The notes beneath the pieces were generated by a model. That model saw only the letters and a list, made by a program, of their open reading frames with translations, made no database searches and was not told where the DNA came from. From positions 372,001 through 436,000 of the forward strand of contig NZ_ATXC01000001.1 of NCBI RefSeq assembly GCF_000421485.1: DNA of 64,000 nucleotides. The letters are read 5' to 3'. This DNA comes from Desulfurobacterium sp. TC5-1. Lineage in GTDB: Bacteria; Aquificota; Aquificia; Desulfurobacteriales; Desulfurobacteriaceae. The first letter of the stretch is position 1, and each line of letters starts with the position of its first letter. This document shows positions 1-64,000 of the stretch, piece by piece. A program made the translations under genes and the position numbers.

Positions 1-1
1 A

Positions 2-784
2 TCGTGTATCCTTTTAGCCGGTCTTTTTACAGATGAAGAGGTTTCTGTCACCGAACCTGCAAAAAGTCGTGACCATACGGAAAGAATGCTTAAGACTTTT
101 GGTGTTGATGTTAAAGTTGATGGATTAACGGTTTCTCTCGGTAGAAATAGAGACCTTAAAGCAGATTTAGAAATAGATGTTCCGGCAGACATATCTTCCG
201 CTGCCTTTTTCATGGTTGCTGCAGCTATCGTTCCTGGTTCAGAGGTTGTATTGAAAGATGTAATTCTCAATCCAACAAGGACAGGTATTCTCGATGTAAT
301 GGGAAGAATGGGTGTAAATTTTGAAATTCTTAACAAAAGAACTGTTTCTGGCGAAGAGGTTGGTGACATTAAAGTGCTTTATTCCCCGGATTTAAAAGCG
401 GTTGTAATAGAGGGAGATATTATTCCCCGTTTAATAGATGAAATACCGATAATCGCAGTCCTTGCAACTCAGGCGGAAGGTGAAACAGTGATAAAAGAAG
501 CGGCGGAGCTAAGGGTTAAAGAAAGCGATAGAATCAGGGCTGTTGTTTCAAACTTGAAGGTTTTAGGTGTTGATGTTGAAGAATTTGAAGATGGTATGAG
601 AATAAGAGGAAAGGCAAAATTGAAAGGTGGGAAGATAAAAAGTTTTGGTGACCACAGAATAGCTATGTCTTTTATAGTTGCAGGTTTAATTTCTTCTTCA
701 CCGATTTATATTGATGATGTTCAATGTATATCAACGTCTTATCCCGAATTTTTAAAAGATTTTTTTAACATAATTGCACCTTGA
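2..784 (+). CDS. aroA: 3-phosphoshikimate 1-carboxyvinyltransferase (EPSP synthase), 5' end cut by window
   Basis: This is the C-terminal part of EPSP synthase, which joins shikimate 3-phosphate and phosphoenolpyruvate in the sixth step of chorismate synthesis. The reading frame is open from base 2, so the gene starts before the window; about 260 of the usual 430 residues are present. Family hallmarks visible are the SRDHTERML stretch near the left edge, RVKESDRI, and GDHRIAMSF near the C-terminus, which carry substrate-binding Arg, Asp and Glu residues. No frameshift is seen. It ends 130 bases before pilM, and a promoter-like sequence starts just after its stop, so it probably belongs to an upstream transcription unit. 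Confidence 0.95.
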   Translation, partial: SCILLAGLFTDEEVSVTEPAKSRDHTERMLKTFGVDVKVDGLTVSLGRNRDLKADLEIDVPADISSAAFFMVAAAIVPGSEVVLKDVILNPTRTGILDVMGRMGVNFEILNKRTVSGEEVGDIKVLYSPDLKAVVIEGDIIPRLIDEIPIIAVLATQAEGETVIKEAAELRVKESDRIRAVVSNLKVLGVDVEEFEDGMRIRGKAKLKGGKIKSFGDHRIAMSFIVAGLISSSPIYIDDVQCISTSYPEFLKDFFNIIAP

Positions 785-787
785 GTC

Positions 788-817
788 TTGACATATACCT
801 AAGAGATTTCTTAACAT
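788..817 (+). promoter_or_regulatory. putative promoter of the pil operon
   Basis: A perfect TTGACA at 788-793 is followed after 18 bases by TAACAT at 812-817. Transcription would begin near 824 and give a leader of about 90 bases before the preferred pilM start. It begins right after the aroA stop codon. The -10 box is only a moderate match. Confidence 0.45.
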
Positions 818-914
818 TAGGTTAGTGCTTGTAGCAATAATGGACAAATTAAAAAATTCAAGAAACAGCTTTGGTAATTCTAACTCTGTTAGTGAAATTG
901 TAGGGGATGGAGTA

Positions 915-1973
915 ATGATAAATCTTGATAGTGTCATAGGTATTTTTACGGGGAGAAAGGTTCTTTTTACAGGAGTAGATATTGGCACTTCCAGTATCAA
1001 AGTTTGTAAACTAAGAGAAAGAAAGGGCCTTTACAACGTTGTTAATTACGGTAAGATGGATTATGAAGAGTCTTATATTGTTGGAACAGAGATAATTGAT
1101 TTTGTTTCTCTTTCGGCAAAAATGAAAGAGAGTGTTCAGGCTGTGGTTCCTGATGCAAAAAATATAGCTGTTCATGTTCCTCTTTCTCTCTGTTTTTATA
1201 CCGTGATAAGTGCTTCTCCATCTGAAAATCCGGACGAGATAGCCCTTGAACACATAAAAGGTATTATTTCCGAGGATGACCTTGATAAGGTTGTGGTTAA
1301 GTATCAGGTACTGCCTGTTTCCATTTCTGAAGACCACATAGATATAGCAATAGCCGCCGTTAAGAGAGACATTCTTGAGGAATATACTGCTCTTGCAGAA
1401 AATGCAGGTTTGAAAATTCAGGTTATAGATATAGAGCCGTGTGCTATAAACAACCAGTTCTATCTCAATTACCCGGATAAGGTAATTGACTGCGTTTGCC
1501 TTGTTGACATTGGTGCAACATTTACAAAAATAGTTATCAGTTACGGTGGCTATCCATACCTTACGAGGAATATTGAAATTGGTAGTAATACAATTACGGA
1601 GCAGCTTCAGAAAGAGTATCTAATAAGTTACGGAGAGGCAGAGAGGCTTAAATTTGGAAATGACATAGAATCTATCTCTTATGATAAGGCTTTAGATGAG
1701 GTTATATCAAAAATAATCAGGAAGATATCAACAGAAATTATCTGGGCGATAGACAACTTTAATGACCGTTTCGGAAGAGATGTGGAAGAGATTTATCTAT
1801 TCGGCGGTGGAGCAAAACAGAAAAATTTAGTTTCCCTTTTGAAAGCTTTTACAAACAAGAAGGTTGAACTTGGCGAGCCTCTTTATTTCAGCGGTATTGA
1901 AGGCGCTCAGGAATTTGCCGTTTCATGCGGACTAAGTCTAAGGTTTAAGGGTGACGAACATGCTAAGGTTTAA
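915..1973 (+). CDS. pilM: Type IV pilus inner-membrane platform ATPase-like protein PilM
   Basis: PilM is a cytoplasmic actin/FtsA-like protein that binds the N-terminal tail of PilN and anchors the type IV pilus alignment complex to the inner membrane. The ATPase-fold signatures are clear: GVDIGTSSIKV at residues 20-30 (phosphate 1), DIGATFTKI (phosphate 2) and FGGGAKQKNL near the C-terminus (adenosine motif). The length of 352 residues is usual. I chose ATG 915 behind a GGGGATGGAG sequence because it puts the first motif at the normal distance from the N-terminus. In-frame GTG 825 and ATG 840 would add a 25-30 residue tail of no known kind. It is first in pilMNOPQ and overlaps pilN by 14 bases. 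Confidence 0.9.
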   Translation: MINLDSVIGIFTGRKVLFTGVDIGTSSIKVCKLRERKGLYNVVNYGKMDYEESYIVGTEIIDFVSLSAKMKESVQAVVPDAKNIAVHVPLSLCFYTVISASPSENPDEIALEHIKGIISEDDLDKVVVKYQVLPVSISEDHIDIAIAAVKRDILEEYTALAENAGLKIQVIDIEPCAINNQFYLNYPDKVIDCVCLVDIGATFTKIVISYGGYPYLTRNIEIGSNTITEQLQKEYLISYGEAERLKFGNDIESISYDKALDEVISKIIRKISTEIIWAIDNFNDRFGRDVEEIYLFGGGAKQKNLVSLLKAFTNKKVELGEPLYFSGIEGAQEFAVSCGLSLRFKGDEHAKV

Positions 1974-2511
1974 TTTCTTAGAGAAAAAAGAGACTTTCGT
2001 AGAGAAGATTTTGAAGCCGGACGTTATTTTGGCAGTGCTCCTTGCCTTTGCACTGGCGGGTGGCCTAAGCTGGTATGCCGGTCAGCTTAAGCTGGAAGAG
2101 CTTTCTTTGAAGAAAGAAAATGCCAGGCTGGACAAGGAGTTGGTAAGACTCAGAAAGATTCAAAAAGAGGAGAAGCTGCTAATAAAAACGAGGGAAGCTC
2201 TTAAGAAAAAGTTGCAGGTTATCAGTGAGCTGGATAAGAAAAGAGAAGTGCCACGTTACATATACTTCTTTGCAGCGAGGAATAATGTTCCTTACGGTGT
2301 CTGGCTTATGGGCCTTCGCCAGTCAGGAAACAGCCTGTTTATCGAAGGTGCTGCTTACAATTTGAAATTGGTTTCCAAGTTCTTAAAGAATGTGGAGCAA
2401 AATCTTGGTACTGTTAAATTTAAGCAGACGAGTTACGAAGAATATAAATCTAAAGAGAGCAATAAAACTTACCACTACTATAAATTTCAGTTTACTGTGG
2501 AGATGAAGTGA
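1960..2511 (+). CDS. pilN: Type IV pilus alignment protein PilN
   Basis: PilN is a bitopic inner-membrane protein that pairs with PilO and binds PilM through its short cytoplasmic N-terminus. The protein begins MLRFNFLEKKE, matching the usual short PilN tail, then has one membrane helix near residues 20-37, a charged coiled-coil (residues about 45-90) and a small periplasmic ferredoxin-like domain. ATG 1960 is preferred over GTG 1951 because an AAGG sequence lies 8-11 bases upstream and the tail then fits the family. It overlaps pilM by 14 bases and its TGA overlaps the pilO ATG, so translation is probably coupled. Identification rests on topology and operon position, since PilN sequences vary. 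Confidence 0.85.
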   Translation: MLRFNFLEKKETFVEKILKPDVILAVLLAFALAGGLSWYAGQLKLEELSLKKENARLDKELVRLRKIQKEEKLLIKTREALKKKLQVISELDKKREVPRYIYFFAARNNVPYGVWLMGLRQSGNSLFIEGAAYNLKLVSKFLKNVEQNLGTVKFKQTSYEEYKSKESNKTYHYYKFQFTVEMK

Positions 2512-3158
2512 TGGCATTTGAAGGATTCCTTGACGATTTTAAAGATAGGTGGTCAGAAATACCTAAATGGCAGAAATGGATAGCTTACATAGTAATTCTT
2601 ATTGTTATCTCGTATGTGTATAAGATGAATGTGATAGATCCTCTTAACATGAAAATAGAACAGTTAAACAGGCAGATTTCTCAGAAGAGAGTTCAGGTAG
2701 CAAGGCTTCTTGCCGTTGAGAAAAGGAGGAATGAGCTTAAGAAAGAGATAGCAAATCTAAAATCCAGAATAGCTGCCCTTGAAGCAAAACTGCCGACAGG
2801 TAGAGAAGAGGTGAGCGGTATAATAAAGTCAATAGCTAAAAGTACCGGGAATACAGAAATAGGGTTGATTAGAAGAGGTAAAGAGCAAAGCAAAGAATAT
2901 TACAATCAAATTGATTACACGGTTGTTATGAAGACAAGATTTCCGAACTTCATATCCTGGTGTAAAAGTCTTGTTAAAGCAAACAGGATAATGACTTTCG
3001 GTGACATGTCTATGGTTGGCCTGGTACCAGAGAAGAAAAAAATGACTGTGGAAAAGATAGTTGATGGAAAAAGGCAGAAAGAAGAAAAAGAGTACTATTC
3101 TTATAAATATACGGTTCAGGTTAATCTTAATTTAAATGCTTATACGCTTAAGAGGTAA
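2511..3158 (+). CDS. pilO: Type IV pilus alignment protein PilO
   Basis: PilO forms heterodimers with PilN in the inner membrane and links the PilM platform to PilP and the secretin. A cytoplasmic N-terminus of about 25 residues rich in Trp, Lys and Asp precedes one membrane helix (IAYIVILIVISYVY), a long coiled-coil of Lys/Arg/Glu heptads, and a C-terminal periplasmic domain of about 110 residues. The length of 215 residues is normal. Translation begins at ATG 2511 inside the TGATG junction with pilN. Between the predicted strands is a Lys/Glu-rich insert (MVGLVPEKKKMTVEKI region) that may be a surface loop. The function is assigned from topology and from lying third in pilMNOPQ. Confidence 0.85.
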   Translation: MAFEGFLDDFKDRWSEIPKWQKWIAYIVILIVISYVYKMNVIDPLNMKIEQLNRQISQKRVQVARLLAVEKRRNELKKEIANLKSRIAALEAKLPTGREEVSGIIKSIAKSTGNTEIGLIRRGKEQSKEYYNQIDYTVVMKTRFPNFISWCKSLVKANRIMTFGDMSMVGLVPEKKKMTVEKIVDGKRQKEEKEYYSYKYTVQVNLNLNAYTLKR

Positions 3159-3161
3159 CAG

Positions 3162-3596
3162 ATGAAGAAATTTTTAAAAGCTTTTGTCCTGGCTTTGCTT
3201 TTTTCGGGAGCCGCTCATGCCTATATTGATCCGTTTGTAAACCCTATCTACATTCGTGAGATTGCAGAGTGGCACAGGAAAGAGATGGAGCTTGAAGCGA
3301 AGAAAAGAGTGATTGTTGTAGTTAAAAAGCCTAAAGTTTTCGATTTAAAAATGCCGCCTATAGATAAGCTTGTTCTTGAGGGTGTGATAGGTAGCGGCAA
3401 TACTTTAAAAGCGGTGGCTGCCGATCCTGAAACCGGTAAAGTATATTTAATATCTTCCGGCGATGTTGTTGATGTAAACGCAAAAGTTTTGAAAGTTCTA
3501 CCCGACAAATTGGTTTTAAAAGTTTACAAGAAGAAGGGAAATAAGCTCATCTCTTCTATTGTCACTATCAACTTCAATTCGGAGGAAGGGAAATGA
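3162..3596 (+). CDS. pilP: Type IV pilus periplasmic protein PilP
   Basis: PilP bridges the PilNO complex and the N-domains of the PilQ secretin. An N-terminal signal peptide ends at SGAAHA. No lipobox cysteine follows it, unlike the PilP lipoproteins of Pseudomonas and Neisseria, so this one is probably soluble or held by protein contacts. The C-terminal half (about residues 65-140) is a small beta domain typical of PilP, containing the LEGVIGSG and SSGDVVDVNAKVL stretches. The length of 144 residues is slightly short. It lies 3 bases after pilO and overlaps pilQ by 4 bases (ATGA). Confidence comes mostly from operon position. Confidence 0.8.
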   Translation: MKKFLKAFVLALLFSGAAHAYIDPFVNPIYIREIAEWHRKEMELEAKKRVIVVVKKPKVFDLKMPPIDKLVLEGVIGSGNTLKAVAADPETGKVYLISSGDVVDVNAKVLKVLPDKLVLKVYKKKGNKLISSIVTINFNSEEGK

Positions 3597-5506
3597 GAAA
3601 ATTATTAAATATATTAACGGTTTTGCCTATTATCGGCGGTTCAGTCTATGCCGGAACGATTTCAAACGTTAATCTTATGAATCTTAATGGCGAATTGAGA
3701 ATAACCCTTTTAACAGATGAGCAGTGTATTGTTTCTGAAAGTAGAGCGGGCGATATTTATAATCTTTATCTTAAAAATTGTAAGATTGCTAACAGAAAGG
3801 TTTTTGGCCGTCAGGATGATATCACTAAAGTTATTGATATTATTCCTCAAGATAGCGGTACATTAATAAAGATAGTTCCTGTCGATAAGGTGAAAGTTTC
3901 TTATTCTTCCTATCCCAGGGCTACAACAATTGTTGTAGCACCTTACACTCTTGTTTCTCCTGTTGTAACTACTACCACGGATGGCATTAATGTCACTGTT
4001 GATGGTGACGTTGAGTTTTCCATATCAAAATCACCAGGGAAGATTATTCTAACAGCTGAACAACCTGTATTGAAGACAACAGAGAAGAAAGTGGATTCTC
4101 CATTCGTTGACAGGATTTCTACATACACATCCGGGAATAGATCTTACATTGTTATAAGTTTGAAGACAGAAGTTCCAGCTCAGGTAATGAAGGTTGGCAG
4201 GACCTATGAAATTAAGTTTTTAAAACCCGTGGCTACGGCTTCTTCTAAGTTAAGTGATAGGAAGATTAAGCTTGATTTTACGAATGCCGATGTCAGAACG
4301 GTTGTAAGGGCCATTGCAGATACGGTTGGTGTGAACGTTGTTTTTGATCCTGACGTAAAAGGAACAGTTTCGGTAAGGTTTTTAACACCTGTAAACTGGC
4401 AAGAGGCACTGAAAGCGGTCCTCGAGCCTCTTGGTTATACATATGTTAGAGAAAAGGATTATCTTCGAATAGCTTCCAGGAAGACCCTTATGCAGGAGGT
4501 AAGGTACGAACCGGTTAATACTTATATCGTTCCTCTGAATTATGCTTATGCTTCCGAAGTTGCAAAGCTTATAGAAAAGTATTTGGGCAGTGCGGAAAGT
4601 AAAAATTCTAAAGTAAAGGCGGCAAGTAAAGAACTCGTTGAAGTTGATGAGAGAACCAACAGTCTTATTCTTAAGGTGACCAGGGAACATTATGACAGGA
4701 TAATGGACATTATCAGACATACTGATAAAATTACCAAGCAGGTTTCTATAGAAGCAAAGATAGTGCTTGTTAGTTCAAGCTTTGAGAAAGATTTAGGGGT
4801 AAACTGGAATCTTGCATTTTATACCGGTTCCAATTGGCAGCATTCCTATAAAACTGGAAGCTTTCAACTTAATGATGGTGTTACAATTCCTGGTGTAACG
4901 GATCCTCTCTCAGTGGGGAACGTTTACAATATCCCTTCTCAACCTTATACGCTTGCCCTTGGAATACTCAATAAAGGACAGAGTTTGAGAGCAGAATTGG
5001 CTATTCAGGCATCAGAGCTAAACGGTGATGGTAAGCTAATTTCTCAACCAAAAGTTGTAACTTTAGATAATAAGGAAGCGACCATAGAACAGGGTATGGA
5101 GATTCCTTATAAGGTAATAGATGAGAATGGGAACATTTCCACAGAGTTTAAGAAGGCTTCACTTATTCTCAAGGTTAGACCTCATGTGACAAACGATAAC
5201 AAAATAGTTCTTGATCTTGAAATTAAAAAGGACAAGCCGAATTATGATTATGTTGCAATAACCGGCAATTCTGAACCTGCTATAGATACCCGGAATGTTA
5301 AAACACAGATAATGGTTGACAATGGCGACACGCTGGTTATCGGTGGTATTTATGAGCAGGAGAAATCCAAGAGCCAGACGGGAGTACCTGTACTTTCAAA
5401 GATACCTCTTCTCGGGTGGCTATTTAAGAATGAGGTTGTGAAAAATAGCAATTCTGAGCTTTTGATATTTATTACACCTAAAGTTATAACTCCTTCCAGC
5501 AAATAG
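3593..5506 (+). CDS. pilQ: Type IV pilus secretin PilQ
   Basis: PilQ forms the outer-membrane ring through which the pilus fibre passes. A signal peptide ends near GGSVYA. AMIN-type beta domains likely fill residues about 25-210. A secretin/TonB short N-domain follows (IKLDFTNADVRTVVRAIADT and on to the DYLRIA end), then a second N-domain with the NSLILKV core, then the secretin barrel from about residue 385 to the end with the signature VPVLSKIPLLGWLF and LLIFITPKVI. The length of 637 residues is usual. A strong GGAGGAAGGG sequence precedes the ATG. No pilin, PilB, PilT or PilC gene lies nearby, so the rest of the machine is encoded elsewhere. Confidence 0.93.
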   Translation: MRKLLNILTVLPIIGGSVYAGTISNVNLMNLNGELRITLLTDEQCIVSESRAGDIYNLYLKNCKIANRKVFGRQDDITKVIDIIPQDSGTLIKIVPVDKVKVSYSSYPRATTIVVAPYTLVSPVVTTTTDGINVTVDGDVEFSISKSPGKIILTAEQPVLKTTEKKVDSPFVDRISTYTSGNRSYIVISLKTEVPAQVMKVGRTYEIKFLKPVATASSKLSDRKIKLDFTNADVRTVVRAIADTVGVNVVFDPDVKGTVSVRFLTPVNWQEALKAVLEPLGYTYVREKDYLRIASRKTLMQEVRYEPVNTYIVPLNYAYASEVAKLIEKYLGSAESKNSKVKAASKELVEVDERTNSLILKVTREHYDRIMDIIRHTDKITKQVSIEAKIVLVSSSFEKDLGVNWNLAFYTGSNWQHSYKTGSFQLNDGVTIPGVTDPLSVGNVYNIPSQPYTLALGILNKGQSLRAELAIQASELNGDGKLISQPKVVTLDNKEATIEQGMEIPYKVIDENGNISTEFKKASLILKVRPHVTNDNKIVLDLEIKKDKPNYDYVAITGNSEPAIDTRNVKTQIMVDNGDTLVIGGIYEQEKSKSQTGVPVLSKIPLLGWLFKNEVVKNSNSELLIFITPKVITPSSK

Positions 5507-5510
5507 GTTT

Positions 5511-6365
5511 ATGGACGGATTTCTGCTGATAGATAAGCCTTCGGGCGTTACCTCTTTTGACGTTGTGAGGGGCGTGCGGAGGTTTTTCCCTTTCAAAATC
5601 AAGATTGGTCATACCGGAACACTTGACCCCCTTGCTACAGGTCTTCTTATCCTTTCTGTTGGTAAAGCTACGAGATTTGGAGAGTACCTTTTGAAACAGG
5701 ATAAGTGTTACGTGGTTGGTGGACGTTTTGGATTCTCAAGTGATACTTACGATACCGACGGTAATGTTAAAAATATAGATATGGCAGGTGTTTCAGAATA
5801 TAGATTTTTAAATGTACTTTCCTCTTTTAAAGGTGAAATAGAACAGGTTCCACCTTCCTTTTCCGCCATAAGAATTAAGGGGAAAAGGGCTTACGAGCTT
5901 GCAAGGAAGGGTGAAGAAGTAAAGCTAAAGCCAAGGAAGGTTACCATTTATTCTATTGATGTTCTTTCTTTTTCCTATCCCGATTTTTCTCTTAAAGTCT
6001 GCTGTTCTTCCGGAACTTACATAAGGTCTTTAATTCACGATATAGGTGTTGCTTGCGGTGGTGATGCTGTCGTTACGTCTTTGCGCCGCGTTTCCATTGG
6101 AAAGATATCTGTTGAAGAGGCAGTTTCCATTGATATCCTGAACGCCGATAATGTTGGAAACTACATTGTTCCTGTGGATAGAGTTTTGCCGTTTGATAGG
6201 TTGACAGTTACCTCTCCCTATTCTTGCTGGTTTTTAAATGGCAGGCATTTTCCTGTTCCCGTTTCCGATGGCAGGTACTGTGTTGTTGATGAATCCGGTA
6301 AGTTTTTAGGCGTTGGTAGCGTTCATTCAGGCGTTTTGAAACCTGATAAGGTTGTTTCTCAATAG
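5511..6365 (+). CDS. truB: tRNA pseudouridine(55) synthase TruB
   Basis: TruB isomerises uridine 55 in the T-loop of tRNAs to pseudouridine and also acts as a tRNA-folding chaperone. The catalytic Asp is residue 39 in GHTGTLDPLATGLL, preceded by LLIDKPSGVTS; GKATRF and the later CSSGTYIRSLIHDIG are further family motifs. At 284 residues it has the catalytic core plus a short C-terminal PUA-like part. It starts 4 bases after the pilQ stop and is likely read from the pil transcript. Its last 39 bases overlap the 3' end of the convergent rqcH gene, so both C-termini are encoded by the same DNA on opposite strands. Confidence 0.95.
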   Translation: MDGFLLIDKPSGVTSFDVVRGVRRFFPFKIKIGHTGTLDPLATGLLILSVGKATRFGEYLLKQDKCYVVGGRFGFSSDTYDTDGNVKNIDMAGVSEYRFLNVLSSFKGEIEQVPPSFSAIRIKGKRAYELARKGEEVKLKPRKVTIYSIDVLSFSYPDFSLKVCCSSGTYIRSLIHDIGVACGGDAVVTSLRRVSIGKISVEEAVSIDILNADNVGNYIVPVDRVLPFDRLTVTSPYSCWFLNGRHFPVPVSDGRYCVVDESGKFLGVGSVHSGVLKPDKVVSQ

Positions 6366-7961
6366 CTTTTCAAACTTCTCGGCGGTTGTCAGTATTGTTT
6401 TTTCATTTCTATAGATGACAAATCCCGGCGGCGTACCTGGCGGTTTTTTCAAATTTTCCGCTTTTGTGAAGTCCACCTTGATCTTTCCCGATTCTCTTCC
6501 TCTGCTATAGAAGACGGCTGCTGAAGCGGCCGTTTCTATGTCTTCATCATCTGGTGTTTCGTTCCTTTCAAGCCTCAAAATTACGTGAGAGCCGGGAATT
6601 TCCTTTGTATGGAACCATAAATCCCAGGGATTTGCTACTTTTAGTGACAATATTTCGTTTTCAATCCGATTTTTTCCAATGAGAATGGTTTTTCCCGAAG
6701 GTAGAATGATTTCTCTAAAAGGTTTTGTCTTTTTCTTCTTTTTATTTCTCTTTTCCAGAATGAGGCTATCTTTAATTTCCTGCAGTCCTTCATAGTTTTC
6801 TAACTCTTTTACTTTTTCCTTTAAAGCTTTTAGCCAGGCAATTTCTCTTTTTAATTCTTCTTCTGCAATTTTTTCGTGTTCAGCCCTGCTTCTTAATCTT
6901 TTTGCCTTTTTAAATATGGCATTTAGGTTTTCTGACGGTGTTTTTGCAGGATCTATTTTTATGGTTATATCCTCTTCTGTTGTGAAATCCCTGACCTGCA
7001 CGGACTCTGTTCCCGGTTTTAAAAGGTGAAGATTGTATTTTAACAGTTCTCCCTTTTTCTGAAACTCTTCAGCTTCTTTTAAAAGTTTTTCCGGTTTTTC
7101 TATTTGTTTTAATCTATTTTCGGCTGCTTTTAGTTTTCTATCAATGATTTTGCTCAATTCTCGTTTTATTTTTCCAATTTTATCACTTTTTCTATTCTCT
7201 CTTGTAAAGTAGTCCCAAGCTTTTATAAAACTTAAGTCTTCCTCAAAGATTTTAAACTCTATTCCTGATAAGCAGGAGTATTGGAACGTTGTCAGTATTT
7301 TTGGTTTTCCGTTCTTAAAGTAGATGAAGGCTGTTTTTGAAATTTTGTGTTTTTCCATAAAAGTCTGGTAGGCTTTTTCAAGAGGCATTCCCTCTCTCAT
7401 GTAGAAAGCTATTTCTTTACAGTTTAGCGGTGATAGGCCTGCTACGTACTTGTAGAGGTTTTTTTCAACACCTTCAGGCGTTACCTTTCCGAATGTTATC
7501 TCTTTAAAGGCCTTTTTGTTTAAGGGGGGCGGCTGGTAAATTTTCCCTATTTCGGTTTCTCTTGCAGATGTCAGGGCTTCCTTTGCCCGAAAGAGAATTT
7601 TTCCGTTTTCTTCTGTGAAAAAGATGTTGCTGTTTTTTCCTGTTAGTTCAGCTATTAACTGGTAATTTTCCATTCTTCCAGAAACAGTTATTTTTACAAG
7701 CTTAAAAACAATGATCCTGTCGCAGTTGAGTGTTTTTACTTCCCTGATAAAAAGGTTTCTGTAGCGCTTTAGTAGCGTTCTGTTTTCAATTCTCCCTTTT
7801 TCTATTAGGATGCCGTTTGGATTTGTGAGGACAAAAGTGAAGATTTTTCCCTCTATAGATATTTTGAAATGGTTGTTAGTTAAATCGTATCCGACGATTT
7901 TTTTCTTTTTGAAGTGGGTGTTAAACTCTTCAGCTACTTTTTCGATGTAGAGGGTGTCCAT
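6327..7961 (-). CDS. rqcH: Ribosome quality control protein RqcH (NFACT / Rqc2 family)
   Basis: RqcH homologues bind the 50S subunit with stalled peptidyl-tRNA and add alanine tails that mark the nascent chain for degradation. The layout fits: NFACT-N domain (about 1-200) with the Asp-Arg pair needed for tailing at residues 81-82 (CDRIIVF), a helical and coiled-coil middle (about 265-395) rich in Lys and Glu, and the NFACT-R domain with LPSGKTILIG and ANPWDLWFHTKEIPGSHV near 430-460. At 544 residues it is close to the usual 550-570. The ATG overlaps the end of the upstream gene by 28 bases, so it is the last gene of the minus-strand operon. Older databases call this family fibronectin-binding protein FbpA. 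Confidence 0.9.
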   Translation of the reverse strand: MDTLYIEKVAEEFNTHFKKKKIVGYDLTNNHFKISIEGKIFTFVLTNPNGILIEKGRIENRTLLKRYRNLFIREVKTLNCDRIIVFKLVKITVSGRMENYQLIAELTGKNSNIFFTEENGKILFRAKEALTSARETEIGKIYQPPPLNKKAFKEITFGKVTPEGVEKNLYKYVAGLSPLNCKEIAFYMREGMPLEKAYQTFMEKHKISKTAFIYFKNGKPKILTTFQYSCLSGIEFKIFEEDLSFIKAWDYFTRENRKSDKIGKIKRELSKIIDRKLKAAENRLKQIEKPEKLLKEAEEFQKKGELLKYNLHLLKPGTESVQVRDFTTEEDITIKIDPAKTPSENLNAIFKKAKRLRSRAEHEKIAEEELKREIAWLKALKEKVKELENYEGLQEIKDSLILEKRNKKKKKTKPFREIILPSGKTILIGKNRIENEILSLKVANPWDLWFHTKEIPGSHVILRLERNETPDDEDIETAASAAVFYSRGRESGKIKVDFTKAENLKKPPGTPPGFVIYRNEKTILTTAEKFEKLLRNNLIRFQNA

Positions 7962-9394
7962 CTTGTCTCCTGATTATGGAAAACTTGTTTCTTTTCCACT
8001 GCTGCTTTTATTGATTTAAGATTTGCTCTTACAAACCGTTCGGCGGTAAGCAGTCCTTTTCCATCAAGTTTAACGAACGGATTTTTAAGTTTTCTGTTAA
8101 GGTTCAAAGCTTTTTCAATCTCTTTTTTTGTCGTTCCTGTCTCTCTTAATGTTTTTTCAAACTCTTCAAGTGCAAGTTCCCTGGCTTCGTGAAGCTTCAT
8201 CTGTATCCTGCTTTTAACGTTTACTTCGCTGTCTCCCGATGTCTCTACAGATACAAATATCGTTTCAGGGTAGTCAGATATTACCTTTGACTGAACACCG
8301 TCACTCTGTGTTGAGGGCATGCAACCAAAAGGTTTTAACGAAAGTGTCATATGCGCCCTGTGAAATTTAACGTTGTATATGTGTTTTGCCACTTCAAGGT
8401 GTCCTTCTCCACCTGTTACAAAGGGGTCATAGTACTCTTTTGCAAGATTCCATAATAGTTTTTGGGAAGGGAGCGTTCCGGTTCTTTCTTTCACTGTGTG
8501 TCGTAGAGTTTCAAACAGACATCTGTAAAATTCCTGAAGTCCGGTTAGGAAAGCTAATTTTTTTATTCTTTTGATGGAAATGCCTTTTGCTTTGATTTCA
8601 TAGAGTGTTTTTTTTCTTTCTATGTAAAGCTGGTAGTCTATCCATATGGATACAGGTTCTACTTTAACTTCAGCTCCTTCTTCCTCAAGCCATTTGTGGA
8701 TGTGATAGTTTCCGTCGCTCTCCGTTGTCTGAACCCAGAACTCGCCAATTACATTTACTATCGGTTTGGGGACGCTGTAGTTTATTTCTATCTCTGAAAG
8801 AAAGTTCTTTATTTCTTTAAGTCCTTTTATTATGTCCTTTGTCTTTCCGCTGTTTCTTATAATTCTGAACATTATTTCCGTTGCTTCTTTAAGCTTTTTG
8901 TCAGTTTCACCTTTTTCAATTTCGTAAGGTCTGATTTTGTAACCTAAATCCCTTAATATGTCGGCTACCATTATCGCCTTCATGAGGGAATAGATTAGAT
9001 TCCATGTTAGCTTTATTTCACCTTCAGCAGAAAAGGTTGTTTGGTTTAAAAGTGAAACTTTAAGTTTTTCAAAACCTGCTGATTTTAGCGCGTTTTTGTA
9101 CTCCATTTCGTACATTCCAAACCTGCATGGGCCGCAGGCACCGATTGTTACGAAGGTGTATTTATCTTCAACGTTTATTCCCTCTTCAGCCTGTTTTCTC
9201 AGAAAGTTGATAAGATTTCCAACGGTGAAATAGACAGGGTTGCACATTCCTTTGTCGCACAGTTCTCTTCCTGTTTTCAATGCGTCTATGTCCGGTTGAG
9301 GTAAGTGCTGTGCATCGTAGCCAAGATGTTCAACGGCTGCTTCTATCAATCTGTCGTGAATCGGAGTTAAGCTGCCAAACAGGATAGTTTTCAT
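7934..9394 (-). CDS. 2-hydroxyacyl-CoA dehydratase-related protein (HgdB / CoA-activase C-terminal-like)
   Basis: The protein resembles the family that includes 2-hydroxyglutaryl-CoA dehydratase subunits and the large C-terminal region of CoA-substrate enzyme activases. Cysteines sit in likely iron-sulfur sites: CDKGMCNP near residue 50, then GACGPCRFG near residue 90. Further blocks are KPFGCMPST and a glycine-rich FVTGGEGHLEVAKH. At 486 residues it is longer than a bare HgdB subunit. The ATP-binding activase expected to reduce it is not encoded next to it, so its reaction is unknown. It overlaps the Sua5-like gene by 4 bases upstream and rqcH by 28 bases downstream. The family call is firm to moderate; substrate and function are not assigned. 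Confidence 0.65.
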   Translation of the reverse strand: MKTILFGSLTPIHDRLIEAAVEHLGYDAQHLPQPDIDALKTGRELCDKGMCNPVYFTVGNLINFLRKQAEEGINVEDKYTFVTIGACGPCRFGMYEMEYKNALKSAGFEKLKVSLLNQTTFSAEGEIKLTWNLIYSLMKAIMVADILRDLGYKIRPYEIEKGETDKKLKEATEIMFRIIRNSGKTKDIIKGLKEIKNFLSEIEINYSVPKPIVNVIGEFWVQTTESDGNYHIHKWLEEEGAEVKVEPVSIWIDYQLYIERKKTLYEIKAKGISIKRIKKLAFLTGLQEFYRCLFETLRHTVKERTGTLPSQKLLWNLAKEYYDPFVTGGEGHLEVAKHIYNVKFHRAHMTLSLKPFGCMPSTQSDGVQSKVISDYPETIFVSVETSGDSEVNVKSRIQMKLHEARELALEEFEKTLRETGTTKKEIEKALNLNRKLKNPFVKLDGKGLLTAERFVRANLKSIKAAVEKKQVFHNQETRWTPSTSKK

Positions 9395-10011
9395 TTCCTC
9401 ATCCTCACTTCAGGGAGTCGTTTTTTAATGGTTTCAATAGAAACTGCCCCTTCACGGAGGATTTCGGGTGGGGAGCCTGTTAGTGAAAGCAGCGTGGATG
9501 GAATCGGTGTACTTCTTCCTTTTATGCAGTACTTTACCTGTTCTTTAAAATAGTTGTGGCACTCCTGACAGCTTTCTGCTGGTTTCTCTCCCTGAATGTT
9601 GGCACTTGGTGCAAAGAGTGGTACCGTTTCAGATATGAGTTCTCTTAAAGGTTTGAACGCCGGAATTCTTACTGCAAGGTTGCTTCGGTTAAACAACGTT
9701 TTAAAAGGACTTTCCTCGTTAAGAGGTAGTATTACAGTTAACCTTTCCGGCCAGATTTCTTTTAAGAAATTTGCATATTTTTCTGGAATGAATACACCGT
9801 ACTTTTTAAGTTTTTCAACAGAGTCAAAAAGAACTATTAGTGGTTTGTTTTGGTCTCTCTTTTTTAACCTATAAACGGTTTCAATTGCAACAACGTTCAG
9901 AGCACTACCTATAAGACCGTACTGGGTATCTGTGGGAGAGCAGAGAATCTCTCCCGACAGAATGAGTTCTTTTATAATATTAAAATCGCTTTTAAACGTC
10001 AGAATCTTCAC
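9391..10011 (-). CDS. tsaC: L-threonylcarbamoyladenylate synthase (Sua5/YrdC/TsaC family)
   Basis: This enzyme makes threonylcarbamoyl-AMP from threonine, bicarbonate and ATP, the first step of the t6A37 modification in ANN-decoding tRNAs. The YrdC-fold motifs are visible: SPTDTQYGLIG near residues 24-34, VYRLKKRDQNKPL (the KRxxxxP nucleotide and carbonate site), PERLTVILP, NLAVRIP and LFAPSANIQGEKP. At 206 residues it is a single YrdC domain without the extra Sua5 domain. The start is a GTG overlapping the upstream DUF89 gene by 20 bases. TsaB, TsaD and TsaE partners are not in this window. Confidence 0.9.
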   Translation of the reverse strand: MKILTFKSDFNIIKELILSGEILCSPTDTQYGLIGSALNVVAIETVYRLKKRDQNKPLIVLFDSVEKLKKYGVFIPEKYANFLKEIWPERLTVILPLNEESPFKTLFNRSNLAVRIPAFKPLRELISETVPLFAPSANIQGEKPAESCQECHNYFKEQVKYCIKGRSTPIPSTLLSLTGSPPEILREGAVSIETIKKRLPEVRMRK

Positions 10012-10930
10012 TTTTCATCTCTATAAGGTGCTTGTTGTAGAGGAATATAAGTTCCCCTTTGTCGCACCTTAGCTCTTCGGCCATTGCGTTACATTTTGCC
10101 TTCAGTATGAAAAAGATATCTCTGTCGTTAATAATTTCAAGAGTTTCAATATTTGCCTGCCCTTTCGATATGATAACATGGGCTTTATTCCATGCTTCTT
10201 TGAACTCTTTTCCTGCGTAGGCAAAGTCTATTCCTATGAAATCACCGCCAGTTGTTATGAGTTCATCGACGATTTTGTCTATACCACTTTTAAGAGCATC
10301 TTCTACCGTTGCGTCGTTGAGTATGGGGCCGCCCCTTACGGCGAACACAATTTTCATTCCCCTTTCTTTTAAATATCTTAAGAGGAATTTGTCAAAAACG
10401 ATTTCACCTGCGTTATCGGCAACGTAAAGGACTGTTTTCCCTGCCACTATGAAGCGTTCGAATATCTCTTTATCGTAGTAGGCAAATCTCTGGTGTAGAA
10501 TCGTTTTTACCTCTTCCGTAAGATCAAAAGAGGAAGGTTCAAACGTTTCATTTTCTTTTTTGTCGCTTTCCCTTGGAATGCCAAAGTCTATAATGTTTCC
10601 CACGGCAGCAAGTCTTACCGCTATATCCAACTTGTCTTCTGCCGGTTCGTAAAACGTCTTTTCAATTTCGGGTTCCCATCTCAGTGCTATGTCTGTGTAC
10701 TTGTCTTTTAGTGGTTTGAAAGGATCGTTTACGCCAACGATCTTTTTAAAAAGCCTGTGGATGTAAGTGGCGTTGTGTCCCGGTGATTCGTCGGGGTTTA
10801 GGTTTTCGGCTACGAAACGGGAACATTCCCTTAAAACCTTCAGGGATAGTTCCCGGTCGGCGTCTATGAATTTGAGTATGTTGTAAACCTGCTTCATGTA
10901 GCAGGGAATACATTCAGGATAGACTTTCAT
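9992..10930 (-). CDS. DUF89 / ARMT1-like family protein (damage-control phosphatase type)
   Basis: DUF89 proteins are metal-dependent phosphatases; several characterised members remove phosphate from damaged or overflow sugar- and cofactor-phosphates. The N-terminus MKVYPECIPCYMKQ carries the CxxC that marks the prokaryotic subgroup. The catalytic region shows VADNAGEIVFDKFL near residue 170 (the DNxGE metal site), VRGGPILNDAT, and a late Asp-rich block ending in FILKAKCNAMAEEL. Length is 312 residues. It lies 2 bases after purE and overlaps the YrdC gene by 20 bases. The physiological substrate cannot be read from sequence; the neighbour purE makes a phosphorylated purine intermediate a speculative candidate. 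Confidence 0.8.
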   Translation of the reverse strand: MKVYPECIPCYMKQVYNILKFIDADRELSLKVLRECSRFVAENLNPDESPGHNATYIHRLFKKIVGVNDPFKPLKDKYTDIALRWEPEIEKTFYEPAEDKLDIAVRLAAVGNIIDFGIPRESDKKENETFEPSSFDLTEEVKTILHQRFAYYDKEIFERFIVAGKTVLYVADNAGEIVFDKFLLRYLKERGMKIVFAVRGGPILNDATVEDALKSGIDKIVDELITTGGDFIGIDFAYAGKEFKEAWNKAHVIISKGQANIETLEIINDRDIFFILKAKCNAMAEELRCDKGELIFLYNKHLIEMKSEDSDV

Positions 10931-10932
10931 TA

Positions 10933-11400
10933 TCAGCCCTCTAATACCTTTTTCTTCATAGCTTCTCTGTAGCTCTTAAGTTTCTCTTTTAGTTCCGGGT
11001 ACTTTATAGCCATTATTTCAGCTGCAAAAACAGCTGCATTTTTTGCACCGGCCTTTCCTATAGTTACTGCTGCAACGGGCACACCGCCAGGCATCTGAAC
11101 TATAGACAGCAGAGAGTCTAATCCGTTTAGTGAAGATGCGTCGATCGGAACACCGATTACTGGAAGGATTGTCTTTGCCGCTATAACACCGCCAAGGTGA
11201 GCAGCGTATCCGGCAGCTGCAATTATCACTTCGTACTCTTCCTCGGCTGATTCACAAAACTTTATTACTTCGTCTATCGTTCTGTGAGCTGATAAAACCT
11301 TTACGTCGTATGGTATGCCAAATTCCTCTAACGTTTTAAAGCAGGATTCCATTACAGGCATGTCTGATTTGCTTCCCATTACTATTGCTACCTTTTTCAC
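10933..11400 (-). CDS. purE: N5-carboxyaminoimidazole ribonucleotide mutase PurE
   Basis: Class I PurE moves the carboxyl group of N5-CAIR to give 4-carboxy-AIR in de novo purine synthesis. The signatures are [11 protein letters not shown] near the N-terminus, LSAHRT (the catalytic His loop), [19 protein letters not shown] and [10 protein letters not shown]. At 155 residues it is a normal bacterial PurE, not a PurE-PurK fusion, and no purK lies next to it. The GTG start has a GGGAGGAAG sequence just upstream and shares its first bases with the stop of the FAH-family gene, so the two are translationally coupled. Confidence 0.95.
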
Positions 11401-12182
11401 GCTTCCTCCCTTCCTTCAGCTTTTACATAGTTTATGAGAGTTCCAATTCCTTCAATTTCAATTTCAACTTTGTCTCCATCTTTAAGAGGTCCTACCCCTG
11501 GAGGTGTTCCGGTGATTATAACGTCTCCCGGGAGAAGGGTCATAATCTTTGATATGTAAGAAACGAGGTAGAACGGCGAAAATATCATATCGGATGTATT
11601 ACCCTGCTGTTTTACTTCACCATTTACACGGGTGGTAATTGGTAATCCTGTCGGGTCTATGTTCATATTTATCCACGGGCCGTAAGGAGCAAATGTGTCA
11701 AAAGATTTAGCTCTTGTGTATTGAACGTCCTTTTTCTGCAAATCCCTTGCTGTTACGTCGTTAAAGCAAGTGTATCCTAAAATGACGTTCCTTGCCTCTT
11801 CCTCTCTCACGTTTTTACACTTTCTGCCTATTACGATAGCTAACTCTCCCTCGTAGTCCACCCTTTCAGAAGCGGGCGGCAAGATAATTTTCATTTTATT
11901 TGAAATAACTGCTGTTGAGGGCTTCATAAAAAGTAGAGGTTCTTCCGGTAGAGGTTTTCCCATCTCTTCTGCGTGGGCTTTATAGTTAAGACCCACGGCA
12001 ACAACCTTGCTTACCTTTGTTGGCGGCAAAAATTTTACCTCTTTTATGTTGTAGGTTTCCTCAAGTGGTGTTACAGATTCCATGAGGTCTGAAACGCGCC
12101 GTTCGGCAACCGGTATAACGTCCCTTCCTTTTACTATGCCGAAGAATACGCTATCCCCTTTTTTGAACCTTCCAATTTTCAA
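11397..12182 (-). CDS. Fumarylacetoacetate hydrolase-family protein
   Basis: FAH-fold enzymes hydrolyse, decarboxylate or isomerise acylpyruvates with a bound divalent metal; oxaloacetate decarboxylase and fumarylpyruvate hydrolase activities are common. Motifs: [22 protein letters not shown], the metal site [12 protein letters not shown] with its Glu-x-Glu, [27 protein letters not shown] and [12 protein letters not shown] prefer the TTG at 12182, because GGAGGAGG lies 5 bases upstream and the N-terminus then reads [10 protein letters not shown] as in relatives. ATG 12197 has no upstream ribosome site and would absorb the GGAGGAGG into the coding region. It heads a six-gene minus-strand operon. 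The substrate is unknown. Confidence 0.85.
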
Positions 12183-12218
12183 AGTAGCCTCCTCCATAAC
12201 GGTTAAAAGACAGGAAAT

Positions 12219-12224
12219 ATTATA
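12219..12224 (-). promoter_or_regulatory. -10 element for the FAH-purE-DUF89-tsaC-rqcH operon
   Basis: On the minus strand a perfect TATAAT reads 12224 to 12219. Transcription would start near 12212, giving a leader of about 30 bases before the TTG start. No good -35 box is seen. Confidence 0.45.
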
Positions 12225-12264
12225 CTCTAATTTTTCTCTCTGCCGTTGTAGCAGTAAAAAGAGA

Positions 12265-12270
12265 TATAAT
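12265..12270 (+). promoter_or_regulatory. -10 element for kdsB-pyrG
   Basis: TATAAT lies 27 bases before the kdsB TTG start and is followed by a GGGAGAGAGG ribosome site. The -35 region (around 12242-12247) is a poor match. Confidence 0.45.
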
Positions 12271-12296
12271 TTCTAAAACAGGGAGAGAGGTAGATT

Positions 12297-13040
12297 TTGA
12301 GTTCAGATTTTCTAATTGTTATTCCTGCAAGACTTGGTTCAACGAGGCTTCCGGAAAAACCGCTTAGACTTTTGTGTGGTAAACCGCTGATAGAATGGGT
12401 TTACAGAGCTGTTTCTGCCTTTTGTGCCAATGTTTTAGTTGCCACGGACAGTGAAAGGGTGGCACATGTTGTAAGACGTGTCGGTGGTGAAGCTGTTCTG
12501 ACGCCTTCGGATCTTCCGAGTGGGACGGACCGTGTTGCGGAAGCGGTAAGGATTTCAGGTTCTGATTTTAAATATATTGTGAACGTTCAAGGTGACGAGC
12601 CTTTTGTAAAAGCGGAGCACGTTCTTCCTATAGTTGAAAGGTTAAGGGCAGGTGACAGGTTTGCAACTGTCGCTGTTCCTTTTTCTTCTTTTGATGAAAT
12701 AAATAAACCTTCAAATGTAAAGGTTGTAAGGGATAGAGAGGGATATGGTGTTTACTTTTCAAGAAGTCCCATTCCCTATGATAGAGATGGAAATCTTTTA
12801 CCAAAAGACTATCTTAAGCACGTAGGAATTTACGGCTTCAGGAAAGATGCCCTTTTTGATTTTGTTTCGTGGAATGAAGGCTTTCTTGAAAAGGCTGAAA
12901 GACTTGAGCAGCTTAGAATTTTAGAACACGGTGACAGGATATACGTTTGCACCGTTGAGCATTATGGAATGGGTGTTGATACTGAGGAAGACCTTCTGAA
13001 AGCAGAAAAACTACTGAAGGAGAAGTTTGATGGCTGCTAA
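12297..13040 (+). CDS. kdsB: 3-deoxy-manno-octulosonate cytidylyltransferase KdsB
   Basis: KdsB activates Kdo as CMP-Kdo for lipopolysaccharide inner-core synthesis. Motifs: [15 protein letters not shown] at residues 8-22 (CTP site), [24 protein letters not shown]-type loop ([16 protein letters not shown] here), [21 protein letters not shown] and HVGIYGFRK. The length of 247 residues is normal. The only sensible start is TTG 12297, 7 bases after GGGAGAGAGG. The gene overlaps pyrG by 11 bases. With kdsA 4 kb downstream in the same direction, it shows that the cell makes Kdo-containing LPS and so has an outer membrane. Confidence 0.95.
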
Positions 13041-14646
13041 ACTGATATTTATCACAGGTGGTGTTCTCTCTTCCATAGGTAAAGGCATAACGGCATCTTC
13101 GATAGGAACCCTTCTTGAGAGTAGAGGTTTGAGGGTTACAATTCAAAAACTTGATCCTTACCTTAACGTTGATGCCGGGACGATGAATCCCTACCAGCAT
13201 GGAGAGGTGTTCGTGACCGATGACGGTGCTGAAACAGATCTTGATTTAGGGCACTACGAACGTTTTACTCACAGCGTAATGAAAAGGATAAATAACGTTA
13301 CATCCGGACAGATATATCAGGAGATAATTTCAAAAGAGAGGAAAGGAGAATTTTTGGGGGCTACCGTTCAGGTTATCCCTCACGTTACAGACAGCATAAA
13401 AGAAAAGATAAGGAAAATAGCTTCTTCAAGTGTTGATGTTGCAATAGTGGAGGTTGGTGGAACTGTTGGAGATATTGAAGGACTGCCGTTTCTTGAAGCA
13501 ATCAGGCAGGTTGGTATAGAAGTTGGAAAAACCAACGCTATCTATATTCACGTTACGTATGTTCCCTACGTCAGGGCTGCAGGAGAGCTTAAAACAAAAC
13601 CGACACAGCATTCTGTTAAAGAGTTAAGGGCAATAGGTATCCAGCCCGACATTATAGTCTGTCGTTCTGAAAGGACAATTCCTTCTTCCGTTAAGAAGAA
13701 GATAGCCCTCTTCACGAACGTTAAAGAACGGGATGTAATAAACGCTAAGGACCTTTCAACGATTTATGAAGTGCCTCTTCATCTTAAAAAGGAAGGGATT
13801 GATGAAATAATACTTGAGAAGCTTCAGATACCCGCGGGAGAGCCTGAACTTGACGAGTGGAAGGATTTTGTTATCAGGGTTAAAAAGCCGGAGAATGGAG
13901 CGGTTTCAATAGCTGTTGTTGGAAAGTATATAGAGCTTCCCGATGCCTATAAGAGCATAATAGAGTCTTTTGTCCACGCAGGGGCTGAGAACAATGTAAA
14001 GGTTGATATAAGATGGGTTAACGCTGACCTTCTTGTTTCTGAAGAGCCGGAAGAGTATCTGGAAGACGTTCACGGTATCCTTGTTCCAGGTGGGTTTGGT
14101 GAGAGAGGTGTTGAGGGGAAGATAAAAGCTATCCGCTACGCAAGGGAAAACAAGATTCCGTTTCTTGGTATATGTCTTGGCATGCAGTGTGCAGTAATAG
14201 AGTTTGCAAGGAACGTTGCTGGATTGGAAGGTGCCCACAGTGCTGAGTTTAATCCGGAGACGGAATATCCGGTTATAGATTTGATGGAGTCTCAGAAGGG
14301 TATTAAGGAAAAAGGCGGAACAATGAGACTCGGTGCCTATCCTTGTGTTTTAAAAGAAGGTACAAAGAGTTTTACGGCTTACGGAGAGAAGGAAATTTCT
14401 GAAAGGCACAGACACAGGTACGAGTTTAACAACCGCTTTAGAGAAGTTCTTGAAAAGGCAGGACTTACCATTGCAGGAACTTCACCTGACAACTCACTTG
14501 TTGAAATTGTGGAGATAGAGGATCATCCGTGGTTTGTAGGTGTTCAGTTTCATCCTGAGTTTAAATCGAGACCCTGGAAACCTCATCCTCTCTTTGTTGA
14601 CTTTGTGAGAGCTTCTGTTGGTAGGAGAGACAATGTATCATCTTAA
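13030..14646 (+). CDS. pyrG: CTP synthase PyrG
   Basis: CTP synthase aminates UTP with ammonia from glutamine. The synthetase half begins with [20 protein letters not shown] (P-loop) and contains [20 protein letters not shown] and [10 protein letters not shown]. The glutamine amidotransferase half has the nucleophile in LGICLGMQ and the His-Glu pair in VQFHPEF. At 538 residues it is full length. ATG 13030 follows AAGGAG by about 6 bases and lies inside the 3' end of kdsB, suggesting coupling of Kdo activation with supply of its CTP substrate. Confidence 0.97.
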
Positions 14647-15277
14647 TGCAGCTAATCTTTTTTTGCAGGACGTTATATCTCTAATCGCCATACTTAATCC
14701 GGTGGCAGCTGCCGCTGTTATGATATCTCTTTTGCCGCCGGAAACACCGAAAGTCGTTACTGATAGTATCGCACTCAAAACGGCGAGGCTTGTTTTTATT
14801 GCCTGTATTGTCACCCTCTTTTTTGGTGATTTAATCTTTAAGGTTTTCGGTATAAACATCAATTCAATAAAGGTTATTGGTGGTCTTGTGCTTCTTGTTC
14901 TTTCATTAAACATGATTAACGGTAAACTTTCCATAGGAACAAAGCATACCGCCGAAGAGATTTCGGAAGCTGCAGAGAAAGAGGACATATCGATAGTGCC
15001 TCTTGGGATTCCAGTGCTTTTTGGTCCCGGAGTTATTGCCACGGTTATTATTTTAAAAGAGAGAAGCATGACGCTGTTTACTCTTGCACTTCTTATATGT
15101 GCAATAGGTGTTGCTTCATGGATTACTTATATTGTTCTTAAAAATGCCAGAATACTTATGAGGCAACTTGGTATTACAGGATTTAAGATAATTACGAGAA
15201 TTATGGGACTTATTGTGGGTGCGATAGCTTCTCAGTTTATTATTTCTGGTGTAAAAGTTTTGTGGTTTAAGATGTAG
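14633..15277 (+). CDS. MarC-family integral membrane protein
   Basis: MarC/UPF0056 proteins are six-helix inner-membrane proteins of unknown transport or structural role; the old link to multiple antibiotic resistance was not upheld. Hydrophobic segments recur along the 214 residues, with the family-typical opening [15 protein letters not shown], a central [17 protein letters not shown] and the [17 protein letters not shown] block, a MarC hallmark. ATG 14633 follows TAGGAGAG, while GTG 14618 lacks a site. It overlaps the pyrG 3' end by 14 bases. Nothing here suggests a link to the neighbouring murB beyond co-transcription. Confidence 0.85.
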
Positions 15278-15286
15278 GCAGGAAGA

Positions 15287-16120
15287 ATGGAGGTAAAGGA
15301 GCTTTCAGGGAAAGAAATTACCACTATTGGAATAGGTGGACATTTTCCAGTTTTTTTCCCCGAAAATGAGAGAGAACTTTTAGAACTTATCTATGAAGAT
15401 TTCTTTATTATCGGTGGTGGGAGCAACCTTGTTCTCCCGGATAAGCTCAATCTAAAATTGATTTCTCTTTCAAAATTTAAGAAGTTTTACTGTGATGGTG
15501 ATTATCTTTTTGCCCAAGCAGGTGTTAGAGTAGGTGAAATTTTAAATCTTCAGATTAAAAAAGACTTTTCCATTTTTGAATTTTTGGCAGGAGTTCCGGG
15601 TGTTACCGTTGGAGGAGCAGTTTATCAGAATGCCGGAGCTTTTGGCAGAGAAACTGCAGAGCTTATAGAATCTATAGAGTACATAGATGAAGAGGGAAAA
15701 CTTAAGGAACTGTCTGATACTTCAGGTTTCGGTTATAGAAAATCACCTTTTTCGAAAAAGGACATTATTATTAGTGTAAAGTTTAAGGTTGAATATTTTA
15801 AGAACGTGAAAGAAACCATAAAAAGTCTTGTAAAGAAACGTCTTGAAAAACATCCACCGTTCTATCTAAAAACTGCAGGCTCTACTTTTAAAAATCCTGA
15901 AAACCGTTCTGCCGGCTTTCTTATTGAATCGGCTGGTTTAAAGGGATTTTCTGTAGGTGATATTCAGATTTCCAAAAAACACGCCAATTTTCTCATTAAC
16001 AGAGGCCGTGCAACATTCTCAGATTTTTGTAAAATTGTAGATGTTATAAAGAATCGAGTATTCAATAGTTTTGGTGTTGAGCTTGAACTTGAAGTTAAAA
16101 TTCCCGGTTTTAAACTCTAA
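15287..16120 (+). CDS. murB: UDP-N-acetylenolpyruvoylglucosamine reductase MurB
   Basis: MurB uses NADPH and FAD to reduce the enolpyruvyl group, giving UDP-N-acetylmuramate for peptidoglycan. FAD-binding motifs: FIIGGGSNLVLPD near residues 42-54 and FLAGVPGVTVGGAVYQNAGAFG near residues 102-123. The catalytic Ser is in KTAGSTFKNP, and GFLIESAGLKG and ISKKHANFLIN follow. At 277 residues it is the short, type II-like form. Translation starts at ATG 15287 behind GGCAGGAAG, 9 bases after the MarC-like gene. Confidence 0.95.
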   Translation: MEVKELSGKEITTIGIGGHFPVFFPENERELLELIYEDFFIIGGGSNLVLPDKLNLKLISLSKFKKFYCDGDYLFAQAGVRVGEILNLQIKKDFSIFEFLAGVPGVTVGGAVYQNAGAFGRETAELIESIEYIDEEGKLKELSDTSGFGYRKSPFSKKDIIISVKFKVEYFKNVKETIKSLVKKRLEKHPPFYLKTAGSTFKNPENRSAGFLIESAGLKGFSVGDIQISKKHANFLINRGRATFSDFCKIVDVIKNRVFNSFGVELELEVKIPGFKL

Positions 16121-16136
16121 CTATATGAGGTATGTC

Positions 16137-18769
<2,633 letters not shown>

Positions 18770-18782
18770 CGGAGGAAAAGTA

Positions 18783-20108
18783 ATGACTGAAACGCTGCTT
18801 ACAGATCTTTACGAACTTACAATGATGTGTGCTTATATTGATAACGGGAAGAAAGAGATTGCTTCTTTTGAACTTTTTACCCGAGTTCTTCCTGAAAGGA
18901 GAAACTACCTTGTATATGCAGGGCTTCAGGATGTTGTTGATTACCTTGAAAACTTTTCCTTTTCAAAGGATGACATAGACTACCTTTACTCTCTTAACCT
19001 TTTTCCTGACTGGTTTTTAGACTTTTTGAAGGAATTTCGCTTTACGGGAAACCTTTACAGTATGGACGAGGGGACGCCCTTTTTTCCTCACGAACCTGTT
19101 TTAAGAGTTGAGGCGCCAATTTATGAGGCACAGCTTTTTGAAACAGCCATTCTGAATATGACTCACATAAGCACACTGATTGCGTCAAAGGCAGCGAGGG
19201 TCTATTCGGTTTCCCGGGGTAAGGTGCTTTCAGACTTTTCTCTCAGAAGAACTCACGGTAAAGATGCTGGAATAAAGGTTGCAAGAAGTACCTATATAGC
19301 AGGCTTTTCATCGACTTCCAACGTTCTTGCCGGAAAAATCTACGGCATTCCAGTTGTTGGCACCGTGGCTCACTCGTTTATTATGAGTTTTAAGACGGAA
19401 GAAGAAGCTTTCAGAGCTTATCTTAAAACGTTTCCCGATAGATCTATTCTTCTTGTTGATACTTATGACACAGTGAAAGGCATTGAGAAAGCAATAGAAG
19501 TTGCTCTGGAATTAAAAGAAAAGGGCTACACTTTAAGAGGCATAAGACTTGATAGCGGCAACATACTTGAGCTTTCAAAACTTGCAAGGAAAATGCTTGA
19601 CAAACACGGTTTCAGGGAGACAAAAATTATAGTCAGCGGTGGTCTTGATGAATACAAGGTCGATGAACTTCTCTCCAGAGGAGCACCCATAGATATTTTC
19701 GGTATTGGCACAAAGGTCGGAACATCGTCGGATTCGCCCTATGTTGACTTTGTCTATAAACTCGTTGAACTTGACGGAAAGCCTGTAATGAAAACAAGCA
19801 GCGGGAAAAAGATGTATCCCGGTAAAAAGCAGGTTTACCGTCTTGAATCATTTGACCGTGTTACCGTGTGGGGTGAAAAAAGCGAGGGCAGACCCCTTTT
19901 AAAACCAATTTTTCTCAGCGGAAAAAGGGTTGTAGAGCTTCCCTCTTTAGAGAGAGTCAGGGAGCATTTTCTTTCTGAATTTGAGAAGTTAGATGATAGC
20001 GTTAAAGATATTTACAAAAAGTTTACGCGGCCTGTGGAAATTTCAGAGCGGTTAAATCAGCTTTACGAGGAAACTTACAGAGAGATAGAGGAACAGGAAT
20101 GGAAGTGA
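18783..20108 (+). CDS. pncB: Nicotinate phosphoribosyltransferase
   Basis: Joins nicotinate to phosphoribosyl pyrophosphate in NAD salvage. Recognisable parts: LLTDLYELTMMCAY at the N-terminus, the family loop FSLRRTHGKDAG, IPVVGTVAHSFIMSF, LLVDTYDTVKG, RGIRLDSGN, IIVSGGLDEYKV and IFGIGTKVGTSSDSPY, the phosphate-binding end of the barrel. Length is 441 residues. ATG 18783 follows GGAGGAAAAG, which lies just beyond the nth stop; longer in-frame starts inside nth have no ribosome site. It overlaps cmk by 10 bases. Confidence 0.93.
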   Translation: MTETLLTDLYELTMMCAYIDNGKKEIASFELFTRVLPERRNYLVYAGLQDVVDYLENFSFSKDDIDYLYSLNLFPDWFLDFLKEFRFTGNLYSMDEGTPFFPHEPVLRVEAPIYEAQLFETAILNMTHISTLIASKAARVYSVSRGKVLSDFSLRRTHGKDAGIKVARSTYIAGFSSTSNVLAGKIYGIPVVGTVAHSFIMSFKTEEEAFRAYLKTFPDRSILLVDTYDTVKGIEKAIEVALELKEKGYTLRGIRLDSGNILELSKLARKMLDKHGFRETKIIVSGGLDEYKVDELLSRGAPIDIFGIGTKVGTSSDSPYVDFVYKLVELDGKPVMKTSSGKKMYPGKKQVYRLESFDRVTVWGEKSEGRPLLKPIFLSGKRVVELPSLERVREHFLSEFEKLDDSVKDIYKKFTRPVEISERLNQLYEETYREIEEQEWK

Positions 20109-20746
20109 AAAAAATAACGATTGATGGTCCTGCTGGAGCAGGGAAAAGCACCATAGCAAAGATTTTAGCGAAAAAGCTTGGATTTCTGCATCTTGATTCC
20201 GGTGCAGTTTACAGAGCAATCGGTGTTGCTGCAAAGAAATCGGGAATTGACCTTGATAGTGAGGAAGCGGTCTCTTTGTTTCTTAAACGTATTTCTGTAG
20301 AGATAAAAGATGATGGTAGAGTTTTTCTTAATGGTCTTGATTTAACAGAAGAGATAAGGAAGCCTGAGGGTGGAGTTTTAGCTTCAAAGGTTGCAAGGTT
20401 TCCCGAAGTAAGAAAGAAAGTAATTGAAGTTCTGAGAAAGGCTGCAGAAGGTAGAAAAGTTGTAACCGATGGAAGGGATGCCGGAACAAACATCTTTCCT
20501 GATGCAGAGCTTAAGATATTTTTAACGGCATCTCCTGAGGAAAGGGCTAAAAGAAGGTATGAAGAACTTAAAGAAAAAGGTTTTAACGTTACTTTCGAAC
20601 AGGTTTTAAAAGAAGTCAGGGAGAGAGATTATCAGGATAAAAACAGAGAAGTAGCACCTTTAACCGTGCCTGAAGGGGCTTATGTGATAGATACCACCGG
20701 AAAAACTGTAGAAGCAGTTGTTAGAGAAATAGAAAAGTTACTTTAA
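20099..20746 (+). CDS. cmk: (d)CMP kinase
   Basis: Phosphorylates CMP and dCMP to diphosphates. The P-loop is IDGPAGAGKSTIAKILA near residues 8-24, followed by LDSGAVYRAIG. DGRDAGTNIFPDAELKIFLTAS is the conserved substrate and lid region, and RDYQDKNREVAPL follows. At 215 residues it is a normal short bacterial Cmk; the commoner sequence GRDIGT reads GRDAGT here, as in some relatives. It starts inside the last codons of pncB. Confidence 0.93.
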   Translation: MEVKKITIDGPAGAGKSTIAKILAKKLGFLHLDSGAVYRAIGVAAKKSGIDLDSEEAVSLFLKRISVEIKDDGRVFLNGLDLTEEIRKPEGGVLASKVARFPEVRKKVIEVLRKAAEGRKVVTDGRDAGTNIFPDAELKIFLTASPEERAKRRYEELKEKGFNVTFEQVLKEVRERDYQDKNREVAPLTVPEGAYVIDTTGKTVEAVVREIEKLL

Positions 20747-20765
20747 TATTTATAAGGGAGATTAT

Positions 20766-21653
20766 GTGGAACTTAAGTGTTTGACAGAAGGTGTTTACTA
20801 TATTCCGGGAAGGACGAATGTCGGTGTCATTCAGTGCGGCGGTGGAGATGTTATTTTAGTTGATACCGGTATTGATTCCGGTAGCGGAAAGAGGATTTTA
20901 AGGCTGCTTGAAAAACATGGTTTGAAACCGGTGGCTATTGTTAATACCCATTTTCACACGGATCACTGTGGTGGAAACAGAATACTGAAGGAAAAAGCGG
21001 ATGTTAAGGTTTACGCTTCCGGTATTGCGGCGACGGTTATAAAGTATCCTTTTATAAATCCCTTTTCTCTTTTTTCCGGTGTTTATCCTGTAAAGGATTT
21101 GATGAACAAGTTTGTGATGGCGCAGCCATCCGATGTTGATGTTGAGATAGAGCCGGGAGAGCTTAAAATCGGCGATGCTATGCTTGAAATTGTTCCTCTT
21201 CCCGGTCACGCTCCGGGGCAGGTCGGTATTGTTGTTGGCGATATTCTTTTCTGCGGTGATGCCGTATTTGCGCCGGAAGTTATTGAAAGGGTTGGTATCC
21301 CTTTTAACGTTGATATAAAAACGGAGAAAGAGACATTGAAATTCCTTAAAAATACCAGATTTTCCTTTTATGTTCCTTCTCACGGTGAGCCGGTGGAAGA
21401 TATTGGATTTTATGTTTCTGAGAATTTCAAACAGATTGATAAGATTGAAAAAATAATACTTAATTTTCTTGAAAAAGAGGTTTCCTCTGAAGAGGTGGTG
21501 GACCATGTTTTAAGCAAAATAGGTTTAAAGGTCAAAGCTACTCATCACTACTTTTTGATTCATGCAGGAATTCTTGCGTATTTGTCTTACCTTTACAATA
21601 AAGATTTAATTTCTTTGAAAATAGACAACCGCCCACTGTGGAAAAGAAAGTGA
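20766..21653 (+). CDS. Metallo-beta-lactamase-fold hydrolase
   Basis: A binuclear metal hydrolase of the general MBL family. The metal-binding set is complete: NTHFHTDHCGG (HxHxDH) near residues 60-70, PLPGHAPGQVG with the next His, LFCGDAVFAP with the bridging Asp, and a final His in VPSHGEPVEDI. The last 80 residues form a helical tail with an HHYFLIHAGILAYLSYL segment, which may be a winged-helix-like part as in beta-lactamase-like proteins. The start is GTG 20766, 5 bases after AAGGGAG. It is the last gene of the kdsB-to-cmk series. Substrate unknown; glyoxalase II-like or thioester hydrolase activity is possible. Confidence 0.85.
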   Translation: MELKCLTEGVYYIPGRTNVGVIQCGGGDVILVDTGIDSGSGKRILRLLEKHGLKPVAIVNTHFHTDHCGGNRILKEKADVKVYASGIAATVIKYPFINPFSLFSGVYPVKDLMNKFVMAQPSDVDVEIEPGELKIGDAMLEIVPLPGHAPGQVGIVVGDILFCGDAVFAPEVIERVGIPFNVDIKTEKETLKFLKNTRFSFYVPSHGEPVEDIGFYVSENFKQIDKIEKIILNFLEKEVSSEEVVDHVLSKIGLKVKATHHYFLIHAGILAYLSYLYNKDLISLKIDNRPLWKRK

Positions 21654-21655
21654 AG

Positions 21656-21682
21656 GGCAAAAGCCCCAGCATTAAAAGCTGA
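21656..21682 (-). terminator. possible terminator after the outer-membrane barrel gene
   Basis: Read on the minus strand, a GGGC-TTTT-GCCC hairpin at about 21667-21656 is followed by TTCACTTTC; a second small hairpin, CAGC-ATTAAAA-GCTG, spans the barrel stop codon. The T-run is weak. It lies between convergent genes and may act in both directions. Confidence 0.35.
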
Positions 21683-22436
21683 GGCCTGCCTCAAGATAAG
21701 GACCTTTGATCTTTATGTCGGAAGATACATCTTCTATGTCATCAATTTTCAGGTTTTCATACCTGTAACCGGCGCCGATAAAAAGCAGTGGAATCGGTGA
21801 GTATCTGACTTCTGCCTTTGCATCAATAAATTGATTGCCAGAGTATCCTATCCACTTGAGTTCTGCGTTTACCCTGACAGGTCCCACGCCAAAATCTCCC
21901 TGTCCGTAGAGCATTGGAAGCGGCACCTGAAAGTCAGTTGATTCATCAAAACCAAGAGTTGAGGATTTAACTGAAGCGTAGCCATCAATGTATTTAAGTG
22001 TTAGACCAAAGTTTATGTGTGTTGTTCCAAGTGTTGCAAGTCCAAGGAACGGAACGCCCCAGTAGAGTGTTAAATCGTACTGGTCAAGTCTCAGTTCACT
22101 GTCAATATCTGCGCTTGCAGTAAATGTTTTTCCTGCGAATTGGAATGTTTGAGTAATGGTTCCAGAACCTGTAAAGTCGTACTTTGTCGCTTCAATTTTC
22201 ACGTTTGGTATAAGTGGTATCGGATGTTCTATCCTTACCCACCCAAAAGGTTTTGTTTCGTCTCCTAAGTTGAGGTCATCTTTTACATCAACGTTAGTAC
22301 CCTGATAGTTTATCCATCCTGAAGGCTGTTCCTGAACAGCACCGGCACCGGCTTCTATTGTTAAAAGAGGCAAAGCGTTGGCAGCCGTTGAGGAAAGAAG
22401 GAATCCGACCGTTAAGAGTCCAAGAATTTTTCTCAT
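21672..22436 (-). CDS. Outer-membrane beta-barrel protein (TIGR04219-like)
   Basis: A signal peptide ends at STAANALP. The rest alternates hydrophobic and polar residues in strands, with many aromatic residues and a terminal Phe (EAGLSF), as expected for an outer-membrane barrel. The features TIEAGAGAV, GWVRIEHPIPLIPNVKIE and LDLTLYWGVPFL-type blocks (DLTLYWGVPFLGL here) resemble the TIGR04219 family, whose function is unknown. The chosen ATG has GGAGGG 4 bases upstream; an ATG 12 bases earlier overlaps that site. It lies 47 bases after ahcY on the same strand and may be read through from hisC-ahcY or have its own promoter. Confidence 0.78.
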   Translation of the reverse strand: MRKILGLLTVGFLLSSTAANALPLLTIEAGAGAVQEQPSGWINYQGTNVDVKDDLNLGDETKPFGWVRIEHPIPLIPNVKIEATKYDFTGSGTITQTFQFAGKTFTASADIDSELRLDQYDLTLYWGVPFLGLATLGTTHINFGLTLKYIDGYASVKSSTLGFDESTDFQVPLPMLYGQGDFGVGPVRVNAELKWIGYSGNQFIDAKAEVRYSPIPLLFIGAGYRYENLKIDDIEDVSSDIKIKGPYLEAGLSF

Positions 22437-22483
22437 TGTTCCCTCCATATAAGGATTTAACTACATTTTAACATTTTAAAAAA

Positions 22484-24857
<2,374 letters not shown>

Positions 24858-24892
24858 TTCTCTCTCCCTGTTTTTGGTCTGATTATTGGGAA

Positions 24893-24898
24893 ATTATA
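24893..24898 (-). promoter_or_regulatory. -10-like element upstream of hisC
   Basis: On the minus strand the sequence AGTATAAT ends with TATAAT close to 24898-24893, about 35 bases before the hisC ATG. It lies back to back with the typA promoter. No convincing -35 box was found. Confidence 0.4.
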
Positions 24899-24902
24899 CT
24901 AT

Positions 24903-24930
24903 TTGACTTCTTACTTTTTCCGGGTATATT
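24903..24930 (+). promoter_or_regulatory. promoter of typA
   Basis: TTGACT at 24903-24908 is separated by 16 bases from TATATT at 24925-24930. Transcription would begin near 24937, giving a leader of about 24 bases that contains the AGAGGTGA ribosome site. Confidence 0.6.
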
Positions 24931-24960
24931 TAGCCGTCTAAACCATAAAGAGGTGAAACG

Positions 24961-26781
24961 ATGGAAATAAGGAATATTGCTGTTATAGCTCACGTTGATC
25001 ATGGAAAAACCACTCTGGTTGATGAACTTTTAAAACAGAGTGGTACTTTAAACGAGAGAAAGGATTTTGGCGAAAGGGTAATGGATAGCAATGACATAGA
25101 GAAAGAGAGGGGAATAACTATCCTTTCAAAAAACACGGCTATCTACTACGGTGATTACAAGATAAATATCATTGACACGCCGGGACACTCAGATTTTGGC
25201 GGAGAAGTTGAACGTGTTTTAAAAATGGTTGATGGCGTTCTCCTCCTTGTAGATGCACAGGAAGGAGTTATGCCTCAGACGAAATTTGTCGTTAAAAAAG
25301 CTCTTTCTCTTGGGCTTAAACCGATAGTTGTTGTTAATAAAATAGATAAACCGGCAGCAGAACCTGATAGGGTTGTTGATGAGGTTTTTGACCTTTTTGT
25401 CAATTTGGATGCCACTGATGAACAGCTTGATTTTCCAGTGCTTTACGCTGCCGCAAGAGACGGTTATGCAAAGTATGATTTAGGTGATGACAATCTTGAC
25501 CTTAAACCTCTTTTTGAAACGATAATTTCTCACGTTCCAGCACCTTCCGGAAGCGAAGATGCTCCTCTCCAGATGCAGGCTTTTACGCTTGATTACGATA
25601 ACTATGTTGGAAGGATAGCAATAGCAAGGATTTTTAACGGAAGGGTTAAAAAAGGACAAAACGTTTTGCTGCTTAAAAAGAATGGCGAGACCATGAATGG
25701 AAGGATTACAAAGCTTATTGGTTTTAAAGGACTTGAAAGGATTGAGATAGATGAGGCTGTATGTGGTGATATTGTTGCTTTCGCCGGTTTTGACACAATT
25801 GATATCGGTGATACCGTGGCGGATGTTGAACACCCCGAACCTCTTGAGCCTCTGCATATAGAGGAACCAACACTTAGCGTTTACCTGAGTGTGAACGATT
25901 CACCACTTTCTGGAACGGAAGGTAAGTACGTTACTGCAACAAAGCTTAAAGATCGTCTTGTGAAAGAGGCAAGAACAAACATCGCCATGAAGTTTGAGGA
26001 AATAGGTGAGGGTAAGTTCAGGGTTTCAGGAAGGGGAGAACTTCAGATATGTATTCTTGCCGAAAATCTGAGGAGAGAAGGTTACGAATTTTCCATAAGC
26101 AGACCACAGGTTATTGTTAAAGAAGAAAACGGAAAGCATCTTGAACCCTTTGAACTTCTTGTTGTTGATGTTCCGGATGATTTTGTGGGGACGGTTATAG
26201 AAAAGCTTGGGAAGAGAAAGGCTGAAATGGTTACCATGATGCCTATGGGAAATGGAAGAACAAGGATAGAGTTTGAGATTCCCTCAAGAGGCCTTATCGG
26301 CTACAGAAGCGAGTTTTTAACCGATACAAAAGGTGAAGGGATAATGAACAGTTCTTTCCTTGAATATAGGGAGTTTAGAGGCATTCCTTACAGACGTGGA
26401 AACGGTGCGATGGTTTCAATGGCCAATGGTGAGGCGGCCGGTTACGCTCTCTACAACCTTCAGGAGAGGGGAAAACTGTTTGTTAAGCCCGGAGACAAAG
26501 TTTATGCAGGAATGGTAATTGGTGAACATAATCGGAGTGGTGATATAGATGTGAATCCTATAAAAGGGAAGAAGTTAACTAACGTTAGGGCTGCTGGAAG
26601 TGACGATGCGATAAAACTTGTTCCGCCGGCTGAAATGACACTGGAAAAGGCCCTTGAGTGGATAGAAGAGGACGAACTTGTGGAAGTTACGCCTGAGAGC
26701 ATCAGAATCCGGAAAAGGTACCTTGATATAAGCGAGAGAAAAAGAATGGCGAAATCAACAGTCAGGTTGGGAGAGAGTTGA
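24961..26781 (+). CDS. typA: Ribosome-associated GTPase TypA/BipA
   Basis: A translational GTPase related to EF-G, involved in 50S assembly and stress growth. The G motifs are all present: [15 protein letters not shown] (G1) near residues 10-24, RGITILSKN (G2), [16 protein letters not shown] (G3), [11 protein letters not shown] (G4). Domain II, the EF-G-like domain and the TypA-specific C-terminal domain ([33 protein letters not shown]) follow. The 606 residues are usual. It has its own promoter in the divergent gap with hisC. Confidence 0.97.
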
Positions 26782-26795
26782 ATAAAGAGTATAAT
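26767..26795 (+). promoter_or_regulatory. promoter of aspS
   Basis: TTGGGA at 26767-26772 and a perfect TATAAT at 26790-26795 are 17 bases apart. The -35 box lies inside the last codons of typA. The predicted start of transcription is near 26802, about 29 bases before the aspS ATG. Confidence 0.6.
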
Positions 26796-26830
26796 TAGCG
26801 CTGAAAAATTTTCGTAAGAGAGGTATCGTG

Positions 26831-28618
26831 ATGTTGGATCACTTTGGCGATTTTGAAAGAAGTCACTACTGTGGTGAACTTGATGAGAAAAACATTGGTG
26901 AAGAGGTTTGCCTCGCCGGATGGGTTGATTCTACCAGAGACCATGGTGGCGTTGTATTTATAGATTTGAGAGATAGAACGGGAAAGGTTCAAGTTGTTAT
27001 TAGTCCCGAAATAGACGAAGAGCTTACAGAAAAGGCAAAGAAGATAAAGGATGAATATGTTCTTGCTGTAAAGGGAAAGGTGAGAAGAAGACCGGAGGGG
27101 ACGGAGAATCCCAAAATTTCAACGGGAAAAATAGAAGTTTATGTTGAAGAGTTAAAAGTACTTAATCGTTCTTTGCCGTTGCCGTTCCCTGTTGAAGATG
27201 AGATAAAGGTAGGTGAAGATACGAGGCTTAAATATAGGTTTCTTGACCTGAGAAGAAGGAAAATGCAGGAGAACATCATTTTTCGCCATAAACTTTATCA
27301 GACTGTTAGAAGGGTTTTTGATAAAGAGGGATTTATTGAAATAGAGACGCCATTTCTTACAAAGAGCACGCCTGAAGGAGCAAGAGATTTTCTCGTACCA
27401 AGCAGAATATATCCCGGGAAGTTTTACGCTCTTCCCCAGTCACCACAGCTTTTTAAACAGATACTTATGATTTCAGGATTCGATAAATACTTTCAGATAG
27501 TGAAGTGCTTTAGGGATGAAGATTTAAGAGCGGATAGACAGCCTGAATTTACTCAGATAGATTTTGAGATGTCTTTTGTGAGAGAAAAAGATGTAATGTC
27601 CTTTGCAGAAAAGCTTATAAAAACAGTTTATAAGGAACTACTTGATATCGAAATCGAGACACCTTTTCCGGTTATGTCTTACGATGAAGCTATGGAGAGA
27701 TTCGGAACGGACAGACCGGATACGAGATTTGGGCTGGAACTTAAAAACCTTACCGATATAGCTAAAAGTTGTAATTTTAAAGTTTTTAGAACGGTTGCGG
27801 AAAATGGCGGTATAGTTAAAGCCTTAAATTTAAAAGGTGGTGCTTCTCTCTCAAGAAAAGAGATCGATGAACTTACAAAATTTGTTGGAATTTATGGTGC
27901 GAAAGGGCTTGCCTGGATTAAAGTTCAGCCGGACGGTCTTCAATCGCCGATTGTCAAGTTTTTTACCGAGGGTGAAATAAATGAAATTTTGAAAAGACTC
28001 GAAGCTGAACCGGGCGATATTCTCTTTTTCGTAGCTGATACAGCTGAGGTTACAAACCACGCACTTTCTAACTTGAGGCTTAAACTTGGAAAGATGGCCG
28101 GCTTTATTGATGATAGCAAGATTAATATCCTTTGGATTACAGATTTTCCTATGTTTGAGTGGAATGAGGAAGAGAACAGATGGGAAGCTCTTCACCATCC
28201 ATTTACAAGTCCTAAAGAGGAAGACGTAGAAAAGCTTGAAGTGGATCCGGGAAGTGTAAGAGCCAGAGCTTATGATATGGTGCTGAACGGTGTTGAAATA
28301 GGTGGGGGAAGTATCCGTATTCACAGACCGGATATTCAGAAAAAGGTATTTAAAGTAATAGGTTTGTCAGAGGAAGAAGCACACGATAGGTTTGGCTTTT
28401 TATTAGAAGCTCTGCATTACGGTGCGCCTCCTCACGGTGGCATGGCATTTGGACTGGATAGGTTGTGTACAATTATGAGAGGTGAAGAATCTATAAGAGA
28501 TGTAATAGCGTTTCCAAAAACACAAAGAGGGCAATGTTTACTTACGGGTGCTCCAGATAGCGTTAGGCCGGAACAGCTTGCGGATCTTAAAATATCAGTT
28601 GAAGTTGATGAAGAGTAG
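26831..28618 (+). CDS. aspS: Aspartate--tRNA ligase
   Basis: Charges tRNA-Asp, and tRNA-Asn too if non-discriminating. The N-terminal OB-fold holds GWVDSTRDHGGVVFIDLRDRTG. Class II motif 1 lies near IEIETPFLTKSTPEGARDF, motif 2 is FRDEDLRADRQPEFTQIDFE, and motif 3 is FGLDRLCTIM near the C-terminus. The large bacterial GAD insert between motifs 2 and 3 is present (595 residues in total), so it is the bacterial type. ATG 26831 follows AGAGG; GTG 26828 is less likely. Whether it also makes Asp-tRNA-Asn depends on gatCAB and asnS, which are not in view. Confidence 0.96.
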   Translation: MLDHFGDFERSHYCGELDEKNIGEEVCLAGWVDSTRDHGGVVFIDLRDRTGKVQVVISPEIDEELTEKAKKIKDEYVLAVKGKVRRRPEGTENPKISTGKIEVYVEELKVLNRSLPLPFPVEDEIKVGEDTRLKYRFLDLRRRKMQENIIFRHKLYQTVRRVFDKEGFIEIETPFLTKSTPEGARDFLVPSRIYPGKFYALPQSPQLFKQILMISGFDKYFQIVKCFRDEDLRADRQPEFTQIDFEMSFVREKDVMSFAEKLIKTVYKELLDIEIETPFPVMSYDEAMERFGTDRPDTRFGLELKNLTDIAKSCNFKVFRTVAENGGIVKALNLKGGASLSRKEIDELTKFVGIYGAKGLAWIKVQPDGLQSPIVKFFTEGEINEILKRLEAEPGDILFFVADTAEVTNHALSNLRLKLGKMAGFIDDSKINILWITDFPMFEWNEEENRWEALHHPFTSPKEEDVEKLEVDPGSVRARAYDMVLNGVEIGGGSIRIHRPDIQKKVFKVIGLSEEEAHDRFGFLLEALHYGAPPHGGMAFGLDRLCTIMRGEESIRDVIAFPKTQRGQCLLTGAPDSVRPEQLADLKISVEVDEE

Positions 28619-28653
28619 TTATTCAATATTTGAATTTTTATCAGATTTTATCG

Positions 28654-28677
28654 GGCTTCCTCTTTAAAAAGGAAGCC
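28654..28677 (+). terminator. hairpin terminator after aspS
   Basis: An 8-bp stem, GGCTTCCT paired with AGGAAGCC, encloses an 8-base loop 36 bases after the aspS stop, between convergent genes. The following T-run is short (TTG then ATTT), so it may be a weak or bidirectional terminator. Confidence 0.5.
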
Positions 28678-28748
28678 TTGCAATTTGAGCATGCTTTTAA
28701 ATTTTAATATCCTGAAAACGTTTATGTGAAGGAATTTTTCATTTTAAG

Positions 28749-29309
28749 TTAAGATATAATTCCTTTATTCCTTAAACTTTTGTATGCATCTAAGAATTTT
28801 TTGACTTTTCCCATTGAAAATATGGCCTGGTATAGAGAGTAACCTGATAGAAGATAACCAAGCAACAAAACCTCTTCCACACTTTCAAGGTGAAAGTCTT
28901 TTACGTTGACATTAATATTTTCATTGTCTGGAAAATCTCTGATCTCGTCAACTTCCCTTATTACATCTAAAAATAACGTTTCAAAATCCTGAATCTTAAA
29001 CATTTCCTCTTTTTCTTTTGTAACTGTTTCGAAAAAGACATCTTCAAAATCTATAAGAAACATAAATATGGTTGCCTTTATAAAACTTTCAACAGGAATT
29101 TTGTTGTTCATAAAGTTGAAGTACAGCAAAACGAACTCTTTGCAGTCACATTCGAGAGCCACAAGTGCCCCTTCTTTAAAAGAGAGGAAGAGACGCTTTC
29201 CATCTTTTTCATGAGTAAGGCATAAATTAATTGTCATCTTCATCTGTGTAACCAGCTTTATCAGGTCGAAAAACTCTTGATAAGAAGAAAATTTTCCTTT
29301 CAAAACCAT
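28749..29309 (-). CDS. Hypothetical protein with a DUF4388-like N-terminal region
   Basis: Not firmly recognised. The first 70 residues (MVLKGKFSSYQEFFDLIKLV, then a strand-rich part with RLFLSFKEGALVALECDC) resemble DUF4388/PATAN domains: a start of leucine-glycine strands, a helix, then two strands ending in a gene-product-like FKEGxLV motif. Such domains occur in bacterial signalling and gliding regulators. The rest is mostly helical and acidic, with no enzyme motif, no signal peptide and no clear membrane helix. It has 186 residues. ATG 29309 has GGAG 7 bases upstream; a TTG 27 bases further up does not. It is divergent from the DUF2148 gene and has its own -10 box. Confidence 0.6.
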   Translation of the reverse strand: MVLKGKFSSYQEFFDLIKLVTQMKMTINLCLTHEKDGKRLFLSFKEGALVALECDCKEFVLLYFNFMNNKIPVESFIKATIFMFLIDFEDVFFETVTKEKEEMFKIQDFETLFLDVIREVDEIRDFPDNENINVNVKDFHLESVEEVLLLGYLLSGYSLYQAIFSMGKVKKFLDAYKSLRNKGIIS

Positions 29310-29338
29310 CAAAACACTCCATACCTGATTTGACAAAT

Positions 29339-29344
29339 ATTATA
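29339..29344 (-). promoter_or_regulatory. -10 element for the DUF4388-like gene
   Basis: A perfect TATAAT reads 29344 to 29339 on the minus strand, about 30 bases before the ATG at 29309. Transcription would start near 29332. No strong -35 box is seen. Confidence 0.45.
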
Positions 29345-29391
29345 CTCTTTTTGTTTTAATAGTGAAATCGTATGGAGATTAACAAATAGGG

Positions 29392-29397
29392 TATAAT
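29392..29397 (+). promoter_or_regulatory. -10 element for DUF2148-corA
   Basis: TATAAT lies 36 bases before the chosen ATG at 29433, with GGAGG between. The -35 region around 29369-29374 is a poor match. Confidence 0.45.
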
Positions 29398-29432
29398 TAG
29401 TTTTGATTACAAAGGCTTTAATGGAGGTTTTT

Positions 29433-29948
29433 ATGGAATTTATCTCAAAAACCGTTTTATCCATAGCTGAAATGATGTGTGCTGCTGCAATCACCGCACC
29501 GAAAGGCAAAGGTATTAATCTTTTACACGTTGAGGTGTTTACAGGTTCAAAAAAAGATGAAGTGGCAGAACTCATGGCTACGATAGGTAGAGAAAAAAAC
29601 ATTCCCTTTTTTATAAGAGATGCCGAAAACGTTTTTGACGCAGTGTGTGTGGTGTTCATAGGAACAGCTATAACACCAAGGAGAGTGCCAAACTGTGGAT
29701 TTTGTGGTGCAAAAAACTGTGAAGATGCGCTTTCAAGAGGGATACACTGTGCCTTTGCAACAGGTGATTTAGGGATAGCCATTGGCTCGGCTGTATCCAT
29801 GGCCTCACTACACCACATAGATAACAGAATAATGTTTTCCTTTGGAAAAGCAGCAATAGAAGGTGGATTTGTTCCTGAAAAAATAAAAGTGGGATATGGC
29901 ATACCGTTGTCCGTAAGTGGAAAAAACATATTCTTTGACAGGAAGTAG
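29433..29948 (+). CDS. DUF2148 ferredoxin-domain protein
   Basis: The family is annotated as uncharacterised proteins with a ferredoxin-like domain and is found mostly in anaerobes. The N-terminal half has MMCAAAITAPKGKG, and the central cysteine motif PNCGFCGAKNCEDA would hold an iron-sulfur cluster together with further Cys residues (MMC, IHC). The second half contains CAFATGDLGIAIGSAVS and ends with KVGYGIPLSVSGKNIFFDR, both typical. It has 171 residues. ATG 29433 follows GGAGG by 6 bases; ATG 29421 would include that site. CorA starts 3 bases after its stop, so the two are co-transcribed. The function is unknown; a redox role in anaerobic metabolism is likely. Confidence 0.8.
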   Translation: MEFISKTVLSIAEMMCAAAITAPKGKGINLLHVEVFTGSKKDEVAELMATIGREKNIPFFIRDAENVFDAVCVVFIGTAITPRRVPNCGFCGAKNCEDALSRGIHCAFATGDLGIAIGSAVSMASLHHIDNRIMFSFGKAAIEGGFVPEKIKVGYGIPLSVSGKNIFFDRK

Positions 29949-29951
29949 GTT

Positions 29952-30896
29952 ATGGGAAAGTGCTGGCTTTTGTTTAAAACAGACAATGGAATTGAAACGG
30001 ACACTTTGGATGTTGCTCAGCTCTATCGTGCTATTGAAAAACGACCGATATGGATACATTTTCGCAACTTAGATGAAGAGATAGAGGATTTCCTTCTTGA
30101 GAAGCTGAAAATAAATGAGCTGTCTCTTGAAGATGCCACTTTTGAAGACAGGCCTAAAGCGGAAACTTTTGAAAACTACGTTTTTGTACTTCTTATATAC
30201 TTTGATAGTAGAATAAGCAGGAAACGTAAGTTTTCAATATTCTGGACAAAGGAACTTATAGTAACCATTGGGAGCCGTAAGCTGTTTGAGGAAATAAAGA
30301 CAGAACTTTTCTTAGAAGAACCGGAAGAAATAACGACCGATAAGATATTTTGGTTAATTTCAAGTACAATTGTTGACAGATGTAAAAGGGTCGCTCTTGA
30401 CCTTGAAAAACAGCTTGACGATATTGAAGTTAAGGTTTTCCGCGAGCAGAATCCAGAACTTCTTGAAGATATATCTGATCTGAGTTTTGAAATAATCTCT
30501 TTAAGGAGAACAGTTAAACAGTTAAGGGATGTTTACCGTTCATTTCTCTCCTCTCTTTCTTCTTTTGGATTTCTAAAGAGTATTCACTATTTAAGGGATC
30601 TTGCTGATGAACTTGTGATGCTTTATGATCACATAGATACGCTTCACGAAATGCTCCAGAATATATTCTCTGTATTTTCCTCTCTTGTAGAGTTCAAGCT
30701 GAACGATATAATGAAAACTCTCACTATCATTATGACCGTATTTGCACCAATTACGATGATTTCTGGATACTACGGTATGAACATTGTTGACCTTCCGTTT
30801 GCCGATTCTCATATTGGTCTTTTTATAGTAACGGGAATGATGGTACTTATGAGTATGGCCTTCATGGTATATTTCAGAAAGAAACAGTGGATTTAG
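29952..30896 (+). CDS. corA: CorA-family magnesium/cobalt channel
   Basis: A pentameric inner-membrane channel for Mg2+, with a large cytoplasmic funnel. The first 245 residues are soluble, with long helices (DISDLSFEIISLRRTVKQL). Two membrane helices close the protein: the first ends in the GMN selectivity motif (SGYYGMN), the second is HIGLFIVTGMMVLMSMAFMV, followed by a Lys/Arg tail. The 314 residues are usual. CorA homologues can also carry zinc out of the cell, so Mg2+ is the default assumption. It starts 3 bases after the DUF2148 gene. Confidence 0.92.
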   Translation: MGKCWLLFKTDNGIETDTLDVAQLYRAIEKRPIWIHFRNLDEEIEDFLLEKLKINELSLEDATFEDRPKAETFENYVFVLLIYFDSRISRKRKFSIFWTKELIVTIGSRKLFEEIKTELFLEEPEEITTDKIFWLISSTIVDRCKRVALDLEKQLDDIEVKVFREQNPELLEDISDLSFEIISLRRTVKQLRDVYRSFLSSLSSFGFLKSIHYLRDLADELVMLYDHIDTLHEMLQNIFSVFSSLVEFKLNDIMKTLTIIMTVFAPITMISGYYGMNIVDLPFADSHIGLFIVTGMMVLMSMAFMVYFRKKQWI

Positions 30897-30944
30897 GGGA
30901 AAGTACTCTTCCAAAAATGTTCAAAGGGATTAAATTAATTTGCC

Positions 30945-32183
30945 ATGGATATGATGATTCCTCTTGGTGGCGGAAATGAGATAGGTGCAAGTGCCTATCT
31001 CTATATGATAGGTGGAAAAAATATACTGATAGACTTTGGAATAAGGTTTAATCCAGAAGAACCGTATCCGGATCCTGAGTTTTTAAAAACGCTTGCGCCT
31101 GAACTTGACGCTATAATAATAACTCATGCTCATATAGATCACTGTGGTGCTTTTCACATAATATCTAGCTTCTATCCAGAAACACCCGTATATACAACAT
31201 TTGAGACAGCAGAACTTTTATCGGTAATGGTGGAAGATGCTATAAAGGTTAGGTACATTGGGATAGAGGAGGAAGCAACATCTGAATATAAACTGTTTGA
31301 CGAAGCGTTTTTAAGGATAGAAAGAAAGGATTTTTTCTCATCGATAGTGATAGACAACATTGAGATCACTCTGTACCCTGCGGGACACATACTTGGTGCA
31401 GCTGCTGTTTTAATGAAATGGGAAGGGAAAACGCTGTTTCATACAGGTGATATTTCGTTGAAAGACCAGATAACAGTAAAAGGTGCTGTTTTACCGGAAG
31501 AAAAGATTGACTATCTGATTATGGAAAGCACCTATTACTATACAAAAACCGAAAAAACTTCTGGCGAAACATTAGAGGAAAGTATAAGCCGTATTCTTAG
31601 TAGAAAGGGAAAAATTCTTATTCCTGTATTTGCTTTAGGAAGAGCACAAGAGATAATTTCTATTATTAAGGAAGGCATAAAAAGCGGTGAAATTCCTCCT
31701 GTTAATGTTTACGTTGATGGTCTTGCCAGGGAGATATGTAACATTTACGAACATAATATCGACAGGGAATTTTTCAATTTTTACATACAACCGGCACCAA
31801 GATACGAGGGACTGTCATTTGAGGAGGCATGTGAAGAAAATATAAGAGAGGCTGACATAATTGTTTCAACTTCAGGAATGTTGATGGAAAATACACCTTC
31901 TCACGCCTATGCAAAAATCATAGGAAAAAGAGGGAAAAACGGCATAATATTCAGCGGTTATTTATCTGAGGAAAGTTTTGGATTTAAACTTATGAAAAAC
32001 CGCCATCAATTTAAGCAATTCAAATGTGAAATTTTAAAGCATCATCTGTCAGCACATTCAAAAAGAGAAGATCTTGAAAAAATCAGAAGAATTCTCAGAC
32101 CTGAAAAAACAATTTTAATACACGGTTATCCTGGAAAACACCACAAAGAGCATGCGGCCAATAGGGAGGTTATTTACCTTTGA
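30945..32183 (+). CDS. Beta-CASP-type metallo-beta-lactamase fold RNase-like protein
   Basis: A member of the RNA-processing branch of the MBL superfamily (RNase J/CPSF-like). Metal ligands: HAHIDH at 61-66, His148 in AGHILGA and Asp169 in HTGDISL. The beta-CASP cap follows, with the motif A acid Glu194 in MESTYY, VPVFALGRAQE-like (IPVFALGRAQEI), a TSGMLMENTPSHAYA block, the HHLSAHSKREDL motif and a final His in ILIHGYPGKHHKEH. The 412 residues are shorter than RNase J, with no C-terminal dimer domain. It overlaps the actin-like gene by 4 bases. The ATG lacks a close ribosome site. RNA or DNA substrate cannot be decided from sequence. Confidence 0.83.
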   Translation: MDMMIPLGGGNEIGASAYLYMIGGKNILIDFGIRFNPEEPYPDPEFLKTLAPELDAIIITHAHIDHCGAFHIISSFYPETPVYTTFETAELLSVMVEDAIKVRYIGIEEEATSEYKLFDEAFLRIERKDFFSSIVIDNIEITLYPAGHILGAAAVLMKWEGKTLFHTGDISLKDQITVKGAVLPEEKIDYLIMESTYYYTKTEKTSGETLEESISRILSRKGKILIPVFALGRAQEIISIIKEGIKSGEIPPVNVYVDGLAREICNIYEHNIDREFFNFYIQPAPRYEGLSFEEACEENIREADIIVSTSGMLMENTPSHAYAKIIGKRGKNGIIFSGYLSEESFGFKLMKNRHQFKQFKCEILKHHLSAHSKREDLEKIRRILRPEKTILIHGYPGKHHKEHAANREVIYL

Positions 32184-33640
32184 GACTTTATCTGGGGTAT
32201 CCTGAATCTTACGCAGATGAAAGAACTTTTAAACTTAAAGATCTTTTTCTTAAAGAGGTAAACGTTTCGTATGACTCTATTCCTGTAGAAGTGAAGAAAA
32301 AGCTACTTGGCCTTCTTGATGCATTGAAAGAAAAAGATTACGTATTTATAAACGATATTTATTATGATGCCTCTGATATTTTGGAATTTGCACTTTTCGG
32401 TATTAAAAATCAGAAAATAGAAAGAGTAATACTTCCTGGATATACTTATGGAAAACCCACATTTATAATAAGAGAAAGCTTAAAAACGATTTTAGGTAAA
32501 AAGAAAAATGACATAAACATTTTTTATGACTTTAATCTGTTTACAGAAGAAACGCTTGTAATAAATATTGGTTATAGAGAGACATCTTTATCGATTGGCG
32601 GCAATTTTTTATCGGTTATCAACATTGGAGAATTCAACTTCATTGACGTGTTCGGCAATTATCTCTTTAACCGATTTTTGAGGGATATGAAAATTTCCAA
32701 TGTATCTCTGAGAAAGGAAGGAAAAAGAGGAAAATATCTTGATAAGTTCAGAGCAATGGGGGCAAGAGTTCTTCTTAAACGGAGTGATGAAATTTGCGTT
32801 AAAGAAGAAAACTACCAAAGAAGAGTCAGTGATGAAGAAGTAAAAATGGCTCTTACTCCTTTGGCGGGACAGGTTAACTTTGGTGAATTTACGCCAGAGA
32901 TTACAGACTTATCATCGGCTATAGTTAATGCTCTTTACGCCTATGAAGAGGAAAAGAGAGAAAAACCTGTTATCAAAAAAATTGCAATAATAGGAAGGAT
33001 TGCCAACCTGTACAGGGAAACAGTAGAGAGGATTTTCGGTTTACCGCCAGAAATTGTAAATCCTCAAGAGCTACTTAAAAAAGAAGTTATTAATTGTAAG
33101 AATAGAATTTCTTTTCACAGGATGAAAACTAAATATAACGGAAAGAGTTATTCAGAGATAGAAGATTTACCTGTAAAACGCAGGAGCTTCAAAGAATTGC
33201 TATTCGAACTGAGGAAAGATTTCAGGAAGAGAGATGTTACTGGTGTGAAAATTATAGAGACGCTTACGGAAATGAACCTGAACAGTTATGAAATGAGGAC
33301 ATTTATAAATGAACTTTTGACGATGGTGAGGATTGCTTCATTTAAAGATGCTAAAATGATACCTTACATAGACTATATAATTGCCGCATTTTCGAAAATA
33401 GAAATTCCTGAAGATCTCTTTTGCGAAGTGGAAAATTACATAAAAAAAGTTGCGTTTAGATGGAATTTACCGCTTAAAACGAGGATGAATATTATCTACT
33501 TTTGTTATAGACACAGAGAGAAACTTCAGGGGAAAGAATGGTTTAAAATTCTTCTTCCTTTGACAATAACATGGATACGGGATAAAAAATTGACAGAGGG
33601 AGAAAGGCAGTTTATCAGGACTGCTACGGAAATCAGATAA
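32180..33640 (+). CDS. Unrecognised protein with actin/Hsp70-like ATPase motifs
   Basis: No family is recognised with certainty. Two blocks resemble the actin-Hsp70-FtsA fold: TLVINIGYRETSLSI at about 125-139, like the phosphate 2 loop, and KIAIIGRIANLY with ERIFGLPPEIVNPQE at about 267-297, like the adenosine-site helix and the VNPDEA end of Hsp70. The first phosphate loop (DxGT) expected near the N-terminus is not seen, and the glycines of the adenosine loop are partly replaced, so ATP hydrolysis may be lost. The last 150 residues are helical and basic to neutral (helical repeats or a partner-binding tail). The TTG start overlaps the stop of the beta-CASP gene, so the two are made together. 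Confidence 0.6.
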   Translation: MRLYLGYPESYADERTFKLKDLFLKEVNVSYDSIPVEVKKKLLGLLDALKEKDYVFINDIYYDASDILEFALFGIKNQKIERVILPGYTYGKPTFIIRESLKTILGKKKNDINIFYDFNLFTEETLVINIGYRETSLSIGGNFLSVINIGEFNFIDVFGNYLFNRFLRDMKISNVSLRKEGKRGKYLDKFRAMGARVLLKRSDEICVKEENYQRRVSDEEVKMALTPLAGQVNFGEFTPEITDLSSAIVNALYAYEEEKREKPVIKKIAIIGRIANLYRETVERIFGLPPEIVNPQELLKKEVINCKNRISFHRMKTKYNGKSYSEIEDLPVKRRSFKELLFELRKDFRKRDVTGVKIIETLTEMNLNSYEMRTFINELLTMVRIASFKDAKMIPYIDYIIAAFSKIEIPEDLFCEVENYIKKVAFRWNLPLKTRMNIIYFCYRHREKLQGKEWFKILLPLTITWIRDKKLTEGERQFIRTATEIR

Positions 33641-33647
33641 TTACCTG

Positions 33648-35024
33648 TCAGTAAGCACCTTCCTTCTTCAAAACTGCCTTAACCGTTTTTATAAGAATGA
33701 TTATATCAAGCCAGAGGGACCAGTTAAGTACATACCAGGTATCCAATCTTACACGTTTATCGTAATCGGTATCACTCCTTCCGCTTACCTGCCATAGACC
33801 GGTTATTCCTGGTTTTACAAGGTAGTAATATTGGGCAAAATCTTTGTAGTACTTTTCTATCTCTTCCTTAACTACAGGCCTTGGGCCAACGAGACTCATA
33901 TCCCCTTTAAGAACGTTGAAAATCTGAGGAAGTTCATCAAGAGATGTTTTTCTTAAAAATTTTCCAACTTTTGTGATTCTGGGATCGTTTTTTAATTTGA
34001 AGTAGGTTTCCCATTCTTTCCTTATCTCTTCATTTTCGGCAAGTAATTTTTCCAATCTCTGCTGGGCATCTTTATACATAGTTCTAAATTTTATTACACC
34101 TATTATTTTTCCATCTTTACCTACTCTATTATGGACGAAAAATACCGGGCCTTCAGAATCAAATTTTATCAATATGGCAATAATGGTAATAATAGGAAGG
34201 AGAATGGGTAGCAGTAGGATGGAAACAGTTAAATCAAATAATCTTTTTAAAAATCTATTGGTAAAGTATTTTAAATTGTTTTTTACGGACAGTAGAAACA
34301 TTTCAGAAAAAAATAGAGGATAAAGTTCGGAGTTTAAAAAAGCCAGTCCCTTAATATCAGGAACGAAAAGAACATTTCTGGCAGATTTATGAATTTTAGC
34401 AAGAAACTTTTCAGTATCACCTTCAAAGCTGTCCGGAATGGCAACGATAAGTGTATCAGCCTCAAGATCTAATAATTCCTTTTCGTACGAGAAATTAGAC
34501 GGGGAAATTTCTATTCCTTTATTTACGTGATATCCCATAAAGTGATCTTTGTCAAAGATTTCTTTAATTTTATCTATGAATTCTCTGTTACCAACAGCAG
34601 TTGCTTCTTGCTTCCACAGGGAAAGTCTGTATAGTAATGCTTTGAGAAATTTTCTACTAACAGCAAATATTGGAATAGAAATCATCCACAGGATAACTAC
34701 TGTGGTTCTTGAAACGTGCTCACTTAACCTTCCAAGAGACACAACAGAAAGTATTATTATTGTTGCAAAGCTTACAGCTTTTATTATTCTTTTAACCTCT
34801 TCCCAGAATGGAAATCTTGAAGTGTAAAGTCCCTGAATCCAGAAAGAAAATATGTAAGCTATCGGAAACCACCATAGTGAAAGCAGTTTGCCAAAAGTCA
34901 TATAGTAATGAGGCAGGAATTTATCGCTAAGCCAGAGTCTTAAAATGTACGCTGCTAATAACGAAGCGTAAAAAACAATCAAGTCAGAAAATAGCAGAAT
35001 CACGGCCGATACATACTTACGCAT
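33648..35024 (-). CDS. Undecaprenyl-phosphate sugar-phosphate transferase (WbaP/polyprenyl glycosylphosphotransferase)
   Basis: The priming enzyme for O-antigen or exopolysaccharide: it moves a sugar phosphate from a nucleotide sugar onto undecaprenyl phosphate. Four or five hydrophobic helices fill residues 5-140; a Rossmann-like CoA-binding region follows; a further membrane helix (DLTVSILLLPILLPIITIIAI) enters the catalytic domain with FVHNRVGKDGKIIGVIKFRTM, TKVGKFLRKTSLDELPQ and MSLVGPRPVV. The C-terminus LWQVSGRSDTDYDKRVRLD is classical. It has 458 residues. GGAGAAAG precedes the ATG. It is the last gene of the minus-strand O-antigen operon; its 3' end is 7 bases from the convergent actin-like gene. 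Confidence 0.9.
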   Translation of the reverse strand: MRKYVSAVILLFSDLIVFYASLLAAYILRLWLSDKFLPHYYMTFGKLLSLWWFPIAYIFSFWIQGLYTSRFPFWEEVKRIIKAVSFATIIILSVVSLGRLSEHVSRTTVVILWMISIPIFAVSRKFLKALLYRLSLWKQEATAVGNREFIDKIKEIFDKDHFMGYHVNKGIEISPSNFSYEKELLDLEADTLIVAIPDSFEGDTEKFLAKIHKSARNVLFVPDIKGLAFLNSELYPLFFSEMFLLSVKNNLKYFTNRFLKRLFDLTVSILLLPILLPIITIIAILIKFDSEGPVFFVHNRVGKDGKIIGVIKFRTMYKDAQQRLEKLLAENEEIRKEWETYFKLKNDPRITKVGKFLRKTSLDELPQIFNVLKGDMSLVGPRPVVKEEIEKYYKDFAQYYYLVKPGITGLWQVSGRSDTDYDKRVRLDTWYVLNWSLWLDIIILIKTVKAVLKKEGAY

Positions 35025-35043
35025 ATCTTTCTCCGGGAAGAGG

Positions 35044-36036
35044 TTATTCTGAATAGACTTTTTGCCAATAGGCTTTCAAATAATCTAATTTTCGATTCAC
35101 CCAGTCAATATTATCAAGATACCATTTAACTGTCTTCTCTATGCCTTCCTCAAACTTAACCTTTGCCTTCCAGCCAAGTTCTTTTTCTATTTTTTCTGTA
35201 TTTAGAGAGTAACGGAAATCGTGGCCGGGCCTGTCTTTTACAAATGTAATTAACTCTTCAGGTTTGTTTAAAAGAGAAAGGATTGCTTTCACGACTTCTA
35301 TGTTTCGTTTCTCTTCTCCACTTCCGACATTATAGATTTCCCCAGGTTCCCCTTTTTCTATTATGGAAAAGACCGCTTCAGAACAGTCTGAAACGAAGAG
35401 CCACTCTCTTACATTTTGCCCTGTTCCATAGACAGGGATTGGTTCATTGTTTAGAGCTTTCAGGATAACCACGGGAATAAGTTTTTCAGGGTACTGCCAG
35501 TAGCCGTAGTTATTTGATGGACGGACTGTAATGACAGGGAGACCATAGGTTCTGTAGTAGGCTCTTCCAAGCATGTCTGCAGAAGCTTTACTTGCAGAGT
35601 ACGGAGAATTTGGATTTAAGGGTGTCGTTTCAAAAAACTGCCCTTCTTCTCCAAGTTCGCCATAGACCTCATCTGTAGCTATATTGATGAAAAGTTCCGT
35701 ATCATTATTCTTCGCGACATCAAGTAAAGTTTGTGTTCCTCTGACGTTGGCTTCTATAAAGGGTGAAGCATCAAGAATACTTCTATCTACGTGACTTTCA
35801 GCTGCCCAGTGAACAACAACATCGGGTTTTTCTCTTTTAAAAATATCCTCAAGAAACTCACGATTGTTGATATCACATTTATAGAAGGTGATTTCATCTT
35901 TGACCTCTTTCAACCTTTCAAGGTCGCCTGCATAGGTAAGTTTATCAACAACCACAGTTTCAATGCCTCTTTTAATAGCCTGTCTAACGAACTCACTTCC
36001 GATAAAACCAGCTCCGCCTGTTACCAGTATTTTCAT
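35044..36036 (-). CDS. rfbB: dTDP-glucose 4,6-dehydratase
   Basis: Converts dTDP-glucose to dTDP-4-keto-6-deoxyglucose, the second step toward dTDP-rhamnose and related sugars. The NAD Rossmann motif is VTGGAGFIGSEFV at the N-terminus; the active site has TDEVYGELGE, YSASKASADMLGRAYYRTYGLPV (Tyr-x3-Lys) and RPSNNYGYWQYPEKLIP. The 330 residues are normal. CACGGAGGCATT precedes the ATG. It lies 19 bases upstream of the WbaP-like gene and 27 bases after rfbC. Confidence 0.95.
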   Translation of the reverse strand: MKILVTGGAGFIGSEFVRQAIKRGIETVVVDKLTYAGDLERLKEVKDEITFYKCDINNREFLEDIFKREKPDVVVHWAAESHVDRSILDASPFIEANVRGTQTLLDVAKNNDTELFINIATDEVYGELGEEGQFFETTPLNPNSPYSASKASADMLGRAYYRTYGLPVITVRPSNNYGYWQYPEKLIPVVILKALNNEPIPVYGTGQNVREWLFVSDCSEAVFSIIEKGEPGEIYNVGSGEEKRNIEVVKAILSLLNKPEELITFVKDRPGHDFRYSLNTEKIEKELGWKAKVKFEEGIEKTVKWYLDNIDWVNRKLDYLKAYWQKVYSE

Positions 36037-36063
36037 AATGCCTCCGTGAAGTAAAGTTATGTT

Positions 36064-36615
36064 TTAAAGTAGTTCTGCTTCTTGCAGAAATGGAGCGTTC
36101 CTATCTTTTTCGGATAGTAAAGGTTCTTTATCAATGGGCCATTCAATACCTATTTGTGGGTCGTTCCATCTAATGCTTCTGTCATGCTCCGGTGAGTATT
36201 CCGAACCGGATACTTTGTAAACGATCTCTGCTTCTTCGGAAAGTGTCAGGAAACCGTGAGCGAAACCTTCAGGTATCCAGAGCATAAGCTTGTTTTCCTC
36301 GGAAAGTTCCACGCCGACCCACTTTCCAAAAGTAGGACTTCCTTCTCTTATGTCAACAGCAACATCAAAAATTCTGCCCTTTATGCATCTGACCAGTTTC
36401 CCCTGCATTTTAGGTTTTGCTTGATAATGAAGACCTCGTAGAACGCCTTTTCTGGATTTTGAATGGTTATCCTGAACAAACTCTCCGTTTATTCCTGCTT
36501 TAGTAAAGTCAGATTTTTTGTAGGTTTCCAAGAAAAATCCTCTTTCATCACCAAAAACACGGGGTTTAACAATAATAACTTCAGGGATTTCTGTCTTTAA
36601 AAATTCAAACGGCAT
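36064..36615 (-). CDS. rfbC: dTDP-4-dehydrorhamnose 3,5-epimerase
   Basis: A cupin-fold epimerase acting on carbons 3 and 5 of dTDP-4-keto-6-deoxyglucose. Motifs: PRVFGDERGFFLETYKKSDF, FVQDNHSKSRKGVLRGLHYQ, VDIREGSPTFGKWVGVELS and LMLWIPEGFAHGFLTLSE, including the catalytic His of RGLHYQ and the Asp/Tyr region of YKVSGSEYSPEHDRSIRWND. It has 183 residues from ATG 36615, which follows AAAGGAGG. The frame is open upstream into the ligase gene, but that longer version has no start signal. It overlaps the ligase gene by 11 bases. Confidence 0.95.
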   Translation of the reverse strand: MPFEFLKTEIPEVIIVKPRVFGDERGFFLETYKKSDFTKAGINGEFVQDNHSKSRKGVLRGLHYQAKPKMQGKLVRCIKGRIFDVAVDIREGSPTFGKWVGVELSEENKLMLWIPEGFAHGFLTLSEEAEIVYKVSGSEYSPEHDRSIRWNDPQIGIEWPIDKEPLLSEKDRNAPFLQEAELL

Positions 36616-37837
36616 GATTCCTCCTTTCAAATTTGTTTTCACTGTTAAGTAGAACAAAAATAAATACGTAAAGCAAGACAACTGTTGATGAGTAGAGATA
36701 AGGATTGAACCAGCCTGAAAATAAGAATAGAGCAAGATAGAGGATAGAGAACAGCTCTCTTCTTTTAAGGAATTTAGTGAAAACATATATGATGAGTGTA
36801 AAGAATATTGCCATTCCTAAAACTCCAAATTTTGGGAAAAAGGAAAGGATTTGCTCTTCATAGGAAAAAGGATTTGTTAAAGATCGAATACAGCGATAAC
36901 TAAATGCACCTATGCCTGAACCTAAGAGAGGTGATTTTTTAAATAAGTCGAGAATAACTGCTGTCTGTTGTAGCCTAACCATGTCCGATGCTTTTGTGGC
37001 TTTCGACAGGAATCTAAGTTTTAAAAATGATAAAAGTGCTTTACTGAAAATTGTGGAAATAAACAACATAATGGCGGCAAATGCACCGATGTATTTCTTA
37101 TTTAAGTTTGAGTAATACAGCATTAGTGCTAAACCTGTTAGAAAGACCACTATCAGGTATCTTGAAAAACCGCTAAAAACGATAAATGCACAAAGAAAAA
37201 GCAGAAGGAATTCTTTTTTGTTAAGAACAGCCATTTTCTTTTTAAAAAACCAGGAAATGATAAAAGGGTAGAATGCTGCGATTATGTCAGTTGGTAAGTA
37301 AACTCTATACAGGTTAAATGGTAATTTCATGGTGATAACATTTGTCGAAAAATAAGTTTTAAAAAAATTTAATAGCGGTTGAGCATCATGGTATTTTAAT
37401 ACTTTATAATAGGCAATAAACTTTATGCAAAACAAAACAAGGATTGATAATCGAAACATTTTAACAAGAGTGTTTAGCGAGAATGCCAGGGAAATGAACC
37501 AATAAATAATTATTGAGAGATAAAAAGTAACAAACATTAATTTAAATTCTTTAATAGATGTGTAACCGAAGTTAATATAGCCAATAAATAAATAGAAAAT
37601 TAGAAATTCTGCAAAAAGCAGAATGGATAAAATAGTGTTTTGGCTGATTTTTATGTTGAACTTGACTGCATAAATGATGAAAATTATTAACAACAAAGCT
37701 GCGAATATTGTTTTGACGGGGAAGCCCAATAGTTCACCTGAAGGAAGAGCTGTAATAAAGGTGCCTAAAAAGAGAAAAAATCCTTCACTCACTCTGTAAA
37801 GAAACTTTCCCACTGTTGATTTCCCGTAACAAATCAA
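36605..37837 (-). CDS. O-antigen ligase/polymerase-like membrane protein (WaaL/Wzy family)
   Basis: A hydrophobic protein of 410 residues with 10-12 predicted membrane helices and a larger loop between late helices, the layout of O-antigen ligases and Wzy polymerases. The motif [14 protein letters not shown] at about residue 312, near the end of the big loop, matches the Wzy_C region. Many Phe, Lys and Ile codons are AT-rich, giving lower G+C than the neighbours, as is common for these fast-changing genes. The stop/start TTGA overlap with rfbA supports TTG 37837; GTG 37813 with GGGAAA upstream is an alternative. Ligase and polymerase cannot be told apart by sequence alone. Confidence 0.78.
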
Positions 37838-38712
37838 GGTTTTTTCGCAAGTTCCATTAGATATTTTCCATATTCAGTTTTTCTTAGCGGTTCTGCCAGT
37901 TTAATAAGTTCTTCCTTCGTTATCCATCCATTGTTGAAGGCTATCTCTTCTATACATCCAACCATCAGACCGGTTTTCTTCTCTATGGTGGCTACAAATT
38001 CACCTGCTTCGAGAAAACTGTCATGGGTACCTGCATCGAACCAGGCAAAACCACGGCCAAGAAGTTTTACTTTTAATTTTCCGTCTTTAAGGTATTTCTC
38101 GTTAACAGATGTTATCTCAAGTTCCCCTCTTTCTGAAGGTCTAACGTTCTTTGCTATTTCAACGGCCCTGTTATCGTAAAAATACATACCAACTACGGCA
38201 TAGTTGGATTTAGGGTTCTTTGGTTTTTCCTCTATAGATTTGACGTTACCTTCCTCATCAAACTCAACTATTCCGAATCTTTCAGGATCTTTAACGTAGT
38301 AGCCAAAAACATAGGCACCACCACCCGTTTCAATTTCTTTTTTCGCGTCTTTCATAATACGGACAAGGTCATGACCATAAAAAATGTTATCACCTAACAT
38401 ATAGCATATGTTATCGTTGCCAATGAAATCTTCAGCAAGAACGAGTCCTTCAGCTAAACCATTAGGTTTTTCCTGAATTGTGTATTTTATGTTCATACCA
38501 AGGTGAGAACCGTTGCCAAAGAGTTTTTTAAAGGATTCAATGTCACCGGGATTGACGATAAAAAGTACTTCTTTTATACCAAGGAGCATTACAAGGGATA
38601 AGGGATAATAAATCATAGGTTTGTTGTATATTGGGAGAAAATGTTTATTTACTGAAATGGTTACGGGATAAAGCCTTGTTCCACTTCCTCCGGCTAAAAT
38701 AACAGCTTTCAT
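37834..38712 (-). CDS. rfbA: Glucose-1-phosphate thymidylyltransferase
   Basis: Makes dTDP-glucose, the first step of dTDP-sugar synthesis. Motifs: [18 protein letters not shown] at the start, [68 protein letters not shown] and [18 protein letters not shown]. The 292 residues match the family exactly from ATG 38712, which has AGGAGGACTT before it. It opens the O-antigen operon, after an extended -10 promoter. Confidence 0.96.
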
Positions 38713-38740
38713 AAGTCCTCCTGATAGATAGAGTAAGAAT

Positions 38741-38749
38741 ATTATAACA
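38741..38749 (-). promoter_or_regulatory. extended -10 promoter of the rfb operon
   Basis: Read on the minus strand, TGTTATAAT carries both the TGn extension and a perfect TATAAT (38746-38741). Transcription would begin near 38734, about 22 bases before the rfbA ATG. It lies just after the metK terminator. Confidence 0.55.
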
Positions 38750-38754
38750 GGATT

Positions 38755-38785
38755 AAAAAGAAAAAGCCCGGATTTTCCGGGCTTC
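38755..38785 (-). terminator. rho-independent terminator of metK
   Basis: A perfect 7-bp stem, AGCCCGG with CCGGGCT (38765-38771 and 38777-38783), has a 5-base loop. On the minus strand it is followed by TTTTTCTTTTTAA, a classical terminator. It begins 24 bases after the metK stop and separates metK from rfbA. Confidence 0.88.
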
Positions 38786-38808
38786 CATTGAGAACAAAAA
38801 GAAAACAA

Positions 38809-40008
38809 TTAGTAAACTAAAATCTCTCCAGCAACAAGTTTCTTCCATATGTTTGAAATGTCAGCAAGACACTCTTTAGCTATAGGTTCTATTTTGTCCT
38901 TGTAGATGTCGATTTTTCCGTCCTTTGTTCTTATCTTAACATCGAGTGCTAAAGGTTCAGTAATCGGTTTACCAATCTGGCTGACGATGTAACAGTAAGC
39001 TTCTTCTACTTCAGGGATTTCCTTTACAACAGCTTCGCATATCTGGTTAGCTGTGATGTTATAAAGTTTACCAACGTGAGTAATTGGATTTTTACCGGCA
39101 GCTGCCTCGAGACTCATCGGTCTGTAAGGTGTGATGAGGCCGTTAACTCTGTTCCCCCTTCCCACTTCACCGTCATCTCCAGCTTCTGCAGATGTTCCAG
39201 TAACTGTTATGTAAACATTTTCTCTTTCAACATCATCCCCTGTGTTGATGTGGATAATTACTTCTCTGCTTGTATATTTTTTGGCAACTTCTTCTGCTAT
39301 TCTTCTAACGTTTTCTCTCTTTTCCACATAATCGTTGATGTCTTTAATGAACTTATCAACGAAAGCACAAGCTACGGTAATGTCAATTGTGTCCCCTTTG
39401 CGAACACCCATAACTTTAATATCTTCGCCTATTTCTGGATGTTTTTCCTTCATCTCTTTACTGTTTAGAACTTTTTCAACGTTGAATGCGATGTTTTCTA
39501 CTTCATCAAACGGTGCAAAACCTACACCAAAAGAGGTGTCATTTGCAAGGGGAACGCCTGTTTCAAGTTGCCTCATGTAGATGTCCACGAGGTCAACGGA
39601 ACCGGGTCTTACAAGGCAATGGATTCTGACATCTCTATCCGGGTTGAGAGCGTGAATATTCTCTTTAAGCCACTCTTTAGTTCCTTCAATAGCAAATTCT
39701 TCTACAGGTACCTTAATGCCCTTATACTCTTTTATGGCTCTACCAACAAGATATATCTCAATTGGTGCTGTTATTTCACCGCCGCCAAAAGATGGCGTTG
39801 CGCTTCCACCAAGCAGGAGTCCCTTGTCGACGTTGTGATGAAGAACAAAACCAAAATTTTCTTTATAAAACTTACAAAGTTCGGCTGAAAGCTTTTCAGC
39901 AAGAGCATCACAAATGGTATCCGGGTGGCCTATACCCTTCCTTTCAACGATTTCTACGGCAAGTTCATTTGCCGGTTGAAAGTCAAGTGGAGTCACGTTC
40001 AGGTTCAT
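38809..40008 (-). CDS. Archaeal-type S-adenosylmethionine synthetase
   Basis: Makes S-adenosylmethionine from ATP and methionine. The sequence belongs to the archaeal AdoMet synthetase family (PF01941), not to the ordinary bacterial MetK: it starts with an IVERKGIGHPDTICDAL motif and has LHHNVDKGLLLGG, FGGGEITAPIEIYLVG, a central ETGVPLANDTSFGVGFAPFDE and SAEAGDDGEVGRGNRVNGLI. The 399 residues are usual for the archaeal enzyme. AAGGAGGAGAG precedes the ATG. It is a single-gene unit with its own terminator and is divergent from glmS. The symbol metK or mat is used for both families. Aquificota and a few other bacteria are known to carry this type. Confidence 0.93.
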   Translation of the reverse strand: MNLNVTPLDFQPANELAVEIVERKGIGHPDTICDALAEKLSAELCKFYKENFGFVLHHNVDKGLLLGGSATPSFGGGEITAPIEIYLVGRAIKEYKGIKVPVEEFAIEGTKEWLKENIHALNPDRDVRIHCLVRPGSVDLVDIYMRQLETGVPLANDTSFGVGFAPFDEVENIAFNVEKVLNSKEMKEKHPEIGEDIKVMGVRKGDTIDITVACAFVDKFIKDINDYVEKRENVRRIAEEVAKKYTSREVIIHINTGDDVERENVYITVTGTSAEAGDDGEVGRGNRVNGLITPYRPMSLEAAAGKNPITHVGKLYNITANQICEAVVKEIPEVEEAYCYIVSQIGKPITEPLALDVKIRTKDGKIDIYKDKIEPIAKECLADISNIWKKLVAGEILVY

Positions 40009-40111
40009 TTACTCTCCTCCTTAAAAAGGTAATAATCTGACACGGTAATTATGGTATATTTTAACTCTAAAAGAAAGGGGAGGCAGGGTAAATTGTTGTC
40101 TGGAGGATACT

Positions 40112-41932
40112 GTGTGTGGAATTGTAGGCTATATAGGAAAAGACAATGCTAAAAATATTGTAATAAATGGATTAAAACGACTGGAATACCGGGGGTATGA
40201 CTCTGCCGGAGTGGCATTCATAGATTCAGGGAAGCTTAAGATTTATAAAAAGAGTGGAAAAATAAGGAATCTTGAATTTGAACTGAACAGGGATCTATCT
40301 TTACCCCATATAGCTATTGGACACACGAGGTGGGCAACTCACGGTGAACCAAACGATGTAAATGCTCATCCTCATGTTGATTGTACCGGGAAAATAGCTG
40401 TGGTTCACAACGGAATAATTGAGAATTTTACGGAGCTTAAAAAAGAACTTGAAAGCAGAGGGCATATTTTTAAATCCAAAACAGATACGGAAGTTATTGC
40501 ACACCTTGTCGAAGAGGAAATTGAAAATGGTAAAAATCTTCTTAGTGCAGTTTTGTCGGCAACATCAAACCTCAAAGGTTCATACGCGGCAGCCGTTATC
40601 TATGAGGGTGAGCCTGACAAGATCGTGTGCGTCAGGAAAGACAGTCCTTTAGTGATCGGTGTCGGTGAGGGAGAAAACTTTTTAGCGTCGGACGTACCTG
40701 CCTTTTTATCCTACACTAACAGGGTCATCTTCCTCGATGATAACGAATGTGCCGTCATAACTGCCGATAATGTTCACATATTTGACCTGAATGGAAATGA
40801 AATAACAAAAGAGACTAAAGAAATTCCCTGGTCAATAGCTCAGGCTGAAAAGGGCGGATACAAGCACTTTATGATAAAAGAAATATACGAGCAGCCAAGG
40901 GCCGTTGCAGATACCATATCTGGCAAGTTGTCACTGTTTGAAGAAAACAACAGGGAGCTTTTAACCACATTTGGCAAAATTCAAATAGTGGCCTGTGGAA
41001 CTTCTTACCATGCGGGTTTAGTAGGAAAGTTCTTTATAGAGTCGGTAGCAGGTATTCCTGTATCTGTGGATTATGCTTCGGAGTATAGGTACAGAAATCC
41101 CATAATAGATGAAAAAACCTTAATCATTGCCATATCTCAGTCAGGGGAAACTGCAGATACCCTTGCGGCGGTTAGACTTGCCAAAAAGAAAGGTGCAAAG
41201 GTTGTTGCAATATGTAATGTGATTGGTTCAACCATAACGAGAGAGGCGGACTATACAATTTACACGCACGCGGGGCCTGAAATAAGCGTTGCATCAACCA
41301 AAGCCTTTACAACACAGCTTGCCGCTCTTTTCCTATTTGCCGTTGAAGCGGCACGGATAAGAAACAAAATTACGAAAGAAAAAGAAGAAAGACTCTTAAA
41401 AGCGCTATCTGAAATTCCAGCAAAGATGAAAGAATTTCTTGATAGGGAAAGCGAAGAAGGGCAGGTAAGGAAAATAGCTCTCGAGTTTTACAACTCTCAG
41501 GATGCACTCTATCTTGGAAGATTCGTAAACTACCCGATAGCCCTTGAGGGTGCTTTGAAACTTAAGGAGATAAGCTATATACATGCTGAAGGCTATCCAG
41601 CAGGAGAGATGAAACACGGTCCTATTGCGCTTATAGACGAGAAGATGCCTGTTGTTGTAGTGGTACCAAGAGACAGGGTTTATGAAAAGATGGTTTCAAA
41701 CATTGAAGAAGTGAAAGCGAGAAAAGGAAAAGTCATTGCAATAACAAACAGGGATTGTCTTGAAGTTAAAAAACTTGCAGACTTTGCCATTGAAATACCT
41801 GAAACAGAAGAACTTCTATATCCTTTCCTTACCGTTGTGCCGCTTCAACTTTTCGCGTATCATATAGCAGACTTTTTAGGATACGATGTTGACCAGCCGC
41901 GAAACCTTGCAAAGAGTGTTACTGTTGAGTAG
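40112..41932 (+). CDS. glmS: Glutamine--fructose-6-phosphate aminotransferase (isomerizing)
   Basis: Makes glucosamine 6-phosphate for peptidoglycan and LPS. The N-terminal glutaminase begins with the catalytic Cys right after the start (M-CGIVGYIG) and has RLEYRGYDSAGVAF, GHTRWATHGEP and SDVPAF. The two SIS domains hold CGTSYHAGL, ISQSGETADTLAAV, EISVASTKAFTTQL and LKEISYIHAEGYPAGEMKHGP, ending in DQPRNLAKSVTVE. It has 606 residues. The start is GTG 40112 behind TGGAGGATACT. No glmS ribozyme-like core was noticed in the 100-base leader. It heads a run of glmS, purU, radA and the A/V-ATPase genes. Confidence 0.97.
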   Translation: MCGIVGYIGKDNAKNIVINGLKRLEYRGYDSAGVAFIDSGKLKIYKKSGKIRNLEFELNRDLSLPHIAIGHTRWATHGEPNDVNAHPHVDCTGKIAVVHNGIIENFTELKKELESRGHIFKSKTDTEVIAHLVEEEIENGKNLLSAVLSATSNLKGSYAAAVIYEGEPDKIVCVRKDSPLVIGVGEGENFLASDVPAFLSYTNRVIFLDDNECAVITADNVHIFDLNGNEITKETKEIPWSIAQAEKGGYKHFMIKEIYEQPRAVADTISGKLSLFEENNRELLTTFGKIQIVACGTSYHAGLVGKFFIESVAGIPVSVDYASEYRYRNPIIDEKTLIIAISQSGETADTLAAVRLAKKKGAKVVAICNVIGSTITREADYTIYTHAGPEISVASTKAFTTQLAALFLFAVEAARIRNKITKEKEERLLKALSEIPAKMKEFLDRESEEGQVRKIALEFYNSQDALYLGRFVNYPIALEGALKLKEISYIHAEGYPAGEMKHGPIALIDEKMPVVVVVPRDRVYEKMVSNIEEVKARKGKVIAITNRDCLEVKKLADFAIEIPETEELLYPFLTVVPLQLFAYHIADFLGYDVDQPRNLAKSVTVE

Positions 41933-41944
41933 ACCGGAGGAACA

Positions 41945-42799
41945 ATGGAAGAAACAGCCACACTGCTTATATCATGTCCCGATAGAAAAGGTATCTTGGC
42001 AGAAATAACCGGCTTTATCGCAAGAAACGATGGGAACATCATTCATGCCGACCAGCATATCGATTTTCAGAAACACATCTTTTTCATGCGGATAGAGTGG
42101 GATTTGAAAGATTTTAAAATTCCGAAGGAAAAGATAGCAACCGCTTTCTCTTTCATAGCCAATAAATTTTCCATGAAGTGGGACTTGAAATTCAACACTG
42201 AAATTCCAAACGTTGCTATATTTGTGTCAAGGTACGACCACTGTCTGTACGACCTTCTCTACAGATTTAAAGCTGGAGAGATGAGGGGAAACCTTAGACT
42301 TGTAATCAGCAACCATAGAGATCTTGAAAATGTTGTAAAGATGTTTGGCATAGATTTTTACCACTTTCCGAAAACGAAAGAGACAAAAAAAGATGTTGAA
42401 AAGAAAGAGATAGAACTTTTAAAGAAAGAAAACATTGACCTTATAATTCTTGCAAGATACATGCAGATACTTACAGATGATTTCGTCCGTGAATTTCCAA
42501 ACCGGATTATAAACATTCACCATTCCTTCTTACCGGCTTTTGTTGGTGCCCGTCCGTACCACAGGGCATATGAAAGGGGAGTGAAGATAATTGGAGCAAC
42601 CAGTCACTACGTAACAGAAGAGCTTGACCAGGGACCCATAATTGAACAGGACGTTGTCAGAGTTACGCACAGAGACACTGTTGAAGACATGATAAGAAAG
42701 GGAAGAGACCTTGAAAAAGTTGTCCTTGCGAAAGCTGTAAGGTGGCATCTCGAAAACAAAATACTTGTTTATGACAACAAAACGGTTATCTTTGATTAA
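41945..42799 (+). CDS. purU: Formyltetrahydrofolate deformylase
   Basis: Hydrolyses 10-formyltetrahydrofolate to formate and tetrahydrofolate. An N-terminal ACT domain (LLISCPDRKGILAEITGFI) senses ligands such as glycine and methionine in relatives. The formyltransferase-like domain has LARYMQILTDDFV, INIHHSFLPAFVGARPYHRAYERG with the catalytic His and Ser region, and GATSHYVTEELDQGPIIEQD. It has 284 residues. It starts 12 bases after glmS with CGGAGGAACA before the ATG. In a cell that may fix carbon through formate, it could help balance one-carbon pools. Confidence 0.93.
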   Translation: MEETATLLISCPDRKGILAEITGFIARNDGNIIHADQHIDFQKHIFFMRIEWDLKDFKIPKEKIATAFSFIANKFSMKWDLKFNTEIPNVAIFVSRYDHCLYDLLYRFKAGEMRGNLRLVISNHRDLENVVKMFGIDFYHFPKTKETKKDVEKKEIELLKKENIDLIILARYMQILTDDFVREFPNRIINIHHSFLPAFVGARPYHRAYERGVKIIGATSHYVTEELDQGPIIEQDVVRVTHRDTVEDMIRKGRDLEKVVLAKAVRWHLENKILVYDNKTVIFD

Positions 42800-42802
42800 G
42801 AG

Positions 42803-44179
42803 ATGGCAAAGAAAAAGACCGTTTATATCTGTCAATCGTGTGGATACAAAAGTCCCACCTGGTCTGGAAAATGTCCGGAGTGTGGAAGCTGGGGAACCTT
42901 AATAGAAGAAGTAATTTCAAAACCTGCAGGTAAAGCTTCCGTTTCATGGATTGAAACCTCTTCCGAAAAGCCTACACCAATAACTGAAATTTCAGAAATA
43001 GAAAAAGAACGGTACATATCCGGCATTGAAGAATTTGACAGAGTAGCGGGTGGAGGTATTGTAAAAGGTTCTGTTTCCCTGCTGTCAGGTGAACCGGGTA
43101 TAGGAAAATCAACGTTTCTGCTTCAACTTTCGGAAAAACTCTCTAAACACGGTAAAGTACTCTACGTTTCGGCAGAAGAATCGCCTCAACAGATATCAAT
43201 GAGGGCAAGGAGACTTGAAATATCAAGCCCTGAAATATTAGTCCTTGCAAATAATAATCTTGAAGAGATAAAAAATTTTATTGAAAAGGAGAAACCGGCA
43301 TTTCTCATAGTTGATTCAATACAGACAGTTTATCTCCCGCACATTGAATCTGCGGCAGGTTCTGTATCACAGGTAAGAGAAGGAACTGCCTTTGTAACCA
43401 ACCTGTCAAAAGCGAAGGGAATAACAACGTTTATAGTAGGTCATGTAAACAAAGAGGGAACAATAGCCGGTCCAAAGGTTCTTGAGCACATAGTTGATGC
43501 TGTTTACCAGTTTGAGGGTGATAGAGGGCACAATTTTAGAATCTTAAAAGCGCTAAAAAACCGTTTTGGTTCGACGGGGGAAATAGCCGTATTTCAGATG
43601 GAAGAAAAGGGATTAAAAGAGGTTAAAAATCCTTCACTCTTTTTCCTATCGGAACGTCCCGTAGGAAAGCCGGGTTCTGTTATCTACTGCAGCATAGAAG
43701 GGACAAGGCCGCTGCTTCTTGAGGTGCAGGCCTTAGTGTCAAGGGCTGTTTTTTCAACGCCTCAGAGGAGGGCAAAAGGCATAGATGCCAACCGTCTTTC
43801 CATTATCATAGCCGTTCTTGAAAAGGAGTTGGGATATCCGTTAAGAAATTTTGACGTTTTTGTAAATATCGTAGGCGGTGTAAAAATAAAGGAACCGGCC
43901 GTTGATCTTCCCGTTGCACTGGCAATTGCGTCAAGTTACCTTGGTAAGCCTGTAAGGAGAGATATTGCTGTTTTTGGAGAGATAGGATTGTCAGGAGAAA
44001 TAAGGAGCGTGCGACTTGAAGAGATGAGGATAAAAGAGATTGAAAAGAACGGTTTCCGCCCGCTTTTTCCTGCTTTACAGAGGAAAAATAATAAGCTAAA
44101 ATTATTATCAGAGGCAGTTAAAACGGCAATAGAGGAACAACAAGATGGGGGATCTGACAGAAAGCCTCTTAACTCTTGA
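42803..44179 (+). CDS. radA: DNA repair protein RadA
   Basis: A RecA-like branch-migration helicase used in recombination repair. The N-terminus has a C4 zinc finger (CQSCGYKSPTWSGKCPECGSWG). The ATPase core shows Walker A GEPGIGKSTFLLQ, ISAEESPQQ-like (VSAEESPQQISMR), Walker B LIVDSIQTV and the RadA-specific KNRFGSTGEI. A Lon-protease-like C-terminal domain closes the protein (VGGVKIKEPAVDLPVALAI). The 458 residues are usual. It starts 3 bases after purU, and its last 35 bases overlap the first ATPase gene in another frame. Confidence 0.96.
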   Translation: MAKKKTVYICQSCGYKSPTWSGKCPECGSWGTLIEEVISKPAGKASVSWIETSSEKPTPITEISEIEKERYISGIEEFDRVAGGGIVKGSVSLLSGEPGIGKSTFLLQLSEKLSKHGKVLYVSAEESPQQISMRARRLEISSPEILVLANNNLEEIKNFIEKEKPAFLIVDSIQTVYLPHIESAAGSVSQVREGTAFVTNLSKAKGITTFIVGHVNKEGTIAGPKVLEHIVDAVYQFEGDRGHNFRILKALKNRFGSTGEIAVFQMEEKGLKEVKNPSLFFLSERPVGKPGSVIYCSIEGTRPLLLEVQALVSRAVFSTPQRRAKGIDANRLSIIIAVLEKELGYPLRNFDVFVNIVGGVKIKEPAVDLPVALAIASSYLGKPVRRDIAVFGEIGLSGEIRSVRLEEMRIKEIEKNGFRPLFPALQRKNNKLKLLSEAVKTAIEEQQDGGSDRKPLNS

Positions 44180-44465
44180 TAAAAAGGCCTCTGCTATTGT
44201 TTTATCGGCTGAAGAGGCAGCTTCCCGGATTATTGAAGAAGCCAACGAGAAGTACTCTCAGATAATAAACTCTTACATGGAAAAGGCTGAGAGTGAGAAG
44301 AATAAAATCAATGAAAGGGTAAAAAGGGAAGTTGAGAACTACAGGAGGCAAAAAGAGGAAGAACTTAAGAAGATTATCTCAGGTTTTGAGAAGCTTTCAA
44401 AGGAAAATAGGGAAAGGTTTATAGAAAAAGTATTTGAAGACCTCAGGGGGAGGATTTGTGGTTAA
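44145..44465 (+). CDS. atpH: A/V-type ATPase peripheral stalk subunit G/H
   Basis: A 106-residue, highly charged, almost wholly helical protein with many Glu and Lys (EEAASRIIEEANEKYSQII, NYRRQKEEELKKIISGFEKL). This is the form of the G/H stalk subunit that makes a coiled-coil with subunit E to hold the V1 head. There is no catalytic motif. The name rests on length, coiled-coil pattern and lying first in the ATPase operon, since these subunits vary widely. It starts inside the radA gene and overlaps subunit C by 10 bases. Confidence 0.75.
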   Translation: MGDLTESLLTLDKKASAIVLSAEEAASRIIEEANEKYSQIINSYMEKAESEKNKINERVKREVENYRRQKEEELKKIISGFEKLSKENRERFIEKVFEDLRGRICG

Positions 44466-45301
44466 CCAGACCTCTTAAATTTAGCTATACAAACGCGATG
44501 TGCCGTGCGATTAAATCAACGCTGCTTGAAAGAAGTGTATTTCAGCAACTTTTAACTGCAACGACCGCCGGTGACATTTTAGTAGCCATAAAGGATACGC
44601 CTTATGGGAAGTTTGTAAAATCGGCGCTTGAAGAGTCTATGTCTAAAGGGCTTGATGCCTACTTCCAATACCTCTACGACAAGGTGACAGATAGGCTTTC
44701 CGAGAGAGAGAAGGCGGCCTTTTTCCTTTTCTTTATGGGAAGAAAAGAGCTGAGAAAAAGGAAAAAGGAGTTTAAAAACCAAAAAGATGCCAGAAAAATT
44801 TTCAACAAGCTTGATAGAGAATACGTAGAGGCCTTGAAGAAAGCATTAAATAGACTCGACAGAGGAGACAGGAAAGATTTAAAAATCATTGCAGGAAGCT
44901 ACTTTGACCTTATAAACATAATAACTGTTGTTAGACTAAAATTTATCTACCAGTTCGATGCCGATACAATTCTGCAGTTTGTAGTTCCCTTTGGAAATAT
45001 TGTGAACGATAATAATGTCAAAAAGTTACTGAATCTTAAAAAGCTCTCTGCTGTTCCCTCAGTATTTCCGGCGATTTTTAAAAAATCGATAAAGGATTTT
45101 ACAGACCTGCGAAGGGAACTTTACAAGTATCATATTGATGTTATTAGTAAGGTTTGGTATGGCTATCCCTTTAAACTTTCAATTCCCTTTGCCCTGTTGA
45201 GACTCAAAGAGATTGAGATAAAAAACCTGAAGGCGTGCATAGAGGGTGTCTATTTTGGACTGCCTGAGAAAGAGATAGAAAGAATGTTGGTAGGTGTGTG
45301 A
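44456..45301 (+). CDS. atpC: A/V-type ATPase subunit C (V0 D/AC39 family)
   Basis: The central-stalk cap linking the rotor ring to the D/F shaft. The N-terminus FSYTNAMCRAIKSTLLERS matches the usual YANARIRAMKSRLL opening, followed by a QQLLTATTAGDILVAIKDT segment and helical three-lobed repeats (DLINIITVVRLKFIY). The 281 residues are somewhat short of the archaeal 340-380. The start is TTG 44456, since the conserved segment begins only 8 residues later; GGGGGAGGA lies just ahead. It overlaps the next gene by 1 base. Confidence 0.85.
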   Translation: MWLTRPLKFSYTNAMCRAIKSTLLERSVFQQLLTATTAGDILVAIKDTPYGKFVKSALEESMSKGLDAYFQYLYDKVTDRLSEREKAAFFLFFMGRKELRKRKKEFKNQKDARKIFNKLDREYVEALKKALNRLDRGDRKDLKIIAGSYFDLINIITVVRLKFIYQFDADTILQFVVPFGNIVNDNNVKKLLNLKKLSAVPSVFPAIFKKSIKDFTDLRRELYKYHIDVISKVWYGYPFKLSIPFALLRLKEIEIKNLKACIEGVYFGLPEKEIERMLVGV

Positions 45302-47118
45302 TGATTTTTCCAGAGAAGATGTACAGAGTTACGATAACGATACCTGAGGATTATCTTGACCAGGAGGTGGAAGCTCTTGGAAAGGCTGCTGTTCTTCACA
45401 TAGATGACAAGAGCAAAAACAGAATCTTTGAAACAGAACTGAACCGTGTCAATACACTATTATCGATGGCAAAGAGCAACCTTGATGCCCTTGGCGTTTC
45501 AGAAAAGGTTGTAGAAGTTGGAAATATTGGCCTTGAAGAGATACCGAGGGAGATAGATAGAATAGAGGTTATCCTGAATGATATATCAAAAATCATAGAC
45601 AAACTTTCTTCAGAAGGCAAAAAGGTAGAACAGAGGACAAAGGACGTTCTCACGGCCGAAAAGGTTAAGGAGGTACTGAGTAAAGAGATAGACCTTGAAA
45701 AACTTGTCAAAAATTTGTCGTTCATAAGATTGAAAGTTGTACTCGTTCCGTCAGATACGATAGAGTCACTTCTCTTAACGGCAAAAAGTTACAAAGGATT
45801 CACTGTTCACGAACCTTTAAGTGAAGGTAGCGTGGCAGTTGCAGTTTTTTATACCGACGACTTAGAGGACATTATCCAGAAAGGTATAGAAAAAACAGGA
45901 GGGAGAGTTCTTAACAACAACAACTTCCTGACAGAGACAAAAAACAGAGTTTTGAACACTCGAGAATTTTACTTGAGAGAAAAAGAAAAGGCTGTCAACG
46001 AATACGGCGAGAGACTTTTAGAGATAATAAGAAAGCTCAACATAATGAAGAAAATTCTGGAAACTGAAAATTTAGTGAAGAGAACAGCAGAAGGATATGT
46101 TATTGAAGGCTGGGTGCCTGAAGATGGAAAGGAAAAAATAGTTAAAGCACTAAAACATTCGAAAGTGGTCTTTAGCGAGCCTGAAGATGCCCCCGTGCTT
46201 CTTAAAACGCCAAAACTACTTAAGCCGTTTGAGGAGCTTGTAACAGGGTTTGGCTACCCATCTTACAGGGAACTAAATCCAACGCCGTTTTTTGCTCTCA
46301 TATTTATTCTACTTTTTGGAGTGATGTTTGGAGATGTGGGTCACGGAATTGTCCTTTCCATTGCAGGTTATATTCTTTCAAAGAAAACAGAAACCTTCAA
46401 AAGTTATGGAAAAGTTCTCATCTTCTGCGGTGTCAGCTCTGCAATATTTGGCTTCCTCTACGGTTCTGTTTTTGGAGATGAACACCTTATACGTCCTCTT
46501 CTCTTTAATCCGATGGAGGATATAGACAAACTTATCATCTTCAGTATAGCGGTAGGCATTCTTGTCCTTTCTATTGGATTTATTCTCAACATAGTCACAA
46601 GATATAGGGAGAAAGAGTTTGGAGATATGATAGCAGGGGAAGGGGGTATTTTATGGTTTCTTATCTACTGGTTCTTAATCGGAATTGCCATAAAGGCCGT
46701 GGTGTTTAAAGGAGATGTGAAAGCTGAACTTATCATTGTTGCTGTTATGCTAACAGTGGCTATAGGGTACGAGATATACAGAAAAAAACAGATCTTTGGT
46801 TCGTTCCTTGATGGTTTTATGGCGCTACTTGAAAACATAACAGGTACCGTATCTTTTGTAAGACTTGGAGCTTTTGCTTTAGCACACGCTGCTCTTATGC
46901 TTGCCATTTTCACAATCGCAAGGGCTGTATCACCAGATGGTCACCACGGAGCAGGTTACTGGCTTACGATGGTTTTAGGAAACATTGTTGTTATAGTTCT
47001 TGAAGCTCTTGTAGTTTCAATTCAAACAATGAGACTTGAGTATTACGAATTCTTTGGCAAATTTTTTAAAGGTGGCGGAAAACCCTTCAAGCCATTCAAA
47101 CTGGAGGAAGAGAAATGA
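45301..47118 (+). CDS. atpI: A/V-type ATPase subunit I (membrane subunit a)
   Basis: The stator membrane subunit with the ion half-channels. The N-terminal 300 residues are cytoplasmic and coiled-coil rich; the C-terminal 300 hold seven or eight helices with FGVMFGDVGHGIVLSIAG, the ion-path helix and GNIVVIVLEALVVSIQTMRLEYYEFF, which includes the conserved Arg that releases ions from the rotor. The end GGGKPFKPFKL is typical. It has 605 residues. ATG 45301 is shared with the subunit C stop (GTGATG). It overlaps the rotor gene by 4 bases. Confidence 0.93.
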   Translation: MIFPEKMYRVTITIPEDYLDQEVEALGKAAVLHIDDKSKNRIFETELNRVNTLLSMAKSNLDALGVSEKVVEVGNIGLEEIPREIDRIEVILNDISKIIDKLSSEGKKVEQRTKDVLTAEKVKEVLSKEIDLEKLVKNLSFIRLKVVLVPSDTIESLLLTAKSYKGFTVHEPLSEGSVAVAVFYTDDLEDIIQKGIEKTGGRVLNNNNFLTETKNRVLNTREFYLREKEKAVNEYGERLLEIIRKLNIMKKILETENLVKRTAEGYVIEGWVPEDGKEKIVKALKHSKVVFSEPEDAPVLLKTPKLLKPFEELVTGFGYPSYRELNPTPFFALIFILLFGVMFGDVGHGIVLSIAGYILSKKTETFKSYGKVLIFCGVSSAIFGFLYGSVFGDEHLIRPLLFNPMEDIDKLIIFSIAVGILVLSIGFILNIVTRYREKEFGDMIAGEGGILWFLIYWFLIGIAIKAVVFKGDVKAELIIVAVMLTVAIGYEIYRKKQIFGSFLDGFMALLENITGTVSFVRLGAFALAHAALMLAIFTIARAVSPDGHHGAGYWLTMVLGNIVVIVLEALVVSIQTMRLEYYEFFGKFFKGGGKPFKPFKLEEEK

Positions 47119-47393
47119 GGAGAACAGCGTTCAGGACAATCCTTTTAGTTATGTTTCCGGTGATAGCCGTGGCAGGTGATGCTATGTGGGCATACATATC
47201 AGCTGCCGTGTCGGTTGCATGTTCCACAATAGCTGCCGGAGCGGCCGTTGGGCTTGTCGGTTCAGCAGCAATGGGGGCAATAGGAGAAAAACCGGAAATT
47301 TCAGGGAAAGCAATTGTATTCTTAGGACTTGCGGAAGGTATTGCAATTTACGGACTCATCATTGCAATACTTATATTAGGGAAAGTGGGATGA
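47115..47393 (+). CDS. atpK: A/V-type ATPase proteolipid subunit K
   Basis: The rotor-ring protein: one two-helix hairpin (92 residues), as in archaeal and bacterial A-type enzymes. Helix 1 is rich in Ala and Gly (STIAAGAAVGLVG), the loop is GAIGEKPE, and helix 2 carries the ion-binding Glu74 in GLAEGIAIYG. A leading hydrophobic stretch (ILLVMFPVIAVAG) is probably a cleaved or extra N-terminal segment. I see no Gln in helix 1 of the Na+-type ligand set, so proton coupling is more likely, but this is an inference. It overlaps subunit I by 4 bases. Confidence 0.93.
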   Translation: MRRTAFRTILLVMFPVIAVAGDAMWAYISAAVSVACSTIAAGAAVGLVGSAAMGAIGEKPEISGKAIVFLGLAEGIAIYGLIIAILILGKVG

Positions 47394-47695
47394 AAATTGT
47401 ATTCGTCGGAACAGAGGACGAATGTACCGGATTTAAACTTGCAGGACTTGAAACGGCGGTTGCTGAAGATGAAGCTTCATTTAGAACGGTTGCTTCGGAA
47501 ATCATCACCAATCCAGAGGTGGCAGTACTTGTCGTATCGGAAAGGTTCGCAGATGCATTTGATAGAGAACTCAAAAAGAAATTGGGCAAAAAGGCATTGC
47601 CGGCGGTGGTATTTGTTCCGTCAATCGATGGAACAACATCAAAACAGAGTTTAAAGGAGTTTTTGGCCAGTGTACTCGGAGTCCGACTTCAGTAA
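47390..47695 (+). CDS. atpF: A/V-type ATPase subunit F
   Basis: A small central-stalk subunit of 101 residues that sits on subunit D. It starts MKIVFVGTEDECTGFKLAG, the standard F opening (strand, then DxxxGFxLAG), and later has VAVLVVSERFADAF and LPAVVFVPSIDG. ATG 47390 overlaps the K stop (ATGA) and has GTGGG before it. The frame is open for 200 bases upstream inside K, but that part overlaps K entirely and has no sense as protein. It overlaps subunit E by 26 bases. Confidence 0.92.
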   Translation: MKIVFVGTEDECTGFKLAGLETAVAEDEASFRTVASEIITNPEVAVLVVSERFADAFDRELKKKLGKKALPAVVFVPSIDGTTSKQSLKEFLASVLGVRLQ

Positions 47696-48224
47696 ATTTA
47701 AAGATAAGGTTATAGAGAGAGCAAAAGAGTTAGCAAAAAACAGGATAAACTCTGCAAAATCTTTTGCTCAGGAGAAACTGGTAGAGGCGGAAAGGGAAGG
47801 CAGGAGACTCTATCAGGAGAAGATAAAGGCTGCCCAGATAGAGCTTGAATCGTTCAAGTTTAATGCAATGGCTGAAATTGACGCTAAGATACGGAAAGCT
47901 GTAGAAGACAGAGAGGTGCATGTTAGAGAGGAACTGATAAAAGAGTTAAGAGAGCGGTTAAAAGAGCGCTTTCCGATGATGCTTGGATGCTTTGTTGTAT
48001 GGGTAAAGGACAATTTCAATGAAGGTACCTTTATTGTATCACCTTCGTTCGAAAAACAGGTGGAAGAGGTAGTAAAAGGGAAATATGAGATAAAAGAGAG
48101 CAGCGACATAAATGGTGTCTTATTCAAGCATGGAAGAATGGTAATAGAGTTTTCCCTTGACAGTATTTTAGAGGAATTCAAAGAAGAGATAGACAGAGAA
48201 ATTGCTTCCATTTTAGAGGTGTAG
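47670..48224 (+). CDS. atpE: A/V-type ATPase peripheral stalk subunit E
   Basis: The N-terminal 100 residues form a charged coiled-coil (FKDKVIERAKELAKNRINSA and onward) that pairs with the G/H subunit; the C-terminal 80 residues form the small alpha-beta head that touches subunit B (GTFIVSPSF, LFKHGRMVIEFSLDSILEEF). It has 184 residues. The GTG start 47670 lies within the subunit F gene. The call rests on this layout, the FSLDSILEE-type motif common in E subunits, and the operon. Confidence 0.85.
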   Translation: MYSESDFSKFKDKVIERAKELAKNRINSAKSFAQEKLVEAEREGRRLYQEKIKAAQIELESFKFNAMAEIDAKIRKAVEDREVHVREELIKELRERLKERFPMMLGCFVVWVKDNFNEGTFIVSPSFEKQVEEVVKGKYEIKESSDINGVLFKHGRMVIEFSLDSILEEFKEEIDREIASILEV

Positions 48225-48227
48225 TAG

Positions 48228-49958
48228 ATGGCAAAAATTACATACATTTCCGGACCAATAGTAAAGGCAGAACTTGAAGGTGAATCGCCAAAGCTACTTG
48301 AAGTTGCCTATGTTGGTGAGGATAGACTTATAGGTGAGATAGTTTCCGTAAAGAGAAGCACGATAACCGTTCAGGTCTATGAAGCTACGGAGGGCCTTAA
48401 ACTTGGCGAACCGGTAGCACTTTCGGGAGAAATGTTAAAAGCAACGCTTGGTCCCGGTCTGTTAGGTTCAATATACGATGGGATAGGAAGACCTTTAGTA
48501 AAGCTTGGTGAAAGGATAGGAAGGGGTGCTTCTGTCTATCCCCTCTCAAAAGAAAAGAGATGGCACTTTGTGCCTTTACTGAAAAAAGGTGATGAAGTAG
48601 AAGAGGGGGACATCTTTGGGTATGTTGAGGAAGGTTCAATAAAGCACTTTCTGACAGTTCCCTGCAACACTGAAGGGAACATAGAAAAAATAAGAGAAGA
48701 GGGTGAGTACACGATAGATGAAGAGATTTTGTTCCTTAGCGACGGAACGAAACTTACAATGGTACAGGAATGGCCTGTAAGGTTCGGGAGAAAATACAGA
48801 AAGAGACTGAGGCCGGACACGCCTCTCATAACCGGTCAGAGAATCATAGACTTTCTCTTTCCTATAGCAAAAGGGGGAACGGCCTCCATTCCCGGAGGAT
48901 TTGGAACAGGAAAAACGATACTTCAACAGACGCTTGCAAAATGGTGCGATGCCGACATCATAGTTTACATAGGTTGCGGTGAGCGTGGAAACGAAATGAC
49001 GGAAGTTCTTGAGGAATTTCCGGAGCTCGAAGACCCTAAAACGGGCAAGAAGCTTATAGAAAGAACAATACTCATCGCAAACACGTCAAACATGCCTGTG
49101 TCGGCAAGGGAAGCTTCCATATACCTTGGTATAACGATAGCCGAATACTTTAGAGACATGGGATACCACGTAGCTCTAATGGCAGATTCCACCTCGCGAT
49201 GGGCAGAAGCTATGAGAGAACTATCTACAAGAATGGGGGAACTTCCGATAGAAGAGGGATTTCCAGCATACCTCTCATCCCGAATAGCTGGTGTTTACGA
49301 AAGAGCGGGTTTCGTTGAAACTGTTTCAGGAAAGGTTGGCTCCCTTTCTATAATTGGCGCTGTTTCACCGCCGGGAGGTGACTTTTCTGAACCTGTAACA
49401 AGGCACACAAGACGTTTCACAAGCGTCTTCTGGGCACTCGACAAAGAGCTTGCAAACGCGCGGTTCTATCCTGCAATCAACTATACTCAGAGTTACAGTG
49501 CCTACGGCGAGACGGTTAGAGTTTGGTGGGAAGAAATCTACAAGGAGTGGTACGAACTTAGAAGCTGGATGATGAAACTGCTGCAAGAAGATGACAAACT
49601 TCAAAGAATTGTAAAGTTACTGGGTTCCGAAGCACTACCGGAAGAGCAAAAACTAACGGTTGAAATAGCTAATTTAGTAAAAGAGGTTTTCCTGCAGCAA
49701 AATGCGTTTGATCCTGTAGATGCCTACTGTCCACCGGAGAAACAGATATCACTTGCTAAAGCCCTTAAAAGCCTGTACGATTGGTGGCAGGCCTGTCTGA
49801 AAGAGGCAGCAATTCCGGTCAAAACGCTGAGAGAACAAAAGATAGTTGAAGAAATCGTAAAACTCAGATTTTTAGAAGCAATTCCAGAAGATGTTGAGGA
49901 AAAAATAGAATCTACGTATAAAAATCTCATAAAAATTTACAGTGAGCGAGAAAGATGA
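48228..49958 (+). CDS. atpA: A/V-type ATPase catalytic subunit A
   Basis: The catalytic head subunit. Parts: N-terminal barrel starting [13 protein letters not shown], the family's non-homologous insert (about residues 110-190), Walker [14 protein letters not shown] near 225-237, [15 protein letters not shown], Walker B-like [16 protein letters not shown] and [13 protein letters not shown]. The 576 residues are normal. It starts 3 bases after subunit E and overlaps subunit B by 4 bases. A V-type A chain has its P-loop as GxFGxGKT, which fits here and rules out F-type beta. Confidence 0.97.
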
Positions 49959-51304
49959 TTATAGAGTACGAAGGTGCAATAGGTATAAAAGGTTCTCTCC
50001 TTGCGTTTGAAACGGTAAAAGGTGTTTCTTACGGAGAAAAGGTTTTTATTCGCTGGAAAAACAAAAAGCTCCCCGGAAGGGTAGTTGAGCTTGGTGAAAA
50101 AGTGACGTTGATAGAGATATTGGGAGAAACGGAAGGTATAGAGGTAAACACAATCCGCGTTCGCTTTACCGGCAAACCCTTTACAATTCCCGTGTCTGAG
50201 AGAATGTTGGGAAGAATATTTAACGCTTTCGGTGAACCTGTTGACAAACTTGGCAGCATAGTCTCTTCAAGGGAAGAGGACATAAATGGCAAAGCTATAA
50301 ATCCGGCGTGGAGAAATTTTCCAAACGAATTTGTTCATACGGGCATTTCGGCAATAGACGGGCTTAACACCCTGGTAAGAGGTCAAAAACTACCAGTATT
50401 TGCCGTTTCCGGCGTTCCAACCGACAAGTTGGTTGCACAACTTGTAAGACAGATAAAAATACCTGGAGACAATGTTAAAAACGCCATAGTTTTAGGGCTG
50501 ATAGGAATAAAGTATGAAGTGGCAAGCAACCTCATAGAGAGCATAAAGGGAAGTGGAAACTTTTCTCAAACTGCTGTATTCATAAGTTTGGCAAGCGAAT
50601 CTTGCGTAAATAACGTTCTTGTTCCGAGGGCTGCCCTGACGCTTTCGGAGTTTTTAGCATTTGAGAAGGAATACGATGTTGTAACGATCCTCTATGACAT
50701 GACAAATTACTGCGATGCTTTGAGGGAAATGTCATCAAGGAGAGACGAAATACCTGGAAGGAAAGGCTATCCAGGATACATGTACAGCGATCTTGCCACA
50801 ATATACGAAAGAGCAGGACTAATAAGAGGAAAAAAAGGTTCTCTAACGCAAATTCCTGTTCTTACGATGCCTGACGACGACATAACTCATCCAATTCCGG
50901 ACTTAACGGGATACATAACAGAAGGACAGATAGTCCTTGACAGAGGACTGTTTAAGAAAGGAATATATCCTCCGATAAACGTTTTGCCTTCTCTTTCAAG
51001 GCTTATGAATCAGGGGATAACAAAGCTTCAGAGGCGCTGGGCAAACCAGATATACTCTGCCTACGCCCGCTCAAAACGTGTTGAGATGCTGGCGGCAATC
51101 ATAGGCGAATCTGAACTAAGCGATACGGACAGAAAATTTCTTGAATTTGGCAGAGCTTTTGAGAAGAATTTCCTGACACAATCGGAAACCGAGGACAGAA
51201 CGCTTGAAGAAACAATGAAAATTGGCTGGCAGCTTCTTTCCCTGCTTCCAAAAGCAGAACTAACCCGTCTCACGGAAGAAGACATAGTGGAGTATATAAA
51301 ATGA
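49955..51304 (+). CDS. atpB: A/V-type ATPase regulatory subunit B
   Basis: The non-catalytic head subunit. It has [23 protein letters not shown] without a Walker A Lys, as expected; then [35 protein letters not shown]-type blocks (seen as [20 protein letters not shown]), [20 protein letters not shown] and [13 protein letters not shown]. Subunit B of eubacterial V-type lengths is about 450-480; this has 449 residues. It shares ATGA junctions with subunits A and D. Confidence 0.96.
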
Positions 51305-51921
51305 AATTTACCAAGAGCAAAACGGAACTGCTTGAGTTAAAAAAAGACCTCAAGGTAATGGAAGAGGGAAAGGATATTCTTCAACATAAAAGAAACGTTC
51401 TAATAAAAGAGATACTGAAGCACCTTGACAGAGTGGAAAAGGCAAGGCAGGAACTTAACATCTACGTTCAAAAAGCCTACGGAATGCTAAAGAAAGCCTA
51501 CATGGAAGAGGGAAAGGAGGCTGTAAAGGATGAAGTTGAAGTGACATCACTTCAAGGAACAGTTGAAGCAGTTGAAAAAAGTTTTATCGGCATTCCTGTT
51601 CCGTCAATAAAATACCAGCTAAATCTTGAAAAATTCCCGATAGATGCCGTTTCGGAGTCCATATTTGTAGATCTTGCCAGGACTGCTTTCATAGACGCGG
51701 TGAAAAAGGTCATGGAGCTTTCCGAAATGGAAATAAAAGCGTGGAAGCTGGCCGAAGAGTTGAAAAAGACAGTCATAAGAGTTAATGCTGTTGAAAAGTA
51801 CTACATTCCAATGTACAAAAAGGCAATTAGAGAGATAGAGGCAGCTTTGGAAGAACAAGAACTTGAATTCCTTTCCACCATAAAAAAGCTAAAAGAGAGA
51901 AAAACAAGAGCATCTCTGTAA
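51301..51921 (+). CDS. atpD: A/V-type ATPase rotor shaft subunit D
   Basis: The central shaft, a long antiparallel coiled-coil. The start [21 protein letters not shown] matches the usual PTKSELLxLKxRLxxAxxG form, and the C-terminal helix has [28 protein letters not shown], corresponding to the conserved RRVNALExxxIP block. It has 206 residues. It is the last ATPase gene; an 78-base gap with a possible promoter follows. The full set G, C, I, K, F, E, A, B, D is present and intact. Confidence 0.94.
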
Positions 51922-51943
51922 TACCACTCCGTCAAAGTTCCAT

Positions 51944-51972
51944 TTGCACAATCATCATGTAAAATCCATATT
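51944..51972 (+). promoter_or_regulatory. possible promoter of the HIRAN-like/ABC pair
   Basis: TTGCAC at 51944-51949 and CATATT at 51967-51972 are 17 bases apart, followed by a CAGGGAGAAAT ribosome site before ATG 52000. Both boxes are moderate matches. Confidence 0.35.
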
Positions 51973-51999
51973 TATATAGCAAGGAATTCAGGGAGAAAT

Positions 52000-53766
52000 A
52001 TGAGAATTAACAGTTGCACCTATAGACCGATATATAAGGTTGACACGCTATCTCAAGCGAACATACTGGATGCTATTGACAACTTTATTTTAAGGACGCG
52101 CAGACTTAACATAAAGTTTAATGCCGTATATCCAGCCGATCCCTGCGCGTTTCCCTTCGCCATGTACATTTCCGGAAAAACCGGCATTCCCGTAAAACAG
52201 GAGAAATTTATTAAACCAGAAGAAAAGGTTCTCATGGTATTTTCCATATTTCCAGATCAGATTAAAAAATCCGGAATAAACTTTCTGACAGAAAACTACA
52301 TAACGGAAAAGATAAGGACCTTCAGAAAGCAGTTTCCAAACTCACCGTCCCTTCTGATAGCGTCAAACAGGCACGTAAAAGAGGCAGACATTCAGCTTGT
52401 CCTTTACAAACATCCAGAGAGAGTTAACAGCTACAAGTTTCTGACAGAAGCCTATAAAAACTTCTACTTTCCCGTTGAAGGTGAGTTTCTTCACATAGAG
52501 GAATCCTTCTGGCAGATATCAAGGCAGGAAATCGGTCTCTTTGAAAAGGCAAAAAGGATAAGAAACAACGCAATGAAGTTAGGTTATGATGATGTTCCCA
52601 CAGATCTTATCCCCCTTGAAGAGGACGTTGATATACTCTACTGGGAAAAGCTTGAAAAGCTTCAGCTATACACACCTTCGCTCCCTGAAAGAAAGAACGA
52701 AGAAAATTTCAAAATTAAATACAAAAAGTTACTTGATCTTAAAAATAGAGAGGACAGTTCAGTAATCGCTTCAATCCTTGAAACGATTTCTCAGACCATA
52801 GAACCGTACTTTCCCGTAAGAGTTGCCTACACAAATTATGAGATCGTACATGACAGAAAGGTTCTCATAGTTCCAGTAGCGCGGGAAATTGTTGATGGTG
52901 TTGAGTTGAAAATAGAGATAAGCCATCTTAAAACAAAACCGGAAGAAGAAAAGGTTCTAATTGAACTTGTGGAAAACGCTTTAAAAACACTCGTGAAGGA
53001 CATCCTGAAGCATAAAACATTCAGACCCTACGTTGAAATTGTAAAAGAGAAAGGACGGTTTTTCCTCTATATAAACTGGTTTCTTGACAGGGAAGTTTTA
53101 AACCTTCTTTCTACAAGAATCAACAAGAAGTGGCTTTTATCAAGGCTCTTTTACCGAAAAAAGGCCGTTTCACGAAAAAACGAACTTATCAAAAACCTCC
53201 AGGATTTCAAATTCTCTCTGGAAAATCTGACATTTCTCTTCTCGGCTATGGAATCTTTGTACGCAGAAAGTCCTGTAATGTTTAAAGCCGTTGGGAGCAA
53301 AATAAAAGAGATTTTAGAAGAGAAAAACCTCTGGTACCTCATAGGCATATACGCTTTAAGGTGCTTTGGCTACACGAGAATCGATGGTATCGCCGTCAAT
53401 AGAGAACTCCTCCAATTTCTCTTAAAACTCAAGAACTACGAAAACTTCCACCAGTTTTTCGCTTTAGAAAACAGATACATCTTTCCGGTAATAACCGAGA
53501 GAAAATACAGACCGAATTGGGAAAGAGTTATAAAAACAGGTGAGCCAATTGTCCTAACGAGAGAAGTTCTTAACCCTCAAACTCCCGTAACGTACACGAT
53601 AAAAGACAGCCACGGCTTTTTCCTCGGGACGGTACCAAAAGTGATAGCCCATTACATGGCAGCAAAGGAAGAGGCAGGGAAAAAGCTAATATGTAGAAAA
53701 TTCTTCTTTGACGAAATGATGTTTTCAGGAAGCTCTTACTGGATTGAGGTGACTGTAAATGATTGA
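52000..53766 (+). CDS. Unrecognised 588-residue protein with a HIRAN-like C-terminus
   Basis: Not recognised as a whole. The last 75 residues (LTREVLNPQTPVTYTIKDSH, then GFFLGTVPKVIAHYMAA and a strand-rich end) follow the HIRAN pattern: RExxNxxDxxAI, a glycine, LGYLPxxIAxxLA. HIRAN domains bind 3' DNA ends in HLTF and occur in bacterial helicase or nuclease contexts. The first 130 residues carry VYPADPCAFPFAMYISGKTG and EEKVLMVFSIF, vaguely like a phosphoribosyltransferase fold, but lacking the diphosphate loop. The middle is helical and charged. There is no signal peptide or membrane helix. It overlaps the following ABC ATPase gene by 8 bases. Function unknown. Confidence 0.6.
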   Translation: MRINSCTYRPIYKVDTLSQANILDAIDNFILRTRRLNIKFNAVYPADPCAFPFAMYISGKTGIPVKQEKFIKPEEKVLMVFSIFPDQIKKSGINFLTENYITEKIRTFRKQFPNSPSLLIASNRHVKEADIQLVLYKHPERVNSYKFLTEAYKNFYFPVEGEFLHIEESFWQISRQEIGLFEKAKRIRNNAMKLGYDDVPTDLIPLEEDVDILYWEKLEKLQLYTPSLPERKNEENFKIKYKKLLDLKNREDSSVIASILETISQTIEPYFPVRVAYTNYEIVHDRKVLIVPVAREIVDGVELKIEISHLKTKPEEEKVLIELVENALKTLVKDILKHKTFRPYVEIVKEKGRFFLYINWFLDREVLNLLSTRINKKWLLSRLFYRKKAVSRKNELIKNLQDFKFSLENLTFLFSAMESLYAESPVMFKAVGSKIKEILEEKNLWYLIGIYALRCFGYTRIDGIAVNRELLQFLLKLKNYENFHQFFALENRYIFPVITERKYRPNWERVIKTGEPIVLTREVLNPQTPVTYTIKDSHGFFLGTVPKVIAHYMAAKEEAGKKLICRKFFFDEMMFSGSSYWIEVTVND

Positions 53767-54706
53767 GATAAAGAATCTTTCCATAATCTACGAAAACTTC
53801 ACAATCGTTGAAGATGTAAACCTTACAGTGAAAAAGGGAGAAAGAGTTGGGATAGTTGGAGAGAGTGGAAGCGGAAAATCGGTAACCGCTCTATCGGTAA
53901 TGAAGCTTTTGCCTGGAGGCTTTAAAGTTACAGGAAACGTGAAAGTCAACCATCAGGATATTTACCTTTTGAACGAAAGGGATCTCAATAGCAAAATAAG
54001 GTGGAAAACCGTTTCAGTCATATTTCAGGATCCGTCCTCTGCTCTTAATCCCCTTCTGAAAATCGGCAATCAGATAGAAGAGGCAATTATCTACCACGAA
54101 GGCCGGAGAAAAAACATTAGAGAAAGCGTAATCTCGCTTCTCAGGAAGGCTGCCATACCAGATGCGGAGGTAAAGTACGAAAGTTATCCTCACCAGCTTT
54201 CAGGAGGACTGAAACAGAGGGTAATGATAGCCATGGCAATAGCCTGTAACCCGGATTTTATAATAGCTGACGAACCGACAACCGCCCTTGACAAGAAAAC
54301 TGAGAGAGAAATTATTTTCCTTTTGAACAACCTTGTAAAGGAAGAAAATACGGGACTTCTATTCATATCCCACGACTTTGATGTCATCTCTGAAATAACC
54401 GACAGAGTTTACGTTATGTATGCCGGCTACGTAATGGAAAGCGGGAGGACAGAAAATATTCTTAAAACCCCTTTTCATCCCTATACGAAAGGACTTATAG
54501 CCTGCATTCCGAAAGTTGAAGGGAAGGGAAAGAGAAAACTGCCAGTCCTTCCCGGCAATGTACCTGACATTAAATCAAAACCTTCAGGCTGCCCGTTCCA
54601 CCCAAGATGTGAAAGGGCAAAAGAGATTTGCAAAAAAGAACTTCCTGAAATCAAGGAGATAAACGGCAGGGGAGTTCGCTGCTTCTTTCCTATTGCTGGT
54701 TCATAA
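53759..54706 (+). CDS. Oligopeptide/dipeptide-type ABC transporter ATPase (DppD/OppD-like), without permease genes
   Basis: An ABC ATPase of the peptide/nickel uptake class. Walker A is GESGSGKSVTALS at about 36-48, the Q-loop FQDPSSALNPLL, the signature LSGGLKQRV, Walker B FIIADEPTTALD, and the H-loop ISHDFDVIS. The C-terminal extension of this class carries a cysteine cluster CPFHPRCERAKEIC and a later Cys, known to hold an iron-sulfur cluster in relatives. It has 315 residues. Normally it sits with two permeases, a second ATPase and a binding protein; none is here. Its 5' end overlaps the HIRAN-like gene by 8 bases, so they are translated together. Confidence 0.87.
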   Translation: MIEIKNLSIIYENFTIVEDVNLTVKKGERVGIVGESGSGKSVTALSVMKLLPGGFKVTGNVKVNHQDIYLLNERDLNSKIRWKTVSVIFQDPSSALNPLLKIGNQIEEAIIYHEGRRKNIRESVISLLRKAAIPDAEVKYESYPHQLSGGLKQRVMIAMAIACNPDFIIADEPTTALDKKTEREIIFLLNNLVKEENTGLLFISHDFDVISEITDRVYVMYAGYVMESGRTENILKTPFHPYTKGLIACIPKVEGKGKRKLPVLPGNVPDIKSKPSGCPFHPRCERAKEICKKELPEIKEINGRGVRCFFPIAGS

Positions 54707-55303
54707 AAGCCTTATAGCAGATAGAATCCTCTTTTCTGTCTTCTCTTTCCTGAAAGAGTAAAACCTATCGTTATTACAAACGGTGCAGAGATTTAAATCC
54801 TCTATAACACTTACGCCTGCTGACTTTGCCTGAATGGTATTTGCCTTTTTAAGGTCAAACAAATATTTCTTGCTTCCATAAGGTCTGAAAAGCCTGTTCC
54901 TTAAATGTGGGTTGAAAAGCTTGTAAACATCTTCACCTACCTCATAGCACTTGTTGCAGATACCGGGACCTATTATGATTTTTTGAACATCTGTAAAAGT
55001 CTGAATGTACTTTAAAGTTTTGAAAGTGATACCTTTTAGTGTTCCTCGCCATCCGGCATGAATAGCTGCAACCATGCCCCTTGCCACGACAAGGATGGGA
55101 ATGCAATCTGCGCTCAAAACCCCAACCCATACTTTCCTGTTATCGGTAACAATCGCATCTCCTTTCCTTCCTGAATACCTTCTACCTGCAAAAACCACTG
55201 TACTGCTGTGGATCTGAACCGGCCTGATAACGGGAATCCCTTTTATTTCTTCTATTTCCCTTCCATCAGTCGGTTTTTCCGATATAAAAATTTCATACTT
55301 CAT
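54701..55303 (-). CDS. pgeF: Purine nucleoside phosphorylase / YfiH laccase-domain protein PgeF
   Basis: The YfiH/DUF152 family, first taken for a laccase, has purine nucleoside phosphorylase and adenosine deaminase activity and cleans up misincorporated peptidoglycan or nucleosides. Zinc site and active-site motifs: IHSSTVVF (His), GVLSADCIPILV (Cys), AAIHAGWRGTLKGI (His), and GPGICNKCYEVGEDVYK. The 200 residues are slightly short of the usual 240. ATG 55303 is preceded by GGGGCG; the GTG 3 bases earlier is possible. Its stop overlaps the last 6 bases of the convergent ABC gene. Confidence 0.9.
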   Translation of the reverse strand: MKYEIFISEKPTDGREIEEIKGIPVIRPVQIHSSTVVFAGRRYSGRKGDAIVTDNRKVWVGVLSADCIPILVVARGMVAAIHAGWRGTLKGITFKTLKYIQTFTDVQKIIIGPGICNKCYEVGEDVYKLFNPHLRNRLFRPYGSKKYLFDLKKANTIQAKSAGVSVIEDLNLCTVCNNDRFYSFRKEKTEKRILSAIRLL

Positions 55304-55328
55304 CACGCCCCTGCTTAAAGGTTTGGTT

Positions 55329-55334
55329 TATAAT
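55329..55334 (+). promoter_or_regulatory. -10 element for the two small hypothetical genes
   Basis: A perfect TATAAT ends 9 bases before ATG 55344, so transcription would begin near 55341 and the mRNA would be almost leaderless. No ribosome site is seen between. A -35 box is not clear. Confidence 0.4.
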
Positions 55335-55343
55335 TCTATCATT

Positions 55344-55736
55344 ATGAGAGTTCAGCTTAAAATAAGGCATGAAATAGAGATGACACCTGTTTATTCGGAA
55401 AGCCACGAAAAGTTGTTTGAAAGGTTTTTAAAAGTGGCTGAAAGAGAGATTGTCAATTTTGACACGAAGAAGCTGTCTAACAGAGTCTTTTGCAATCTTT
55501 TCAGAAAGAGAAAGAAGAACATTTTAAAGATGAAAAAGGGACTGTCAGGAAAAAACAGAAAGATAAGGGAAAAGAAAATTTTGTACGACTTGTTTCACAA
55601 CATTTTCAGGAATTACCGTTGGGCTTGCGACTCCGGAAGCGAAAGGGAAATAGAGATAAAAGTCTGGATAGCATCTTCCATTGATAAAATTGAGACGACA
55701 CTTAAAATCCTGGAGAGGAACGTTGAAAGAGATTGA
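55344..55736 (+). CDS. Hypothetical protein, small and basic
   Basis: Not recognised. It encodes 130 residues, rich in Lys and Arg, with short clusters (LFRKRKKNILKMKKG and SGKNRKIREKKIL) in the middle and helical ends. It has no signal peptide, membrane helix or cysteine motif, and one Cys-Asp (YRWACDSGSE). The start ATG 55344 has no Shine-Dalgarno but lies just after a TATAAT; a TTG 21 bases upstream cannot be used if that promoter is real. It overlaps the next gene by 14 bases, and the pair is bracketed by convergent or divergent neighbours, so it is a self-contained unit. RNA or DNA binding is possible from charge alone. Confidence 0.5.
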   Translation: MRVQLKIRHEIEMTPVYSESHEKLFERFLKVAEREIVNFDTKKLSNRVFCNLFRKRKKNILKMKKGLSGKNRKIREKKILYDLFHNIFRNYRWACDSGSEREIEIKVWIASSIDKIETTLKILERNVERD

Positions 55737-56106
55737 AAGCATCTGGCCATTTCAGGAGCTGTTTGTTGACCCGGAACTTGCCGTTGAAACGAAGAGAATC
55801 AGCGCAACCGTCAACCTTAAGACAGCGGTGAATATCAAAAGAGAAAGTAAAACTGCAACGATAACCGTTGAAATCTTTGGTTCTATAACAGAGGGAAAGC
55901 GTCAGATTGCAAATATCCGGTTTGCGAACATAACAAAGGTAAAAGATCCTATCAGAAACACCAAGAGGTTAAAGGAAAAAATCGTTAAGAAAAAACTATC
56001 AGAACTTCTTTCTTTCCTTCCTGATTATCTTTTAAAAGCCGGAATAACCGTTGAAAAATATATAAACGAAAGTGAGGTCCTTTATGAGGACCTCAATGCG
56101 AGTTAA
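55723..56106 (+). CDS. Hypothetical protein, second of a pair
   Basis: Not recognised. It has 127 residues from TTG 55723, with GAGAGGAAC just before it. A frame open from 55681 lies wholly inside the preceding gene and has no start signal. The sequence has a beta-rich part ([20 protein letters not shown]), many Lys/Arg, and a helical C-terminus ([21 protein letters not shown]). No motif for a known enzyme is seen. It overlaps the 3' end of carB by 4 bases, tail to tail. Overlap with the previous gene by 14 bases suggests the two proteins act together. Confidence 0.5.
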
Positions 56107-59100
56107 AATCTATGATATTCTTGTAAGGGCTTAACGTCAAAGTTTTTCTCTCTTACAGACTTGATAGCCATGACGGCTGCTTCGGCACCTCTTATAGTGG
56201 TGTAGTAAGGAATTCCGTAATTAACTGCCAGCCGCCTTATGCTCATCGCGTCTCTCTTTGACTTTGATCCTGTTGGCGTATTGATAATGAGGGCAATCTC
56301 GTTGTTTTTTATCATATCGGCAATGTTTGGTCTTCTTCCCTCCTGGATCTTGTAAACTATGGAAACGGGAAGTTCCTGTTCTTTTAAAAACCTGTAGGTT
56401 CCTTCAGTAGAAACAATTTCAAAACCGATATTTATAAGCTCTTTAACAATATTCACGACCTTTGGTTTGTCCTTATCTTTCACACTTACAAAGACCTTCC
56501 CTCTGGAAGGATCTATCGGAAGCCTTGAACCTGCGGCAAGCTGCGCCTTGTAAAACGCCGTGCCAAGGTCTTCATCGATACCCATAACTTCACCGGTAGA
56601 TTTCATCTCCGGTGACAGGACAGGATCAACTTTTGTGAACCTGTTAAAGGGGAAAACGGCCTCTTTTACAGAGTAATAGGGAGGCTCAACTTCCTTAACA
56701 CCGAGTTCGTCAAGCGTTTTACCGAGGGCGACCTTTGTCGCTATCTTGGCAAGCGGAATACCTGTAGCCTTACTTACAAAAGGAACAGTTCTTGAAGCTC
56801 TTGGATTGACTTCAATTATGTATATTTCACCATCTTTAACGGCAAATTGAATGTTTATTAGACCTTTAACTTTCAGTTCAACCGCTATTTTTCTTGTTAT
56901 GTCTTTCATCTTCTCAACAATTTCTTTCGGAACAGAGAACGTTGGTAGAACGCAGGCACTATCACCAGAGTGAATGCCGGCTTCCTCTATATGTTCCATA
57001 ACGCCACCGATAACGACCCTGCTTCCGTCACAAACTGCATCAACATCAAACTCCACGGCATCCTCTAAAAACTTATCTATAAGAACGGGCTTGTCTTCGG
57101 AAACTTCAACTGCTTCGTTCATGTAATTTCTAAGCTCTTCCATGCTGTCAACGATTCTCATAGCCCTTCCGCCAAGCACATAAGAAGGTCTCATGAGAAC
57201 TGGAAAACCAATCTCTTCAGCCACTCTCTCTGCCTCTTCAAGGGAGTGAGCAATGCCTGAAGGGGGCTGCTTTAACCCAAGACGGTTGAGAAGTTCCCTG
57301 AACCTTTCTCTATCTTCGGCTATGTCAATGCTGTCAGAACTTGTACCTAAAATTTTCACACCTTCTCTTTCAAAAGGAACAGAAAGCTTTAACGGCGTTT
57401 GACCGCCAAATTGAACGATAACTCCTTCGTGTCCTTCTTTTCTTACTATGTTTAGGGCATCTTCAAGTGTAAGCGGCTCAAAAAAGAGTTTATCTGACGT
57501 ATCGTAATCTGTTGAAACAGTTTCGGGGTTACAGTTTACCATGTGGGCTTCATAACCAAGTTCTCTCAAAGCCCAAACAGAGTGAACACAGCAGTAGTCA
57601 AACTCAACACCCTGACCTATACGGTTGGGCCCTGAGCCAAAAACGGCAACCTTCTTTCTATCAGAAGGTTTTGCCTCACACTCAACCCCATCGTAGGTAG
57701 AATAGTAGTAAGGTGTGTAAGCCTCAAACTCGCCGGCACAGGTATCAACACTCTTGTAAAGAACCGGAACAACCTTTTCTCTCTTTTCCCTCACTGTTTT
57801 TTGAGGTACATTCCAGATTTTTGAAAGATAGATATCTGAAAATCCCCACTTTTTGGCAAGTTTAAGAAGCTCTTCAGGAACAGTGTCAACATTGTACTTG
57901 ACGAGCTCTTTTTCAAGGTCAACAAGCTGTTTTATATTGTGTAAAAACCATCTATCTATCTTTGACAGTTCGTAAATTTCATCTATTGACATTCCTCTTC
58001 TAAAACCTTCCGCTATGTACCATATCCTGTCAGGAGTTGGAACAGCGATCTTCGACTCAAGTTCAGAACGGGAAACCTGATCAATTCCTTTCAAGAAAAG
58101 ACCATACCTTCCGTTCTCAAGAGAACGGATAGCTTTCATAAGGGCTTCTTTAAACGTTCTGCCGATAGCCATAACTTCACCGACAGATTTCATAGTGGTA
58201 GTTAAAACAGCATCAGCTTCAGGGAATTTCTCAAAGGCCCACCTTGGAAATTTAACAACGCAGTAATCAATCGCAGGTTCAAAAGATGCAGGTGTTTTTT
58301 TGGTGATGTCGTTTGGAAGCTCATCAAGTGTGTAGCCAACGGCAAGTTTTGCAGCAATTTTAGCGATAGGGAATCCTGTAGCCTTTGACGCAAGGGCTGA
58401 AGAACGGGAAACTCTCGGGTTCATCTCGATAACAATTACCCTTCCATTTTCAGGATTCACGGCAAATTGAACGTTAGATCCGCCAGTTTCAACGCCAATT
58501 TCCCTGATAATCTTTATGGCACTGTCCCTTAAAATCTGATACTCCTTATCTGTAAGTGTCTGGGCTGGTGCAACAGTGATAGAATCACCGGTGTGAACCC
58601 CCATCGGGTCAAGGTTTTCAATGGAACAGATAATAACAACATTATCGTTCAAGTCCCTCATAACTTCCAATTCGTACTCTTTCCAGCCTAAAACAGACTC
58701 CTCTATGAGAACCTCTGTAATCGGGCTTGCATCAAGTCCCTTCCTGACAATTTCTTTAAACTCTTCAACGTTGTAGGCAACACCACCGCCCTCACCACCG
58801 AGTGTGAATGATGGCCTTATGATTGCGGGGAGTCCAACCTCTTCAAGGATTTCCATTGCCTCTTCCATTGAACGGGCAAAACCACTTTTGGGAACATCTA
58901 ACCCTATTTTCAGCATTGCAGCTTTAAACAGTTCTCTATCCTCAGCCTTCTTAATGGCCTCAACATTGGCACCTATAAGCTCGACGCCATGTTTTTCGAG
59001 GACGCCGGACTCGTAAAGTTCAACGGCAAGGTTAAGGGCAGTCTGACCGCCAACCGTAGGAAGTAACGCGTCAGGTTTTTCCTTTCTGATTATCTTCTCA

Positions 59101-59321
59101 ACAGCCTCAACCGTAAGAGGTTCAATGTATGTTCTATCGGAAATGTCCGGATCGGTCATAATCGTTGCAGGGTTCGAGTTAACGAGAACAACCTCGTATC
59201 CTTCTTCTCTTAAAGCTTTACAGGCTTGAGTTCCGGAATAGTCAAACTCCGCAGCCTGTCCTATCACAATAGGTCCGGAACCGATTATCATGATTTTTTT
59301 AAGATCTGTTCGTTTTGGCAA
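56103..59321 (-). CDS. carB: Carbamoyl-phosphate synthase large subunit
   Basis: Makes carbamoyl phosphate from bicarbonate, ammonia and two ATP for arginine and pyrimidines. Two homologous ATP-grasp halves are present: the first has [37 protein letters not shown] and [20 protein letters not shown]; the second has [21 protein letters not shown] and [17 protein letters not shown]. The end is the MGS-like allosteric domain. The start is set at TTG 59321, because GGAGG lies 5 bases upstream and the protein then begins [10 protein letters not shown], the classic opening. ATG 59336 would add five residues and absorb the ribosome site. It has 1072 residues. carA is not in the window. Confidence 0.95.
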
Positions 59322-59516
59322 GGCAACCTCCGACATAGAGTGGATTTAATAGGAAATTTTACAACAATTTGGGACCAATTTGTTAAACTGGGTGAAACTT
59401 AGAAACTAATTAATAAGGAGTTTGCATTTGTTTAATAGTAGAATTTTGACACTGCCTTAGAAATATGCGAGAAGAATCCAACGAGATTTTTTTCCAAGGT
59501 TAAGTTTCAGGTAATC
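59322..59516. other. gene-free gap between carB and the DUF2905 gene
   Basis: This is the longest stretch without a gene. It holds no recognised RNA or long reading frame. The perfect 9-base inverted repeat TGAAACTTA at 59393-59401 and TAAGTTTCA at 59501-59509 frames about 117 bases. Only tiny frames occur within it (about 9 to 12 codons), one after an AAGGAG. Confidence 0.5.
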
Positions 59517-59744
59517 TCAATGTTTTGAAAACAAATAGAGAATAAGTGAAAAGAGAATACTGAGTATTATACTTGTGGTTATTGGAAAGTAGAAAGTGAA
59601 GTTATCCCGCTTTATGTAAATGTCGCCGGGAAGCCTTCCGATCGGAAGTCCTCCCGGCATTTTTGAAATCAGAATGAGAAGAATTCCGGTCAGTGCAAGG
59701 AAGAATCCCGTTACTATTAAAGTTTTCCCGATCTCTTCCATCAT
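59517..59744 (-). CDS. DUF2905 small membrane protein
   Basis: A 75-residue protein with two membrane helices (TLIVTGFFLALTGILLILI and ITTSIILSILFSLILYLFS) joined by a conserved loop MPGGLPIGRLPGDIYIKRDN, the hallmark of DUF2905. Function unknown. It starts ATG 59744 within the stop of the 7TM-HD gene (4-base overlap), so it is the last gene of the phoH operon. The YbeY endoribonuclease that often follows these genes is not present here. Confidence 0.85.
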   Translation of the reverse strand: MMEEIGKTLIVTGFFLALTGILLILISKMPGGLPIGRLPGDIYIKRDNFTFYFPITTSIILSILFSLILYLFSKH

Positions 59745-61843
59745 CCCTTTGAATCCTCTTCCTGCTTAACATCTTCTGGATATTCAACCCTGTTGTGGTA
59801 AACACCTGAAAGAATCTTTTTAAACACTTTCTCTATCAGGTTAATCTCTTTCAAACTTAAACCGCACTGATTAAGCTGACCGTCTTCTATATCTTCCATT
59901 ATCAATTTGTGAATGAGACTGTCAATGTCAACATCTTTTTTATCCTTAACCGACTTTACAGCAGCTTCTACAGTATCGGCAAGCATAACAATACCGGCCT
60001 CTTTAAATTGAGGCTTTGGCCCCGGGTATCTGAACTGTTTTTCATCAACGTCTGGATTTTGCTCTTTTGCCTTGGCGTAAAAATATTTCATCAATTTTGT
60101 TCCGTGATGTTGCCGGATAATATCTATGATAGGTTCTGGTAACTCATGTTTCCTTCCCAATTCAACGCCGTATTCAACGTGAGACCGCAGGATTGCAGCG
60201 CTCTTTTCGGGTGGAATTGTGTCGTGCATGTTTATCCCATTCTGCTGGTTTTCAACAAACGCTTGAGGATTTTTCAACTTTCCTATATCGTGAAACAGAC
60301 CACCTGCTTTTGCGAGGAGTGAATTTGCCCCTATTGTTTCTGCCGCGGCTTCAGCAAGGGTGCTTACCATAACGGAATGGCTGTATGTTCCTGGCGCCTT
60401 GAGAACAAGCTTTCTGAGCAAAGGATGGTTAAGATTTATAAGTTCCATGTAAACCATGTCTGTGGTGAACTTAAACAGAGAGCCAAAGAGAGGTAAGAGC
60501 CCTATAACGATAATTGAAGCTATTCCGGAACCGATAATGGCAAACATTGGATAGAAGATGAACTCTTCTTTAAAGTGAAACCCGTTATAGTAGAGGAGAA
60601 GTAATATTTCGGAAACGGCAATGCCAACACCTGCAAAAAGGCTACTCTTGTATATGACATTTCTATCTTTGTAGGTTCTTGAATCGAAACAGGAAAAAAC
60701 AGAACCTATAATTGTCGGAATGATGAAAAATGAAGGCTTTGAAAGGAGAAACGACGGCAGAATAGAAACAGGAATAGCGTGAATAGCAGCAACTTTTTTT
60801 GTCAAGAACATAGATATAAAAACTGTTGACGTAATAACTGGAATAAAAATAAGGTCCTCTTTAAGCGGGAGATTCATTGCTTCAACTACAAGCTTTGCAA
60901 AAAAGGTAAAAATTCTTATAAGAAAAACATCCAGCGTTATTATAAGAAATGAGAAGGTGATATTCTTGGTAACCTTTGCAGCAGAAGGACTGACAAGAAA
61001 GTAAAGTTTATATGTAAGATAAAACATAAGTAGAGAAATAAGAAAAATTGACACATACTTATTTATTGTCTTACTTCTTCCCCTTAAATTTTTAATGGCG
61101 TTTATTTTCTGTATATCCTCTTTGGTGAGCTTTGTTCCTTTCTTGACTATAAGTTCACCCTTTTTGATTTCGTAGAGGACAGGTTTGATTTTCTCTTTTA
61201 CTTCTTTCTGCTCTTTTAAAGTTTCTTCCCTGCTGTAATAGATGTTCGGCTTTATAAGAGGTTCTATAAACTTAAAAATCTCAAGTCCTTTTTTCCTGCC
61301 GTAAAAGTTTAGAAGCTCAGATTTAATCCTCTTTTTAACTTTTGAAACGGTGTAAAATGTTGAAACCTCTTTAACAGTAACTGTTGACGTTAGCGGATTT
61401 TTAACCTCTACAGCTTTCCCATTAAAATCAGAGGCTGTCTTATCATCAACTACACCGGCAGAGTAATACCTCTCAAGGAGGTCAGCAATAAATCCTGGTT
61501 TTATCTCTTCCTTTGTTCCGTTTGCTGAAAAATGTTTTTCGACAGTGTTCTGAATGTCGGTAAAGATTTGCGGATTCACCTGGAAAACAGGCTTGAGACT
61601 CTGAAGGGCTTTTTCAATTTTCAACTTTGTGGCTTCTTTATCTTCAATTATTAAATTTGCAGGCGAACGAATATCAACAGGTGAAATGTTACCGACTTTC
61701 AGTTCCGGAATGTGGCTAAAACCTATTGGAAGCATCAAGAATGTAATGAAAAGCGAACAAGCAACTGCCAGAATCGGCAAACTCACCCTTTCAATAACTT
61801 CGGTAATGTAACTTTTCAAGTCTTTACTCTTCATTTTCCTCAT
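59741..61843 (-). CDS. pgpH: 7TM-HD family cyclic-di-AMP phosphodiesterase (PgpH/YqfF)
   Basis: A membrane protein likely to cleave cyclic di-AMP. An N-terminal helix (LPILAVACSLFITFLMLPIG) leads to an extracytoplasmic 7TMR-HDED domain (to about residue 265), seven helices (about 270-470) and a C-terminal HD domain with AGGLFHDIGKLKNPQA (His-Asp), the HVEYGVELGRKHELPE helix and IIRQHHGTKLMKYF. The length of 700 residues matches YqfF. It overlaps phoH by 20 bases and DUF2905 by 4 bases. ATG 61834 is an alternative start behind GAGGA. Whether the cell makes c-di-AMP cannot be judged, since no diadenylate cyclase is in the window. Confidence 0.9.
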   Translation of the reverse strand: MRKMKSKDLKSYITEVIERVSLPILAVACSLFITFLMLPIGFSHIPELKVGNISPVDIRSPANLIIEDKEATKLKIEKALQSLKPVFQVNPQIFTDIQNTVEKHFSANGTKEEIKPGFIADLLERYYSAGVVDDKTASDFNGKAVEVKNPLTSTVTVKEVSTFYTVSKVKKRIKSELLNFYGRKKGLEIFKFIEPLIKPNIYYSREETLKEQKEVKEKIKPVLYEIKKGELIVKKGTKLTKEDIQKINAIKNLRGRSKTINKYVSIFLISLLMFYLTYKLYFLVSPSAAKVTKNITFSFLIITLDVFLIRIFTFFAKLVVEAMNLPLKEDLIFIPVITSTVFISMFLTKKVAAIHAIPVSILPSFLLSKPSFFIIPTIIGSVFSCFDSRTYKDRNVIYKSSLFAGVGIAVSEILLLLYYNGFHFKEEFIFYPMFAIIGSGIASIIVIGLLPLFGSLFKFTTDMVYMELINLNHPLLRKLVLKAPGTYSHSVMVSTLAEAAAETIGANSLLAKAGGLFHDIGKLKNPQAFVENQQNGINMHDTIPPEKSAAILRSHVEYGVELGRKHELPEPIIDIIRQHHGTKLMKYFYAKAKEQNPDVDEKQFRYPGPKPQFKEAGIVMLADTVEAAVKSVKDKKDVDIDSLIHKLIMEDIEDGQLNQCGLSLKEINLIEKVFKKILSGVYHNRVEYPEDVKQEEDSKG

Positions 61844-62765
61844 AAGCCCTTATAATTTCCTGAACAAGTCTGTGTCTTACCACATCATCTCTTTTAAATT
61901 CTACTATTTCTATTCCGTCAATGCCTTTTAAAATCCTTGTGGCTTCTACGAGACCGGAATCTCTCTTTTTGGGAAGGTCTATCTGAGTAATGTCACCGGT
62001 TATGACAACCTTTGAATTGAATCCCAGCCTTGTTAAAAACATTTTCATCTGTTCCCGCGTCGTGTTCTGAGCTTCATCAAGAATAATAAACGCATCGTTA
62101 AGCGTTCTTCCCCTCATATAGGCAAGAGGCGCTATCTCAATAATGTTCCGTTCTATCAAGAGGTTTACCCTGTCAGGTTCTATCATTTCAAACAGGGCAT
62201 CGTACAGAGGTTTTAAGTAGGGATCTATCTTTTCCTGAAGAGTGCCCGGCAGAAATCCGAGTTTTTCTCCAGCTTCAACGGCAGGCCTTGTAAGTATGAG
62301 TCTATTGACCTGTCCACTCTTAAAAGCTGAGACGGCAGCTGCAACGGCGAGGTACGTTTTACCCGTTCCGGCAGGACCGACACCGAAAACAATCGTATTT
62401 TTTCTTATCGCATTGATGTATTTTTTCTGTGTAGGCGTTTTGGCAACGATCTTTTTCCCTCTGTAAGTGGTAACAATAGCTTCATCTTTAACTACAACAC
62501 TACCTGCATTTCTCTGAAGCTGATTTATGTACATCTGAATGTCACTACCAGAAAGAGAGTATCCTGAATGGAAAAGTTCTTCCATGTCCTTAAAGAAACG
62601 TTCTGCCTTTTCTTCACTATTTTTCTCACCCTTGACGATAATCTCAGTGCCACGAGAGCCTATGTCAAGATTTAAGATCTTTGCAATCTTCTTTAGATTT
62701 TCCTCACCATGTCCGACAAGCGTATAAAACTCTTCTGGCGTCAACTCAAGCGAAATTTTTATCAA
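61824..62765 (-). CDS. phoH: PhoH-family ATPase (YbeZ-like)
   Basis: A P-loop ATPase with RNA-helicase-like folds, implicated in RNA handling with YbeY. The N-terminal KH-like part is followed by the Walker A GPAGTGKTYLAVAA near residues 131-144, RPAVEAGEKLGFLPGTLQEK, MRGRTLNDAFIILDEAQN (Walker B) and GDITQIDLPKK. The 313 residues are usual. The start is TTG 62765, with AGGAGG 11 bases upstream, somewhat far. It heads phoH-pgpH-DUF2905 and is divergent from ychF. Confidence 0.93.
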   Translation of the reverse strand: MIKISLELTPEEFYTLVGHGEENLKKIAKILNLDIGSRGTEIIVKGEKNSEEKAERFFKDMEELFHSGYSLSGSDIQMYINQLQRNAGSVVVKDEAIVTTYRGKKIVAKTPTQKKYINAIRKNTIVFGVGPAGTGKTYLAVAAAVSAFKSGQVNRLILTRPAVEAGEKLGFLPGTLQEKIDPYLKPLYDALFEMIEPDRVNLLIERNIIEIAPLAYMRGRTLNDAFIILDEAQNTTREQMKMFLTRLGFNSKVVITGDITQIDLPKKRDSGLVEATRILKGIDGIEIVEFKRDDVVRHRLVQEIIRAYEENEE

Positions 62766-62827
62766 GTTCTACAGTACCTCCTAAAGATAGTTTATCCGCT
62801 AAAGAAAATTAGGAACTATATTTCCAT

Positions 62828-62856
62828 TTGCAATAATATCACTTTCCAGGTATCTT
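62828..62856 (+). promoter_or_regulatory. promoter of ychF
   Basis: TTGCAA at 62828-62833 and TATCTT at 62851-62856 are exactly 17 bases apart. Transcription would begin near 62863, leaving about 30 bases with the GGAGGAGAAA ribosome site before the ATG. Confidence 0.55.
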
Positions 62857-62893
62857 TTAAGCTTGCAATTTGTACATGACGGAGGAGAAAGAA

Positions 62894-63997
62894 ATGGGTT
62901 TTAACTGTGGAATAGTAGGACTTCCGAATGTTGGAAAATCAACACTTTTTAATGCATTAACAAACTCTGCAAAGGCAGCAGCTGCAAACTTTCCTTTCTG
63001 CACGATAGAGCCAAATGTTGGAATAGTTGAAGTTCCCGATGAGAGGCTTCAAAAAATAGCCGAAATCGTTAACCCTAAAAGGATAGTTCCGACAACAATA
63101 GAGTTTGTTGACATAGCCGGACTTGTGAAAGGTGCAAGCAAGGGTGAAGGTCTTGGAAACCAATTTTTGGGAAATATCAGAAGTGTTGATGCTATAGCTC
63201 ATGTTGTGAGATGTTTTGAAGACCCAAATGTTGTTCATGTTGATGGTGGAGTAAATCCGGTAAGAGATATTGAAACGATAAACATGGAACTGATATTTAA
63301 AGACCTTGAAACCGTTGAAAAGAGACTTCAAAAAGTTGCCAAGCAGGCAAAGTCCGGCGACAAGGCTGCAAGGAAAGAAGAGGAAGTACTTGAAAATCTT
63401 AAAGGAATCTTAGAAAGGGGAGAGAGAATTCACCCTTACCTTGAGGAGGCAGGAGAAGATTTCAAAAAAATTGTAAAAGAGCTGGGACTTTTAACTGCAA
63501 AGCCTGTTCTCTACATAGCAAACGTTGATGAAGAGGGCCTTTTAGAGGATAACGAATTGGTTAAACAGGTAAAAGAATTAGCGGGGAGAGAGAAAGCCCC
63601 GGTAGTTAAGATATGTGCAAAAATAGAATCAGAACTTTCCGAGCTTGAACCGGGAGAAAAAGAAGAGTTCCTCAAAGAATTGGGACTAAAAGAGCCGGGG
63701 CTTAATAGTGTTATAAGGGAAGGCTACAGATTGCTTGATTTGATAACATTTTTCACCGCAGGTGAACAGGAAGTGAGAGCTTGGACTATTAAAAAAGGAA
63801 CAAAAGCTCCTCAGGCTGCCGGAAAAATTCACTCTGACATTGAGAGAGGTTTCATAAGGGCAGAAGTTGTAAGCTATGAAGACCTTATAAGAGAAGGTTC
63901 TATGCAGAAGTGTAAAGAAAAGGGACTCGTCAGACTTGAAGGAAAAGATTATGAAGTGAAAGACGGTGATATTATCTATTTCCGATTCAATGTTTAA
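62894..63997 (+). CDS. ychF: Redox-regulated ATPase YchF
   Basis: An Obg-family P-loop protein that binds ribosomes and prefers ATP. G1 is [17 protein letters not shown]3 is [16 protein letters not shown], and the specificity site reads NVDE in place of NKxD, the known reason for ATP preference. The TGS domain closes the protein ([45 protein letters not shown]). It has 367 residues from ATG 62894, which follows GGAGGAG; an ATG 18 bases earlier is less likely. The stop falls 3 bases before the window end. Confidence 0.96.
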
Positions 63998-64000
63998 AAG

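Follow-up and report, generated by a model that had tools for sequence, protein, structure and literature searches.

In the window analysed here (the whole stretch of 64,000 nucleotides, taken from a genome of 1.65 Mb), a gene encoding a predicted beta-CASP nuclease (MBL) overlaps a gene encoding an orphan protein with a predicted actin/Hsp70 (ASKHA) fold (ActL). We propose, with a probability of about 55%, that in Desulfurobacteriaceae MBL and ActL are the two obligate subunits of an RNA endonuclease, with ActL providing in trans the binding of RNA or of a partner. The features on which the analysis is based are the following:

30945..32183, plus strand: MBL, predicted beta-CASP metallo-beta-lactamase nuclease, aCPSF1/INTS11-like and KH-less (412 amino acids, ATG start)
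31122..31148, plus strand: motif 2 of MBL, THAHIDHCG, with metal ligands H61, H63, D65 and H66 (invariant in 18 orthologs)
32121..32123, plus strand: motif C of MBL, His393, the RNA-type residue (invariant in aligned orthologs)
32163..32170, plus strand: Shine-Dalgarno sequence AGGGAGGT for ActL, within the conserved NREV codons (Asn-Arg-Glu-Val) of MBL (GAGGT in 20 of 20 genomes)
32180..32183, plus strand: TTGA overlap between the TTG start of ActL and the TGA stop of MBL (20 of 20 genomes)
32180..33640, plus strand: ActL, orphan protein with a predicted actin/Hsp70 (ASKHA) fold (486 amino acids, TTG start, no family match)
32180..32542, plus strand: predicted lobe I of ActL, residues 1-121, where conservation is highest, with the conserved stretches GYP, YDAxDxLEF and LPGYxYGKxT (modelled with low confidence at about residues 21-77)
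32543..33079, plus strand: predicted lobe II of ActL, residues 122-300, with a phosphate-2-like block holding the invariant Asn129, a IIB-like insert and an adenosine-like block holding the invariant Gly272-Arg273
33080..33184, plus strand: variable linker of ActL, residues 301-335, with no invariant residue
33185..33637, plus strand: basic helical-repeat tail of ActL, residues 336-486

MBL displays the full beta-CASP architecture, with Pfam matches to Beta-Casp, RMMBL and several Lactamase_B models. It carries the HxHxDH signature (H61-A-H63-I-D65-H66), the motif 3 His (H148) and the motif 4 Asp (D169). The metal ligands and their neighbours (D30, H61, H63, D65, H66, H148 and D169) are unchanged in the 18 aligned orthologs, as are E194 (motif A), H371 (motif B) and H393 (motif C). 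The full metal set and beta-CASP motifs that a preliminary description had attributed to the first gene are therefore borne out. The residue found in motif C is a His in nucleases acting on RNA and a Val in those acting on DNA (PMC4770246). The sequence supports MBL as an RNA-type beta-CASP enzyme, and we infer that its substrate is RNA. Its nearest PDB sequences are INTS11 (134 bits), aCPSF1 (133), CPSF73 (129), TTHA0252 (108) and Cas14 (103). MBL is related to the enzymes that cut mRNA 3' ends in animals and archaea. With the aCPSF1 model TIGR03675, MBL scores 208.6 bits, under the equivalog cut-off of 580 bits, and with the RNase J model TIGR00649 it reaches about 40-48 bits for a cut-off of 400. 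Residues 6-399 (out of 412) align to positions 179-604 of the 631 positions of the aCPSF1 model. Since the match is restricted to these positions, MBL lacks both the KH domains (first 178 positions) and the C-terminal dimer segment (last 27 positions) of aCPSF1. Termination by aCPSF1 depends on both parts, the KH domains for binding terminator U-tracts and the C-terminal 12-13 residues for forming the dimer (PMC8716108).

MBL is not the only ribonuclease of these bacteria. Desulfurobacteriaceae retain RNase E/G and RNase Y, and MBL as a substitute for a missing main RNase was therefore rejected. Furthermore, 16 of 20 genomes encode a second, more distant beta-CASP protein (about 465 amino acids, 26-31% identity to MBL in the same search) that resembles those of other Aquificota, so that MBL adds to the usual enzyme rather than replacing it. 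This second protein (G000:C1:191518) is possibly of the TTHA0252 type. Among 26 relatives tested, none encodes a protein that scores over the RNase J cut-off, and the absence of RNase J is thus not special to Desulfurobacteriaceae. With RNase E/G and RNase Y present, and in most cases another beta-CASP protein as well, general RNA decay does not require the pair; this favours a specific RNA role over a general one. Distant beta-CASP proteins (L139, L140 and L141; 23-26% identity) also occur on IMG/VR contigs.

The association of MBL with ActL is strict. ActL is present in 20 of the 22 Desulfurobacteriaceae genomes, including Desulfurobacterium and Thermovibrio assemblies, and exactly these 20 genomes carry an MBL ortholog (55-85% identity; in one genome a contig end truncates the gene). 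The named relatives with the pair all belong to this family, which places the window in Desulfurobacteriaceae (Aquificota). The two other genomes, which are 83-85% complete, lack both genes. ActL comes immediately after MBL in 20 of 20 genomes belonging to seven genera; a check for unlinked genes in relatives thus found that adjacency held throughout. Among 136 Aquificota genomes, none outside Desulfurobacteriaceae encodes ActL. Pattern scans across 84,980 species gave matches in this family only; beyond Aquificota these scans used exact peptide patterns, by which distant relatives could be missed. A weak match in another genome (G051) was discarded as due to chance, being located in a RuvB-like ATPase, as judged by its visible Walker-type motif.

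The genes that surround the pair are less stable. The gene located upstream encodes CorA in this genome and a phosphatidylethanolamine-binding protein (PEBP) in all nine readable loci of other genera. Downstream neighbours also vary between genera. The products of the neighbouring genes identified on either side of the pair are CorA, PEBP, LpxC, a radical SAM protein and a sugar transferase. MBL and ActL have thus remained adjacent despite changes in the genes around them. The two genes had been described as forming their own unit. This holds across genera, where the upstream gene changes, but not clearly here, as a crude scan of the 48-base gap between CorA and MBL revealed no convincing promoter and the pair may be cotranscribed with CorA in this genome. 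Other genes of the window include a DUF2148 ferredoxin-domain gene immediately preceding CorA (29403-29948), a gene on the minus strand that matches DUF4388 below threshold (28749-29336) and is located between apparent aspartyl-tRNA synthetase and DUF2148 genes, and an AdoMet synthetase gene matching PF01941 (38809-40008), which we take to be the archaeal-type family, here in a bacterial genome.

The junction itself carries signals of translational coupling. The TTGA overlap of four bases reported earlier is present here and in all 20 pair-carrying genomes, and it is always preceded by GAGGT inside MBL. The Glu codon that underlies this Shine-Dalgarno sequence is GAG in 18 of 18 aligned MBL genes, although these genomes are related, so that the independent events behind this count are fewer than 18. 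By comparison, GAG accounts for 12-81% of the Glu codons of the aligned MBL genes, and the 15 other conserved Glu columns show GAG in at most 15 of the 18 sequences, none being all GAG. This constancy points to selection for the translational coupling of ActL to MBL. Since both reading frames are uninterrupted and 20 genomes keep the overlap as well as the Shine-Dalgarno sequence, the pair is not due to chance. Moreover, ActL of this genome and ActL of G001 differ at 101, 73 and 251 sites for codon positions 1, 2 and 3, respectively, the pattern expected of a protein under purifying selection. The divergences of MBL and ActL are correlated (r 0.91, 153 pairs), and this correlation was discounted as evidence of contact because common ancestry explains it.

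ActL resembles no known family in sequence. Comparisons with Pfam, NCBIfam, PHROGs, PADLOC and PDB sequences gave nothing above noise, and none of the 20 members attains the curated Pfam scores for FtsA, PilM, MreB or Hsp70. AlphaFold2 models were built with 11 family sequences and reached a pTM of 0.69 for ActL of the window and 0.83 for an ortholog (mean pLDDT 82). In the ortholog model, lobe I is arranged as b1-b2-b3-a-b4-a-b5 (residues 2-113). Lobe II comprises b1-b2-b3-a (122-167), a IIB-like insert (171-226) and a-b4-a-b5 (241-290), and it is followed by a linker and an eight-helix repeat (333-474). This order of secondary structures is that of the actin/Hsp70 fold, with its two duplicated RNase H-like lobes. 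In Foldseek comparisons with the PDB, the window model retrieved DnaK (E 1.3e-4, probability 1.00) as well as nuclear actin and actin-related proteins (0.92-0.99). The ortholog model retrieved HSP70 (1.00), the INO80 Arp module (0.99) and MreB (0.98), with no hit reaching E 0.001. The tail matched natural and designed helical repeats. The actin-type fold proposed from the sequence thus stood when structures were predicted, since both models retrieved such proteins, and the announced helical tail of about 150 residues corresponds to residues 336-486, modelled as eight helices. TM-scores in Foldseek are about 0.3-0.43 and residues 21-77 are poorly modelled; we have good confidence in the predicted fold of lobe II and of the tail, and moderate confidence in that of lobe I.

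Profile-profile comparisons do not confirm this kinship. In hhalign, ActL paired with PilM, FtsA, DnaK or MreB with probabilities of at most 5.5%, near those of reversed-profile controls, whereas FtsA-PilM and FtsA-MreB reach 97.7% in the same test. For lobe II and DnaK, 135 columns aligned in a plausible register with a score barely over the reversed control. Since these scores are not significant, the kinship of ActL with actin rests on predicted structure. Neither Hsp70/DnaK nor a typical MreB was found in this genome or in 15 other Desulfurobacteriaceae genomes, and the recognisable actin-fold members in those tested are FtsA-like and PilM proteins. The loss of DnaK in two members of the family has already been published (Warnecke 2012, as cited in PMC8215388). 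We do not claim that ActL is a relic of a lost DnaK or MreB, as the sister family f2 also lacks DnaK yet has no ActL. The FtsA-like protein of Desulfurobacteriaceae (about 422 amino acids; G000:C1:1003097-1003546 and orthologs) is itself diverged, with at most 66 bits to Pfam FtsA versus 110-124 in other Aquificota, and its gene lies about 4 kb from ActL in one genome (G010). The window also contains a PilM-family (actin-fold) gene (972-1886), about 30 kb from ActL, with no detected sequence kinship to it.

In the three species for which they were computed, ActL has a pI of about 9.2 and MBL a pI of 5.4-6.3, and the mean charge of the ActL tail is +4.8. MBL is acidic and devoid of RNA-binding and dimer parts, and ActL is basic; most simply, ActL would bind MBL and provide the missing RNA or partner binding in trans. 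MBL would then be the catalytic beta-CASP subunit, devoid of the RNA-binding and dimer parts of aCPSF1, and ActL an actin-fold scaffold that is not catalytic and most likely does not hydrolyse ATP. The two-lobed body of ActL would dock on MBL, and RNA, RNA polymerase or the ribosome would be recruited through the basic lobe II of ActL and its helical-repeat tail. The Shine-Dalgarno sequence in the last MBL codons and the overlapping TTG start would couple the translation of ActL to that of MBL; we propose that, as a result of this coupling, ActL is made beside freshly synthesised MBL. The physical complex and the scaffold role of ActL are thus what we infer.

Other roles can be considered for ActL, notably that of a nucleotide-driven clamp or sensor that would gate MBL on RNA. 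The ASKHA-like fold is in favour of such a role, as are the phosphate-2-like and adenosine-like blocks of the preliminary description, which were found at residues 125-141 and from 267-273 onward; G131, S138, G141 and G272 are invariant. However, the phosphate-1 turn reads GYPxS and is devoid of an acidic residue, the phosphate-2 Asp is replaced by Asn (N129) and the Gly-Gly of the adenosine motif is Gly-Arg (G272-R273), so that none of the 20 ActL sequences has the residues of ASKHA ATPases. The first phosphate loop had been reported as missing; in the models, residues 2-18 do form a strand-turn-strand at its place, and only its acidic residue is absent. The invariant R273 suggests a filled or re-used pocket. 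Given these altered residues, no ATP hydrolysis by ActL is expected. ActL probably does not bind ATP either and is probably a pseudo-ATPase scaffold. Hence, the nucleotide sensing suggested earlier finds no support, an ATP-gated clamp is less likely than a nucleotide-free scaffold, and we regard the clamp as unlikely.

ActL could also be a dedicated assembly factor or inhibitor that would stabilise MBL until its placement in another complex, in the way that BRAT1 stabilises INTS11 in animals (PMC9418311). Coupled synthesis would put ActL on new MBL, DnaK has been lost from Desulfurobacteriaceae and the ActL tail matches chain T of the INTS9-INTS11-BRAT1 structure in Foldseek. This match is not significant (E 1.1), however, and no third conserved neighbour, which might have pointed to the final complex, is common to all genera, so that this role appears doubtful. 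Coupling might instead serve dosage only, the two proteins acting separately in one pathway. Gene overlaps are frequent in thermophiles with small genomes, but perfect co-occurrence and adjacency across seven genera, despite changed flanking genes, make this explanation quite improbable. Finally, the pair might be a defence or mobile module, as is the beta-CASP subunit Cas14 of type VII CRISPR, whose model MBL matches with 164 bits, far under the 800-bit cut-off. Against this, the pair is single-copy in 20 of the 22 family genomes, ActL was found neither in PADLOC nor in the plasmids and viral contigs searched and has no credible phage match, and no cas neighbours (cas7 or cas5) occur among the genes identified around the pair. 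A defence role thus seems very improbable indeed.

The open-licence literature searched for beta-CASP nucleases with an actin-fold partner, beta-CASP proteins in Aquificota and MBL/Hsp70-like operons contained no description of such a pair. Hence, MBL is a known kind of enzyme, and ActL and its pairing with MBL appear new. If a two-subunit endonuclease is confirmed, beta-CASP nucleases would have a further way of being targeted besides KH domains and dead beta-CASP copies, and actin-fold pseudo-enzymes would gain a role in bacterial RNA cleavage. Being small, thermophilic and single-copy, the pair should suit structural work.

The archaeal aCPSF1/FttA shares with MBL the beta-CASP fold and motifs and the TIGR03675 match; unlike it, MBL has neither KH domains nor the C-terminal dimer segment, and its proposed partner is a separate protein of predicted actin fold, encoded by its own gene. 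The TTHA0252-type bacterial beta-CASP RNase is KH-less, as is MBL, and of similar length (431 amino acids), but MBL scores higher to INTS11 and aCPSF1 and shares only 26-32% identity with its paralogs. In eukaryotes, the catalytic INTS11 works with its inactive homolog INTS9 (PMC9418311). Like INTS11 with INTS9 or BRAT1 and CPSF73 with CPSF100, the proposed MBL-ActL enzyme would associate a catalytic beta-CASP protein with a non-catalytic partner. Unlike in these complexes, this partner is not a dead beta-CASP copy but has a predicted actin/Hsp70 fold and a helical tail. More speculatively, and with a low likelihood in our view, the pair could be a bacterial two-protein counterpart of archaeal FttA and of the animal Integrator cleavage module, in which an actin-fold pseudo-ATPase would take over from the KH domains and from the second beta-CASP subunit, coupling RNA cleavage to transcription or translation. 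As for ActL, its predicted two-lobed fold has core strands and helices in the same order as the Hsp70 nucleotide-binding domain, nuclear Arps and MreB, FtsA and PilM. It differs from these ASKHA families by its lack of significant sequence kinship, its altered nucleotide-site residues and its extra helical-repeat tail. Degenerate actin-fold proteins already serve as scaffolds for nucleic-acid enzymes, for instance TsaB with TsaD in tRNA t6A synthesis and Arp4 and Arp8 in INO80. In these cases the catalytic partner is another ASKHA protein or a helicase, whereas the proposed partner of ActL is a beta-CASP nuclease.
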